64,000 nucleotides of DNA from Mortierella sp. BCC40632. Its lineage: Eukaryota > Mortierellomycota > Mortierellomycetes > Mortierellales > Mortierellaceae. The stretch is taken from NCBI GenBank assembly GCA_011634665.1, contig WAEK01000017.1:1045501-1109500 (forward strand), read 5' to 3'. A program made the translations under genes and the position numbers. The notes beneath the pieces were generated by a model. It was given only the letters and a program-made list of their open reading frames with translations, did not search any database and had not been told where the DNA came from. Shown here piece by piece: positions 1-64,000 of this stretch. How positions within the stretch are numbered: the stretch's first letter is position 1; the number at the start of each line of letters is the position of its first letter.

Positions 1-676
1 ATTATCTCATAGAATGTGGAAAAAAAAAAAAAAAAAAGAACGAGGGACATGTTCACTTACACTTGTCGTTCCAATGCTGCTCAACGTTCCAAATCGAATA
101 TGCGGAATTGAGACGATTCTGGTCATCACAGGTAACTTCAATCTGTCGGAATCCCCACTGAGGCAAATTGACATTCTTGGCCGTCAACAAACATCCAATC
201 GCCTTGTGTCGAAGTCGGAAATTGGTCGTCAAGGAACGCAAAGTACCACTCTTGGGAAGAGAACTGACATCATCCACAATCTCAATCACCCATTCATCAT
301 TGAAATCCGTCGTGTTCTCACTACCATATCCACTCACTTCCCATTGACCGCTGGTAACGGGAGCCTTGATTCGATGACTGTGCAAATACCGTTTGGTCTG
401 TTCGTGCGACAATCGGAGAACATCTCCATCTTTGATAATCTGGATTTCATCGGGTGAAGCAGTTTTGGCGGCTTCTTCGACATGAGTAAAGACCCAGTTG
501 TTGTTGTTGTCCTTGTGATGGTAGCAAGTGACTTGTTGTTGACCAGAACCTTCAGGGTATGTCTGAACATGAGAATGCAAAAGTCCTCCGCCATATCCTG
601 TATTCTTGATGCTCACCAGTGATCCAAATGCCACATCTGCCCAATGAAAGAAAGAGATAAAAAGAGCGTTTGTTTG

Positions 677-708
<32 letters not shown>

Positions 709-2912
709 CGATTAGTGTTTGGTGTTTGGTGTTTGGTGAATGCCCAAAAAAAAAAAAAAAAAACTATACCAAGTGGGTTGTTGTGAAAGTCATTTCCATT
801 AAGACCAGCTTGGAAAAGAGAGCTCATCTGAGCATCTCCTGGTCCCGAGTTTTGAAGGATTGCAAAGTGGAGAGCAAACGAGGATACGTAAACGGTAAAA
901 GGCAATGCAATCAAACAAGCAGCACGAGCGATCCAGTGCTTCAAGTAGACAGACTAAAGGTGGTCGTGGAGAGAAAGGGAGAAAGGAATTTTTTTTTTTT
1001 TGAGTTAGTTTCGATCGCCGCTTATCTTGTATGCATGAGGATGTACTATTACTCTAGAGGACGTTTACCTTTGGAATGCTAAGATCTCCAAAAAGATCCC
1101 AGAGCTCTTCAATTGTAAGCTAAAAAGTTTTTTTTTTTTTTTTTTTTGGACAAGAGTAAACCCCCCCAATCGGATTCATTAGTTGTCTGATAGCAAATCC
1201 AATGATGACTGACAGATACGCTCCATGAAGGATCCTGGTATTAAAAAAAAAATCGCTCTCTTTCAACAAAGAAAGGAGAGAAGAGTAAGCTTTACCAATC
1301 CAACGAGTGCCGTAACAAAGAGTCCAACCCATTTGATGCTGGAAACAATTCCGATGGAAACACCTGTCAGGGCCAACCAGAGCCACCAATCCAAGGAGAA
1401 TGGGCTAATAGGAGAAGGTTCATGATAGAGAGAGAAAAAAAAATCATAGTGAGATCGAGGTCTTCAAGTGTTTGGATCCTCCGCAAGGACTTTTTCTTTT
1501 TTTCTTTTTCTTTTTTTTTTATCCGCTCTTTCACATACTCGTGTCTTTCGTTCCTGAATCGAGTCATGCACAAGACGACCAAGCAAGTTCCTGCAAGGAG
1601 CATCGAATCCAACAAAATGAATCGACTGATCGTCAAATAAGCATTATCAAACAACACCAACGTCGCCGCAAACACACTAGCCACTGTTGACATGCGCAAT
1701 TCGCGTGCAGTCCAATAGGCCATCGGAACCATGATCGCGCCAAAGACGGCATTGAAGATACGCATGACACCATAGTGAACATCCTCGGGATACTTGACGC
1801 CCGAACCGAAATCAAACTGGCCATTGTAACGAGCCAACAATCCTGAGAAACCGACAAGGATCTTGCCCAGAGGTGGGTGGACATCGAAATAGAAATCACC
1901 CTTGATGTAGTACGATCCGAACTGTAGATGAGAGAGAGAAAAGAGCCCTTTTCATGTCAGTTCCAGATCCAAGCCATATGATCGATCAAGGGCTCTTAAA
2001 GAAAGGGTAGACGCGGAAATCTCTCAAAGAACAAGAACAAGAAAACCAAATAAAAGAACAAACGTTTTGCTCAGAGAGCCATGCACGATTTTTTTTTTCA
2101 TGTAATCTGAGGCAATTTCCTTTTGTTATTACCTTTCCAAAATGTGCCTGGTAGTGAGAACGAAGAATAATAAGGAGATCGAGAAGCATATGACAATATA
2201 AGAAGCCGTTAGTCTGGATGGTAGCAAGCAGCAAAAAGACAAAGAATATTTGTTGTTGTTGCTGTTGTTATTGTTGTTGTTGTTTTCTTCTTCTTTGGCA
2301 TACCTCGTCCCAGACGACAATATCAGAGGCTGAAATATCCCAGAATCGTGTCATGAAAGCAAGCAGTGTCAGAACCGCGGGAATGATGACAAAGTCGTTC
2401 TGCTGATAATAGGCGATATACTAAAAAAAAAAAGAGAAAAAAGAAAAAAAAGAAAAAGAGGATCAGAATAGACTCTTTTGCTTCGCGTCATCTCAAGATG
2501 AAAGGACTAGACATCCTTCTCATCTCAGTCATCCCAGGTTGATGATGAAAACAATTTCATCCGTCTCTGTCGCTTTCTATCTCTCTGCAGCTACCTTATT
2601 GGAAGAATACACCTTGCGCTGAGCAAACAAAGGATGTTCCCTGTGAAAAACGTGCTGCTGGTACTGGTGCTGCTGTTGCTGGAGCTGCTGTCGAGTCACA
2701 TGCTGCTGAAAATGTTGCTGCTGCTGCTGCTGCTGGTGTTGTTGTTGTTGTTGATGATGAACCGTCGTCGTGGAAGAATGTTGGTAGAATGTAGGTTTTT
2801 GAGGATTGGGTCCATATGGATCCTCTCCATCATGCTCAGGTCCTTGATGGCCCGTGGTGTGCTGTCCTTGTCCGGACGGATTGCGCCGCTTGATGTCGCC
2901 GCTGTTGTACAT
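1..2912 (-). CDS. PMT2: PMT2-class protein O-mannosyltransferase (C-terminus beyond left edge)
   Basis: Transfers mannose from dolichyl-phosphate-mannose to Ser/Thr of secretory proteins in the ER membrane. Exons by splice site and phase: 2595-2912, 2304-2420, 2133-2147, 1539-1921, 1296-1404, 1069-1119, 770-953 and 61-636; a GTAAGTG donor follows at 60, so the last part lies outside the window. The Gln/His-rich N-terminus (polyQ, about 2640-2760) precedes the first membrane segment. The catalytic motif VVWDE ends exon 2, AHFGK is a 15-nt microexon, and exon 4 holds FDVHPPLGK and SRFILLDSMLL, characteristic of the PMT2 branch. Exon 61-636 carries the lumenal MIR region (GGGLLHSHVQTYPEGS, QQQVTCYHHKD). 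All junctions keep frame. Family assignment is firm; PMT2 rather than PMT1/PMT4 rests on remembered motif similarity. Confidence 0.93.
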
Positions 2913-3933
2913 GTCGAGATTTGGGTAACAGACGATCTGTTGCCTCCTCCAGAAAAAAAAATAAAGTAGAGGTACTACTACTTCACCCGCGCGTCTGCTC
3001 TGTTATCTATCCTGTAAAAAAAAAAAAGGGGGGAGTTCTCCAAACCCGAATCTGCAGCCAATGTCGCGTGGATGGATGAAAGCGGGAACAGAGACAAACG
3101 GATGGTCAAAGGAAAGGAAGATGGAGCGGACAAAGAGATGGAAAGATGAAAGAAAGAAAAGGCGGGGGGAGGGATAGGAGAGGAGCGTGAAAAAAAAAAA
3201 AAAAAAAAAAAAAAAATAGGCACTTGCCCAATCCTACTCCTGCACCTGCTGGGCTGTCTTCCCGCATTGGGCTCTTCTGATCAACCCTTATTGGTACCAG
3301 TTACAAACGCATCTCCCCGGCATTGAACAGAGTTGCGGTTGACCCAAGTTTGGGAACAGCCTTCTCGTGTCGTACTCAATTACACGCAGTTCGTCCGTGT
3401 CCTTGTCGCTCACTCACTGGACAAGCGCATGGGAACAACGCGTCCTGTGAGAGGGCAAAAATAAAGAGGTGAAATAGAATCGAGCCATGCTCATTGTACC
3501 CTTCCTTTCTCATGCAAAGAAGAAGAAATGGCCATGGGCTGCTTATGGGTCGATTGGCCTGATATCCTGATATCCTAAAGTACTGGATGGGTTTTACTAG
3601 AGAGCAGAGAAAGGGTCCGTGACCCCACGGGATTCGAAGCATTGGAATAGGACCAAGAGGAGTTGGAGGTAAAGCTGCTCCAAGTAAAAAAAAAAAAAAA
3701 AAAAGACCCTCCAACAAATTTACTTTCCTGTTGGATGGCTGTAGCCCGTCCAGGAAATTAAAATTGCCAACCCCAGTCGCACATTCCACGGAATGCGTCC
3801 TGATCGCAAGGACTAAGAGTTTTTATCCTCTACCCTTTTGGTCCTTTCCAACTAAAGCCAGCCAGCGGTTGACCAGAATCCAGCAACACTCTACTCACAC
3901 ACCCCGCTCTCTGGTCAATTTCTGTTCATCCTC

Positions 3934-3968
<35 letters not shown>

Positions 3969-4149
3969 CTTTTCGCCTGCATCCGAACCGAGATAAGAAC
4001 TGTTCAAAGAGTCACAAATGATCTTGTGTCGAGTCCAAAGCCTGATATTAGCATTTTTATTGAGTGATTTTTAATGGCCTTTGTTGTTGTTGCTTTTGTT
4101 GCTGTTGAATGTTGATGTTGTTGTTGCTATGTACATTTCAGTATGCGCC
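2913..4149. other. Intergenic: upstream of PMT2, downstream of PGK
   Basis: No supportable gene. It holds poly(A)/(T) runs near 3190-3216, 3687-3704 and 3938-3968 and a pyrimidine/purine-biased stretch at 3000-3220. It probably contains the PMT2 promoter and the PGK 3' UTR. A 137-codon minus-strand ORF (3376-3789) has no recognisable domain and crosses a homopolymer. Confidence 0.6.
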
Positions 4150-6212
4150 TTAGTTCTTGACAGAGAGGGCAGCAACACCGGGGAGGTTCTTGCCCTCCAA
4201 GAGCTCGAGCGAGGCACCACCACCGGTCGAGACGTGCGAGATCTCCTTCTCCTTACCCCACTTGGCAACGGCAGTGGCGGTATCTCCACCTCCAACAATC
4301 GACACGGCACCCTAATTTGATAAAAAAGAGATTTAGCAGTCAGTCCAAGATCTTCGAGTCATCGCCAATTGACCTTTTCTCTCACTCCTCTCTTACACAC
4401 AGACAAAAAAGGGAGCTTTTTTTACCTGCTCAGTGGCCTTGACGACGGCATCGAGGGCGGCCTTGGTACCATTGGCAAAGGCGTCAAACTCGAACACACC
4501 AGCGGGACCGTTCCAAAGAATGGTCTTGGCCTCCAGGATCGCCTCAGAAAAGATCTTGTTCGACTTCTCACCGCAGTCAAGACCCAACCAGCCATCGGGG
4601 ATTCCAGTCTCATCAGTAGCATATCCAGTCTTGGCGGTAGCAGAGAAGCCGTCGGCGGTAACGTAGTCGACGGGGAGGTAGAGCTTCACGTTCTTGGCAG
4701 CAGCCGAGTCGACAAGCTTCTGGACAATCTCAGCACCATCCTTGTCGAACAAGGAGGCGCCGATCTATTCCAATCGGGCAAAAAGAAAGAGGATAACGTA
4801 TGAGCAATGATAGAGATAGAACCCTCATTTTTTTTTGTTGGGCGGACTGCCCTCTGATGTCACACAGACTGAGAGTTTCTAAAGATTTGGACCGTTTTTT
4901 TTTTTTTTTTTTGACGCGCGTGAAACCATGGGAAACTGCATATGAAAAGATGGGGAAAGAACAAGACCATCTCGGATAGAAGAAAAAAAAAGGTCAGAAA
5001 TGCGATCCATTACCTTGACGTTCTCAAGAGTCTTCTTGAAAGTAAAGGCCATGCCACCTCCAATGATCATGGCATCGACCTTGTCCAACAAGTTCTCGAT
5101 CAACTGGATCTTGTCCGAGACCTTGGCTCCTCCGAGGATAGCCAAGAAGGGGCGCTTGGGCTCCTCAAGGACCTGGGCAAAGAACTGAAGCTCCTTCTTC
5201 ATCAACAAACCAGCGGCACGGACAGGGAGATCAATGCCGACGACGGACGAGTGGGCACGGTGAGCAGTACCAAAGGCATCGTTCACATAGACATCGCCCA
5301 ACTTGGAAAGAGACTCACGGAACTTGTTGACATCGCTCTCCGAGGCCTTGGTGACGTTGCCCTCCTTGTCCTTGACCTTGCCCTCCTCCTCAATGTGGAA
5401 ACGCAAGTTCTCGAGAAGGATGACCTTGCCATCCTTAGCCTCGGCGCAGGCAGCCTCCACCTTCTCACCGACGCAATCATCCAAGAACTCGACATCCTTC
5501 TTGAGCAAAGATGAAAGCTCCACGGCAACGGGGGCCAAGCTGTACTTATCAACCTTCTTGCCATCGGGGCGACCCAAGTGGCTCATCAACACAACCGAGG
5601 AGGCTCCTAAGAGAGTTGGTGAAAAAGAAGGAAAAAAAAAAAAAGAAAAAAAAATCGTCTTAGTCCCTGATTCTCATCGAGACGGATCCTCTTTCCTGGC
5701 TCGTGTCTTGGGCCGTGGGAATCCATAAAGTTTTCCTTTTGACCGTGATCGACCCTTTCCCGTTCGCCACTCCGCCGTCACCAAGCTTTATCATATGTCA
5801 CTATCCAATAGAGTCTTCTCTACCACAAGAGACACGGAAACAGAAGAGAAACGAAAAAGAGAGACAAAAAAAGGTAGAGGATCGGGAAAAAGTACCTTTG
5901 TTCAAAGCATACTCGATCGTGGGAAGAGCGGCGACGATACGGGCATTGTTGGAGATCTTGCCGTCAGCAAAGGGAACGTTGAAGTCGACAAAAAAGGAAA
6001 AAAAAGCGGGGACCACGACGGAAGAGAACAGAAAAAAAAAGTTGGGAGTTAAAATGAGCTAAAATCAGCGTTTTTTTTTTTTTTATAATGAACACGCGAC
6101 GATGAACAAAAAAAAAGATAATTTTGTTTTTATCGCATAAGAACGCGCTTGGCTTTATGGTAAGTCGATTATCGGTGATGACGAGCTTCTCGGAAAGCTT
6201 GCTGCCGGACAT
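4150..6212 (-). CDS. PGK1: Phosphoglycerate kinase
   Basis: Glycolytic enzyme converting 1,3-bisphosphoglycerate and ADP to 3-phosphoglycerate and ATP in the cytosol. Clear exons: 5896-about 5987 ([21 protein letters not shown]), 5014-5606 ([21 protein letters not shown]), 4426-4764 ([21 protein letters not shown]) and 4150-4311 ([30 protein letters not shown]). The start ATG at 6212 begins [14 protein letters not shown]; the expected KRVLMR lies just downstream in another frame. The total of about 416 residues is usual for PGK. The first intron is odd: no GT donor follows KRVLMR, no AG precedes VDFNVP, and one base seems to be missing between ITD and KRVLMR. Either an assembly error or a non-canonical intron explains this. 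The remaining junctions are canonical. Confidence 0.95.
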
Positions 6213-6797
6213 GATGTGACGCGAGAGTTGGTTTAGGCGCTGAATGGCGGAAGAGATGGAAGGAAAGTGTCCAAAAAGGATCGAGAAGTGGGGAAAAAGA
6301 GAGAGTAGGGAGAGTTGTGAGAGAAAGAAAGAAGAGAAAAGAGAAAGAGAGAGAAGGAGATCAAAAATGGATAGAACAGTGAAGAACACGAGAAACTCCC
6401 GCCCGGGGGAGGGGATTTTTTTTTTTTGCGTGACGTCTCTGCAATCTAGAAAAGAGTTTTATTGGACTCATCGGGAAGGGCCTTACCGGCAAGACTATAT
6501 CGGAGGAATGGGGAAGGAGAAATAAAAAGAGAGACACTTTGTGTAGAAAAAAAAAAAAAAAAAAAAAAAAAAAGACTACTACTGGTACAATATGAAAAGA
6601 AACAAAGCTCTATAGAGATGGGCGTATGGTGTACGATGCATGCGATGCCAGCACAGGAGGAATAGGAAAAGTAGAATACACAAGGGTTACAAGAAAAAGT
6701 ACAGGACAGACTACCACTACAGGGAAACAAGGTGACCGATACTCAGACAGATGGAAAAAAGAAAAAAAAAAAAAAAAAAGATCAAGATTGACTCTCA
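6213..6797. other. PGK upstream region
   Basis: No gene seen. It contains a purine-rich stretch at 6290-6370 (pyrimidine-rich on the PGK coding strand, as often found in strongly expressed fungal promoters), a poly(A) tract at 6546-6573, and the 3' flank of the next minus-strand gene. Confidence 0.5.
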
Positions 6798-7284
6798 TCA
6801 CCAGACGCGGTCTTCGCCACCGAAATAATCAGGTCCATCATTATCACCATCAGCACCGCGTCGCAACAACTTGGACTTGACTGGAGGATTACCAAGGTAC
6901 CGAATAGTGGGCGTGTCCGCAAAGAGCACAGTCGAGCCAACAGCGGTCTCTCCCTCGGAAGAAATGGGCTTGAGTGTAGAAGCATTACTGCCAGGATACT
7001 TGCGAAGAGCATCATGGATGTTCATGTCCGAGACGTCAAGAGAGTAACGACGCATGGACTTGAGCATCCTACGTCGGTTGGCACTTTGTTCAAGTCGGGA
7101 TTTGCCTCCGTTCTCGACACTCTGGCTCTGACTATTGAGCATGTCCGAGAGGAGAGATCTTCGAGGCACGGGCGCAGCAGGATTCACCTATGAAGAAACG
7201 CCAAGTCGATGTCAGGTTAGGACCGAGTCAAAGTAGGATAGAGATAGAGATAGAGATAGAGTGTGTGGGAGAGTGTGAGAAGAG

Positions 7285-7317
<33 letters not shown>

Positions 7318-9030
7318 GGGTGGCAAAACTGATGTGGTTTTGGCATAGGCACAGAGCCTTCCTGTATTAAAAACCGATGAAGAAGGAGGGTCATGGCTTT
7401 GCTATTGCCATTGTTTTGTGTCCAATAGTCGTGATTGTGCCTGATGTACGATGATGCCTTTTGGAAGGCCACATGCAATATGCGGGTTGACAAAAAAAAA
7501 AAAAAAGTGCAGTGTGGTTTGGAGAGAACAACCCGTTGTGGGTTACAAAACTAGGCGGAATGACTGCTGATGTTGCTGATGTTTTTGTTGTTGTTGTTGT
7601 TGTTGTTTTGTTGTTGTTGCAGTTCTCAGAGAGTTCGTGGCAGCGTCGTAGAGGGAAAGTGAGGGGTGGGAGGAGAGGAGGGTGGGAAGAGTGCGTGTTT
7701 GTGGAAATAGTATGAACGGAGCAAAAAGAAAAAAAGAAGGAAGAGACCGAACCATCTCTGAGGGTCCTACTAGAATAGTCAGGAATGGTGCATACCTTGA
7801 CAAGTTTTCCGCCAAAGGAACCGGAGCCGGAGCTGGTCGCAATACTGAGGATTGTATCGGAAGAGTCGCCAGAAGTGGTGGCTGTGGCGATACCGTGGGG
7901 TGGACCACCTGCCTTAGAAGGGATTGGACGAGGAGCGACCAGGGTCGAAGAGAGCATAGTCGAAGAAGACCGACCATTGAGGCCTTCAGGATAGTCCTCC
8001 TCGGTCTCATCGAGCTCAAGAGTGTCAAAGAGTCGAGTTGTAGTGCCAGGCGCTGGGAGATAGGCTGGATGGTTGTAGTGTTCGTGAGGGGCAGCGACGG
8101 CAATGCAGCTTACAGTGCGCCGATGGCAGTTCGGGCTGTATTCGTGGCAGAAATCGAGCGCAATCATTCAAGAATACAATGGCAAGTGAGCATGATTGAG
8201 AGGGAGGACAGGGGCATGATACAATGTTGTCAAGAAGGGAAGGAACAGGGTTAGTGGTAGAGGAGAAGGCGTTGGCGAGGAGTAAGAAGAGAGGAGACAA
8301 GGATGAGTGAGGAGAAAGAAAGAGGAGAAAGGCGAAGAGGAAGAGGAAGAGGAAAGAAGAAGAAAAGAGAGAGCGAGAGAGAGAGAGAGAGAGAAAAAAA
8401 AAAAAAACGAGGCAGTGGGATGTGTTATGTGGGTGTGCATGACAGAGCAATGCATTGTAGAAGGGTGGCGTGCGATGGAGGGCATGGATGCAAGGTGGTT
8501 TTTGGATGGTAACACAGCCAGCCAGCCAGCCAACCAGCCAAAGGCAAGTGTCAGTCGAGCACCGACAACGACCATGCATAGTCCACGAACCACGGATCAT
8601 GGGTGATGGATCATGGATCGTGTCCATTGATGGATAGACCGTATAAACAAAGATGCAGGGAGGGATGCACGTCCAGAGATGCGAGTTGCCAGGCCGAGTC
8701 AAGTCCGTCATCGAAGCATTGATCGCATTGACCAGCGCGAGCACAGTCCACAGGCCGATGACAGGCAGGAAGAGCGCAAGTGCGTCACGTCAGGAGAAGG
8801 AGTGAGAAAACGAGAGCATACGTGAGAGTAGGATGGGGTGAGAAAGTGAGAAGGAGAGTGAGAGAGTGAGAAAGAATAAAAAAGAAACCAACAGTTAGTC
8901 GTAGTGACGGAGCAAGGACCTCCAGTTGCACTCGAAATGATCTGGTCTAAACACTCCAACCAATCCAAACAATGTTTGCACATACCCTTGTCGCATTGGT
9001 TTGTTTGGTCGTCCAAAAGGACTGTGGTCA
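6798..9030 (-). CDS. Unidentified protein gene with an exceptionally AG-poor intron (5' end unresolved)
   Basis: Two exons are well supported: 7796-8135 and 6798-7187, joined in phase (AAGTTGGTCAAG then GTGAATCC), ending at a stop at 6798. The encoded C-terminal region is about 240 residues, hydrophilic and rich in Ser, Thr and Pro, with an acidic stretch (LELDETEEDYPEG), a basic segment (RRRMLKSMRRYSLDVSD) and the end DYFGGEDRVW. I do not recognise a family. The upstream intron's acceptor is TACAG at 8136-8140. A good donor (GTATGTG) at 8985 gives a candidate exon 8986-about 9030 (ADHSPFGRPNKPMRQ) in the correct phase. Further 5' exons were not resolved; a GTATAAATA box at 9638-9646 on this strand may mark the promoter. 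The last two exons are likely real; the rest is inference. Confidence 0.55.
8138..8919 (-). other. AG-exclusion zone within an intron (782 nt without AG)
   Basis: Reading the minus strand from 8919 to 8138, AG does not occur once (no CT on the plus strand, checked line by line). The zone is bounded by AG at 8921-8920 and by the acceptor TACAG at 8140-8136. It starts close to a good branch-site match (GACTAACTG) followed by a T-rich tract. The composition is mixed and includes a GGCT repeat and non-repetitive sequence, so it is not one simple repeat. Confidence 0.9.
8894..8898 (-). promoter_or_regulatory. Candidate distant branch site CTAAC
   Basis: The minus strand reads CGACTAACTG here, followed by TTTCTTTTTTATTCTTTCTC. 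The branch adenosine would be at 8895, about 760 nt before the first AG at 8137-8136. The motif is seen in sequence; its use is inferred from the absence of AG downstream. Confidence 0.5.
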
Positions 9031-9637
9031 GCCTGGGCCGTGTTAACAAGCATTGATGTTGTGGGTAGGGTGGAAGTTGTTGTGGAGAGTAAGAAAGAAA
9101 AGAGGCTTCAACTACGTAGACAATGAACCCGCAGGAGAGAGGGAGAGGGAGAGAGAGGGCGAGAGAGGGCGAGAGAGAGAGCAAGTGAGAAAGAGGGGCG
9201 AGAAAGGATGAGGAAAAAAAAAAAAAAAAGGAAGGAGGGGAAGGAGAGAGGGCGACTTTTTTTTTTCCAGCTCGGTCCAAAAATAAAGTCGAGATCAAGG
9301 GCCTTGAGAAGCAGGGGTAGCCAGGATGTCGTGAGAGTGGACGCGGTGAGAGGCGGAGAGAGATGGAGAAAGAGAGAGAGAGACGGAGGAGAAGGACAAG
9401 AAGAGGTAAAAGAGAATGGCAGAGGAAGAACAGCTAGGACAAGTCAGGGTGAGGGCCGTGTAGGCGTGTGGGGAAATGTTGTATCCAAGGGGACACAAGA
9501 ATCCAATTCGGTGCCGAAGGAGACGCGGGAGGAGATCGGGCGAACAGTAGCTCGGACAAAGCGGAGAGAGAGATATCGATTTCTGGAGAGAAGAGAGAGA
9601 GAGAAGAGAGGAGAGACCGTGGGGGGCATGGTTGCTG

Positions 9638-9646
9638 TATTTATAC
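9638..9646 (-). promoter_or_regulatory. TATA box candidate (GTATAAATA)
   Basis: The minus strand reads GTATAAATA, followed by a pyrimidine-rich stretch typical of fungal transcription starts. It could drive the unidentified gene ending at 6798. Confidence 0.4.
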
Positions 9647-9891
9647 TCACTGCAGGTTATTACACACCTCTCTTGATTCTGCATTCTCTTCTCACTCCTC
9701 ATTCTCTCGCCCATCGTACTGCACCAGTCTATGTTCACAACACACAAAAACACATTCCCACGGATGAGCAAGCACACTTGTCGCCACGCTAGAGACCACT
9801 CCCTCTTTCTCGTTCATTTCTGGGCATTGCTCGCAAATTCATCTTCTCATCCCAACCAATTATCCCTCTCGACAGAAATAGAAGCACATCA

Positions 9892-9894
<3 letters not shown>

Positions 9895-9952
<58 letters not shown>
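9895..9952. repeat. (CT)29 microsatellite
   Basis: 58 nt of uninterrupted CT dinucleotides, in the upstream region of the minus-strand gene. Confidence 0.98.
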
Positions 9953-9953
<1 letters not shown>

Positions 9954-12900
9954 AACCTTCAACCATACCTTTATTCATTACCGTAACCCATTGGTCTGAA
10001 GAGCGATGGCCTGCTGTTAACTCCAATCGAGATCTAGTCGCAGGCTACCCGATCCATCCGTGCTCCACTGACCGCGTCCTCTCTACTTTTACCTCCCCAA
10101 CCCTCCCCAACCCCTCCTTCCCTTCTGTTTTCATATGCTTATAGAGTGCAGTAGTGTGGTTAGGATAGACAGCGTTACAAAAGGACTCCAAAGTGAGAGA
10201 CTGTGTAATGCGTGCGTTTTCATGCAGCTGCAGTTAAGCTTGCTCCAAGTTGCATCGGAGAACAGACAAGTCCCCTGCGCACTGACCTGGATGGCATACG
10301 AACAGACCTCTCCTTTGCTTTGGACACTTCCCCCAACCCAACCCCTCTCTCCTTTTTTTTTCTTTTCTTTGTTTGTCGCTTGTTTGGGTGCCGAGCTGTT
10401 TGAGTGCCACAGAAACGGATCCGTTTTTAATTGTTGTTTGTACGCACCTGGAACGACCGAGAACCAAACTGCAAGTCAAAACCTGTAAAATATAATGGAC
10501 CTACCTGAAACAGGCAGGAGGCCTTGAGAAAAATAGATGAAGCACCGCAAGCTGTGTTCGCTCTCACCTCACCCTACTCCTCGCTCATGGCATTGAGGGT
10601 ATAAAACAATGGACCCTACATGGACAAGCGAAAGGGTAAGCAAAAGCGTTGGATCCGTTGCCCAATGCGAACCCTTTCCCTTTCTGTGAAACAGCAATGC
10701 TTCAAGTGTGATAAAGGATCTCTCGGGAAGGAAAAAAAAAAAAAAAAAGGCGGTAGGACCCAAAAGACCTAAGGCCATTGGTTTCCATCAAGTGCAGGAC
10801 CGGCTCCACGCCAAACATCCAAGCAGCTCAAGAATCAGAGTTACTGCACAAGAAGAAAAAGTAAAGGAATCAGGGGCGCTTTCTGTCTCTCTCTCCAAAG
10901 TGATCTTCACACTCCACTCGTCCGAACCCTCGTCTCTCTCTCTCCCTCTCTCCCTCTCTCTATCGGTATTCTTTACGCTATTTTACTTGTTTTCAACCTA
11001 TCCTATTTTCATTGCAAGAGAACTTTTATGCGCGAAGAGCGACAGAGACGGTATCGGCGAACCGGGAGACGGAAGAAAAGGAAAAAGAGTGGTGTAGGGT
11101 CTCAATCGCCATCGTCTTTGATCTCAGTAGAGATCTATCCTCATGCTCCATTGCTTGGACTATCTCCTCTTCAGCTCGTCTACGGACACTTCACCTGGCT
11201 ACTGCCCAGACCCCTTTTATTCTCTTTTGACTGAAAATGATCACCCTGAGAATAATGCGAATTCAAAAGAGGAGAGGAACCAAAGAAGAGGATAGTGGAC
11301 CGTTAGACCAGACCACGTCTTCCCGTCCCCTCCTGTTCAACCGTCTGATCTTGTGGAAACGATGCATGTAGACAAAGAGGGGAGAGGGAGGCCACATACT
11401 CTCGTGCTCCCAGAAGATCATGAATCCCAACCACATCCCATTACTTTCTTTACTCTTTCTCTCCCATCTTCCCTCTCTTTCTTTCTTCCTCTCCCTCCAC
11501 CCCCGTACCCCTGTTTAGATCAGGGTCTGAAAATGGAAGAAAATGAAAGGGGCCCGTATACAGTGGTCTAAAGAGTCTGATCCAGGGATTGTGAGCTCGT
11601 GCAACAAGAGAGGACTCGGGCACCCGTGGGCTTTAGAACCTATTCCAGGTTTTCATCTTAAAATTAAAAAAAGACGCTTATGAATGGATCATGCCATCTG
11701 GTCACAGGGTCGACAGAGATACCTCATGGCTGTTTAGGTCGGCCCTTCTTCCTTTCTTGTTTGGAATGTTTACTCTTCTAGTCTCTCTGGGTCTCTTGTT
11801 TAAAAAAGAGCATAACATTTCTCCCGCCAAATATGATCAGCACAAAGATGTAACCAGATGTGACTGGATACACCATGGTGTATCCATGGTGTACTTCAGA
11901 TTTTTGAGAGCAAAAAAAAAAAAAAAAAAAAAAAAAAGTTACCCCATACATACCAGGCTCAAGGCTTGCGTTGACCATGACTCAATCGCTCATAGGACCA
12001 TGCCGTTAATGCTCAAACGACATTGTCCCAACGTAGATCACGCATGTTGGTTTCCTCTCGGAATAAAAAAAAAAAAAAGCACAACCAGCTAACCAATTGC
12101 ATTGCAAATAGCTATAGACATCTCTTGTACGAATCAAAGTGAAAAAGGGTTTACTTTGTCCAGTTGAGGAGGGCGCAGTAAGGCACAAATTCGCTCCTTG
12201 CTTAGGTGTGGCAAGGAAAAAAAAAGTCCCAAGTGCGCAGGGATGTGGCACACGGACTTGTGCGCCCTTTTTTGAAGGACGTGGGAGATGATTTCGAAAC
12301 AAAGGACACGGACAGAGGATCACAGACATGGGGGGAGCCAACGAAGCACATCAATCCTCTGTAACCATAGCAGGAAGGGGCGCCCACGGACACCACAATT
12401 CGGAACAAGGAGACAACCCAATTGACCCTCTCTCCCTCTCTTTCTTCTCACTTCTCTCCCTCCCTCTCAACATCTCCTATACTATCATCGGATACTGTCT
12501 TTTCCAACATTCTCCTTTTCTCATTGCGCTTGACGACCGATGGACCGATCAAGGTTCTTCCTATTTGCTACCCTTTTTAGTAGCGCGTCCCGTGGTTTTC
12601 TCAGAGTGGAGGCATATTCTACGCGCCGTCAAACCTCCTCTAGGCCTCTCTATACCCTGACCGAACAAATAATACCGATAATAAATAATAAAGATAAAAA
12701 AAGGTTCAGTTCTAATGGACTCTGATTACTGGAACGGATAAAACAACTGCCAAGAGGTAGTGTCTGCGGCTTTAAGCCAAATATAGCAATGTACAAGGGA
12801 TCTTGATTTCCTACCTCGGATCATAGATAGACAAGACTGACTGCCTGCCCTCCCTCTCTCTATACTTTCTCGGCAATAAAAAGAAAAAAAAAATTCATGC

Positions 12901-14146
12901 GACATTTTCTTTAGGGGAGGGAAGTACAGTACTCTACGCTTATAGTCACTCAGTCACTCAAAGGGCCTCAGACCTTGATCTTTCTCTCTCTCTCTCTTTC
13001 TCTCTCCTCCATGCAAAACAGGATTGACAAAGCCCCCAGACCATCCGCATGAGACCAATATCTAAATGTCAACAGCTGCTGTAGCCCATCAAATAACTGG
13101 ACGTTTCCAGACAAGCTCAATAAGCCCTGGCCTGCAAATCTAAGGCAACAGTCGTGCTTTTCCCTCACCTCACCTCACCCCCCCTCCCTCTTTTTTCTAT
13201 CCAAAGGACTTTCCTAAATATTAGATACAGCTGCGTGTTTTTTTTTTTTTTTTTTTTTTCGGAAGGGCCAATTTTCATCGTGGAATTTTAGAGCGCCTTG
13301 CCCCTGCTCTACTATCCATGGTACAAGAAGGGTAGTTTCGTCCTCATGGAATTTCGCTGTCCTAACCCTCAATTGGCAAAGTTGGCAGGGATCTTGTGGT
13401 CCATCTCAGGACTGGAGAGGAGGGAGGGCGAAAAAAAGAAAGAAAGAAGAGAGAGAGAAAAGCCTTGGTGAAGCTACGGATCCCGGTCTCATAGCCCGTA
13501 TCGATGGCTAGTACTTTTGTCACGTCTTCAAGAATGAGACGGTCGTCCGCTAATATTTTTCACTTGTTTGTTTCTTCTGCCAGCCGTAAACTGTAACAAG
13601 GTTGATAGAAAAGAAAAGATCCTGACATGTAACTTGCTCTTGGAGTACTCTAGGAGAAGGCCCCCCTTTTTGGGGGGGGGTATGGTCCGATAACGAAATG
13701 ATAAATTTGAAGACTGTAGGAGTCGCAGCCAGAACCAGAGCGAAAGGTAATGGTGCAGGATCCGAAAAAAGGGGGAGGGAGTGGGGGCATTACACCGCAA
13801 CTCTACAAGAAGTCATGCATTCTGGTCTAGGGAAAGACACGACTGAAAAGATCGCAAAGAGGGGGCAACAGGGATTGTAGAAAATATGGATTCTAGTAGT
13901 CAGTTCGCTGATGCTGTCGTGAGAATTAGGAAGCAATCAAGATAGCAAGATCTTAAAATGAGACATTTTGTAGAGTATCTTTTAGAAACTTGGCAGCATG
14001 CGCAAATGATCTCAAGCAGACTATTGGAGGTCTTTGTAGAGCTACTGCATTTTTTTTTCTTTGGGATGGTTGATTCGAAAAATTGGGATGTCCCAACATA
14101 GATATTTGGGATGTCTGATAAAGGAATTTGGGAAATATAAGAGAAT
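9953..14146. other. Long non-coding stretch
   Basis: About 4.2 kb without a convincing gene on either strand. ORFs are short, cross CT-rich or homopolymer tracts and lack domains. It contains pyrimidine-rich blocks (10925-10970, 12430-12475, 12985-13010) and poly(A)/(T) tracts near 10731, 11912 and 13239. From about 14090 to 14150 the repeated TTTGGGA/TTGGGAT motif leads into the transposase ORF. Confidence 0.55.
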
Positions 14147-15478
14147 TTGGAAGAGCAAGAGCACAACTTTATCACTTTAGAAATGGCCTTCCCAGCACCA
14201 CAGCTCATCCAGTCCCAAGGCACCGGCGTTGAGCATAATGCTGACTCCAACACCTCCAGGAATGACAGTCGTCTGCGGTCATTGATGGATTTACACGACT
14301 TCCAGGCTGCCCAGCACAAAAACACCTCTGCCTCTGACCCTGGTAGTCGGAGGGAGAAGGCGTCCGATCAAGCTCCAAAGATAAAGTGTGGCCCTCGATC
14401 TACGTACACTAAAGCCTCAGAGAAGCAACTTGAGTCGCTGATCGAGGCATTCATGATCAAAGATTTGTCGGTGGACAAGGCAGCAAAGCACGCAAACCTG
14501 CCTAGGAGCACCGCATATCGATTCATTAGATGCTATCTGGACAACCCAGATGTCGAGCTTTCAATGATGCTGAAGAGAAACCCCAGGACGAAGAAGCCCG
14601 AAAGGCAGTTGACACAAGAGCACACAGAGTTCATCCTGTCACTGGTCGCAAACCAGGCGACCCTGACAGTTGAGAGCATTCATAAAACCCTGAATGAGAA
14701 GTTCCAAGCATTGAAAGTGTCAAAATCAACGATTTACACGCATATGAGGAATGAATGTCGCTTATCCTTGAAACGTGTTATCAAGATTCCTCAGATCAGG
14801 AACGATCCGAGTGTCATCAACGAGCGATACAACTGGGTCGAGGCATGGACAGGCCATTACAACGATTTTGTCAATCGCTGTATCTTTATTGACGAGGCAG
14901 GGTTCAACATGCACATCATTCGTCGCGTGGGATGGGCTAGAGAGGGTGAGCGAGCAACACAGCTTGTCCCAAACAGCAAGGGCAAGAATTACACGGTCAT
15001 CGGAGCCATTTGTGTGCAGGGTATCGTTGACATGACTGTTGTTCTACCAAAGTCGGCTTCGACGAGCAAGAAGAGTAGATTGAGGACTGGTTCGGAAAAT
15101 GAACGAAAGGGAACCACAGCCAAGCACTTTCGGGCCTTTGTTTTTAGCCTCATGGACCAATTGGACAAAACCGAGATGAAGGGCTGCACCTTGGTGATGG
15201 ATAATGCGCCCATCCACAATGGTGTTGCAGACATCATTCAGCTGCGTGGATATCGGTACCTCCCTTTGCCACGATACTCACCATTTTTGAATCCTATTGA
15301 GGAATGCTGGTCCAAGGTCAAGTCCTGTTTTGGGAGTCGTGTAATCAACAAGACGGAGACGGTAGAGAGTCGCATCAAAGAATCTTTGAGGTCCATCACC
15401 ACGGAGAATATTCACGGCTGGATCATGCATTCCCTGTCGTTTTTCCCGAAGTGCCTCGCTAGAGAACAACATTTGTAG
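14147..15478 (+). CDS. IS630/Tc1/mariner-type DDE transposase
   Basis: A 443-residue uninterrupted ORF. Residues about 85-130 form a helix-turn-helix (LSVDKAAKHANLPRSTAYRF), followed by a second DNA-binding region (VSKSTIYTHMRNE). The DDE_3 catalytic core follows: first Asp in RCIFIDEAGFNMH (about 250), second in LVMDNAPIHNG (about 352), and the third acidic residue in SPFLNPIEECWSKVK (about 387). The product would cut and paste a TA-flanked TIR element. It looks intact and could be active; the MITEs nearby also use TA targets. ATG 14147 is the first in-frame start; MAFPAPQ at 14183 is an alternative. Confidence 0.9.
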   Translation: MEEQEHNFITLEMAFPAPQLIQSQGTGVEHNADSNTSRNDSRLRSLMDLHDFQAAQHKNTSASDPGSRREKASDQAPKIKCGPRSTYTKASEKQLESLIEAFMIKDLSVDKAAKHANLPRSTAYRFIRCYLDNPDVELSMMLKRNPRTKKPERQLTQEHTEFILSLVANQATLTVESIHKTLNEKFQALKVSKSTIYTHMRNECRLSLKRVIKIPQIRNDPSVINERYNWVEAWTGHYNDFVNRCIFIDEAGFNMHIIRRVGWAREGERATQLVPNSKGKNYTVIGAICVQGIVDMTVVLPKSASTSKKSRLRTGSENERKGTTAKHFRAFVFSLMDQLDKTEMKGCTLVMDNAPIHNGVADIIQLRGYRYLPLPRYSPFLNPIEECWSKVKSCFGSRVINKTETVESRIKESLRSITTENIHGWIMHSLSFFPKCLAREQHL

Positions 15479-15938
15479 AAACTATAATTAGAAGTTGATC
15501 CAGAGCGTTCAAACATATGTTACCAAGCACTGTTTTTGAAATCGTTCCTTGGCGAGTAGTCCCTCACATCTCAAACCGAGGAGTCAATCATTACAGTGGC
15601 TACAGTCCTTGATAGGGTACGGCTCTAACCGCTCCATTGTTAGCTATTCCAAGGGAAGACTGTGGATAGTCGAAGAGCGGGTGAAAAAAGGGATGTGGAA
15701 AGGTGCTTGGGTGGAACCGTACAACGTAACAAAGAAAGGAAAACACAAACCATGTACTCAAATCAATAGCGTGGTCATCAAGGTTTGTGTGTCCACAGTC
15801 GTCTATACAACTCCTCGTCCATCACTCTTCTTCCATCATTCCTCCTCCATTTCATCACTTCTTCCTCCTCCTCCATCCTCATCTATCACTCTCCATCTAT
15901 CGCTCTTCCATCATCTTCCCCTCCCACCACGTACCATC

Positions 15939-18900
15939 ATGTCGGTCACCATCGAAATCGTTCCTGTGACGACAAATATTAATCCAGGAGCCGACCCTCC
16001 ACCATGGCCGGGGTGGTGAAAGCAGCAATCGCCAAATGGGCAGCGACTCCTGCTCCCCAAAGAGTTTTTGGATCGTCTAGAACATGCCTTGGTCGACAGC
16101 GATTTGTTTGATTGTCGCGAGAATACCAATGCCGCCCTGAAAGGTCTGCTGGACCACGGAGTCTTCGTGAACACTGGCAGTCAGAATTCCCTTGGGCGAT
16201 TCTTAGTGGACACCTTCCTGACGCCAGGGCCACCAGCCTACAACTTGCGACTCACAACGGACGACCCTGAGGTAGAACCAATTCTGGTGCCGCCAAAGAC
16301 ACTCCTCTTATTCAAGTTTGTAGCCGAGAATCTCGGGTACACCATTTTCCTATTCTCGAATCGCGCAAAACCACGCGTCTTTCGACCTGCCGTCTCTGGA
16401 GTGTCACCCCAACCCACCAAGGTCTGCGCCCTATTCCACTGCATAGATAGCATCGCTGGAACAAGCGAGTACCTGGTTCTAGAGTTCACCAACCGTGCAA
16501 CAACGAGGCGCATACAACGAGTTTTTAATACACCACAGTTGTCACCGTCCTTGCAGGTACAGCGCAGTATCGCCTCACCCGGGAAGAGCGCGACATATCG
16601 CGACCACGCGAGGAAGGAACCGCTGCGACAAAAGAGAAAGTTGGCAGATGACACTAAAGCGAGCATGATTGAAGCTCTGAAGCAAGGATGGTAAGGCAGA
16701 ATCCACTCTCACCTCTCATACAAAACATACCACTGCCCACTGACTCTCTCATCGACTCTTGAAAATAGCTTACGGCGCCTTCAAGAGGACGCAGCAGCAG
16801 ACATCACAAAGTTCTTCCAGTCAACCAAAGACAAGAATACCCGAGATGCAGCCTAATCACAACGCCAGAGCGCATTCAAGGAAACACAGCTCGCTTTGGC
16901 TGTCCTCCCCAGAAGGACGATGACGTTTGCGGAGGATTACTACCGGAACAACGTCGGTGATATCATTTCGCGATCTTCGGTAAATTTGAAGAATGACATG
17001 AGGGCTGCAGCTGACAGTGATGTGATCACTTTATGGCGAGCCACAGTGGAGAACAACGCCGATGCAATTTGGACAGCCGCATTTGATATGAGGGAATCAG
17101 AGACGGTAAGGGCCACTGGAAAGAAAAATTGCAAAAAACTGGACCACTGGCTCCGTCAGGTACCGCCGGTGACGATGATGACGAGCCCGACACCAAAAAT
17201 TGGAGGTCATGTTCCGTGTCGCTGGGGCAAGTTCTCCGAGACGATTTCGATGTCGATGGCGACAATGAAATGGCAGTAGATGGCTCGGAGAACTGGACGC
17301 AACACGTTGTTGAACTGCTTGACGCGCAGCAACGCTCAACGTCGGACATGGTCGAGCAAATGTATTCGACAGTGCACAAGATGACTTTGATAGTAAGTTA
17401 CACCTTCCACATCTGTCTATCGCTGTTAACATTCGACATGGCCATGGTGTAAGGTGGTGACTGATTTTTACTTAACTCCTTGTAGGTGGCCCGGGGGGAT
17501 CTGTATGGCACAGCAGGCCGCCTCGACCTGTCTGAACTGCTTCCGGAAGGGGTCTCCGTTCCAGAGGAGGGAGAGGTACCTTGATGTGTCTCCTCTCCCC
17601 ATGGGCCTTCAAGACACGATTGAGGAGGGCAAAGGAAACTTTCATAAAGACATTGTGGACCTGTTTTCCCAAAACCACCTGTCCAAAGTTGTCACCCATT
17701 TCACTGATCGTAAGGTTGCCAATATCTCATCATCCTCATCTGGCCCGACAGCAGCTGAGAATGGCCCTCTCATCTCACGCAAGGACAGTACTGACCACCC
17801 GCAGTGGAGCAATCTCTCTATGTCACTGTCCCGTGAATCTGACCATCGCCCACTATTCACGGCAAGAGAGGGTACAACAAAGCTTATGGAAGCTCATCTT
17901 CGCCAGTGCGCTACCATGATCTCGAACATGTGGGAAGGAATCGGATTCAACAAAAGCCTCGACCACCTTTTTAAGGTTCTTATTCAGGTATCATCTTGCA
18001 CCGAACCGAGCGGCCAGCAACAAAGCGAATAAGTCCAAATACGCAGAAGAAGAAAGAAAAAGAAGGCGAAGAAGGAGATGCAGAGGAAGCAGTCAGGCCT
18101 GACAGCCTCCCACTGGCGACATGCTATGAAGAAGGAGTGCGACCATCTGTGTGACAGTCTTCAGAAGAGTCAGGATACGGCCATCAGGCGCTTTATTCTC
18201 AACATCCAACGACTGAACGACATTAAGACTGCACCGAGCGGGGGCGACACATCACTAATCAAGCCTCTACCGCCGATGCCCGAAATGACTACTGACGAAG
18301 ACATGCTTGACAAACAAGAGTTGGAAGAGTTGGACGAGCAAGAACCGAGTGATCTGGATGGTGAATATGAGCTCAAGATGCTTGAGTTTGACATGCAAGT
18401 TGCACAAGACCAGCTCATGGATGTCGAAGCACCTAGTATCCTCGCAAACCCGACCGCTGTTGACACAAAAGTCACGGAGCCAGATCGCAAACGCCTCGCA
18501 TCGCTACAGGCATTAGCTAAAGTCTTATTGGAGTCGCCGTCGACCAGGACTAACTACTCCCTTGAGCATGTCCGTGAATCTGCCTTTGAAGACAAGGATT
18601 TTACCGACAAAGAGCTCTCCGTAGTAACGAGAATCGTTAATTGCCTCCGACCTTACGTCCCTAAGCGATACAAAGGTCCAGTCGAAGGGAATTACCGTCC
18701 ACACACTCAACATGTTGCACTCGACGCGCCTCTGATCTTAATCTCAAATGCAATACTTGGATTATTGGGTCATAAGGATTACGCACGCAAGATTTGCCCG
18801 CACATGGCGACAGGAAGCCTTCATGGCCTTATTCTAGGGCACAACAGCTATTCGAGACACTATGCAACAAGAAGGCAGGCCATTTTGATATTTTAGACGT

Positions 18901-21131
18901 CCAGGGACAGTCTCTCACCAATGTTCAGAATGTCACAAGCCCAGAGTCGAACAAGTCCCAGGTATTCAAATCGTTCTTTGACTGGCACAAGATAGAAAAA
19001 GGCCTGTGTGGACCACGGTTTCAGGGTTTGGCAAACGGTATGCACCGAGATCTTTTTTTATTACTCTGAGCACGTTCTCTTGTTACGAGCAGTCCAATTA
19101 ACTTTTACACTCACACGCTTTCTCTCTCATTGTAGCATGGTGTACATCAACAAAGGCATGATTCAGCTCTCTGGTCCGCAGATCCCTGCCGGTGGCACAC
19201 GGCAACCTGTCGTCAGCACATATGAGCACAAAATCAAAGTTACCAGAGGCACTGTAGACACTGGTCGATGGAAGCGAGCATTCGTACAATGTGGTCTCAC
19301 GAAGGAGGAGGTCGAGGCCAAGATCGACACAACAAAATCGAGTATCAATGATCTGAAAAAGACACTGGATGATCCAAGAAAGATTGTTCGCACCTTGCGG
19401 AGACGTTGCACTGTCGCCGCACGCGCCTTTAGGCAGAGTTCACCGGAAGAGCGCCATCATCAGCTCGGACAACTCAAGGACCAACAGTATCAACTGCGGA
19501 TCGAAGAGCAAAAGCTCATGAAGCTGGAGGACGCTTATGCACAAGCGAAAAAGTATTTGAACTATTGGTCCCGGGTCCTTACCGGGGCCAAGAGTACTGC
19601 TTCTAACTCATCTAAAAGCAAGACTGCGATGAACCCCAACAAACCGACCCTTACCATCTCGACTTGGGACCACAGTCGAGCAGAGGACACACCTCAAGGC
19701 ATTGATATCTCTGACTTGGCGTCATCACACGGGACAAAGTCGCAAGCAGGAAGGACTCGAGTGGTGGCCACATGGGCCGAAGATCCTGGGCTGGTCAAGA
19801 TGTCGGAAAACTTACCAGTAACTCTTCCCGAAATCCAGGTCGCAGTGAACCGCTTCCACGTTTTGGAAAGTAAGTTTATGCAAAGAGAATACACCAATGG
19901 TTGTTTTGCCAATTTCAAGCCCATTCTCATTCTGCTTACTTCTCTTTTTAGGTTTGGAGGATAGCGACATTAATCTTCCACCACCTTTGCCAAGAACTCT
20001 GGAGGAGAAAAAGCAGTTCCGGAAGGAGGCAAAGGCGTTGAAATTGCCCGACACCATCACCATCACTGCCCGACAACTGAACGAGGTGTCAAGGACCCGA
20101 AAAACTCGCCCAAGTCCGACAGGATCTCTTGAAACACAAGAAGAATGAGCTTGTACAACAGGCACTAGACAGCATTTCTTCCATAGATGCATCGTTTGCA
20201 AACGCCTCGACAATAAGCGCTGTGGAGACTGCCCAAGCAGCCAGAGCATCGGTGTCGGCGACATTGCGTGAATTTAACCAGACCCGATCTCTCGTCAAGG
20301 CCAAGAAGACTCAGGTCATTTTCTCCAGAAAGGGCCCAAGCAGCACTCTGCAGTGCTGTACGGCGTCAGGCAGCTGAACGTGCCATCCAATCGCTACCAC
20401 CTCAGGCACATGGTCTGGCCTCGGTCGACAAAGACAGTGGCTATTGCAGCCGCTGTTCCCGGTTTGAGTTTCAGAAAAACTCATCGACAAGGTTCTGCCA
20501 CCCAGGCTACTGCACGAAGACCCGGCCTGACGTGCGATATGTCGGATTTGTTGGTGCGGCGGGATCTGCTGTTGGATCACGCTTGGGAGGCCACGCCCGC
20601 AGAGGGGACACCAAGATCCGCGCGGAGCACAGGCAGCACAGTGTAGTGTGCATCACTGACGAATTTATGACTTCGAAAACTTGCCACCTGTGTTTTCAGA
20701 AAACGAGGCTCGCGCGCCAGCGTAGACTGATCGATGGCAAGTCCAAGATAGTTCGGATCCATGGTGCGGTCGAGTGTATCAACCCTGTATGCTGTGGCTT
20801 TCTGGCCGGGTACACGGTGAGGCCTCGGGACGGCCAAGCGAGCATGAACATTGCTATCGCAGGATTCACTGCTCTGGGGTTAGGTGAGGAGAACGGCGAG
20901 GAGGAAATGATGGGGAAAGAGGAGGTGATTGAGAAAAATATGGAAGTGGATGAGGAGGAAAAGAAGGAGGAAGAAAGTATGGAGGTGGAGGAGGCCAAGA
21001 GTCCCAAGCCAAAGCGGGGCCGAAAGCCTATTCGACCTTTCAGGCCATATCAACATGAACACCAGTCGCTAATTGCTGGATCCAAAACCCGCCCTCAACT
21101 CCCAATGCGGAGCCATGGGGGCTCCCTCTGA
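15939..21131 (+). pseudogene. Degenerate Fanzor (TnpB-like RNA-guided nuclease)
   Basis: A long multi-exon gene with start MSVTIEIVP at 15939. Fanzor identity comes from the C-terminal part. A RuvC-I-like AEDPGLVKM lies near 19775. RuvC-II Glu and the zinc-finger start (ITDEFMTSKTCHLC) lie at 20650-20690. The second half of the finger (ECINPVCCGF) and RuvC-III Asp (RPRDGQASMNIAIAG) lie at 20770-20860, followed by an acidic/basic tail to 21131. Introns are recognisable at 16691-16770, about 17394-17486 and 19871-19951. Damage: in-frame stops at about 16017 and 16854, and frame changes near 17575, 18000-18060 and 18835. The N-terminal about 230 residues match nothing I recognise. The catalytic residues remain, but the gene cannot encode one protein as assembled. 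Confidence 0.8.
21109..21125 (+). ncRNA. Hairpin at Fanzor stop codon (candidate guide-RNA scaffold element)
   Basis: GGAGCC-ATGGG-GGCTCC forms a 6-bp stem with a 5-nt loop ending four bases before the TGA stop. CCCTCTGAGAGGG follows. Fanzor guide RNAs are known to come from sequence at or beyond the 3' end of the ORF, so this is a candidate only. Confidence 0.3.
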
Positions 21132-21186
21132 GAGGGATACACAAAGGTGAGCGGCAAGACTCAAAATGACAAAAAATGTGCCAAAA

Positions 21187-21333
21187 TATTCTCCATTTCA
21201 GATGTTTTTGACCTCAGATTGCGCTGCTTATTTGAAGATTAACACCCCCCTTCGCAGTAACCCCGTGCAACGGACCGTGCATAATCCTCGAAAATAAGAA
21301 TGGAAAAAACAAAAACAGATGAAATGGAGAATA
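21187..21333 (+). mobile_element. 147-bp MITE, copy A (subfamily 1)
   Basis: Begins TATTCTCCATTTCAGATG and ends with ATGAAATGGAGAATA. Inverted termini with TA at each end. Interior variant: GATTGCGCTGC and CAGTAACCCCGTGC. Lies 55 bp after the Fanzor stop codon. Confidence 0.9.
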
Positions 21334-21349
21334 TCTGACAAAAATGTGC

Positions 21350-21496
21350 TATTCTCCATTTCAGATGTTTTTGACCTCATTTAGCGTTGCTTATTTGTAG
21401 AATAACATGCCCCTTCGCAGTAGCCCCGTGCAACGGACTGTGCATAATCCTCGAAAATAAGAATGGAAAAAACAAAAATATCTGAAATGGAGAATA
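21350..21496 (+). mobile_element. 147-bp MITE, copy B (subfamily 2)
   Basis: Same termini as copy A; interior variant TTTAGCGTTGC and CAGTAGCCCCGTGC. Terminal repeats match over about 23 bp with one mismatch. Separated from copy A by 16 bp; TGACAAAAATGTGC occurs before both copies in near-identical form. Confidence 0.9.
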
Positions 21497-23169
21497 ACAA
21501 AATGGGTTTTTCTTCCCAATATTTTAAAAACAGCTGTACTTCGACTCTATACGGCGAAAATGGCTGAGAATGAACAATCTAGTGTTGACACAGCTTCGCT
21601 GAGAGCCAGTCATAATACTTCAAAGCCTCAAAATTGGTTTGATGTCTTTCACGGCTTTGGCTGATGAGGGCGGACAAATTTGTTGCAGAACACAGGTCCG
21701 TGCTGCTTGACAGCAGCAAGTGGGAAACCAATGAGAAGATAATGGATTGTCTTTGCTGCATCAGTGTGCTCTACAAGACAAGGGCACGATAAGGTCCGTC
21801 TACCAGTCTTCCAAGCTAGCAAGATCTCCCATTTTGTTAAAGCCCAAAGACTCGGGATGTGGCTACCCCCTCTCCTCTCCTTTCCTGATACTGACGCCAC
21901 CACAGAGCTCTGTAAAAGCTAGAGCGGATGTGAAATAGGAAAAGTCCGGCTTTGATATTGTCCCACTACCCGACCATTGGTATAAAGTACAAGTGTGATG
22001 CACGCCCCGATTGGTTGCATTGAAGGAAGGGTTTTGACGACTTGGCTACGGGAAAACTGCTCTTGCCATTTGGCCGACAATATTCTCACGAAAAAGGCCT
22101 GGTCCCTCCTTTCCTTCTACCTTCCCACCTCTATCCTGTTCCCTGGCAAATCTCTCTAACAAGGCCTAGAAGGCTCGTGAACGGGATCAACAAAAAAAAA
22201 AAAAAAAAAAAAAAAAAAGGCTGGTGTTGGTACATCATGAATGCTTTGGTCTTCTGATCGATCCAGATACGGCTTTAAAATTCTGGAAAGAGCATCAAGT
22301 CGGCCTTGAAGCGGATGGCGTCCTCCCCCTGCACGGAAAGTATGTCCCTGAGTTGTGGACACAGAGAGTCAAACTCTAATCGGCGCCTGTGGCGTGTAGA
22401 TTGGCTGAAATGGACGGAGACACGGAGCACCATGGAGAAATGTAATGAAGGAAAGCTCCGATTGCTGATGATGCATGAGACATGAAAAAAGAAGGGCTTC
22501 GTCATTTCTCATGGGACATTTCTACAACTGAGCCAGTGTTACTCCTGAGGCAATGTCTAGCACATTTCATCTCTCTCTCACTCTCAAAAAAAAGAAGAAA
22601 AAAAAACACTGTCCATCAGCCTGCCGCTCGCTCGGTCTTAGAGAGCTCAACAAAACAGAGAAAGTGTGGAGGAGACAAGGCTAAACGATGACCCAAACCT
22701 TACCTAGTGGATGCAAAAGTACAACAGGCCCAAGTGGCCGACCAAGAGTCCGAGCCGAGAAGGAGCCGAGAGGCGCAGAGACGGCAGAGGGGCAGTCCGG
22801 AGATTCCACCTGACCACGCTCTGTCCAGAGCAACTATAACGATTATGCAAAAAAGGGTCCTAGTCCTGGGAAAAGGCTTGGTAAGTTCACCCGAAGAGAG
22901 GTCAAAGGGAAGGAGGCAGGAGGAGAAAGGGGGCAAGCAGGTCCTCATTTCTCATTCATTATTTTATTGGGTCCTCATTCATTCTTCAGCGGCCATTTCA
23001 TTCGTTCATTAGTTCGTTCGTCCTTTCTTTTTTTCTTTTCCTCCTTCTCCTTCTTTCTTCTTTCTTCTTTCTTCTTCTTCTTCTTCTTGCACTTCGCAGA
23101 CAACTCGTTCTCTCTCTCTCTTTCTCTCTCTCCTCTCCCTTTCTTTCAAACCTAAATACTCTTCAACCA
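21497..23169. other. Intergenic: downstream of MITEs, acyl-CoA synthetase promoter
   Basis: No supportable gene. Short ORFs at 21649-21903 and 22707-23012 lack domains. There is a poly(A) tract at 22191-22218. A pyrimidine-rich stretch at 23020-23150, immediately before the ATG at 23170, resembles a fungal core promoter/5' UTR. Confidence 0.5.
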
Positions 23170-26035
23170 ATGCAGACCTCAGTACAGTCAGACATAAAAT
23201 ATGGTGTCGCGCTTCCAGGAACGAGTTCTCTTGGCGCCACTGGTATCGTCTCTCAACTATTCTCGCAAGGGTTTGTTTTGAAGAAGAAGAAGAAAAAAAG
23301 AAAAAGAAAAAACAAAGAAAAGGGCTTATCGAACTAAACGTCTCAACCTCTTGCTTGGCCTCTCCATGAACGCAGACCATTATAGAAAGACAGAATACAT
23401 CGATGGGCTAGTGGAGGGTGTCCGCAATGCACCAGATGTGAAGACTCTTTATGACCTCTTTCAACATGGTACGCTCTGTATTTCTGCATTACACTAGACT
23501 CATATTAGTCTGAAACTACCTTTGAAACTCCTCTTCGCTCCCCCAACTAACATAGTTATTCCAACAAGCACTCTCCAAGTTCGCCGAGAACGAGTTTCTA
23601 GGAGTTCGTCAATATGATCCCATCACCAAGACCTATGGTCGCTATGTCTGGCAAACGTTTGCTCAAGTTGACGAAAGGATCAATGCTTTTGGAAGCGGTC
23701 TAATGCACATCAACAGTGCAGTCCTAGGTAGGGCTCAGAAGAGCCGTTGGTCGGTTGGTATCTGGGCAATTAACCGACCTGAATGGTACATTACGGACAT
23801 GACCTGCAACTTTTATAACCTCATCTCGGTGGCGCTCTACGAGACTCTGGGACCCGAAACTGTCGACTATATCGTGGACCATGCGGAAATCCCGGTTGTG
23901 GTTTGCAGCGGTATGTTGTCTTCTGGGAATAGACTCGCTTGCTTTCAGTGAGTACCTCAATGAGAAAAAAAGGGGGGATCGTTTGTCCTAACCCATTCCG
24001 CTGATTTGGAACATTTGTGTGATTTAGCCAACCATGTCCCAGAACTACTAAAGAGTGCGAGTAAACTTCCAACGCTCAAGTGTATCATCAGCATGGACAC
24101 TCTCGAGAAGGGCATCCGCGATGCCGCAGCGAAAGAAGGGATCAAGCTCTACGATTTCCATGAGGTGGAGGCCATTGGAAGGGAATTTCCTCATGACCAT
24201 CAGCCTCCTGCCTCTGACGACTTGGTAACCATTTGCTACACAAGTGGCACGACTGGCATGCCGGTAAGACAAGCAAAACAAAAACAAAGAGAAAGAGACC
24301 TGTCCTTTGGTTGACTTCAGTCCTACTACTCCCGTATGCTTCAAAGCTAACTTTAAATCATTTATGGCGTTCTTGTGATTTATGATCGTTCAGAAAGGTG
24401 CCATGTTGACCCACCGAAACTTTATTGCAACGATTGGCTCCAATCTCGAAGGAAGTGCATTCAGCTCGGACGAAGTAGGAATTAGGTACGATAATCGCAT
24501 TGTTTTCCCAGTGTTTCTTGAGTGCTGGATGATCCAAATACCATCGCTGAATACGGAGGTGACAAGGGAAAAAAAGTCTAATATATAGCGTTTCATATCC
24601 GGTTTACATAATAGCTACTTGCCACTGGCACATATTATGGGACGAATCGGAATTTTGTCTTATACACTTGGAGGTGCCCGGCTCGGTTTTTACAGTGGCG
24701 ATATCAATCGATTGATGGACGATGTCGCTGAGTTAAGGCCAACCCTCTTTACAGGAGTTCCACGGCTCCTTAACAGAATCTATGCTCAGGTCGCAGCTGC
24801 TACGATCCACGCTCCTGGGGTCGAAGGCGTCCTCTCTCGAAAAGCTGTGGCCGCAAAGATGAGAAACCTCAAAGCTGGGAAAGGAGTGACGCACCTTTAC
24901 TGGGACCGACTCATTTTTGAAAAAGTCCGCATGATTTTGGGTGGCCGAGTCAAGGTCATTTCAACAGGATCTGCTCCCATTTCGAAAGACGTGCTTGATT
25001 TTATTCGGATTAGTTTCTGTTGCCCGGTCGTCGAAGGTTATGGATCGACAGAGTGCACTGCTTCTGCTACGGCAACCACATTGGAGTAAGGAGCCCTCTC
25101 CCTTTCGCTCGCCTCCTCCTTTTTTTCCTTCTCTCAACTGACTCATCATACTTTCTCATATAATCCCTGGAATAGTGATATTACCTCTGGACACGTTGGA
25201 TGCCCACGACCATGCAGTGAGCTCAGACTCGTAGATGTACCAGCGATGGGGTATTTTACGACGGACAAGCCCTATCCTCGTGGAGAAATTCAAACCAGAG
25301 GACCAGCTATCTTTGTTGGTTATTTCAAGGACCAAAAGAACACAGAAGAAGTCCTTGATTCGGATGGATGGCTGTCAACAGGAGATATTGGATTTGTTGA
25401 CGAGCGTGGCCGCTTTACGGTCGTTGATCGCAAAAAGAATATTTTTAAGGTAATTTTTGGGCTGGCTCAAATGATGAGCGCAAGTAAAGAGGAAGAGGCC
25501 GCTCTCATCTCAGTGGAGCATGACCACTAAGAAGAGTTTCAAACCCTATCTTCCTATTTTTTTTTTTTTCATCCAGATGGCTCAAGGAGAGTTTGTTTCT
25601 CCAGAAAAGATTGAAAACGCTCTTCAGGCAAGATGCAAGCTGGTGATGCAAATTTATGTGCATGGCCACCCACTCGAGAGTTCACTCGTGGCCGTAGCGA
25701 TCCCAGAACCTGAGATGTTTTTACCTTTTGCCAACGCCATTGCTGGGACAAATGTCATGCCCGATGATACGAATGGCCTTGCTCAGCTGTGTCAACATCC
25801 AGAAGTCAACATTGCCTACCTTCAAGAACTAGAGACTGCAGGACGGAACGCGGGTTTGAATGGGTTCGAGATTGTGAAGCGTGTTCATTTGACGACGGAA
25901 TCGTTTACGGTGGAGAATGAGATGATCACGCCTACGCTCAAGCTTCGTCGACCTCAAGTTCAGAGTTACTTCAAGGATCGAATTCAAGATATGTACAAAG
26001 ACCTTCGTTCTCAATCTCCCATGGCCAAGCTATAA
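23170..26035 (+). CDS. Long-chain acyl-CoA synthetase, peroxisomal type
   Basis: Activates fatty acids to acyl-CoA with ATP and CoA, giving AMP and PPi. Eight exons: 23170-23242, 23376-23468, 23569-23910, 24028-24263, 24394-24485, 24615-25085, 25176-25449 and 25577-26035, totalling 2,040 nt (679 residues), all GT-AG and in phase. The AMP-binding P-loop is split by an intron (TICYTSGTTGMP then KGAMLTH). Further motifs are SYLPLAHIMGR, VVEGYGSTECT (adenine-binding) and the fatty-acid signature DGWLSTGDIGFVDERGRF with DRKKNIFK. The C-terminus is AKL, a PTS1 variant, so peroxisomal import and a role in beta-oxidation (Faa2/LACS6-7-like) are inferred. No N-terminal membrane anchor is evident. Confidence 0.95.
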
Positions 26036-26152
26036 AGTATAAGGCATTGGTCATGCAGGAAAGAGGAGTAGAGGAAGGAGAGGAATTCATGCGATTGCTG
26101 TCTCGACTTGAGTATTTATGCCTAAAAGACACCTCTTTCCTCCGATAGGCCT

Positions 26153-26191
<39 letters not shown>

Positions 26192-26447
26192 CTTTTACGT
26201 ATCTTGTTTGCTACTTTTGTCCTTTGTAGTTCTTTCCTCAACATCTCTTTTTTTTCTACCAGCCTTTTTTGTATGCTCGTCTTTGAGTTGGCATTCAAGC
26301 GGTACTTTTAGGCTCCATACAATACCAAAGTGTGGAGCCCTCTTGTTTATCAGCTTACTAGTATCACGGAACATCACAGGGACAAAGAACCGACTAGTGG
26401 CATATAGAGAAGTAAGCCCTAATAATAAATACGGCCATATGGTGTCT
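26036..26447. other. Acyl-CoA synthetase 3' flank
   Basis: No gene. Contains a poly(T) tract at about 26155-26191 followed by T-rich sequence, up to MITE copy C. Confidence 0.6.
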
Positions 26448-26594
26448 TATTCTCCATTTCAGATGTTTTTGACCTCATTTAGCGTTGCTTATTTGTAGAA
26501 TAACATGCCCCTTCGCAGTAGCCCCGTGCAACGGACTGTGCATAATCCTCGAAAATAAGAATGGAAAAAACAAAAATATCTGAAATGGAGAATA
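26448..26594 (+). mobile_element. 147-bp MITE, copy C (subfamily 2)
   Basis: Nearly identical to copies B and F. Lies directly beyond the C-terminal end of the Fanzor relic that ends near 26617. Confidence 0.9.
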
Positions 26595-26616
26595 AAACAA
26601 AGACTTTAATCGACAA

Positions 26617-27310
26617 CTAAGATCCGTCATGTGTGTTCCCTTGACCAATCCAAAAGAAAAAGAAAAAAGAAAAAGAGCTTACCAGTACTCCCCGATCTGC
26701 GGGGGGCTCCCCCTGAGTCAGCCTGAATGGAGTGGAGCTTGAAGAGGGTCCCAGTGTCTGACTGGTGTTTGTGGTCGCGGGGAAAACCCCCAAAGGTCTT
26801 TGTTGTCGTTGGAATGGAGGCAAGGTGGTACGCTCTGGAGAGAGGAGGTTGGATGGCCCAGTAATTATAATTGCTACCGCTGAGTGAGCATCGTGAGGCC
26901 TTATCGAGTAGCCACACTTGAGAGACGGACACCTAGGATTTACGCACTCTATGGCTCCATGTAATTTAACTGTCTTGACCTCTCCCCTGATCTTTCGCCG
27001 AGCACGAGCCAACCGGATCTCCTGAAAGCAAAAGACGCACGTTTTTTATGTTCAGTGCTCACTGGCGATACTAACGGTGCAGTGCTGCCGATACTCCTTT
27101 CTCATCTTTCCACCGCCTCGTCGCGCGTGGCCTTTGATGCGGCCTCCCTCCTCAGTCCCAATCAACAGTACTTTGAAATACTCCTTTTCCTCTTTGGGGC
27201 ACTGCAGAACGTGGGGGAAATGACGCTGGTTTGAGTTTTGAGGGATGTGATGGAGCTGACATAAAGTACACCAACCATCCCCATACGACACGGTGCCTAC
27301 AGCTGCAGTA
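26617..27310 (-). pseudogene. Fanzor relic (C-terminal RuvC/zinc-finger part)
   Basis: Minus-strand fragment collinear with the C-terminus of the 15.9-21.1 kb Fanzor: GGRIKGHARRGGGKMRKEYRQH, then a RuvC-II/zinc-finger segment (KTCVFCFQEIRLARARRK), HGAIECVNPRC and a RuvC-III-like CGYSIRPHDAHSA. Between SIASEH and KTCVFC the reading frame holds two stops (TGA and TAA about 27045-27055) with no length change, so it is point-mutated and dead. RuvC-III Asp remains but the following Asn is lost. No N-terminal half is present. It is framed by MITEs on both sides (26448-26594 and 27480-27930). Confidence 0.75.
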
Positions 27311-27479
27311 GCGATAAAAAAATGCTAAGTTTCATGTCTCTCCATTACTTTTGAACAACATAATCAGATTTGATTTTTTTTTCATTCTTTCATCCATAGA
27401 GCCCTGCTCCTATTTGAGCATCCAGTGGTACTTCTGGGTCGTCTAATAACTCACCAAGCTTTCATTCTGTAAAGCCTTA

Positions 27480-27771
27480 TATTGCACTTTTCACCTGTCT
27501 TTGACTTCAGTTTGCGCTGCTTATTTGAGGGTTAACAGCTCCCTTCGCAGTAACCCCATGCAACGGACCGTACATAATCCACGAAAATATTCTCCATTTC
27601 ATCTGTTTTTGTTTTTTCCATTCTTATTTTCGAGGATTATGCACGGTCCGTTGCACGGGGTTACTGCGAAGGGGGGTGTTAATCTTCAAATAAGCAGCGC
27701 AATCTGAGGTCAAAAACATCTGAAATGGAGAATAAGAGCGGAAAAAACAAAAACAGATGAAATGGAGAATA
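27480..27771 (+). mobile_element. 147-bp MITE, copy D (old, split by copy E)
   Basis: A diverged copy in two parts, 27480-27589 and 27733-27771, separated by an inverted insertion. Joining the halves at the TA restores the family sequence (CACGAAAATA then AGAGCGGAAAAAAC). Confidence 0.85.
27588..27734 (-). mobile_element. 147-bp MITE, copy E (inserted into copy D)
   Basis: Reverse orientation, closest to copy A. The element proper (TTCTCC to GGAGAA) is flanked by TA on both sides, giving a clean TA target-site duplication. Confidence 0.9.
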
Positions 27772-27783
27772 TATCGCTGTGTT

Positions 27784-27930
27784 TATTCTCCATTTCAGAT
27801 GTTTTTGACCTCATTTAGCGTTGCTTATTTGTAGAATAACATGCCCCTTCGCAGTAGCCCCGTGCAACGGACTGTGCATAATCCTCGAAAATAAGAATGG
27901 AAAAAACAAAAATATCTGAAATGGAGAATA
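27784..27930 (+). mobile_element. 147-bp MITE, copy F (subfamily 2)
   Basis: Nearly identical to copies B and C; 12 bp from the end of copy D. The near-identity of B, C and F suggests recent mobilisation. Confidence 0.9.
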
Positions 27931-27969
27931 AATGTTGCTGCCTCTCTCCCGGACTATCCCACAGCCTCG

Positions 27970-28004
<35 letters not shown>

Positions 28005-28021
28005 CAACATTTTTATTACTT

Positions 28022-29962
28022 CTATTCATCGTACCATTCTGTGAATCCACGGAAGGGTGTGCAATGGCTTCTCCAGGCAACACGGTGTCGCCCTTGAGGC
28101 CGATCTTTTGGAAAATTTCTGTACTTCTCTCGAGGCCAGTGTCTTGGAATCGTAATACATGCTTCGAAGAAGGATTCCTCTTCCTCGATCTGCATTCTAC
28201 GATTGAAGTCGAGATACGCTTCAACTTCTTCCATTTCATCATCCCAAAGATCATGTAGATAGAATGAATCCATTTCGTTGTACTTGTTTGTAACCTCCAG
28301 CATCTCGCAATCACGATCGTTCAATAAACAGGCGTATTTCAATCCAGGGTGTTGTTTTTCGGCCAGCGAGCACATCAGTCCTAGATCAATTCTTTCCTGA
28401 AGTTTCTCCTGTGGTAGCCATTCGAGTCCGAGCCATTCAATATCCTCTTTCGTGATAATCCGTCTTGACTTTCCACGGCCCACCTCATCATCATCCCAAA
28501 TGTTGACCATTAGTGCCTGGGCCCTTTCGAGAGACATCCGGAATCCTTCTCCATACCATCGAATCCAGGGTTGTTTCATGTTAGGTAGACTACGAAGTTT
28601 GTTCAACAACTGGAAGACCTGATGGACAATCTCGCTCTGTTCTAATCGGGTCACTTGCGGCTTTTCTGAGGTCCATCTCATTTCTCTGAAGGATTCTATC
28701 GCATCAACCACAGGCATGACCAAGACTTCGAGTTGTGTACAGGCCCATTCGGATTGAGTAAGATCTTTGAGACTGATTCCACCATCCATTCCGTCCCAAT
28801 TCCATTGAATGCCAAGGTGAACCTCTCGTAATAGTGGACACGATGTCATGATCCAAACAACATCTGCAGAAAAGGCGACGATCTCATCCATACGAAGAAC
28901 AGTCAATCTTGAGAATGTCATCGCGCCTGTATCCAAAGGTCCTAGTTGGTCCGAAGAAGACAATGTGGCGAGCTGAGCCTTGTACTCAGGGCGTTGGAGA
29001 TACCGATTGTTTCTGTCGCACCCGCAGTTCGTAAGACATGGTACACAGGGGACAGTTGAGATCATGTGGAGTCGAGGAAAGGTGTTGACAAGTCGGACCA
29101 GATGATAGTCATCTGTGATTGCAGGTCTGATCGACAGCTGTTCAATGGATCTTGAACCATGTTTGATCAAATACTCGACTATACTATTCAAGATTTGAAT
29201 CTGAGCTGTCCGAAGTGAGAAATGACTCAGGTGTGGAGAGCACTTGAACAACGGGGCTATGAGAGGGTCTGTAATATAGGCATAAGTGATGATCTCCAGC
29301 CGTCGGATCTGGAGAGGTCGTTTACGGGTCATAGGAATGATTGGATTGGATCCCGAGTCCCAATCAGGATCCCGATTCAGTTCAAGAGTGAGTTCTTGGA
29401 CAGAGTCTGGACAATGATCTAAAAGTCGTTCAATGGGCTGACGGAAATATGAACCTGAGATATTGAACCGGACGAGACACGATGACCGAGTCAGTGCATT
29501 CAAGAGCCCTGTATTGTTTTCATTCCAGAGAAGGTAATTTAGACAGAGTGAGAGTGTCGTCAGACGAGGGCTCGTCTCGAGAATTCTTTGAAGTCCATTT
29601 TCTGTCTTAACGCCGCCTTCAGGGGAGGCCCAATAGGTGGCCCGGAAATCAAAATTCCGGAGATTAGGGAAGTCGATACCCATGTCAAAAAGACGGATGT
29701 TTCCATCACTTGGTGTAGTAATAGATCGAACACGGTATGAGTTGGCGACTACAAGATCCCAGGGATAGTCCTTAAAAACATTAGGCAAAGTAAGGCGACG
29801 ATAGATCTGAGGTCCAAAGATACGATTCCATGACTGGCAGACAAGGATGCAGGCATGAATGTCATTGGTGGAAATGTAGCCACAGACTTGGTCGACGAGG
29901 TGGTGCAAGCAAAAGAAGGTGGTCGCTGCTTGACCGGGTTGTGGAGAAACCAGGGCGGCCAT
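28022..29962 (-). CDS. F-box/LRR-like protein
   Basis: Intronless 646-residue ORF. The N-terminus (about 15-65: FFCLHHLVDQVCGYISTND, ACILVCQSWNRIFG) is an F-box-like segment that would bind Skp1 in an SCF ubiquitin ligase. The rest contains leucine-rich repeat-like units (LRRLEII, LTLSLCLNYLL, LREVHLGIQW), the usual substrate-binding arrangement. Residues near 330-345 hold several Cys (VPCVPCLTNCGCDRN). A poly(A) run on the coding strand begins about 40 nt after the stop, after AATAAAAATG. A retrogene origin is possible, but such tracts are common in this window. Substrate unknown. Confidence 0.8.
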   Translation of the reverse strand: MAALVSPQPGQAATTFFCLHHLVDQVCGYISTNDIHACILVCQSWNRIFGPQIYRRLTLPNVFKDYPWDLVVANSYRVRSITTPSDGNIRLFDMGIDFPNLRNFDFRATYWASPEGGVKTENGLQRILETSPRLTTLSLCLNYLLWNENNTGLLNALTRSSCLVRFNISGSYFRQPIERLLDHCPDSVQELTLELNRDPDWDSGSNPIIPMTRKRPLQIRRLEIITYAYITDPLIAPLFKCSPHLSHFSLRTAQIQILNSIVEYLIKHGSRSIEQLSIRPAITDDYHLVRLVNTFPRLHMISTVPCVPCLTNCGCDRNNRYLQRPEYKAQLATLSSSDQLGPLDTGAMTFSRLTVLRMDEIVAFSADVVWIMTSCPLLREVHLGIQWNWDGMDGGISLKDLTQSEWACTQLEVLVMPVVDAIESFREMRWTSEKPQVTRLEQSEIVHQVFQLLNKLRSLPNMKQPWIRWYGEGFRMSLERAQALMVNIWDDDEVGRGKSRRIITKEDIEWLGLEWLPQEKLQERIDLGLMCSLAEKQHPGLKYACLLNDRDCEMLEVTNKYNEMDSFYLHDLWDDEMEEVEAYLDFNRRMQIEEEESFFEACITIPRHWPREKYRNFPKDRPQGRHRVAWRSHCTPFRGFTEWYDE

Positions 29963-30750
29963 TCCAATCGAGATTTTGTCCTCCTATCCCGAGACCAGAG
30001 GCGTGTCGTTCCAGAAAAGGTGTTTAGAGCACAAATAAGATTGAAAGAGGGGGGGGGGATGGGAGTTTTGGTATTGGTGAGCAAAGTGAATAAGGAGGGG
30101 TGGGATCCGCCAAGAGTCCACCGGACAAGAATGAGATGGTTCCTACTTTAATATATGCGAACTTGGAGGCGCAGGGGCTGCGGCAAATCATTACCTACCA
30201 AGAAGATCGAAAAGAGACTGAGCCGAAAGATCAAGCGGACTTTGAAAGTGAGAGGTGACATGTATGCTTTTGGCCGCAGCTCCTCGACAGGGGGAGGAGG
30301 GTTAGTTCCGAGAGAACCATGCAAACCTTGAATATGTATTTGACCACCATTGGAATGAGGGCAATGCATTGAAGTGTGGGACCATAGTTCCTTCCAGCGC
30401 CTTGTTCGACCTTTGGCTGGGGTAGCATTTCAGGATGGCATGCCTACTAGGATGCCAGAAGACAAGAATGAAGGCACAACTGTCTCTATCACAACCAAGA
30501 TCCATCCGTCCCCCCTGAGATGCTTGATAGTTCCAAGTCATGTGATGGCGCTGTAAACTGTTGGTTCAGGATAATGAAACCGGGCAAGAGGAGGGGGGGG
30601 GGAGGTGTTTAGGACTATTTCCTGCTCAAAGGGACACGACTCTCTGCTTCATTCTAGTACTGTGGATGGGGCAGTAATCCACCATAAAGGACTACCCTGA
30701 GTCCTTGTTCATTTTGAAAGATCATTTCGAGTAATTCTTTTATCCAAAAA

Positions 30751-30809
<59 letters not shown>

Positions 30810-30836
30810 GAAAAAGAAAGAAAGAAAGAAAGAAAG
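30751..30836. repeat. (AAAG)n microsatellite
   Basis: About 21 units, interrupted once by GGAAAAAG near 30808. Confidence 0.95.
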
Positions 30837-30957
30837 AGTTTGTGTTCTAATAACAAAAAAAGTTCAAGGGATTAATTTACATCTAGGAGAGAGCCTCTCT
30901 CTCTCTCTAAAAAAAAAAGAATAAAGTAAAAGTACCATTAAGTTTCTTTCCAACTAC

Positions 30958-30975
30958 ATCATCATCATCATCATC

Positions 30976-31048
<73 letters not shown>
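30958..31048. repeat. (ATC)n-(AAC)n compound microsatellite
   Basis: Five to six ATC units run into about 24 AAC units, ending 11 bp from the stop codon of the F-box/ankyrin gene. On the coding strand this is a (GTT)n tract in the 3' UTR. Confidence 0.95.
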
Positions 31049-31058
31049 GGCAACTAGG

Positions 31059-33763
31059 CTACATCGTCTCTCGAATCCGGATAAGTTCCTTTTTGGAATA
31101 CCCTCCATGCTCAATCAAAAGTGCCTCCATGGGTTGGAATCCCGTATATGATGCACATATGGTGGCTGACCGACCATCTCTATTGTACACATTGGGGTTG
31201 GCCCCTAGCCCTAGAAGAGTCTTTGCCATCCGCAAACCCTGAGCAACAGGGTGATGCTCTGGAATAACAATTGCCTTTGGGGATAAGTCATCTTCAGATA
31301 TCTCCTGAGCTTCCGTATCATCGATTCCAACCTCCTTCACTTCCAAGTCGCTTCTGAGTGAAGTTGATAAATCACTCTCCTCTCTGCTTTCTTCGTCATA
31401 GTCAGGTCCGTCAATATCTGGAGTCGGAGGAGATCCTCCTCCAACTCCAACATCCTCACTATCATTGGGGATCAAAAGGGTTGACATGGGAATGCTCAAT
31501 CTTCGGAACGAAAGTGCGGAGCTCAGAGTCGCAGGTAGAGAGCTAATATCAGACAACAGTGAAGACAATGCCGAGGTTGAAGGCGGGGTTGCTCCCTCAT
31601 GTCCGCGCAACTCTGCTCGGTTCCATGCATTCGTATTAGGAGCCGACGTTGACTGTGTCTGAGACGGCGGTGAGGATGAAAGAAAGCTTAGTGCAGAACT
31701 TGTGAATGCGCCTTTTAGATGGAATGATGAGGAAAAGAATGGGAATGTCGAGGATTCTGAGAGCTGCTGTGGAGGCGTAGGCAAGTCGGAGGCCAGAGCT
31801 GTGGACGATGAATGGTATGCCTGTGCTAGCAGCATCGAATAGGAGCGTGTCCATGCAAGGGCACTCAATGGAGTCTGTCCCGACTGGTGATCCCGAGTAT
31901 TCATCAGCCCACTTAATCCTTGTTGAAGTACACCACCTAGCAGTCTATAGGCTGTCTGAAGTCGACTTGATAGTGATGTTGTCGAAGAAAAGGACAGTTG
32001 TGTTGCCAAAGATTCAACGGGCTTTGAGAGGTCATTGACACCTGTAGTTGACTGAATTGGTGGCGGATTATTTAATCCTGTACCTGTTCTAAATGGTAGG
32101 CGTTGACCCTTTGCGTCGTAGAGTAATTTTTGAGCCGAATAAAGTTCTGCTGCCTCAGAATCAAAATCACGCTGTAGACCTTGCAAAACGGTAACAGCAG
32201 AGCGAAGATGTTCCTCCAGCGCAAACTCATTCGTATCCAGACAGGAAATCATGATCCGTTCAAAGATCCCGCCTAGGCCTCTGAGTGCAGGTAAGCGGAG
32301 TAAATCATGGTATGCTGGAGTATCCACAATGTCCAGGTTAAAGAGGACTGGGTTCCCACTCAGTAGCTCTGTGGCATGCTCTAGCTCCATGTGAGTGTGT
32401 CGAAACCCAAGGTTGAGTGAAATGACGCTATGGAATCCAAAACAAAACTCCATCATTGTCTTGATGCTGCTTGACGGAGCACCGTAGGATCCTTCAATAT
32501 CGACAGTTAGCCCCTGGGCCGAAATAGCTGCAGCCAACCCAATCATTGGCAGCTTGTTAATGTCCATTGCTGCACCCCAGTCGTTGGCAAAGCAGCAGTC
32601 CTGGAAGCGGTAGTTTGTCATCGGAACCAAGGAAGTCGATACGTAGTCGGCCACCGAGTGAGGCGAGGAAGTATAAGGAGAGAACGAGTCGGCCACAATA
32701 GAGTCAGTATCACTTTGGGACTTCCAGTAACGCTCTTGAATTTCTCGCTGTTGAAGGTTGCGCTCCAACACATCCATGAAAGCTAGTCGAAGCTTTTCTC
32801 GAGCCAGTGGATTTAGAACATAGATTCCAACTGAGCGTGAAAACTCTTGAAGGATCCCGTGAATTGTTTTCGTTGAAGCTCCTCCCGATGAGCTGAGACG
32901 AGATAGATGGGTTGATCCAAGGCTCTTGCCAGTGGATTTGTCATTCTCTTGATGGCTACGTAGCTGGAGATAACGGTCATGAACAGCTTTTTCTGCAGAG
33001 AGGTATGCCTCGCTCTGAAGGATGAGTGGGTCGGTGATAGGGTGGGTGAATGCCATTTTGCCAGCCAAGATTCCTGCTGTGACAACTCTCAGGTCTCGGT
33101 CTCTCATATACCGATCCTTAATGATCAGACTAGAGATGAGTGGGAACATTGAAAACAACCGATACACAAACTCGAAGCTGCTGTACTCTTCATCTCCTAA
33201 CCCCAGACAATCTGTCGGAAAGCAGTCGGATAGGTTGATGTGTCTCGTTTCCAATAGAGCCACCTGACGCCATTGTCGACTCACTGCAAGAACTGAAAAA
33301 AGATCGGGCGCTGGGAGATATTGAAAGATCAGGGCAAGGACCTCGTAAGGCAACACTACACTGGAAGTTGAAGAGCTAGGTAGGTCGCTCTCCGAGGAGC
33401 AATCTGGCGGTGGTACTAAAGAATCCTGTGTTCAAAAGAGTTTTGGCCCATCCAAGTGTCAGCAGGTCAAGTTCGAGTCAAGGGTCTACAAGGAATTCAT
33501 TCTGTGTGTTTGACAAAAAGGAGAAGGAGGGGGAGGGGGCCTCTTCTTACTGAGCTGGAAGGTTTTCTCTGGCTTCGAGTAACAGCTTTGGAAGACGATG
33601 CACTTTGCTGTGGGGTCTGGCGCATACGTGGCAACCGCTGCCTATGACTAAACTCGGAAGCAAGAAAGTCATCCTCAGAGACCTCGCGAATGGAATCGAT
33701 GAAGGCTGTTGGGAGAGTGAGGGCAAGCAAGTCCCGAGCTCCATCCTTGACATATTTGAGCAT
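31059..33763 (-). CDS. F-box protein with C-terminal ankyrin-like repeat
   Basis: Two exons, 33551-33763 and 31059-33425, joined in phase 0 (donor GTAAGAAG, acceptor CACAG), giving 859 residues. The F-box lies at about 95-140 (LPYEVLALIFQYLPAPDLFSVLAVSRQW). A large middle region includes two Ser-rich low-complexity parts. An acidic segment (DGPDYDEESREESDL) precedes one ankyrin-like repeat near the C-terminus (AKTLLGLGANPNVYNRDGRS, MEALLIEHGG). Likely a substrate adaptor of an SCF E3 ligase. The start at 33763 is the first ATG of the open exon. The target is unknown. Confidence 0.85.
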
Positions 33764-34859
33764 TGCCGAGGATAAGGATGGGCGGGCAAAAGATGGAATG
33801 GGTAAGTGACGGGGACAATGGGGTGGAAAAGGGAGAGGTGGACAGATGAGGTTAAAGAATGAATTTTTTTTTTTTTTTTTTTTTTTTTTTGGGATTGATC
33901 AAGTGTTGCACGGAGTTTTTTCGAAGCCAGGGAAAGACAGACCAGTTGGGTGGCCTGACCTGAAAGGATTGGTCCTCCGAGAGGTGCCTTCACGTGTGGT
34001 TCTAGAGAAGTTGTGGAGAAGGAATACAGGAACATGCTCTTCTCCTTCTGACAGTAGCCAATGGCACAAGACAGCAGCAAAAAGGACGACGTGGGAAAGA
34101 TGATGTCTCTTCAAAGAACCTTGGATAACATTGGAGCCAAGAGTGTAGTGCCGCCTGAGAAGCATGGCAGCAACTCAGCGTGTGGTTGAAATGGTAGTGT
34201 TGTCAGGATGTTGTGGAAGGGATCTAGTCAAGAAAGTGGAAGTTTAGGTTAAAGTGTCTGTCTGCGTCTAGTAATTGACTGAGGGAATACTGACCAATGC
34301 GGTTACTTTCACACAAAACACCAAACCAATGCAGCCCTGTGACCATTGTAGAGTTCTTCGGTAGGTCCTGGTAGAGCCCAAAGGAGGAGTCAAAGAAGAC
34401 AACGAGGCATGAGGGTAAAGCATGGTAATTTTTTGGTTTTTGAGTCGATGAGGAGGACTCGGCTTCTAGCTCATGCCTCCGTATTCCGGGTTCAATTGCT
34501 TGATAGGGACGTGGCATGTATCTCTTTGCCTTGGGAACGCAAAAGAATTACCAACATAGCTCGATTGGTCATAACTTGTCACGTTGGATGTATTGTTGTT
34601 CCTCAAACAAGTACACTGGCAGCCTAACAGTTGTCTGTTTCCCATAACAATTGAGGATGGAATACAGTGAGTACTGGGAAAGAGGGAGGGATAAGTTGTG
34701 GTCGAGTTCATGTCTTTGTGTACAAAGGTTTTTGGACCCATGGTGCCTTTGCGCTCTGTATCCCTGGGAAGGCCCTTAATGATCTCATTTTGGGGGCAAC
34801 TCCGCGCAGGCAAAGCTCAGTCCAATTTGACCAGCCATCTTGAGGTTTGATTCTTGTGA
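33764..34859. other. Divergent upstream region of F-box and USP genes
   Basis: About 1.1 kb between divergent genes, with a poly(T) tract at 33867-33890. Short ORFs (33899-34165, 34224-34517) show no domain. It presumably holds both promoters. Confidence 0.5.
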
Positions 34860-37800
34860 ATGTGGCCTGCCAAGAGCATTCAATCCATGATCAACGACGG
34901 CGACGACTCTACAGGATCGCTCCTACCATCGACTTCAGCGAGTAATGCTGCAGGATCGCAAGCTCGAAAGCGAAAGGCTGTGTCTAAACAAGGCGATAGC
35001 TATGGTCGAACCAAGTGCCTTGGTTCTGGGGCGTCTTTGACCGGACAGGACGAGCAGGATGAAAACCAGCCTCTTCCAATCAATAGCATAGCTAAGAAGG
35101 ATTCTCATCCAGGAAAGAAGCACAAACCTCCGTTGGAAGCATCTCAAGAAAATACCCTTCGAAAATATCTTTTCGCCAGCGTGAATCTCCCCCTCAAACC
35201 CAAGGTGGCTAACCTTCCAGTTCAAATGAAGTCGGTAGACGATGGAAAACAAGCACTACATGGACTACAAACTACTCCAACAGTACTCAAGCCTATTCTT
35301 GGTGAGATCAACAACAACATCCGCAACATGACAAAGCCATCAGTGACGACAAATGATGGATCAGAGTCATTAAACAATGCAACGATAGGGAAGGTCGAAT
35401 CCGGCTTCGAAAGGCGTGCAAGCACGATCAAGTCAAACGGCAACGAGAGGTCATCAATATTACTGGCCCTTACAGCAGAGGATAGCTCGAAAAGCAAGAA
35501 GCTAGACAACGAAAGGAGTCAAACAAGCTCCAACTCAGCAAAGGAGGTTCCGAGTTCTTCAGCACCTAGGAATATCTCAATCGATGAAAAGCGCCACCAA
35601 CCTGACGAAGCAAAAGGCGTCCCGCAGGTGCAATGTTTGCCCACAGCGCTAGACTATAGTTCTCAACCCACCACAGAAGCGCTCTGCAAGTCTACTGGAG
35701 ACGACGACAACGTTGATAAGTGCGACACAAAGGCAGAAGCGAAGGGATCCAGCAAAGCAATTCGATCAGTCTACGAATGGTTTAAGCCCTGTCCGAAACC
35801 GACCAACAAGCCTCAAAACGAAGAGCAATCAGGAACCAAAGACCACCAGGATGTAAATACTGAGCTTGAGGTGAAAAGCGTCGTTGAAAAAGTGCAAGAG
35901 ACAAAAAGACGCAGTCAGCCCGAGTCCAAGCAAGCAACCCAATTTCATTCAGTTCAGCCCCCCAATGACGGTCCCTGCAATTGCCAGGAGCAGGAATCTG
36001 GAGATAGATGCAAAAAGCCTCATGACGAGGGCGAGGACGAGACGCCCTCCGACTTGAATAGAGCCCCTTCTAACAGAGGACGGCGGCGGCTTTTCCGAAA
36101 AAGCGAGCTACTTGCACTTCGCAATCCTACCCCAAAAATCGAAGAGACGATAGCGCCAGCCAGTGCGGAGCAAACTCAGCTTGACGTGGATGAGGCACCC
36201 GACTCATCTTCCCCAAAGGAGGAACAATGTGATGAAGAGCCCGAGCCAGTGGAGCCAGTGGAGCCAACAGCATCTCGACTTTTTATGGAATCCTTTTTCA
36301 AACGACCGAAACTCACCCCAAACTTAGGGGTCCACCAGGAACGACCTGTTGAGGAGTTGACTTTAGACGAGACAAAGTTCACCGTAGCAGATAACATGTC
36401 AGGCACAGAGCCCATGCGCCAACCTAAAATAACGTACTCTAGCAGACGACGAAAACCAGAGGGAGCACGAAAATGGGGTCGCCAGAAAAAGTCAACATCG
36501 TTTTCAGACTCAGAAAAGTCAGTCTCAGACTCAAGTAGTAACGAGTCCGATGAAGATCTTTCGGACATGAACGCCTCAGATGACGAAGATAAGCCTGACC
36601 CAAATCAGCGCTCAATATCGTCGATGTTTCTCAAGTTTCCATCCGATCGGAATCCTTCCGCCCCTTCAACTATGAAAAAGCAACAGGAAAGCACTATCCA
36701 GCTCTCACCAGCATCGCGTTCGGTTCTTTCAGGAGGACTCTTCAACCTATCAAATACCTGTTATATTAACTCGGTTCTTCAGGTCCTACGGAACATTACG
36801 GGATGTACAGACGTGCTATACGATATTCAAACACGGATATGTGAACTCGAATCGAAGCTAGGGCCCCAGTCGACGGCCAAGAGCTACCAGCGGGTATTGT
36901 TTGACAACTCCCTAGAGATATTCCGACTTCTTGATTCTCGAGAAAGTGATGTTGAGGCAGTTGGGGTCATCGAAAAGGCACTTTATCCGAAAGAAGTCAT
37001 CAGGACGTTGCGGTAGGTCTAATGACGAAGTCCTCCCCACTCCTATTTGTGATTGTCCTTTTCTTCTTTTGCTTTGAATCTAATGGATTGAGTGCGCCAT
37101 TTCTTTTTACGTAGCTCTGGCGAGTCTCTATTCAATAACCGAGAGCAACAGGATGCTGCTGAATTTCTTCTTTATATGATTAACCAATTCGACGACATTC
37201 TGAGTGAACTCCTGCGGGATCAAATGCAGAGTAGCGAAACAGTGTCAGACAGGAGCATTTCGCCTTTGAATCCAGTGGATTGGCATCCAGTCAATGAACT
37301 TTTCCAGATCAGCACTCAGTCTGTCACGCGATGCCTCGAGTGCTCTTCGATTTCTATCAATACAGATAGGGGAATCGATGTTGCTGTCCAGATCGACGAA
37401 GGAAACCCAACGCTTATCCGGGATCTTGGATGGGGCATCTCAGAAACCATGAAAATGGAACATATGCAAGGAGACAATCAGAGGTTCTGTGAACGATGCA
37501 ACCGAAAAGCCGATGCTCATGTCCATCATTTTTTCACTCGTCTCCCTAAATTTGTCATCCTTCGTCTTCAACGTTGCAACTTTAAACAAGGAGCGGTCAA
37601 GCTTCCCAATGGGGTGTCGTGCTCGGAACTCATAGACTTTGGTCAGTGGTTGAAGAAAGATTATCAAGGGCCGAGTTCATCTTATGGTAAGGGACTGACG
37701 GGTCAGATCTGGCAAAGCTATTTTCCTGCCTTGGTGCTCGTGCTAACAAAGTTGATGACATGAATATTGATTACAATGCGCGATAGAACTCTGCGCCATC

Positions 37801-38230
37801 ATCATTCACCGAGGACAGGTCATCACATCTGGACACTATTATACCTATATCAAGAAACCAGTCGAGATTGAATCGACCACTGTGGATCCAAATGGAGAGT
37901 CGTCCTCAAAGAAGACTTTTTATCGATGGTAAGTGGGGACAAAAAAAGATCGTGCTCTAGACTCTACTATTGTATTCTTGGGTCGAGTGATAAAGGCCAA
38001 AAAAAAAAAAAAAAAAAAAAAAAAGACTGAAACGTTGAATATCTGCTGTTAGGTTGAAATACAATGATTCGATTGTCGAGCCAGTATCCGACCAAGACAT
38101 CCAAAAGGTGCTTTCAGGGAACGTGAGTCTTAGTGAATCAGGAAAGCCGACGACAGCATCAGCAATTGTTGACAGTGAAGTTGCCACGCCCTATATCTAC
38201 GTCTATAGACTCAAGGAAGACAGGGCGTAG
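34860..38230 (+). CDS. Ubiquitin-specific protease (USP/UBP, peptidase C19)
   Basis: Cleaves ubiquitin from substrates. Four exons: 34860-37012, 37115-37686, 37787-37928 and 38053-38230, 3,045 nt, 1,014 residues, all in phase. The first about 620 residues are low complexity and charged, with basic patches (QARKRKAV, GRRRLFRKSE) suggesting nuclear localisation. The catalytic Cys box is GLFNLSNTCYINSVLQVL (Cys near 636). NREQQDAAEFLLYMINQF follows, then a zinc-binding pair (RCLEC and CERCNRKAD) and the His box (VITSGHYYTYIKKP) in exon 3. The C-terminal YNDSIVEPV and PYIYVYRL match the end of the USP fold. A long N-terminal extension before the catalytic core resembles USP1-like enzymes, but subfamily assignment is uncertain. 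Confidence 0.93.
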
Positions 38231-38911
38231 ATCCAAGGTGCTAGCTAGAGAATAAGAGCTCGCCTCTCTAGGTTGCACCTTCCATGGAGCGCTACCTCTC
38301 TTTCTTTCCCCCTTTGTTTGTATAAATATGTTTGTATCATGGCGATGACTATATTTTTGTATAAAGATAATGGAGTATTCCCTCAGCAACTGACGGTCAC
38401 CCTCATGGCAAGATAGCCTTGGCTTCATTGATGATATTAAATGACCATCTACAAAGCAAAGCATGAGCAGTAGAGTTCTAACGACGATGTATTAGAAAAG
38501 GGCGGTGTATTGGGCTATTGGGCTATGGAGATTTTGACTGAGTACAGCGCGCATAATTGTAGGAGCAGTTCTCCAACATCTTCAAAATTTAGTACCTTTT
38601 TTGGTCAAGTCCATGAGAGCTAAAGTGTTTCCTTGTTTAGGCAAGTGTCTCCGTCCGCCAAAAAAAAAAGAGCTACCTCTTCCTCAAGAAAATGGGTACT
38701 TGTCATTGCCAGCAGCGCCAAGAATTGTCGAAAGCATTTGTTCTAAAAGCGTGATCTCTTGCCGGCTGTTGTTTTATCCTTTGCCAAGATGTAGAAATTA
38801 TACACTTGTGGAACCAATCCGTGGGTTTGACCACTCGATCGCCCCCCATTACTTCAAAGTGACCTTTCACGCGCGAACGCCGGATGCCAATATAGGCAAT
38901 GTCACAAAGGC

Positions 38912-38947
<36 letters not shown>

Positions 38948-39072
38948 AATCAAGTTGTAGAGATCACACAATATCATTCGCCAAAAGCGGAGGAAAAATT
39001 ACAAAGATAAAATAAAAAGTAAACGGGAAGAGCCGGCTTTCCTTTGTCCAATTGAGGGCATCGATCCCATTA
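38231..39072. other. Convergent 3' flanks of USP and UXT genes
   Basis: No gene. Contains a poly(T) tract at 38917-38946. Confidence 0.6.
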
Positions 39073-40077
39073 TTATAAGTCTAAATTCCTGGGACGTTGT
39101 GTGTTGTCTAGCTGCATGATCTCGGCCATAGCTTCCAGAACCTATCGACCAAATGAGAAGAGAATCCGGAGAAAGAAGGAAAAGGAAACGGGCGGAAAAA
39201 AAATGAGCTCAAGGAAGGAACTGCAATAAAAGGAAGCAGCAGCGCGAGGGGGAGAAATGACGTACCAATTTGATATGAGCCCGGATCTTGGATGCCTTTT
39301 CTGTGTAGACATCTGCCGTTCTATCATACAGAGTCGACTAGATAGTTAGATACTGGTCTATCCCTCCAAAAAAGGGAGAAGTAATCACAAGAATCAAGAT
39401 CATACTTTTGAAGATGTGCTTCCTTCTTTTTGATGAACACGAGAGCCTCGTCCAGAGTCAATTGTGCATGGAAACCAAATCCAACATTAACAAAGATGTG
39501 TTTTGTGTCCTCACTATTCAAAAAAAAAAAAAAAAAAAAAGACGGAAGGAGTCGTCAAGGTTTAGCAAGACAAGATCAGGGGGTAGATTTGCGTCCTTTT
39601 GACTTTCTTTCCCCCTCCTTCTCTTTTGGTCTTCCCCCAAGTCGTACACTTTTGCCTGAACATAAAAATTGGAGCCAAGATCCACTTGAGTCTTCATCTC
39701 TGTTAGGTTGTTGGATTGGATCACCTCGATATCCTTGGCTAGCTTCAAGCTTTTGAAAAGCGATAATAGGGAGTAGTGAATGATAAAAAAAAAAAAAAAA
39801 AAAAGGCCTGATTAGGTGAATCGTCCAGGTTGTCTAGTCGGGCTGTTTTGTGGATCCCATGGCGATGCTCAAACATTAAAGAGCCAAAGCTCTTGATCTG
39901 CGCGAAATCTGCGCAGAAGGAAAAACTGTAAATTCAGAGAATGGCTGCATACTATTCCGAGATCTGGTCGTAAATGGCATCCCGTGCATCGAGCGCATCC
40001 TTTAGGTCCTTCCGAAGTCCTTCATTGACGAAAGTTTCGTATCGAGCGAGCTTCTCTTGGATCGTCCCGGCATCCAT
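39073..40077 (-). CDS. UXT: UXT-like prefoldin-family chaperone subunit
   Basis: An alpha-class prefoldin-like protein; human UXT acts in the R2TP/prefoldin-like complex. Exons: 39953-40077, 39650-39749, 39406-39509, 39266-39337 and 39073-39141. Motifs match UXT: LARYETFVNEGLRKDLKDAL (first coiled coil), TQVDLGSNFYVQAKV, DTKHIFVNVGFGFHAQLTL, LDEALVFIKKKEAHL (beta hairpins), then IRAHIKLVLEAMAEIMQL (second coiled coil). About 156 residues, as expected. One junction (exon 3 to 4) is one base out with GT-AG sites. Phase is restored only if the intron runs GTATGA to CTATCTA, so either a non-canonical splice or an indel is present. Confidence 0.85.
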
Positions 40078-40275
40078 TCTCTCGTTTCTAAAAGGGGGTG
40101 AGGGTAGGGAGTGAGGAGAGATCAAGTGAGTGGGAGGTGTAGTTCACTTTTTTTGCTCGTCATCGTGACTGTTTGAGCTGATCAAAGAATGTCCTTTTTT
40201 GCCGTCTGTGCCGAGAGAGCTCATTGCTCTCTGTCCTCCCCTGGACGAAAGAAGAAGCGAACCTCTTTCTTTCTC

Positions 40276-40310
<35 letters not shown>

Positions 40311-40421
40311 AAAACCGCAAAGCTCCATCCAAGCTCAATAACCCTTCCCCCCAACTTTCACACGCACACTCACCAAATCAGAATTGTCTGGAATTAGAAC
40401 GACCCTCCCAGCCTTCAGCGT
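40078..40421. promoter_or_regulatory. Compact divergent promoter (UXT / ABC1 kinase)
   Basis: 344 bp separate the divergent ATGs of two predicted genes. It contains a pyrimidine-rich plus-strand block (40260-40310) and no clear TATA. Shared regulation is plausible but inferred from spacing alone. Confidence 0.5.
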
Positions 40422-42905
40422 GTGATGCCATTACTTCAGCGTTTCGTCTCTCCAAGGGCCATTCGAACCGCGACTGCTCTTACCGCCGCAGCCACTGGCC
40501 TGTACCTTGTCGACACGCATCGCAATGCAAGCGTTATTCAACGAACAGCTCGAACAGCATGGAATGGGTATGAACCATTGCGTGGCACCCTGGACTCGAA
40601 ACGCCTACTACTGCTTGGATCATAAAAGAGAAAAAGATATTTGAGCTTTGGACTGATCGCGTCTCTCGCGCGTTGCCACCGCGGTACTTGACATATTGTA
40701 CCAATAGAGTTCTCATCGGTTGGGATTACAAGTTCAACTTTACGCCAGGAAAAGCAGACCAGATCGGCGATCTTCACCAGAGAGTTGCTGAGAGGCTCTT
40801 ACATGTCTGTCAGACCAACGGGTAAGTCGTCTCTCATTCTTCCAAGTCGTGTCGTAATAGGACCTGATAGTGACGACATTTCCTAATATAAAAGCACGGT
40901 CCTGTAACTGTCGCTAACCAACATCGTCTCTCTAAAGTGGTTTGTACATAAAACTAGGTAACTTGCTTTAGCATTGAATATCCTTGGGGAGTACCTAAAC
41001 TATCCAACAAAAGAGCTGATCTGTACTATGAGACTGACCCTGATTACGCTTTGCTTGATCTCTTCAAAAGGGCAAGGGATTGCAACACAGTCTGCTGTTC
41101 TTCCTCCGTGCTACTTGGCGTAAGTGAAGTGACTGGATCCAGATCAATGATCTCTTTATCACCGTCCGAAAAACCAACTATGGCAGAAGAAAAAAAAAGA
41201 AAAGAAAACTTTGTTACTCAAACTCAAATACGATATGTATTCCGATCTTGTTCTAGAACACTACGCAAGCTATATGATGATGCTTCATGGGTTGATTACA
41301 GTACCGTAGAGCAGATCGTAAAGAAGGAACTCGGAAAGGATATTGACGAGATCTTTAGCTCGTTTTCAAAAGAACCTGTTGCTGCTGCTTCAATAGCCCA
41401 GGTTCACAGAGCCAGACTTCATGATGGAACAGAGGTTGCCGTGAAGGTTCAAAAGCCAGAGATCCCGATCCAGATCGAGTGGGATTTATTCGCGTACAGG
41501 TTTCTCATCAAGGCATACGAGTGGATCTTTGATCTACCATTGTCGTTTGCAGTTGACTATACCGTCCGGCATCTAAGAGAGGAGACAGACTTTGTGAATG
41601 AAGCGCGTAATAGTGAGATCTGCAATGAGTTTCTTCAATCAGATCCCAAAATCAGGCAACAAGTCTATGTCCCCAAGGTCTTTCATGATATCAGCACAAA
41701 ACAAATCATGGTGGCAGAATGGATCGACGGTTGTAGATCCAATGACAAAGAGTCGATCCAGTCTATGGGATTGAGCACGAAAAAGGTCATGGAGTCCGTC
41801 GTCGATGTTTTTGCACATCAAATCTTTATCTCTGGGTTCGTCCATTGCGACCCTCACCCAGGCAATATCCTTGTGCGCCAGCATCCACAGGACCCTAGGA
41901 AACACCAGCTGGTATATCTCTCAATCTGAAAGACTATCGTGAAAAGGACGTTTGTTCTACCAGGACCCTTTCTTTCTTCTCTAACTCATATTTACAACTT
42001 GGAAAAAAATGCACTTAATAGATTCTACTAGATCATGGACTTTACATGCGAGAGTCGGAACAATTCAGAAAGCAATACTGTCTCTTCTGGAAGTCGCTCT
42101 TTCTACTGGATCAGGATACCATCAGCGACATTTGTAAACTCTGGGGTGTAGGAGACTCACAGATGCTTGGTAAGTTCTTTTAACAACCTGCCCCTCCAAA
42201 ACCATTGAATGCCATTTTCCTCTTTGGACAGATCAACAAAAACACTCGAGTCTAACAAACACCCTATTTCCACGATTGTGCTGGGGCACTCTGATAGCCA
42301 ATGCCACACTGCTCAAGCCCTATAATACAGAGCGTTCACCCAGCATTACTCCAAGCACCAACACCTCCGTCCTGGATGCATACGAGATCCAGATGAAGCT
42401 CAAGGACTCTCTCAAAGACTTTTTGATCAACTCGGAACTCCTCCCCAAGGAGCTAATTTTTATCGGTCGTAATATGACAATTGTTCGGGCAAATAACAAG
42501 GTCTTGGGCTCACCAGTTAACCGGATCAACCGAATGGCCCGATGGGCAGTCGTAGGACTAGGACGCGATCGGGATATGTCCTTTATGGACAAGTTTCCAC
42601 AGACTACACAGACCCAGTCAGGGACGAGCAACAACAATCAACGAGCGGTGGCAAGACGAACTCCGCTTGCCATTTGGAGAGTGATTTCGAATGTACTATC
42701 AGAGGCATTCCATAGCTGGATCTTTGAAATGGCTCTGATGGCCATGTCAATTGCATATCATGTAGCTCAGGCAAAAGGATTTCTGGAGCGGACCATCCTA
42801 GGAAGAGAGTCGGGAGGATTTGAGGCTGTGATGGATGAAGCACTGAAAAAGCGGTTGGAGACCGAGTTTGGAATCAAGGTTGAGGGTGATCTCTTTGATG
42901 CATAG
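40422..42905 (+). CDS. MCP2: ABC1/ADCK-family atypical kinase (MCP2/ADCK1-like, mitochondrial)
   Basis: UbiB-fold atypical kinase/ATPase linked to mitochondrial lipid homeostasis in yeast Mcp2. Seven exons: 40422-40567, 40708-40821, 40938-40957, 41071-41119, 41257-41911, 42022-42169 and 42232-42905 (1,806 nt, 601 residues, all in phase). A basic N-terminus (LLQRFVSPRAIRTATAL) suggests mitochondrial import, with a hydrophobic segment following. The family signature KxGQ region is assembled from a 20-nt microexon and a 49-nt exon (NGGLYIKLG then QGIATQSAVLPP). Then come AAASIAQVHRA (Ala-rich loop), EVAVKVQKP (Lys), the ExD-like EETDFVNEA, FVHCDPHPGNILV (catalytic loop) and LLDHGLY (metal-binding Asp). 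The C-terminus is amphipathic. Family assignment is firm; the MCP2/ADCK1 branch is likely. Confidence 0.92.
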
Positions 42906-44049
42906 GTGTAATAGACTCTGTTGTTGTTTTTTTTTTTTTTTTTTTTTTGACAGAACAAAACCATGGACTTTTTTCTTGATCAAAAAAAGCGAATTCTCAA
43001 TTATCGGTCCAAACTCTCAGTTTACTTCAACGACTATCAACGAATATCCTTGACGACTTGTCATCTTGTATATCGGACATTCAGGAGATCAACGTCCGAC
43101 AGATTGTATGTTTCCTAACAAGGGTAAAGACGATATAGATCATCTGCCCTTTCTCTCTAGCGGCGACCTCAAGGAAACCCAGTTGGAGAGTGACCTCCAC
43201 AAAAAGTCCAGGAAACCCCTCTGGTTTTCTCCACAAACAAGAGAGCCTTCATGGCAACTCATCTTTCACTCCCCCCCCCCACTCGTCTCATCAAAGTGTT
43301 TTCCTCCAAAGCCTAGGAGGGGGGTCAAGGACAGAGTCTCAAGGAGGGATTCAGCAGGGTCTCTTTCTTTGAGATACACGCCCGCCCACTCCTTTCTCCC
43401 CGCCTGGCTGCAGACCAAATGAGGCACAACTTGCGGGAGCTCGACCAAAAAGAGGCTGGATCTCTCCAGTATGAGTAGTCTTGAGATGGAAGAAAGACGC
43501 TACCCTGGAATCTTACACATAAAAAAAAAAAAAAAAAAAAATACTGCAAGATGCTACGGAAGAAGAATGGCCAAATTGTAAATATAGAGACCCTTTGATG
43601 ATACCTTTGCATGAGAAAGCAGGAAGAGCTATGTAGACCATGCTAGATGGGGTGTGGGAGGGAGGATCGTCGCAAAGACGTTTAGTATTTTTTTTTTTTT
43701 TTTTTTTTGCAGCTGGGGGTAGCTCTGTCATTTGAAAGATCGCCTCTGAGCTGGCAGGGAAAGAAAGAAAGAAAGAAAGAGAATCAAAAAATCTTGGGTA
43801 ACGCTCCCTGTGTATTCGTCTTGAAGACGGAAAGGGGAGGAGGAAGTGCTGTGTGAGCAGGCTAAAATATTAGTCAAAGAGATCTATTGCGAGGCAAACT
43901 ACATCGCCTCATCCCTCTTCCCCAATCCCCCCAATCCCGACAATTGGGGTAGCATTGATTGGGCGAGATTTAAAAGCTTTTTTGGAACACGGGATAGTTT
44001 CGAAGATAGCAAGACGGTCAAAGCTTGAGAGTATAGTCCCGGAAGAACC

Positions 44050-44082
<33 letters not shown>

Positions 44083-44598
44083 TGATGATGATGATGATGA
44101 TGCTGGTGATGATGCTTGGTTCTAGTGCACAAGACGATATGCGGATAACTAAGCCCAGGGTTCCTTAACAAGAGTCCAATCAGGTGGGGTATCCTACGAA
44201 TACAAAGTACGAAATACACGAGGTACCAGTAGTCTATCCATCTGGTGATTCAGGTACTTTGTGAAAAATATTTTGGACAGTCTCGATGTTCCGAAACGCA
44301 GTCTTGAAGAAGAAGAAAAAAATGACTGCCCAACGAGAATACCTTTTTATTTTATTTTTGTTTGTTTAGGAGCGCTGCGCTGCGCTTTTTTGGTTACCAT
44401 CATCGTGATTCAAGATGAACAGAGACAAGAGATAAAGGACAAAGGAATTATCCGGTAGAGATAACTGCAACTGGTAGCCTTTTCGTGAAAGTAAAGGCGC
44501 TGCTACCTTTATTGAGTCTGCTTCCTCATATTTGCATCATTGTCCCTGCAATACCAAGAAAAAAAAAAAAATGGAAAAAAAAAAGAATACAAAGACAC
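42906..44598. other. Convergent intergenic region
   Basis: About 1.7 kb without a convincing gene. Poly(A)/(T) tracts lie at 42930-42948, 43520-43540, 43688-43708 and 44051-44080, the last followed by a (GAT)n run to about 44105. A 60-codon plus ORF at 43846-44028 has no known domain. Confidence 0.5.
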
Positions 44599-46562
44599 CT
44601 ACTCAAAGTATTCTATTGAGCGGCTTGCACATCGACGCGCATTCTTATTATATTCGCGTCGCTGTTCCTTGGTTCCAAAGTAAAGCTTTGAGGCCTGTCG
44701 TATCCCAAAGCAAATGAAGACGTGTTAGTTTTCCGTAAAATATAAAAGAACTAGATACAAGAGTCACCAAACAAAAGTGTGCGTTGATTCCTTTTTCTTT
44801 TTCCTTACCGCAATGTTTACGTGTGTGGAGGGATTGGTCGAAGGTTCATCCTCTAGTACAAGTTGACTGATCGCCTCGATATGATGCCTCACATCGTCAG
44901 GTTTATCCACAGTGTAGAAGGGGACACCATCCGTTGTGACATGGACATGATACATTGGTGTGCAGAACTTGACACGTGGTTGAATATCCGGGAAAGAGTT
45001 GTGAAAGACCATCTGAACCTTGAACATGCCTCCATCATAGTTGCTAATAGTTTAGTGAGGATTTGATCCAGATGAGTAGACCATTAAAAAAAATCACACA
45101 AGGGGGGGGGGGCGAAGCAATCGTTTGTATTACGATGGTAGACCAGTCCGATATCAGTTGATCATTCATGGTAGAGAATCAAAATACCTCATTGGCTTTC
45201 CAAAGAGCGTAAAAGCCCAAACAAAGGGGTTGTCATCGCAGAGTTCAACCTGGATTCCACTGTTGCTGTTTTCGAGATTATACTCTTGGATTTGTTCAAG
45301 TTGTCTTCTCAGATTGCTCGACATCCTGCTTGAGCTGCTGATCCATTCCTTGGACTGTGCGATCCAATCCACTGTCTCTTGGTCAATGGCTCTCTTGATG
45401 ACCTCAAGTCGCTTTGCAAGAGATTTATAGTTGAATAGCCCGTCCATTTTGTTTCCAGCATACTCAAATGGCGCCTTATAGAACTGTGTGCTATCTTTGA
45501 CCTGTGATGACTCTGTTTGCACTGTGTTTTGGTATATGTCATAGTAGGTCAGGAACAGACGCTTGGAGAGGTCACAAAACTCATCACTGGCTGTTACATG
45601 AGAGGCATAGATTGGTTCGCACAAGAACGTGGCCGAAGTCGATGAGGGGGTTCCAGATGAGTTGGGTGTTCCTACGGGCGTGACCAGAGTGGTGTTTCCA
45701 GATGTAGTATTGGGCGATGACGATGGTGAGGATGAAGTTCCTGGGTCTGTGCTACAGGATCCATAGTTTGTGAGCAAGGGGCTCTTGTTGATCCCTAAGA
45801 AGGCTTCCAGGCGATCACAGATCGAGATGCGGATAGTTTCTAAAGGGAGAGGCTTGCGTATGAGTTGACATTCGTCCCTAGTCGTCAAGGCGAACACGCG
45901 CAGCCTTTTAAAACTGTCTACATACCATGTCGGATCTTTTGATTATAGAGCTCGAGTTTGGTTGTGTCAGTTTCCAGGTCGTGTCCGGGTTCATTGCGGT
46001 ACTATGGTGTTGGAGAAATGCGAGTCAGAGCGCTAATTCACCAGACGAGCGACGGATATGCAGAATTCAGTTTCTTGTGTAATAATAGTACCGGCTGGTC
46101 GCTCATAAGAGATTGAATGCTCAAAAGAATGCTCGAGATGCCGTGAGCCGACGACCCTGCATGAGTGGACACAAGAGCCTCAGGTTAGTGATATTAAATG
46201 AAATCCATAACACAAGAGCGGTTTTCAATCGAACAAGATATGATCAGCGCTGCTGTGTGGCGATGACCAAAGGACATACATTGCTCTCCAGGGTTGCCAC
46301 GCCAGGTTCCCAAAATACTGAGGCACACTTTGCCTCCAGCATAGATCTATACAGTGGAGAGACAAAAAAGGAGGTTGTTGTTTAGAAAGTGGTAAATCTC
46401 TCCTTACAAAAGGCGATCTCTGACACTTTGCTCCAGGTTTTCAAACGACCAACAGGATCTGGCACTCACTTACATTCGGGTTGAATCGTGTCCTGGTGTT
46501 GTTGGTGGTGAGTGCAAGGACTATGGTGGTTGGTTAATAAAGTGCTGTCAGCTGTCTGAATG

Positions 46563-46595
<33 letters not shown>

Positions 46596-47155
46596 GTGGC
46601 GGATACCACAGGCTTTTGTTGTACCTTTCGGTGGACTGGTTGGGTAGTCCTTAGGAAACTGCAAACTGAATTCAAATTGACCAAGGCAATATCTAGAGAG
46701 TCAAGGAGTGTAGCAAAAGGATAGTAAGACGAATCGGCTCATCGGTCATCCGGTCTGGAGTTTGACCCCTTTTGTTCTATCTTCATCGTTAGGTAAAAAC
46801 TACGTGAGGAAAAAAAAAAAAAAAAAAAAAAAAAGTGGGCGCTTGGTGGGGGTACTAACGGAGTGTCTGGGGGACCTGTGATCATGGCTTTGATATTCAT
46901 GATATTGGAGTCATCTAAAAGCGCGTGGTAACGACATAAAAGGACTCAATGTGAGATGCATGGACAAAGAGCCTCTCATTAAACTTTCAATGTACTGAGC
47001 GTAGCAAGTAACTATGAAAATGCCATGAAGTCAGCCTTGAATAAAAAAATAAAGAAAAAAGAAACAATACCATAATGGAGAAAGAGTTGGTCGTCCGGAT
47101 TCTTGGAGAATTCAGAAAGCTCTTTGGTTAGGCGGAGGGTTACGGCGTTGGACAT
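44599..47155 (-). CDS. UBE2Z-like ubiquitin-conjugating enzyme with second, inactive UBC domain
   Basis: Ten exons on the minus strand: 47071-47155, 46860-46914, 46625-46692, 46474-46520, 46280-46346, 46092-46156, 45926-46001, 45188-45839, 44809-45043 and 44599-44694 (1,446 nt, 481 residues, all in phase). The first UBC domain has MITGPPDTPY, FEFSLQFPKDYPTSPPK, RFNPN in place of HPN, and the active-site Cys in GGKVCLSILGTW, then SSILLSIQSLMSDQP and YRNEPGH, as in UBE2Z/E2-230K-type enzymes. After IRHETIRISICDRLEAF and a Ser/Thr-rich linker, a second UBC-like fold follows (DNPFVWAFTLFGKP, MVFHNSFPDIQPRVKF, CTPMYHVHV). The catalytic Cys there is replaced (DGVPFYT). The C-terminal ASKLYFGTKEQRREYNKNA resembles E2 final helices. 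It would charge ubiquitin or a ubiquitin-like protein; the second domain may be regulatory. Confidence 0.88.
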
Positions 47156-48908
47156 GGCGAACAGTGATGGAAGAAAGATGGAAGGTCAGAGATGGGCTCG
47201 GGGCGGAGGTAACAGCAAGACAAAGGGGCTCTGCCGCAGTAGTTCAGACAGAGTCGAAGGCTGAGGAGATGGCTTTAAGACGCGCTCGCGTGCTCGGCGC
47301 AGCAGTGGCTCCGGCGCGTAGCAAGCGGTTAGTAAGAAAGAGAGATTTGGATTCCAAGGGCGATCGAAGGTCTGGCAGGAGGCGATAATGGCGACGACGG
47401 AGAAGTGACCAATGAATGGCAAGGATTCTCTGCGAGGCACATGTAAAGCATTGCCATCTTGCTGAATGTACGTATTGGATTACCTTGTACGTAAGGATGG
47501 CCAAGCTCTCAATTCGAGGCAACAAGAGTTACAAAGGGGACAAAGGGGATGGAAGGGTTACTTTGCTCGGGAGTCTTTTATCGTCTTTCGTTGTCAAAGG
47601 ATAGATTTGCCTATTGAGGTACCAAGCACGGCTTGACTTTTCATCGTTTCTAGTCTGCCACTAGATAGCAAAGTATGGTCTCGGACACTTGGGCCACATT
47701 GGTATCGTTTGATACTCCTTAGTATCAATTTTTTGCTCCTTGCTACGGATAGTTTTTGATTTCAAAAGGTCTAGACGAGACGCGTCTGTCTAAAGAGGGA
47801 CGCCTCCAATCGGCAACCTGTAAACCGAGTAGAGTCTATCTTACTCCCCCGAAACGGCCCATCAGGTCCAAAGTCCGTCCAGTTGCTCAATGTTTTTACC
47901 TCATCCTCATCTCTTCCAGTTGGAGCGCCTGTCCGTCAACATACATGTTGTACAAGATGCCTTGGTCGCTGACCAGGGGGGTAGTTCTAGAAGCACTAGC
48001 GCCCAAAGCCAAGACGTATGGACACAAAACCAAAAGGCAAGCCATACGTACCTGCCATGCAGTAGATCCCTCCCCACTTTGTCCCCGCAGAAGATGGACC
48101 CACTTTCTACCCACTTTTTATGCATCAAGGAAACTGTTTAGAGTTACCAATCGGAATGCATTGACTGCTTCCCACTCAGATCCCAGAATTCGACCAAATA
48201 GTCTAGGTCTGCTTGTCATTTGGTGTCAGTGGACTACATACGCTAAGCTTTCGTGGGGTGTTACCAAGGTTTGAGTAAAAGAATGGCGTTGAGTAAAACT
48301 GTTCCGGCCAGCTATTGTCTTTTCACCCGTAGCTCTCCGGTCAAGGACAGCATGGCACTCCACAGAGCGGAGATGCACGTGGTACCAGCTGTGTTTGATG
48401 CACCGAACAGTTGAGTCCTTGTCGAGATCATGGGTGGTCTCTTTTTTTGCATGGTTCCTCTCCGTCCACACGACCTTACGCTCTATGCTCTGAGATCTAA
48501 AGCACAATAAGGTTCTGTTTGTTTTTTCCTGTCAAAGGGAGGTTGTTTTGGCTGGGTCATCCTTGTGGTTAATGTTTACTGTCCGCGCATGTCCGCCTAT
48601 CCGTTCAAGAGATCTGTCCCTGGGAATGAAGTCCCATCCTGCGCCAGGTTTTTGCCCAAACCTGTCACAAACTCAGTTAGCGCACCTTGGCCCTCGCCTG
48701 GGCTGAACAAACCCTCCTCTCGTCTAACAGCACCTACCCTCTTTGTTCAACGACTGGTTGGAACTCAGCTCTTCCCCCGGTAAAGCCGCCTTTTTGTATT
48801 TAAGCAAACCTTTCCCCCCATCTTTTTACAGGTGCCTTTCCTGCCACATCTAATTCACATCACGATCACCAGAACTTGTGTCCTGTCACTCTTTCATCCC
48901 TCCACACA
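47156..48908. other. Divergent upstream region of UBE2Z-like and MOT1 genes
   Basis: About 1.75 kb without a convincing gene. A 172-codon ORF at 47756-48274 has no domain and many rare-type residues. The last about 120 bp (48790-48908) are CT-rich and lead into the MOT1 ATG. Confidence 0.5.
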
Positions 48909-50442
48909 ATGTCAAACGTCCTTCCAACATCACAGGAGCATGAGACTCCAGAGAAACGAGGCTTCGTTCAAATCCTAAAGGAGGATGCAAAAGACCGACT
49001 GCGCTCCTTCAAGTCAGGCTTCCGTCTTGGAGAGATGAGCGGTTCATTGGGAGACTTGGGCACTCTGTTGCCTATTATGCTTTCCTTGTCGCTCACAGGC
49101 CAGGTTGATCTTACTGCCAGTTTGATTTTCGGTGGACTCTGGAATATCGTTACTGGTCTTACCTTCCGGATGCCGATGTGTGTCCAGCCCATGAAATGTA
49201 AGCTTCCTCAACTCCCACGCCTTCCGAGTCGGAGTATGTGTCCTTTATGAAATCATAGTACTAGCTGATTTACTAATGTATCTTCCGTGCCCTTTAGCCA
49301 TTGCTGCCATTGCCTTGACGAATCACATGTCGATTGGATCGGTGATGAGTGCCGGTATGGGTGTCTCCGCTGTCGTTACCTTTCTTGGTCTGACCCGTAC
49401 TATCCACTACGTCCAGAAGTACACGCCTATGTCTGTCATTCGTGGCATCCAGCTCGGCACAGCCATCTCCTTCGGTGGCAAGGCTGCTGAGCTGGTCAAG
49501 CAAGCCAAGAGCTTTGGAGGCGATAGTTGGACCTGGGACAACAACTACGAATGGGCTTGTGTCTCCTTCATCATCGTCTTCATCTTTTATTACCGATCGA
49601 AGCGTATCCCTACTGCCATGATTCTTTTCGCCATTGGGTTGATCATTGCCTTCATCAAGCTCTATACCAACCCTCCCAAAGGCGCCAATTATCCCAAGAT
49701 CGGTGTCTACGGAATCAGAGTCACTGTGCCTACCTGGGAGGAATTCAAGCACGGTTTTATGTCTGCATCGTTAGGCCAGATTCCTTTGACTTGCTTGAAC
49801 TCTGTCATCGCCCTTGCTGCGCTGGCCAAGGACCTCTTCCCCGAACGTCCTGCTGGTACTCCAACGATTGCCGTGTCCGTTGGAATGATGAACCTTGTTG
49901 GATGCTTCTTCGGTTCCATCCCATTCTGCCATGGATCTGGAGGACTTGCTGCTCAATACCGATTTGGTGCCCGCACTGAAGTGTCGATCATCATCCTCGG
50001 TCTCCTCAAGATTTTCTTTGGACTCTTCTTTGGTTCCTCGCTCTCGGGCCTTATTGCTAGCTACCCTAGCGCCATCTTGGGTGTGATGCTCTTTGTCAGT
50101 GGTATTGAGTTAGGAGCTGTTGCCAGAACATTGAACGACGGTGTTACGAGCGACCAGCAGAGGCATGCTAACTTTATTGTCATGATCACCACCGCTGCCA
50201 TGTTGGTCGGTTTCAAGAATGATGGTATTGGTTTCTTGGGTGGTCTTGTCGCTGCTGCCTGCTTCTACCTTGGTGCCAAGTACATGGGTCGTATGGATGA
50301 TGATGCTGATGTGACAACGATGGACAGCGGAAGAGTGTTGGATAGCGAAATCTCTTCCACGCACAAGAACCCTTTGCCCCACTCGGAGTCTGAGATCGTT
50401 GAGCAGTCTGACACTAGACCTCAAACCACAACCAAGCTGTAG
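48909..50442 (+). CDS. MOT1: MOT1-type molybdate (sulfate-like) transporter
   Basis: Polytopic membrane protein of the MFS_MOT1 family importing molybdate for molybdenum-cofactor enzymes such as nitrate reductase. Exons 48909-49197 and 49298-50442 (1,434 nt, 477 residues) join within QPMK/SIAA. Family signatures: GEMSGSLGDLGTLLPI near residue 40, GLWNIVTGLTFRMPMCVQPMK near 80, and a second repeat signature SIPFCHGSGGLAAQYRFGAR near 300. Around ten hydrophobic segments follow the usual order. The C-terminal tail is hydrophilic and Ser-rich. ATG 48909 (context CACAATG) is preferred over 48876. Substrate is inferred from family. Confidence 0.93.
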
Positions 50443-50581
50443 TAGATGTAGTCCCGTAGATACCAGAAATATAATATAAGCCACTCAGTTTCTTTTTTTT
50501 TTTTTTTGTAGCCCTTGCCCACTTTCTTTTTTTTTTTTTTTGTTTGTTTGTTTGCACTTCATCTCACCACAGGATCATACC

Positions 50582-51236
50582 ATGGCAAGCAGCGAGGTAC
50601 CAGAAGAGTTTTGGCAACATTCCAAACCATCTAGTCAATCAGTGTTAGACAGCCGCTTCATTGCTAAGCGCATCCCGCCATTTCTCGATCGCTTTGGCTT
50701 TACTATTTAGACTCTTGATTCTAGCATCAGCATCTCAAAACCACGGAGCGAGAAGCAGCTAGCATTCTTGTTCTCACTCAATAGACTTTCACATCACAGA
50801 GCAGCACCATGGAGCACATGGAGAATTCTCTATAGCCGCAGGCGTCGGCAAGCTAGGTCACCCATGGTTTGGTATGACCACTTGTTTGGTATTTCACTCT
50901 ACACTCCTGTGCTGAGGCATGAATCCTCCTTATCCTAAACCCTTTGACTCCTTTCCTCTTTCATCATAGCCTTGACACTCCACTCTATGAATTGTATATC
51001 AAGAGACTGGAGTTGCAACAACAGGCCCGTCAGACCCACCGACACCGGATATGGCAACATGTGCAGGACCGACTTGCAGAGCAGAACAGTCTTAAAGAAC
51101 CGGAGAGTCCTATTGATCAGCTTTCACCTGGTAATGGACAGCAGAAGAGATGGAGGTTCTCGGCCTGTAGGGCTACTGAGGTCGAAGGAGTGAGTTCTTA
51201 CTGACCGTCCTATCTGTCAATTTATTTATTTATCTA

Positions 51237-51272
<36 letters not shown>

Positions 51273-51754
51273 AAGCTATCGAGGTTGAGACCCAAGAGAC
51301 TCTCACTTCTGTATCATCTACTGCAGGAACAAAGCCCACGAAACGGTCGATTCGTTGGAACCTCGTGAACAACACCACAAAAAGTAGGACGCCGACTCAT
51401 TCACTCGCAGCCCCCCCCTGTAACCCAGAGCAGCTCAAAGGATACTGACTACTTGAATGGCTATCGTGGAACCCTTCGTCTTTCCTACAAAAAAAAATAG
51501 ATTTCTATAAGGAGCATCCCATTACCTTGGTCACGGTACCACATAAGGACAGGAAGCCAACAAAAAGTGCATTGAAGATCAGGACACCAGCGACCATCCA
51601 GAAGGACCATAAGCCTCATACTGAAAAAGCAACTATTAGAGCATCGGCAGGCCGTGATGCAGTTTCAAAGCCTTTGTCCACCATTTCTGGATCGGGAGCC
51701 GCCAAGGCAGCGCCAACAAAACCAGCACGCAAATCTGCAGTGGATTTTTTCTAA
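50582..51754 (+). CDS. Unrecognised multi-exon basic protein
   Basis: Several short exons with plausible splice sites. An ATG at 50582 (MASSE) is followed by a GTACCAG donor. A piece at about 50800-50868 reads EQHHGAHGEFSIAAGVGKLG when entered from CACAG. The exon about 50970-51189 encodes LDTPLYELYIKRLELQQQAR and ends before GTGAGTTC. Another at about 51276-51386 encodes KRSIRWNLVNNTTK, and the last (about 51511-51754) encodes KEHPITLVTVPHKDRKP and ends AVDFF. The C-terminal half is Lys/Arg/Thr-rich, as in nucleolar proteins, but I do not recognise the family. The exon chain is only partly resolved. Confidence 0.45.
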
Positions 51755-51771
51755 CAGCAAGTGTCTTCGAC

Positions 51772-51774
<3 letters not shown>

Positions 51775-51802
<28 letters not shown>

Positions 51803-51875
51803 AGAGAAAAGAGAAAAGAGAAGAGAGAAGAGAGAAGAGAGAGAGAAAGAGAGAGAGAAAGAGAGTGTGAGAGAG
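51775..51875. repeat. GA-rich minisatellite (AAAAGAG units)
   Basis: About 100 bp of AAAAGAG/AGAGAG units directly after the preceding gene's stop codon. Confidence 0.9.
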
Positions 51876-52053
51876 AAAAAAAATGCATTGGAGGAACAAT
51901 AAATCACTGTACTGATTATGGGAACGACTCTTTTCGACTCTACTGTGTGTTCCTGCGGAGGGAATGGAGGGGCTCTCTAGGCACCTCTACCCCATTCTCG
52001 TTCTTCTAGCGTTCGCATTGAACCTCTGGAGCCATCCCTGCGAAGTATAGCTT

Positions 52054-52109
<56 letters not shown>

Positions 52110-52592
52110 AATGCGCATCCGAATCATCTTACCCATTAAAAGGTAGGAGTATGTGTATCGATACCAAATGCTTTGAACCAGTTTGGTCAAATTCTTTGCT
52201 CTCAAAAAAAAAAAAAAAAAAAAAAAAAAACAGAATCTGTTTGAAATGCGCTTACAGTATGAAGCCTTCTCCACTCTTGTCAGTTTCATTCCTTGATCAA
52301 ACTAGGAAAAAGTCTGGTCATGGCTCATGGGGCTTCCACCATTAACGAAAGGGCTCCGAAGCTTTTTTTTTTTTCATTCTTTCTTTCATTCTTTTTTTTT
52401 TTTTTTCTCTCACACAGGGTATTCCCTTTCATTGAAAGGAGGGACCTGGCTAGGTTAAGAGCTCTGGTAGGTTTACTCAAATTGTTCTGTTTACTTTGGA
52501 TAGTTTTTTCTATGGATTCCCTGTCGTAGCAGCACCCTTTTGAATAAAAAAAAAAAAAAAACTCATAGTACTAATTTGGTATTACAGTCGCC
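51876..52592. other. Intergenic, simple-sequence rich
   Basis: No gene. Contains a (CT)n/(CTAT)n tract at 52050-52110, poly(A) at 52204-52230, T-rich runs at 52363-52406 and poly(A) at 52546-52561, up to the left end of the XPG-Fanzor element. Confidence 0.6.
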
Positions 52593-52607
52593 TATCCCTT
52601 AAACCGT
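52593..52607 (+). repeat. Left TIR of XPG-Fanzor element
   Basis: Perfect 15-bp match to the reverse complement of 57626-57640. Followed by GGTTTAA, which with TTAAACC inside the TIR forms a local inverted repeat. Confidence 0.9.
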
Positions 52608-52756
52608 AAGGTTTAATAGGCAAATTTGCCAGTCAAAAAATGGGAGTGAAAGAGTGAAAGAGAGGGTTAGCATCCACTACTGGTTATGTTTGAGTTGGCC
52701 TGGCTTGCATCTCCGTGAATTGCCCATGAATTGCTTACTAATACGGGATAATTATT

Positions 52757-52794
52757 GTCGAGCTCCACGCTCGACTTGGGGAGCAGAGCGCTCC
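52757..52794 (-). ncRNA. Tandem hairpins at the Fanzor stop codon (candidate guide-RNA scaffold)
   Basis: On the minus strand, GGAGC-GCTCT-GCTCC (52794-52780) touches the TAG stop. CCAA... separates it from GTCGAGC-GTGGA-GCTCGAC (52775-52757), a perfect 7-bp stem. Both loops are 5 nt. The position between the ORF end and the element end fits known Fanzor/TnpB guide RNAs; function is inferred. Confidence 0.4.
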
Positions 52795-55700
52795 TAGTTG
52801 GTTATCCGGCGCAAGAACCATGGCCATTCCATCTTGGACAACCAGTGGTGTACCGCCATTGCCATGTTGTGAGCCCCATTGATATCACGATCACGGCCTG
52901 CATCATGCTGGACCCCTCCTCCTGCCTTGCATACAAGATTTCTTTTCATCTCCTCTGTTTTCAAACCACAGAGGCAGCATTGTCGCGATGTCTTGAACTC
53001 GTCAACCAGGCAGACTATGATTCCCATCCCTTGTGCCTGTCATCCACAAATAAAACGATTAAATCGTTAGCTACTCTCCTCACTTTGGTCTACACAATTG
53101 CTCATATTAATGTTCATTACCATCTGGCACAGCCTCTCCAACACAACGTATGTCCCACTCGTTCCACCGTTCAATGGTTTGAATACTCCATCCCCAATCG
53201 CGAGGATAACCTGTCGCTTCGATGGTAAACTGGGCTTAGGCAGAGGCTCTTTCATATCTTCTGCAGGTTCGAGATTGGCAATGCTGACTGCTGTCCGCAA
53301 AATATGCGAGAGTCGCTGGTCGATCTCTGCAGCATGTTCTTGTTGTTTTCGAAACTTGAGCGTCTTGTACGCCGTCGATCCATAGAAAGATCCAAGCGAT
53401 CTGTCCGCATTGAGCTTCGACAGGACATGGTCTTCCGTGCTCTTGGAGACCTGTTTCAGTCGAGTCTCCTCAGTAGCCTCACCTCCAGGATCATCAACCG
53501 TTACTGGGACTATCGTTTGCTCTACTGCGTTGATCCCATCTGTCTCCTTGGCGAGTTGCATTAGGTGTCTCATCCCCTGTGTGTGCCAGTTGTATGTCCC
53601 TCTGGAAAGGTGGTGGTTGGAAGCTTGGTTGGGCCGTGCACTGTCAACGATCACTGCTGTGACAAGCTCCGCTATCCCTGGGTCAACCCCAATCACCACG
53701 TAGCTATCGCCAACAAGCTGTAAAACAGTCTCTTTGTTCGCAAAGAGCTCTGTCGCATACCGGATAGTGGTTCGGCCTACGTTCAGAGGATGAGCACTTG
53801 CGTTGGCTGCCTCGGCTTTGATCTTGGGCCTTTGAAACTTTTCAGTCTTTGGATCTAGAGGACGGTACGCAAGCAGCCGCAACTGATATCCGTCCGTTAC
53901 CATCGTCCCTCGCAAGCAGTATTTCTGCTGTGGAGAAATCGCTGCTGGCATGCTTTCTTTCTCGATCTGGCAACTTTTGGTTTTCTTCAGAATTGCAATC
54001 CTCTCCTTTGTCATCTCGACAAATTGAGTCTTTAGTTGACCATATCGTCTCTTGGCTTCACTCTCGTCGCCCTGAGCTACTGCCGTCGAGCTTTCTGCTC
54101 TTTTTCGCCCTGGCAATCTCTGGGCTGCCTCCTCGAGCTCCTCTTCCGCCATTGCAAAAGAGTCGAAAAGACTTGGAACTTGAGACGATGAGGGCCTCCC
54201 AACACAGGTAGTCTTGTCGTAATTGCTTCTTTGTCTCCCACCGACAAAGAGCCTGTAGTAGATCTCGCCTGGATGATTGGATGCCTTCGAAGATCCCTCT
54301 CTCTGGGAGCTGACTCCTAACAGGTCCTTGATTATTCCTTGTTCCACTTTGTGCTCCAAATCTTGTCGAAAAATAGCGCGGACAAAATACTGTTCAGAAA
54401 TGGTGAGAAATGACGTTGACTCTTTTGCAGTAGGAGCTAGTTCTAGTCGGTCCTTGATGGGCAGCTGGAAGTTGAGGACTGTGAAGACCTCGGCCTGGCT
54501 AAACGCCTCTGATATTCCTTTTTCCTCTACTGCTGCCAGCATGGCTGCTCCCTCTGTTGATTGTGCCCATCCTGGGTTCAGCCGACACACCTAGAATATT
54601 AGGTTGAGTTAACAACTATTAAAAAAAAAAAAAAAAAAAAAGAGCATGAACCACTTACTCGTTTGATCAACTCGGGGACAAACTCGACAAACGTTTTGCA
54701 CAACATACTGTACAGATTCCGGCCAGAACTCTCAAAAAACACTGTGGTACTTGTCCTTGTAGGTGCGACTGGAGCCGATCTCGTTGTTGTTTGAAATTGG
54801 GGCCTGCACTCTTTGCAAAGTTGTTCTACTACCTCCCTGGCTAGACTCATGCCAACAGTCCCTCGCTTTGTTCTGTTTTCATAGTATAGCAGCATTAAGA
54901 GCTGGCGGCAAAAATCCTCCGTATCTAGGATCTGTAACTTTTTTCTGCCATCCTCTTGACTCCCATTCACAGAGTACATGGCTGCAACAGTCTTGGCAAC
55001 AAACCACCGTACGATGTACAGTCCAATTTTTGTCGCCTCCGAGTGGCATTTGGCGAGTGCTAGCACCGTGTCGGCAATATACTTGGCAGCTCCACTGCGC
55101 TCCTCTTTGGTTTTTGAAGGCAACCTCTCCTCCAAAACTGACGCTACTCGCCACAGAATCGGCTCGCGCTTCTGGGTAATACAGTCAGAAGTTGAGTCCA
55201 ATGCTTGGTCAATTAGATTGCCAGGCGATACTCTGTTGGATGATCCTGTTCCCATTACGCTTCCTGTTCCTAGAGCCGTTTGAACTGCAAGCCTTGATGC
55301 CTTTGCTCTCGCCAGCTTTTTGCATTGTCGTTTCGGTGGAGGATCTGGCGGTGCGTTTGCCTTTTTTGCTTCACTTGCTGATGCTCCTCTCTTGATACCT
55401 TGCCTACATTTGGATCAATCGAAAAAATGTCAGTTCTCGTATCCTTTATTTTTTTAATTACATCAATCCAACCTGCAAAGTCGCATACACCTTGCCTTTT
55501 GAGAATCTGCTTGTCAGAGTCGAGTCGTTCGCCCACAGGGCACTCTTGTTGTTGTATTTTCAACCCCTTGACCTTGTCTTTTGTGTGTTCGATGTTCCCT
55601 TGAGCCGTCTCGCCAGCAACACTTGGGTCGGAGACCTCCTCATCCTCTTCCTCATCGTGAGATCTTGGAAAATTTTCGATTAACCCCATGCCTCGAGGTT

Positions 55701-57071
55701 GGACAAGCTTAAAACTCGGCTTTGTTTGTCCCTTGACCGGTCGTTTCGTAGATCTAGGTCCACGCCATGTCGGCCCAGCGTCTTCATTTCGCTGTTCATC
55801 AGCAAGCAAAAATGAAAAGGGCGCTCTAGGCAATGGTTCTAAACCTAGATGACATTTTTTTTAAAAAAAAAAAAAATAGTGGACAAGTACCATTAGATAT
55901 GAATCCCTGCAGCGTCGTAGGACTAAGGAGTCAAGTATTGAAAAAAAAAAAATACTCAGTCTTACTTACTTCGTGCTTTAGACTTTTCTTGCCTGATCTG
56001 AAAGTTGAGTCTGGAAAGCTCCTCGGGGAATCTCTTTGCGGCAGCCAAGACTAGGTCCAACAGGCTACTCGTCTCGGAAGGCGTGGCTAGGAGCTTGAGA
56101 GGCGTCTCTTCCGCGTCGAGAAAGATCTTGGCCGCGGCATCAAATTTATGTGGATCTGCATCGTGGCTAGCCGTGTATCCCGCCAGCAGCGCACTTGCAG
56201 TCCTTTGGTCTGCTGGTGAGCGGTTCCACAGCTTCACAAGAATATTCTGGTTCTTGGTGATACCAAATCCTTTGAGGTTGTCGCAATAATCATTACCTGA
56301 AGTAATGGCAATCGTCTGCCACACCCTAAAGTCAGGAACCCCTAGTTTCTCTAGGGCTTGGTCGTCGATTGTATAAAGATAGAATGTGGACCTGTTGCTG
56401 TAGTCTTGCCTGAGTACATGGACGTTAGGGATGAACAGCATGTCACTATCAGTGGTCGCGACATAGATCCGTTGGCTGCTCTCCATTGCTTCATGTCTAA
56501 TACAGTTGTCGGCCTCGCCAGAGCAGACGTGAGCATGACGACCAAGAGCAACAAGGTCTTTGGCCAGCCTGTGTCGCGTGTCCATGCTGATCTCCATTGC
56601 ACCTCTCCAGGACACCATCATTTTCTTGAACGCCCGGAGTAGCCGTCGGCGCAAGTTGCGCGCCGAGCGAAGGCCGCCTTCGGGGTACTCTTGTCCAGGC
56701 TGGATTGCCGCATTGAATGCGGATAGTGAGCTGGAGCACTGGCGACGGCTATCCTCCTCTCTCTTGGAGCGATATTTCCGGGCGACGGCCTTTTCGCTGG
56801 TGGGGAATCCGTCGATGTGTATTATCGCATCCCTTGAGAAAACGAGATCCAGCTTCTTATTGAGCGCCTTGGCGACCCAACCTGGTTCTTTGTCTGGCTT
56901 CTTGCCTCTTGAAGGCGAGCGCGGTGTGTGGAACCAAAATAGAATGGCAAGGATGTAGTGAAAAAACAAGGAGAAGAGGTCGATATGAACAGATGGGAAC
57001 TCTTTCGGATCTACAGAAGATCGTGGGATGCCTGCGTCCGTAACTTTTTTCCAGGCCTGTTTAACTCCCAT
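52794..57071 (-). CDS. XPG/FEN1-like nuclease fused to Fanzor RNA-guided nuclease
   Basis: Four exons: 55970-57071, 54659-55844, 53121-54590 and 52794-53036 (4,001 nt). Phase works throughout except for one missing base near 55391 (GGCAAGGTATC where an extra G would give KGIKRG), so about 1,333 residues. Residues 1-about 300 are an XPG/FEN1 nuclease: MGVKQAW, VHID (D31), IHIDGFP (D87), GEADNC (E186, D188), ATTDSDML (D208, D210), SGNDYCDNLKGFG (D261, helix-2-turn-helix). About 370-760 is linker, with acidic and Lys-rich parts. The Fanzor core: RuvC-I VVIGVDPG (Asp about 1066), RuvC-II LVDEFKTS (Glu about 1266) with CCLCG, and RuvC-III GRDRDINGAHNM (Asp about 1304). The second zinc-finger Cys pair is reduced to one Cys. 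All catalytic acids of both folds are present. The single frameshift could be an assembly error or early decay. Confidence 0.85.
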
Positions 57072-57625
57072 GGTCAGAAGTGAATAAAAGTGAACTTTCG
57101 AAGATGTGAGGAAACGTGCCAGAGAAGTGGATAGAAAGTCGAAAAAAAAAAAAAAAAAAAAAAAAAAGATAAAAAAAAGGACATCGGGAGCTCGAGGTAT
57201 CAAAGCCAAATTCCGCCCCATCCACTCTCTTGCACTCTCTTACGCATCAGTGTCTATCCCGTGCTTTAGCGATTCATCAGATACTTTCATCAAAAAAAGT
57301 CGTTTGTCCTCTCTCTTTATTAATGGTGACCGAGTGAATCTTCAGCCATAGCAAGCAAAGCGAGCGACGGCTGTTAGCACAATACAATTATTAATAAATT
57401 CCGCACGGACCACAGGTGTGATCTCAGATGAGTGAGTAGACCCATTGGTTCCATGATGGTGCATTCTACCTAATGCCGGCTAGATTCTGATGGTAGATGT
57501 CAGCACGTAGTTTGATCTGCTAGTTTCTGACCATAGAGAACGAGGGGTTGTGGTTTAAAAGACTTTCGAGAAAAAGGCTGGAAACCTCCAAAATTTTTAA
57601 GTTAAATGGCATTTTTGCCTGGCTA
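57072..57625. other. 5' non-coding part of XPG-Fanzor element
   Basis: About 550 bp between the start codon and right TIR, with a poly(A) tract (57140-57168). It presumably holds the promoter on the minus strand. No other ORF. Confidence 0.5.
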
Positions 57626-57640
57626 ACGGTTTAAGGGATA
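57626..57640 (-). repeat. Right TIR of XPG-Fanzor element
   Basis: ACGGTTTAAGGGATA, the exact inverse of the left terminus; followed by TACATT. Confidence 0.9.
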
Positions 57641-57709
57641 TACATTCTTCCTCACCCCTACCCTCCGAAACCCCCTTTTTTTTTTTTTTTTTTTTTTTTT
57701 TTGTTTTGT

Positions 57710-58738
57710 TTAAAACGGCAACGCAGACTCGGTTTTGGTTGTACCATCATCAAACCCTTGTTCGACAACGACCGATTGAAGATCAAGAGACTTCCACTCG
57801 TTTTCGGCCGGATCCTCCTCCGTATTCTCGAGTGTGAATGGAGAAGTGAAGGATGAGTTCACGAATCCTGTATCGACATCAGGATCCTCAGAATCGTCTC
57901 TGGGACTCTCTAATGCATCTCGCGGGTTGGGCTCCACAGACACGCCTTTCATGCTGCTTTGACTGCTTTGATCTCGAATATCCGTCTCGGTTGCTTCATG
58001 AATAGACTCTTCAGACGTGTCGAGCGACATGACAGGGATGGAGGATCGAGGATTTCGTTTGAGATCACTGTAGAGTTGATCCTGATATCTTTTCTGTTCG
58101 AGAGAGGCCACTGCCAAGGTAGGTCGGACCCAATTCGAGCCTCCTGAGAGCGATGGTGGTAGTTGGAACCAACCATAAAAGAAGGAGCTTTTTGGGGCAT
58201 CAGAAGAGCTGACAGAAGGGTTGTTCAGCTTGATGGTCGAGTTGTTCCTGCTTTGACCACGATCTTGGTTCAGAGGCTTCATTTCAACAATGACGGGGTT
58301 TTTGCCTTTGTCGTAGTAGATGGCATTTACGCGTGGATTCATTGGAATTGGCATTGGGGGTTCTATTGAATCATCGAACGGCAGTGAGTTTGACACAGGA
58401 GATAGAGAAGAGGAGGACACGCTTGAGCGGGCAGATGGGGCGGCTGGCATCACGACTGCGCTGTTCTGGGAGCGGATGTGCTCGGAGGGGTTGGACTCTC
58501 TATCGACAGAGTATCTCCGAGCTGAATGTTGTTGTGACGGGAGCGGGATCGAAATCTGCGTGGGGTCATGATGAAGTGCTGGAGGGATTGCTGGGAGTGC
58601 GAGAGGATCACTGTTGTGGTCTGCAACATCGATATCCAGGATTTTTAGTGGGTGATCATTCATGGTGTTTATACTGCTGTTGGATTGACTGTTGCTGTCC
58701 AAATCTACAGCGGAATCATGGGCTCCTCTCGATGGCAT
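57710..58738 (-). CDS. Hypothetical Ser-rich protein
   Basis: Single-exon ORF of 342 residues. It is hydrophilic and Ser/Pro/Asp-rich. A conserved-looking centre (PMNPRVNAIYYDKGKNPVIV, SFFYGWFQLPPSLSGGSNWV) differs from the low-complexity flanks. No signal peptide, membrane segment or catalytic motif. Long uninterrupted frame and a clean start support it as real. It lies 69 bp beyond the right TIR of the XPG-Fanzor element; a poly(T) tract (57677-57702) follows its stop on the minus strand. Confidence 0.65.
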   Translation of the reverse strand: MPSRGAHDSAVDLDSNSQSNSSINTMNDHPLKILDIDVADHNSDPLALPAIPPALHHDPTQISIPLPSQQHSARRYSVDRESNPSEHIRSQNSAVVMPAAPSARSSVSSSSLSPVSNSLPFDDSIEPPMPIPMNPRVNAIYYDKGKNPVIVEMKPLNQDRGQSRNNSTIKLNNPSVSSSDAPKSSFFYGWFQLPPSLSGGSNWVRPTLAVASLEQKRYQDQLYSDLKRNPRSSIPVMSLDTSEESIHEATETDIRDQSSQSSMKGVSVEPNPRDALESPRDDSEDPDVDTGFVNSSFTSPFTLENTEEDPAENEWKSLDLQSVVVEQGFDDGTTKTESALPF

Positions 58739-60687
58739 ATTTGAGTTTATTTTGTGAATGAAAATTTTTTAAAAAAAAATTGAAAGCTGTAGAGGTGAGA
58801 GCAGGGAAGAGTCTTTTAAATGTGCGCTGAGAAAAAAGAAAAAGAAAAAGAGAAAGAAAAACTGTGCGCTTCACTCTGTGCGATGACGGTGTTACAGTCG
58901 ACCCTCTGACTGAGCCGACCGTTTACGCAACTGGGCGAAGTGAGACTCAGAGAGCCCTCTTTCCCACTCGGATCTGCATAGCTGAGCTGAGACAAAGGCT
59001 ATCCAATTGTAAGTCGTCAAAAAGTGCTCATCTGGCATTGTTGTCTGAGGTCTGAAATCAGTGAGTGGCCGCCGTGTCTTATGCAGAGATGGTGCCTTTT
59101 GGGATGACCCGTACGGTTCATTTTTCCACCTACCATGAGGTATGCTATGCGGTAATACCCAATATAGCTCCAAGGAATCTGGTTCAGTGAAGCGATACGC
59201 GAAGCCTACGAGTTCCTGGATGTGCTCCACTTTCATGCGCCGAGTTCTGCATCTTGAGCGGCTCGCGACAAAGAGGGGCACCCATTCTTCGACCAGCAGT
59301 CAGTGGCAGGCGTTTTGGAATGGAGGGTATGAAATATTTGATCTGACATGTCTCGGTGGTTTCCAGAGTCTGCTGTCAAATGGGCAAGTACCTTCTCGCC
59401 TAGTCTCTACTACAAATCAGGCTCGCTTGTTGAACGCAAACCCGTGTAGAGCGAGTGCTTCAGAAGGACTCCACGTTACTACGAAATGAATGAGCAACTC
59501 ACGCAAGCAATGCCATCTATGTCTTGTTGATGTTGTATTTCCTACTGTCAGCTTGATGGGAGGTGCATTCTAGGACGGCCCAAGTATCATAAAGTCGACA
59601 TGAACGCCATAATCGGGGCAGTGAAAGTCAAATACAGTTCTATCCAACCATCGCTTGCGTCTGACTGGAGTATGGACAGTCACTTTTAGTAACGTTTGGC
59701 AGACTTTGACCATTTCCTCTAGATCCGAGACTTGAAGTATTATAGCTCTTTTGTACTATTGGTGTAATAATTTTTGCAGGAGTCCATTTGACGGCAAACT
59801 CGACAATTTCAGTCGCTGTCTATTGAGTGTCATATGTAACCATGAAGTTCTTGGATGAGTATTCAGAGTCGTGGACTCTTTGTCATCAATAAATAGTAAA
59901 GCCAGAGCATTGCTAACAGGAGACGAGCTCGGAGATGCTCGAGCCATGCTGTGCTTTTTTTTTTTTTTTTTTTGGCATGGAGCCCATGCGTTTCATTCTT
60001 GACCCGCAGAAAATGCAGGCGCTATCTTCGATGACATTCCACAAGATTGCTAGGTGGTCTGATAAGCGCAAAATCCATTCCATTAGTATGCCAGCCTCTG
60101 GACAAACGCAGAGTCCCTCAAGCATAGCAGCTTGCCTGAGGATTTGAAGGCATAAACCCATGCTTTTCCATCCGTGATCTACGAAATTGCACAGGACAGC
60201 ATTCTCGTTTGTATAGTTGGAAGAAGAAAGAGAACTAGGGAGGAGAAGCTCTGGATTAGCTTTTATTGCGCCCTCTTACTTTGAGTAGCACTTTGTCCAA
60301 TCTTCCTTTTGTGTGAATACGTAACGCGCCAAGCTTGACCCACGACTCGACTCGATTGAGCGGTTTTAATTCCATTGATTTGTCTCTTTGCCAACTTTGT
60401 CCAGAGCGAGATACTTTTGCCGTAAACCGAGCTGTAGCAATATCGAGCTCGTCCCCCCAGCAAAGTGGACGCATAGCTACCCGGTTTGCTCATTAAGGTC
60501 TTGTTTACACAGCTGAAAACTTGTCAGACCGTAGCCTATCAAGTGTCGTGCCTTACTTCTCGCCCATTCTGCAGTGCTCTCCTTTTTTTGTCGTTCCCCC
60601 AGAGATTCACCTCTTGTGATCGTCTTCCAGAACTTTCTAGGCAACACAATCTGCACAGCTCTCTTTCGGTGCTCTTTGTCTTGGAAG
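58739..60687. other. Region without a supportable gene (possible gene remnants)
   Basis: Minus-strand ORFs at 58892-59281, 59756-59947, 59913-60161 and 60256-60493 encode protein-like but unplaceable segments (for example LVGFAYRFTEPDSLELYWVL, GDELDIATARFTAK). I could not join them with proper splice sites. They may be relics of a decayed gene. Confidence 0.4.
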
Positions 60688-61005
60688 TCAGGCATAAGGC
60701 GGTGGGACTTGTAGTGGCACTACCCTCTGCGATGACCTATTTGATAGGTGACTCTGTGGCGAGGAGACAATAGAAACGGGGATAACTGTGAAGGTCACTT
60801 TGTCTTCGTCTGGGACCGTGACCTCGCATGTGTTGAGTGAAAAGCTTACGAGGATTGTTGAGTTTGGTTTGGAGTAGAAAAAGACTGCTGTTTGGGCTGG
60901 TGCGCGTATATTAAGAGAAGGCCTCCTTGGTAGACGGTTAGCGGACTCGCTCGCAATGGATGTGGCCGGTAAAAGGAAAAGGGAAAAGGAGAGAGCAAGA
61001 CACAT
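60688..61005 (-). CDS. Possible small secreted protein
   Basis: 105 residues starting MCLALSFSLFLLPATSIASES, a plausible signal peptide with cleavage after ASES or nearby. A beta-rich segment follows (TAVFFYSKPNSTILVSFSLNT, KVTFTVIPVSIV). No Cys-rich pattern. It may continue into further exons on the minus side. Unrecognised; weak evidence. Confidence 0.35.
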   Translation of the reverse strand: MCLALSFSLFLLPATSIASESANRLPRRPSLNIRAPAQTAVFFYSKPNSTILVSFSLNTCEVTVPDEDKVTFTVIPVSIVSSPQSHLSNRSSQRVVPLQVPPPYA

Positions 61006-61308
61006 CGTAACTGCTATTTTTTTTCCTTTTCTTTTCTTTTTGCATCATAGACACTCGGAGCCAGGTTGTCATGACCACACGAGTTCATCGTAAGATTTGC
61101 ATAGAGGTGGAATGGAGCCTGAAGGAGGCGTTCACTAGTCCAGAGACGCGTCACAAAGTCGCCGAGCGAAGGCCACAAGAAATTCAGGTCGAGTGAGGCG
61201 GTCGTCCTTCTCTTCTTCCCTTCCTTCCTTCTCGACCCATCTCCTCATTCCTTAATCCATCCTAATTCCTCGAGCCGTAATTAGGGGTCACTAGACAGGA
61301 TAGTCACA
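61006..61308. other. Divergent upstream region
   Basis: About 300 bp between the possible secreted protein and the Arb1-like gene; CT-rich at 61205-61245. No gene. Confidence 0.5.
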
Positions 61309-63491
61309 ATGGATCCAGACTTCTCCAACCTGGACGAGGGAGCTCTTGAGTAAGCTCATTGTTGGTAGAGTAGTGGCCGGCCTGCTGTTCAGTCATTGTA
61401 CCTCTGGCCTCATTGTTCGAGTCCAGACTAAGGAGGCAAGGGGTTTAGGGTATTAACTCACAGCATTTGAATTTCATTCCTCTGAACTAGCGAGCTGAGG
61501 CAAACGCTCATTCATCAGATTATGAACTTGAGCATTAACCAGGATACAAGTGATGAAGAAGACGACAGTGACGACTTTGACGACAATGAGTCTATTGGTA
61601 GTTTAAAAGGTCTTTCGTTTGCTGCGGACGAGGACGAACTCAGCGAGTCCCAGGATGAGATCACGAGCGACCAGGACTGCGAAGAAGACGATATAATAGT
61701 CGTTGCTGAACCAGAGGATCTATCTGACCTCGAGAGCGACGGAATTGGTGGCGCTGACAGCGACGATGAAAGCAACCCACAGGAAGAGAGCAGCCAGCCG
61801 CCAGATGAGCCTATCGAAAAGCAACAAGCAGAGGATAGGACTCACAGGGCCTCAAGTGTGCGCTTTGCCGATGAAGTCAAGAGCAATGGTGGTCACCCAG
61901 TCAAGACCGTTCTATCACCAACAGCAGCCATTGATCAAGCATCAAAATCAATACCACAACTGCAGGAGCATTTTCACGAAGGACCACACACCGAGGATGC
62001 TACTTCTCCAGCCAATGAAGATGTTGTTTCTCCAGCCAATGAAGATGTTGTTTCTCAAGCCAATGAAGATGGTATTTCTCCAGTCAATGAAGATACTACT
62101 CTTCCAGTCAAAGAGGATACTCCAGGTATTGTTTCCCCCTATTGTCCTTTTGATTTTAACTACTCCTACCAAAGGCTCCGATATTAACAGAAGCTGGCTG
62201 TCATCTCCTTCTATATTCCTCTGTCTAGTATGTCCAGATCCAGCCATAGACGTTACAGGAGAGATCTCTGCATCCACAACGACAAAAAAGAAAAAGAAAA
62301 AGAAAAAGAAGACAGAGAAAGGCTTTCCTGCTGCCGAGAATGATGACTTTGACGAAGTTCCTACGCCGGAGCTGTTTGCTCCTGAAGGAATTTATGATCC
62401 GTACGTGAAGACTGCTTGTAGTCAGAACAACACTTAGATATGCCAAAGTGGCATGGTTGTCCTCTAGCCCTGTATTTTAACCAAGGTTTATTTTCTCCGC
62501 TCATTTACTACACTCCCGTCCGCTTGATAGAAAATTGCCTGTGGATGATAGATTCCGATCAGCAATGGAGAGTTTCCGCAAGGAGCGTGTGTTTAATTCA
62601 CTGACGTCACGTCTCTTGGCAACCTACTTCAGTCATGGAGGCATGGATGAGAGTATACAGGGACGCGAAGACATCGCCCTGGACATTGATATTCCTTATG
62701 TGAACGAGACTTTCCTATCGACCTATATGTTTGGTCGATCTGGATGGTATGACCCAATCGACTTTGAGCTGGCTCCGAAATTAGTGATTGCATTTATCAA
62801 GTATCTCTTGGCCAAGCGCGTCCTTCCAGAATACAGAAAGGAGCTTTTGGACTCTCTCGCTCTATCGTTTGAGGTGAAGCGACAGGCGCCGAGATGTCGA
62901 CGGTTCAATTCTTTGATGCCAGACTGGGTCAGTGGATCCCTTTCGGCCTTGCTCTTGCAGGATTATGAGTTCGAAAAAGTCTCTGAAGAGAATATCACAT
63001 GCTTGGAAAAGGAGCTTGGCTCTGAGGTCACAACAGCCAAGAAGTGCGGAAGAACTATCGAGGTCTCAAGAAAGAGAGGTTTGGCAAGGGTCGTTGAAAT
63101 CAAGCAGGCGGGGCAGGCACCACTGCCTTCCAACATGTCAAATGGCGCCAATGCCAATAGATCCCGCACGATTGCCAAGGTCCGCCTGACAGAGTTTATC
63201 CTTGGGAATAGCGTAGACGACCAAGACGATCTAACGGACGTTTGGAGCGACTGGTACATTTATCTCGGAAGTGAAGCGGCAGCACAATTGGAACCGGGCG
63301 TAGTTCTTTACGGTAACTTTTATAGAGTCACCATCAAGAACACACCCGATAGTCAGGAAAGCAATGAACAGGACAAGGAGCCAAGAGGCCAAAAGGAACT
63401 GGAGCACCCTGTCGTCGTGACTTTTGCAAGGCCCTGTATGGCTTACCCAGCGTGCTATAGAGAAGAGGATGCTTACGAGTCGGATGACTAG
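61309..63491 (+). CDS. ARB1: Arb1-like protein (Argonaute siRNA chaperone subunit)
   Basis: Four exons: 61309-61349, 61491-62125, 62229-62400 and 62531-63491 (1,809 nt, 602 residues, all in phase). In S. pombe, Arb1 with Arb2 binds Argonaute and holds duplex siRNA during heterochromatic silencing. The N-terminal about 220 residues are acidic (DEEDDSDDFDDNES) and include a 24-nt tandem repeat (SPANEDVV-like). A Lys run (about residues 243-255) precedes the conserved region: FRKERVFNSLTSRLLATYF, YDPIDFELAPKLVIAFIKYL, VLPEYRKELLDSL. The pattern of a YLL helix followed by a (C/L)PEY motif is what I recall of Arb1. Assignment is by remembered motif, so moderate. Confidence 0.6.
62008..62112 (+). 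repeat. 24-bp coding minisatellite in the Arb1-like gene
   Basis: Four to five units of TCTCCAGCCAATGAAGATG-type sequence, encoding variants of SPANEDVV. Unit length keeps the frame; later units are diverged (PVNED, PVKED). Confidence 0.9.
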
Positions 63492-63790
63492 TTGCTGTCA
63501 AAAGGGCAAGTACTAGTTGTGCCAACATAGGCGCTCTCTGCTTTTTCAATCCACCAACTACGATTGATAGTCAACCCTCCGGAATTTCAGTTTGATCGTT
63601 AGCAACTTTTATGAAGGAGGACAGGCACAAGATTACTTTCGGCCTCTCTATCATAGTCTTAGTGTACTATACCGCTTCTTGATTTAGGTGTAAAGCCTTT
63701 TTCGCAGTTCAAAAATGGTCTTCAGATGATGTTTATTGATTTGATATGATAGTGTTACATGACAGAGCGATTTCAATGATGTGGATCTAA
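63492..63790. other. Convergent 3' flanks
   Basis: About 300 bp between the Arb1-like and ATP-citrate lyase stop codons; no gene seen. Confidence 0.6.
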
Positions 63791-64000
63791 TTAAGCCTTC
63801 TTGTTAATCGAGTCCAGAGAGACTGCAGTGCGTCCGAGCTCGTTACCAGGAGTCAAGTACGAGATATCATCCCAAGGATGTCTGTAGAGACCCTGCTTCA
63901 GACGCTTCTGATCCAAGTAGTGTCCAATGAATCCGATGGAGCGACCCAACACGAAGAGTCCGTTGAGAGTTCCAATCTTGATGTACTCCTCTGCCTCGTC
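63791..64000 (-). CDS. ACLY: ATP-citrate lyase, C-terminal end (continues beyond right edge)
   Basis: The minus strand encodes the last about 69 residues, ending at TAA (63793-63791). The sequence [20 protein letters not shown] and [20 protein letters not shown] is almost the same as the C-terminal citrate-synthase-like region of ATP-citrate lyase, which makes cytosolic acetyl-CoA from citrate. The fungal tail ([20 protein letters not shown]) differs from the animal one. The rest of the gene lies outside the window. Confidence 0.95.

Follow-up and report, generated by a model that had tools for sequence, protein, structure and literature searches.

A predicted single protein with XPG/FEN1-family and Fanzor nuclease domains in a multi-copy, repeat-bounded element of Mortierella

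We analyzed a stretch of 64,000 nucleotides from the soil fungus Mortierella sp. BCC40632 (the window), in which a transposon-like element encodes what we predict to be one protein with two nuclease centers: an XPG/FEN1-family domain at the N-terminus and a Fanzor RuvC domain at the C-terminus. Fanzors are eukaryotic relatives of the gene-editing nuclease Cas12. We consider this reading, together with the R-loop mechanism outlined below, to be correct by a slight balance of probability. It is based on the following observations: a single frame contains both domains, both are recognized by profiles and have their catalytic residues, both halves are under purifying selection and show correlated descent, and the element is multi-copy and bounded by repeats.

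The element (52593..57640, unstranded) measures 5,048 bp; these coordinates count in one TA at either border, which may be target DNA. It ends in 15-bp inverted repeats, namely TATCCCTTAAACCGT on the 3′ side of the gene (52593..52607, plus strand) and the 15-mer complementary to it on the 5′ side (57626..57640, minus strand), ending at 57640. In the 49.9-Mb genome we counted 30 occurrences of the terminal 15-mer and none of its backward reading; 27 of the 30 hits were examined, of which 25 are ends of XPG-Fanzor copies and two flank an 88-bp mini-copy. The DNA flanking the copies mostly differs from copy to copy, with the exception of C1 and C7, which have both flanks in common, and of C3 and C11, which share the right one. 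These results bear out the earlier note, which had described a TIR-bounded element. Joined-flank searches for empty sites gave no match and the site is absent from sibling C9; one nested insertion site points to a TATA target without duplication. The claim that the element has no DDE transposase holds as well: no such ORF was seen in it, no DDE_3 match lies inside it among the genome matches listed, and the Pfam scan of the element covered its exons. The element-borne DDE transposase that would place it with Tc1/mariner was not found.

The gene lies on the minus strand and comprises five exons, which encode 1,295 aa without internal stop; introns 1–4 measure 125, 113, 68, and 84 nt and all obey GT-AG. 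Exon 1 (55970..57071) starts with ATG and contributes, in frame, the XPG/FEN1-family domain (aa 1 to ~285) and a helical C-terminus, whereas exon 2 (55491..55844), supported by frame and by similarity to the sister subfamily B, forms a linker. Exon 3 (54659..55377) continues the frame and provides the middle and the N-terminal side of the Fanzor part, a region spanned by the profile of full-length relatives. Exon 4 (53121..54590) contains the Fanzor part with RuvC-I (GVDPG), and exon 5 (52794..53036), likewise in frame, the RuvC-II/III motifs, the TNB domain, and the stop codon. We placed intron 2, which is GT-AG and in phase, at 55490-55378 (55378..55490, minus strand) because the coding similarity between subfamily A, to which the window belongs, and subfamily B mostly ends there at exon-2 residue 118 and resumes at exon-3 residues 12–15; in the decayed copy C3 the same limits are 102 and 38 instead. 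An alternative intron 2 at 55472-55404 breaks the frame, lies off these homology limits, and was rejected; splicing at the first AG would yield a 535-aa XPG-only product. The element had also been called intact. Its frame is indeed open, but comparison with all six sister copies reveals a one-base gain at 54825 and a one-base loss at 54740, and therefore about 28 codons differ from those of the sisters.

The XPG part matches RAD2/FEN1/EXO1 at 2e-12 to 3e-11 when a nine-sequence profile is used, and at only 0.38 as a single sequence. Moreover, its predicted structure matches EXO1/FEN1 among the matches listed. The window has all seven residues D31, D87, E186, D188, D208, D210, and D261, which we take to be the XPG/FEN1 active-site carboxylates. 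At ungapped positions of the relatives they are found in 29/31 (D31), 38/38 (D87), 41/41 (E186), 42/42 (D188), 39/44 (D208), 44/44 (D210), and 49/49 (D261) cases. The XPG part thus belongs to the XPG/FEN1 nuclease superfamily, from which cutting of 5′ flaps, bubbles, or R-loops is predicted.

For the C-terminal part, the TNB/OrfB zinc ribbon is recognized by PF07282 at 2e-7, above the cut-off, and a Fanzor profile covers aa 945–1293. The motifs GVDPG (from aa 1026), VDEFKTS (from aa 1226), and RDRDINGAHN (from aa 1263) are all present in the translation, as are the seven XPG residues, just as the earlier note had stated. The RuvC D-E-D triad is given by GVDPG, VDEF, and RD; its E and last D are invariant in alignment A4, and at ungapped positions of the relatives the three residues are conserved in 50/50, 36/39, and 41/41 cases. 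Three of the four zinc-ribbon cysteines are present in the window subfamily, all four in the relatives. A six-sequence profile compared with solved structures gave 1.5e-8 for L79 and 1e-7 for the Spizellomyces Fanzor 8gkh; the window exon alone gave no match to solved Fanzors. By profile the C-terminal part is a Fanzor (RuvC) nuclease, for which guided cleavage is predicted. Both domain identities had been asserted beforehand, along with a proposed search using XPG and Fanzor profiles: PF07282 and the family profiles, which match RAD2/FEN1/EXO1 and Fanzors, agree with the assertion, but the window exons have no Pfam XPG match, and PF00867 alone misses the window XPG.

Relatives of the two-nuclease protein are numerous, both within this genome and among related fungi; single annotated proteins from other Mortierellaceae contain the two domains together. 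Of the 57 TNB hits in the genome, 19 have no XPG hit upstream, judged against a list of 69 XPG hits assembled by hand; upstream slices read at three of these 19 loci revealed an XPG remnant at C12, and other genes without XPG match at C5 and C26. At the thresholds set, relatives were found neither in viral or prokaryote contigs nor in plasmids. The window protein itself (residues 1–1200, with an approximate intron-2 junction) had no match in the protein database with 8000 candidates scored, and the extra ORF of subfamily B has no Pfam match. Members of the class are already deposited publicly as "hypothetical protein", "Rad2 nuclease", or "XPG-I domain-containing protein", and the class is therefore open to study at once.

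That a single gene encodes both domains, as claimed at the outset, is indicated by frame, exon spacing, and conservation. A profile of 50 Mortierellaceae-type proteins, from which the window was left out, matches aa 70–808 in one unbroken stretch across the XPG-Fanzor junction; one relative covers locus L077 over aa 1–1307 without coverage gap, and another aligns to L078 over aa 1–638 in one frame. Among 120 matches listed, 54 relatives reach 900 aa or more, and 49 of these have the XPG domain; the descent of this domain correlates with that of the Fanzor part (Mantel r 0.79, p 1e-4, n=31 proteins). In element copies with both ends, the same inverted repeats enclose both parts; the counterexample named in the earlier note, an XPG host gene outside the TIRs, was not encountered. 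That gene prediction has mis-joined two adjacent genes, both in our model and in database entries, is hardly credible: at this locus and some others introns do set the XPG exon apart, but the gaps between exons are just 68–125 nt in a single consistent frame, the domain order is identical in many lineages, and conservation, profile match, and tree agreement extend over both parts, for which reasons we set this reading aside. Nearly as improbable is an XPG domain that has lost catalysis and persists as a relic that binds DNA. Frame breaks in the six sister copies of subfamily A, when these are read with the exon model of the window, and the absence of one D208-type residue from some relatives would fit such decay, but the acidic residues are nearly always retained and dN/dS between subfamilies A and B is low (~0.14 for XPG, 0.08–0.19 for the Fanzor half), which demonstrates purifying selection on both halves. 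Within subfamily A, the window and C5 yield 0.52 for XPG, based on few changes.

In the mechanism we favor, an RNA from the 3′ end of the element would direct the Fanzor part to a site of matching sequence, for example the emptied donor site, where it would open an R-loop and cut. The tethered XPG domain could then cut or trim the single-/double-strand junction of the R-loop or the resulting 5′ flap, and cellular repair of the break would copy the element back in; movement as such probably depends on a transposase supplied in trans. A candidate guide-RNA (omega-RNA) region extends from the stop codon to the element end (52593..52793, minus strand) and contains hairpins common to subfamilies A and B; it folds weakly better than shuffles (z -1.91, 7/200 shuffles as good) and has no match in Rfam. 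It is unlikely, though worth reckoning with, that XPG instead processes the flaps and gaps that a trans-acting transposase leaves behind, independent of Fanzor targeting, and that the fusion merely co-houses both activities: the element is without transposase in a genome with at least 151 DDE_3 matches, it has TA borders, and the C4 lineage ends in TACAGT...ACTGTA, which resembles Tc1/mariner ends. Against this, XPG co-descends tightly with Fanzor across lineages with different ends, and this co-descent suggests that its partner is the Fanzor rather than one transposase. Somewhat less likely still, the XPG domain might act on RNA and mature the element transcript into guide RNA, leaving the DNA cut to RuvC alone, but its nearest relatives by profile and structure are DNA-structure nucleases.

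As a tentative proposal that may well prove wrong, the Mortierellaceae "XPG-Fanzors" could constitute a distinct RNA-guided dual-nuclease class, in which the Fanzor makes a programmed R-loop and the fused XPG/FEN1 site cuts its flank, so that two coupled centers produce a break or gap serving transposon spread. The fusion and its XPG active site are retained across diverged lineages. The pairing bears on what Fanzors do for transposons and may provide a natural tool able to cut a programmed site and process it. Relative to the XPG/FEN1/EXO1/RAD2 nucleases, whose usual motif is EAE, the version of the element is transposon-borne, fused to a Fanzor, and has EAD instead. As described in PMC8888383 and PMC7286691, XPG cuts bubbles at their 3′ junction and, in vitro, also cleaves R-loops; therefore, its pairing with a Fanzor suggests a testable two-step cleavage. 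A literature search, with most subscription papers outside its reach, returned no paper on Fanzor with XPG, on Fanzor with Mortierella, on XPG with transposon and Academ, or on TnpB joined with XPG, and the words "FEN1" and "fusion" do not occur in the available portions of PMC10432273 and PMC11423790. The phrase "Fanzor flap endonuclease homologs (Fendons)", applied to viral contigs in PMC11071296, pairs the same two activities; our comparison is with this phrase alone, which gives no architecture in the text available. Fanzor1 proteins such as Spizellomyces SpuFz1 (PMC10432273) and the Fanzors of eukaryotic transposons (PMC3627910) are alike in the RuvC D-E-D residues, the TNB zinc region, and a repeat-bounded element without its own transposase; as far as these sources were available, the nuclease they feature is RuvC and an XPG-type domain is not described, whereas here a second, structure-specific nuclease is fused. 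In PMC3627910, giant-virus mariner elements with Fanzor or methyltransferase plus GIY-YIG or another endonuclease likewise combine an accessory nuclease with a Fanzor-type element, but as separate genes and with other nuclease folds.

The gene under study lies on the minus strand of the window, where five exons joined in frame across four GT-AG introns encode a protein of 1,295 amino acids without a stop: an XPG/FEN1-family domain forms its N-terminal part and a Fanzor RuvC region with the TNB zinc ribbon (PF07282) its C-terminal part. The sites of intron 2 were chosen where the coding similarity between subfamily A, to which the window copy belongs, and its sister subfamily B mostly ends and resumes. 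An intron 2 ending at the first AG was rejected for this model: it is likewise of GT-AG type, but it breaks the frame and would leave a 535-aa product with the XPG domain only, a form that might be made as well. In comparison with six sister copies, the window copy differs from every one by two compensated single-base indels, one extra base at 54825 and one missing at 54740, which shift about 28 codons of exon 3 while the frame stays open. Scored with the window's exon model, each of the six A sister copies shows frame breaks, so that of seven A copies in the comparison the window's is the sole fully open one. A part of the breaks, however, may stem from exon borders that have shifted.

A profile of 50 relatives, built with the window left out, matched the window protein in a single stretch (aa 70-808). 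Two further loci of this genome are covered by relatives from the protein database: L077 continuously by P0002 (aa 1-1307), and L078 in one frame by P0008 (aa 1-638), with an in-frame stop at L078. The order XPG then Fanzor also occurs in a lineage present on contigs C4, C20, C9 and C24 (~33% identity in the XPG part) and in further lineages with 22-27% identity (L075-L078). Across this genome, a same-strand XPG match lies at most 6 kb upstream of 38 of the 57 TNB matches, at a spacing of 2.5-3.32 kb in 33 of these pairs; two of these 38 TNB matches are ends of an older, interrupted copy next to a B insertion, which leaves 36 cleaner pairs. The other 19 TNB matches have no XPG partner; in upstream slices of three of them, one locus retained an XPG remnant and two contained other genes. 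Tree distances of the XPG and Fanzor parts correlate at 0.79 (31 proteins, three near-identical), which fits one old fusion followed by shared descent. With synonymous change near saturation, dN/dS was 0.14 for the XPG part (window versus C27) and 0.08-0.19 for the Fanzor half when the window was compared with four B-type copies; in comparisons with the C4 lineage, synonymous changes have reached saturation. Within A, comparison with C10 gave 0.25 for XPG and 0.11 for the Fanzor half, and comparison with C5 gave 0.52 for XPG.

Beyond this genome, its Fanzor core matched 151 proteins in the protein database, in a search that admitted lengths between 0.55 and 1.75 times that of the query and scored the top 8,000 candidates; many matches are partial gene models. 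Hosts named among the matches listed are Mortierella, Linnemannia, Podila, Dissophora, Actinomortierella, Haplosporangium, Entomortierella and Benniella, all genera of the Mortierellaceae; an XPG fragment with 70% identity came from Lunasporangiospora. These matches suggest that the genome studied here belongs to the same family. Among the 120 of 151 matches listed, 49 of 54 proteins of at least 900 aa contain an XPG domain (E <1e-5), as do 3 of 24 of 600-899 aa and none of 42 shorter ones. The five long matches without it have a downstream start or unusual N-termini.

The assignment of the C-terminal part rests on exon 5, which is matched by PF07282 (2e-7), and on a profile built from the Fanzor parts of six proteins, of which this genome supplied two; that profile retrieved from the PDB a TnpB-like L79 (1.5e-8) and the Spizellomyces Fanzor 8gkh (1e-7); exon 4 alone had no PDB match. 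The RuvC glutamate and last aspartate are invariant in the alignment of the six parts. The zinc ribbon of the window's subfamily (window 52797-53036) retains three of the four usual cysteines in the five A copies compared.

The element spans window positions 52593-57640 on contig 17, its two ends being formed by TATCCCTTAAACCGT and the complement of this sequence. Exact copies of the 15-mer occur 30 times in the 49.9-Mb genome and, in the same genome-wide search, never when read backwards; by our own count 25 occurrences are ends of XPG-Fanzor copies and two are those of an 88-bp mini-element (L081, C12:1433204-1433291), 27 being thus assigned. The mini-element contains little besides both 15-bp ends and is possibly an internally deleted, guide-RNA-sized copy. 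Subterminal palindromes, GGCAAATTTGCC and GGCAAAAATGCC, adjoin the repeat at both ends (window 52593-52640 and 57590-57640) and could be a transposase site or an RNA hairpin. Both subfamilies share the terminal repeats: the four A copies in which both ends are present (those of the window, C5, C9 and C10) measure 4.6-5.1 kb, whereas B copies (C1, C3, C7, C15, C27) measure ~7.1 kb, with ~2 kb extra upstream of the gene. There, about 0.7-1.8 kb in from the 5' end, B has an additional ORF, at most 360 aa long, which is broken in C1 and found no match in a Pfam search. The four copies of the C4 lineage (L031/L067, L035/L068, L036/L069, L070) end in TACAGT...ACTGTA, which resembles Tc1/mariner ends; the same type of XPG-Fanzor protein is thus carried on different transposon ends.

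No transposase was seen encoded in the window element. The genome contains at least 151 matches to the transposase profile DDE_3, and a transposase encoded at any of them might move the element in trans; one match, of Tc1/mariner type, lies on the plus strand at window 14879-15349 (C17:1060379-1060849), within a 445-aa open frame (ORF 14141-15475). TA at both element borders suggests a TA target. Two B copies (C1:551399-558581 and C7:2775447-2782581) have the same flanks on both sides and may derive from one event; each interrupts another Fanzor gene at the FYNG motif. Joining these flanks with both TAs restores FYNG, while a single TA would break it; if the interrupted gene was intact before insertion, TA was therefore not duplicated at this one site. 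Searches with joined flanks found no empty site.

What the analysis shows is the protein and the element; for their action we infer a chain in which a guide RNA would derive from the element's 3' end, a guided R-loop would form at a target, RuvC would cut there, the XPG domain would cut or trim at the junction, and repair would then copy the element. The XPG step is plausible because, according to passages of PMC8888383 and PMC7286691, XPG cuts bubbles at their 3' junction and can cleave R-loops in vitro. By reading of the sequences, the region from the stop codon to the element end has hairpins common to A and B, and it folds slightly better than shuffled versions (7 of 200 shuffles were as good).

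No description of a Fanzor-XPG fusion was found in the literature searched. Public annotation nevertheless shows both domains together: P0013, P0014, P0033 and P0073 carry PF00867, an XPG profile, along with PF07282. A preprint passage uses the phrase 'Fanzor flap endonuclease homologs (Fendons)' for viral contigs and gives it without explanation (PMC11071296). Already known, from passages of PMC3627910, are Fanzors in repeat-bounded elements without a transposase and other nucleases as separate genes in related elements: whereas the accessory nucleases described there are encoded separately, here XPG is fused to the Fanzor.
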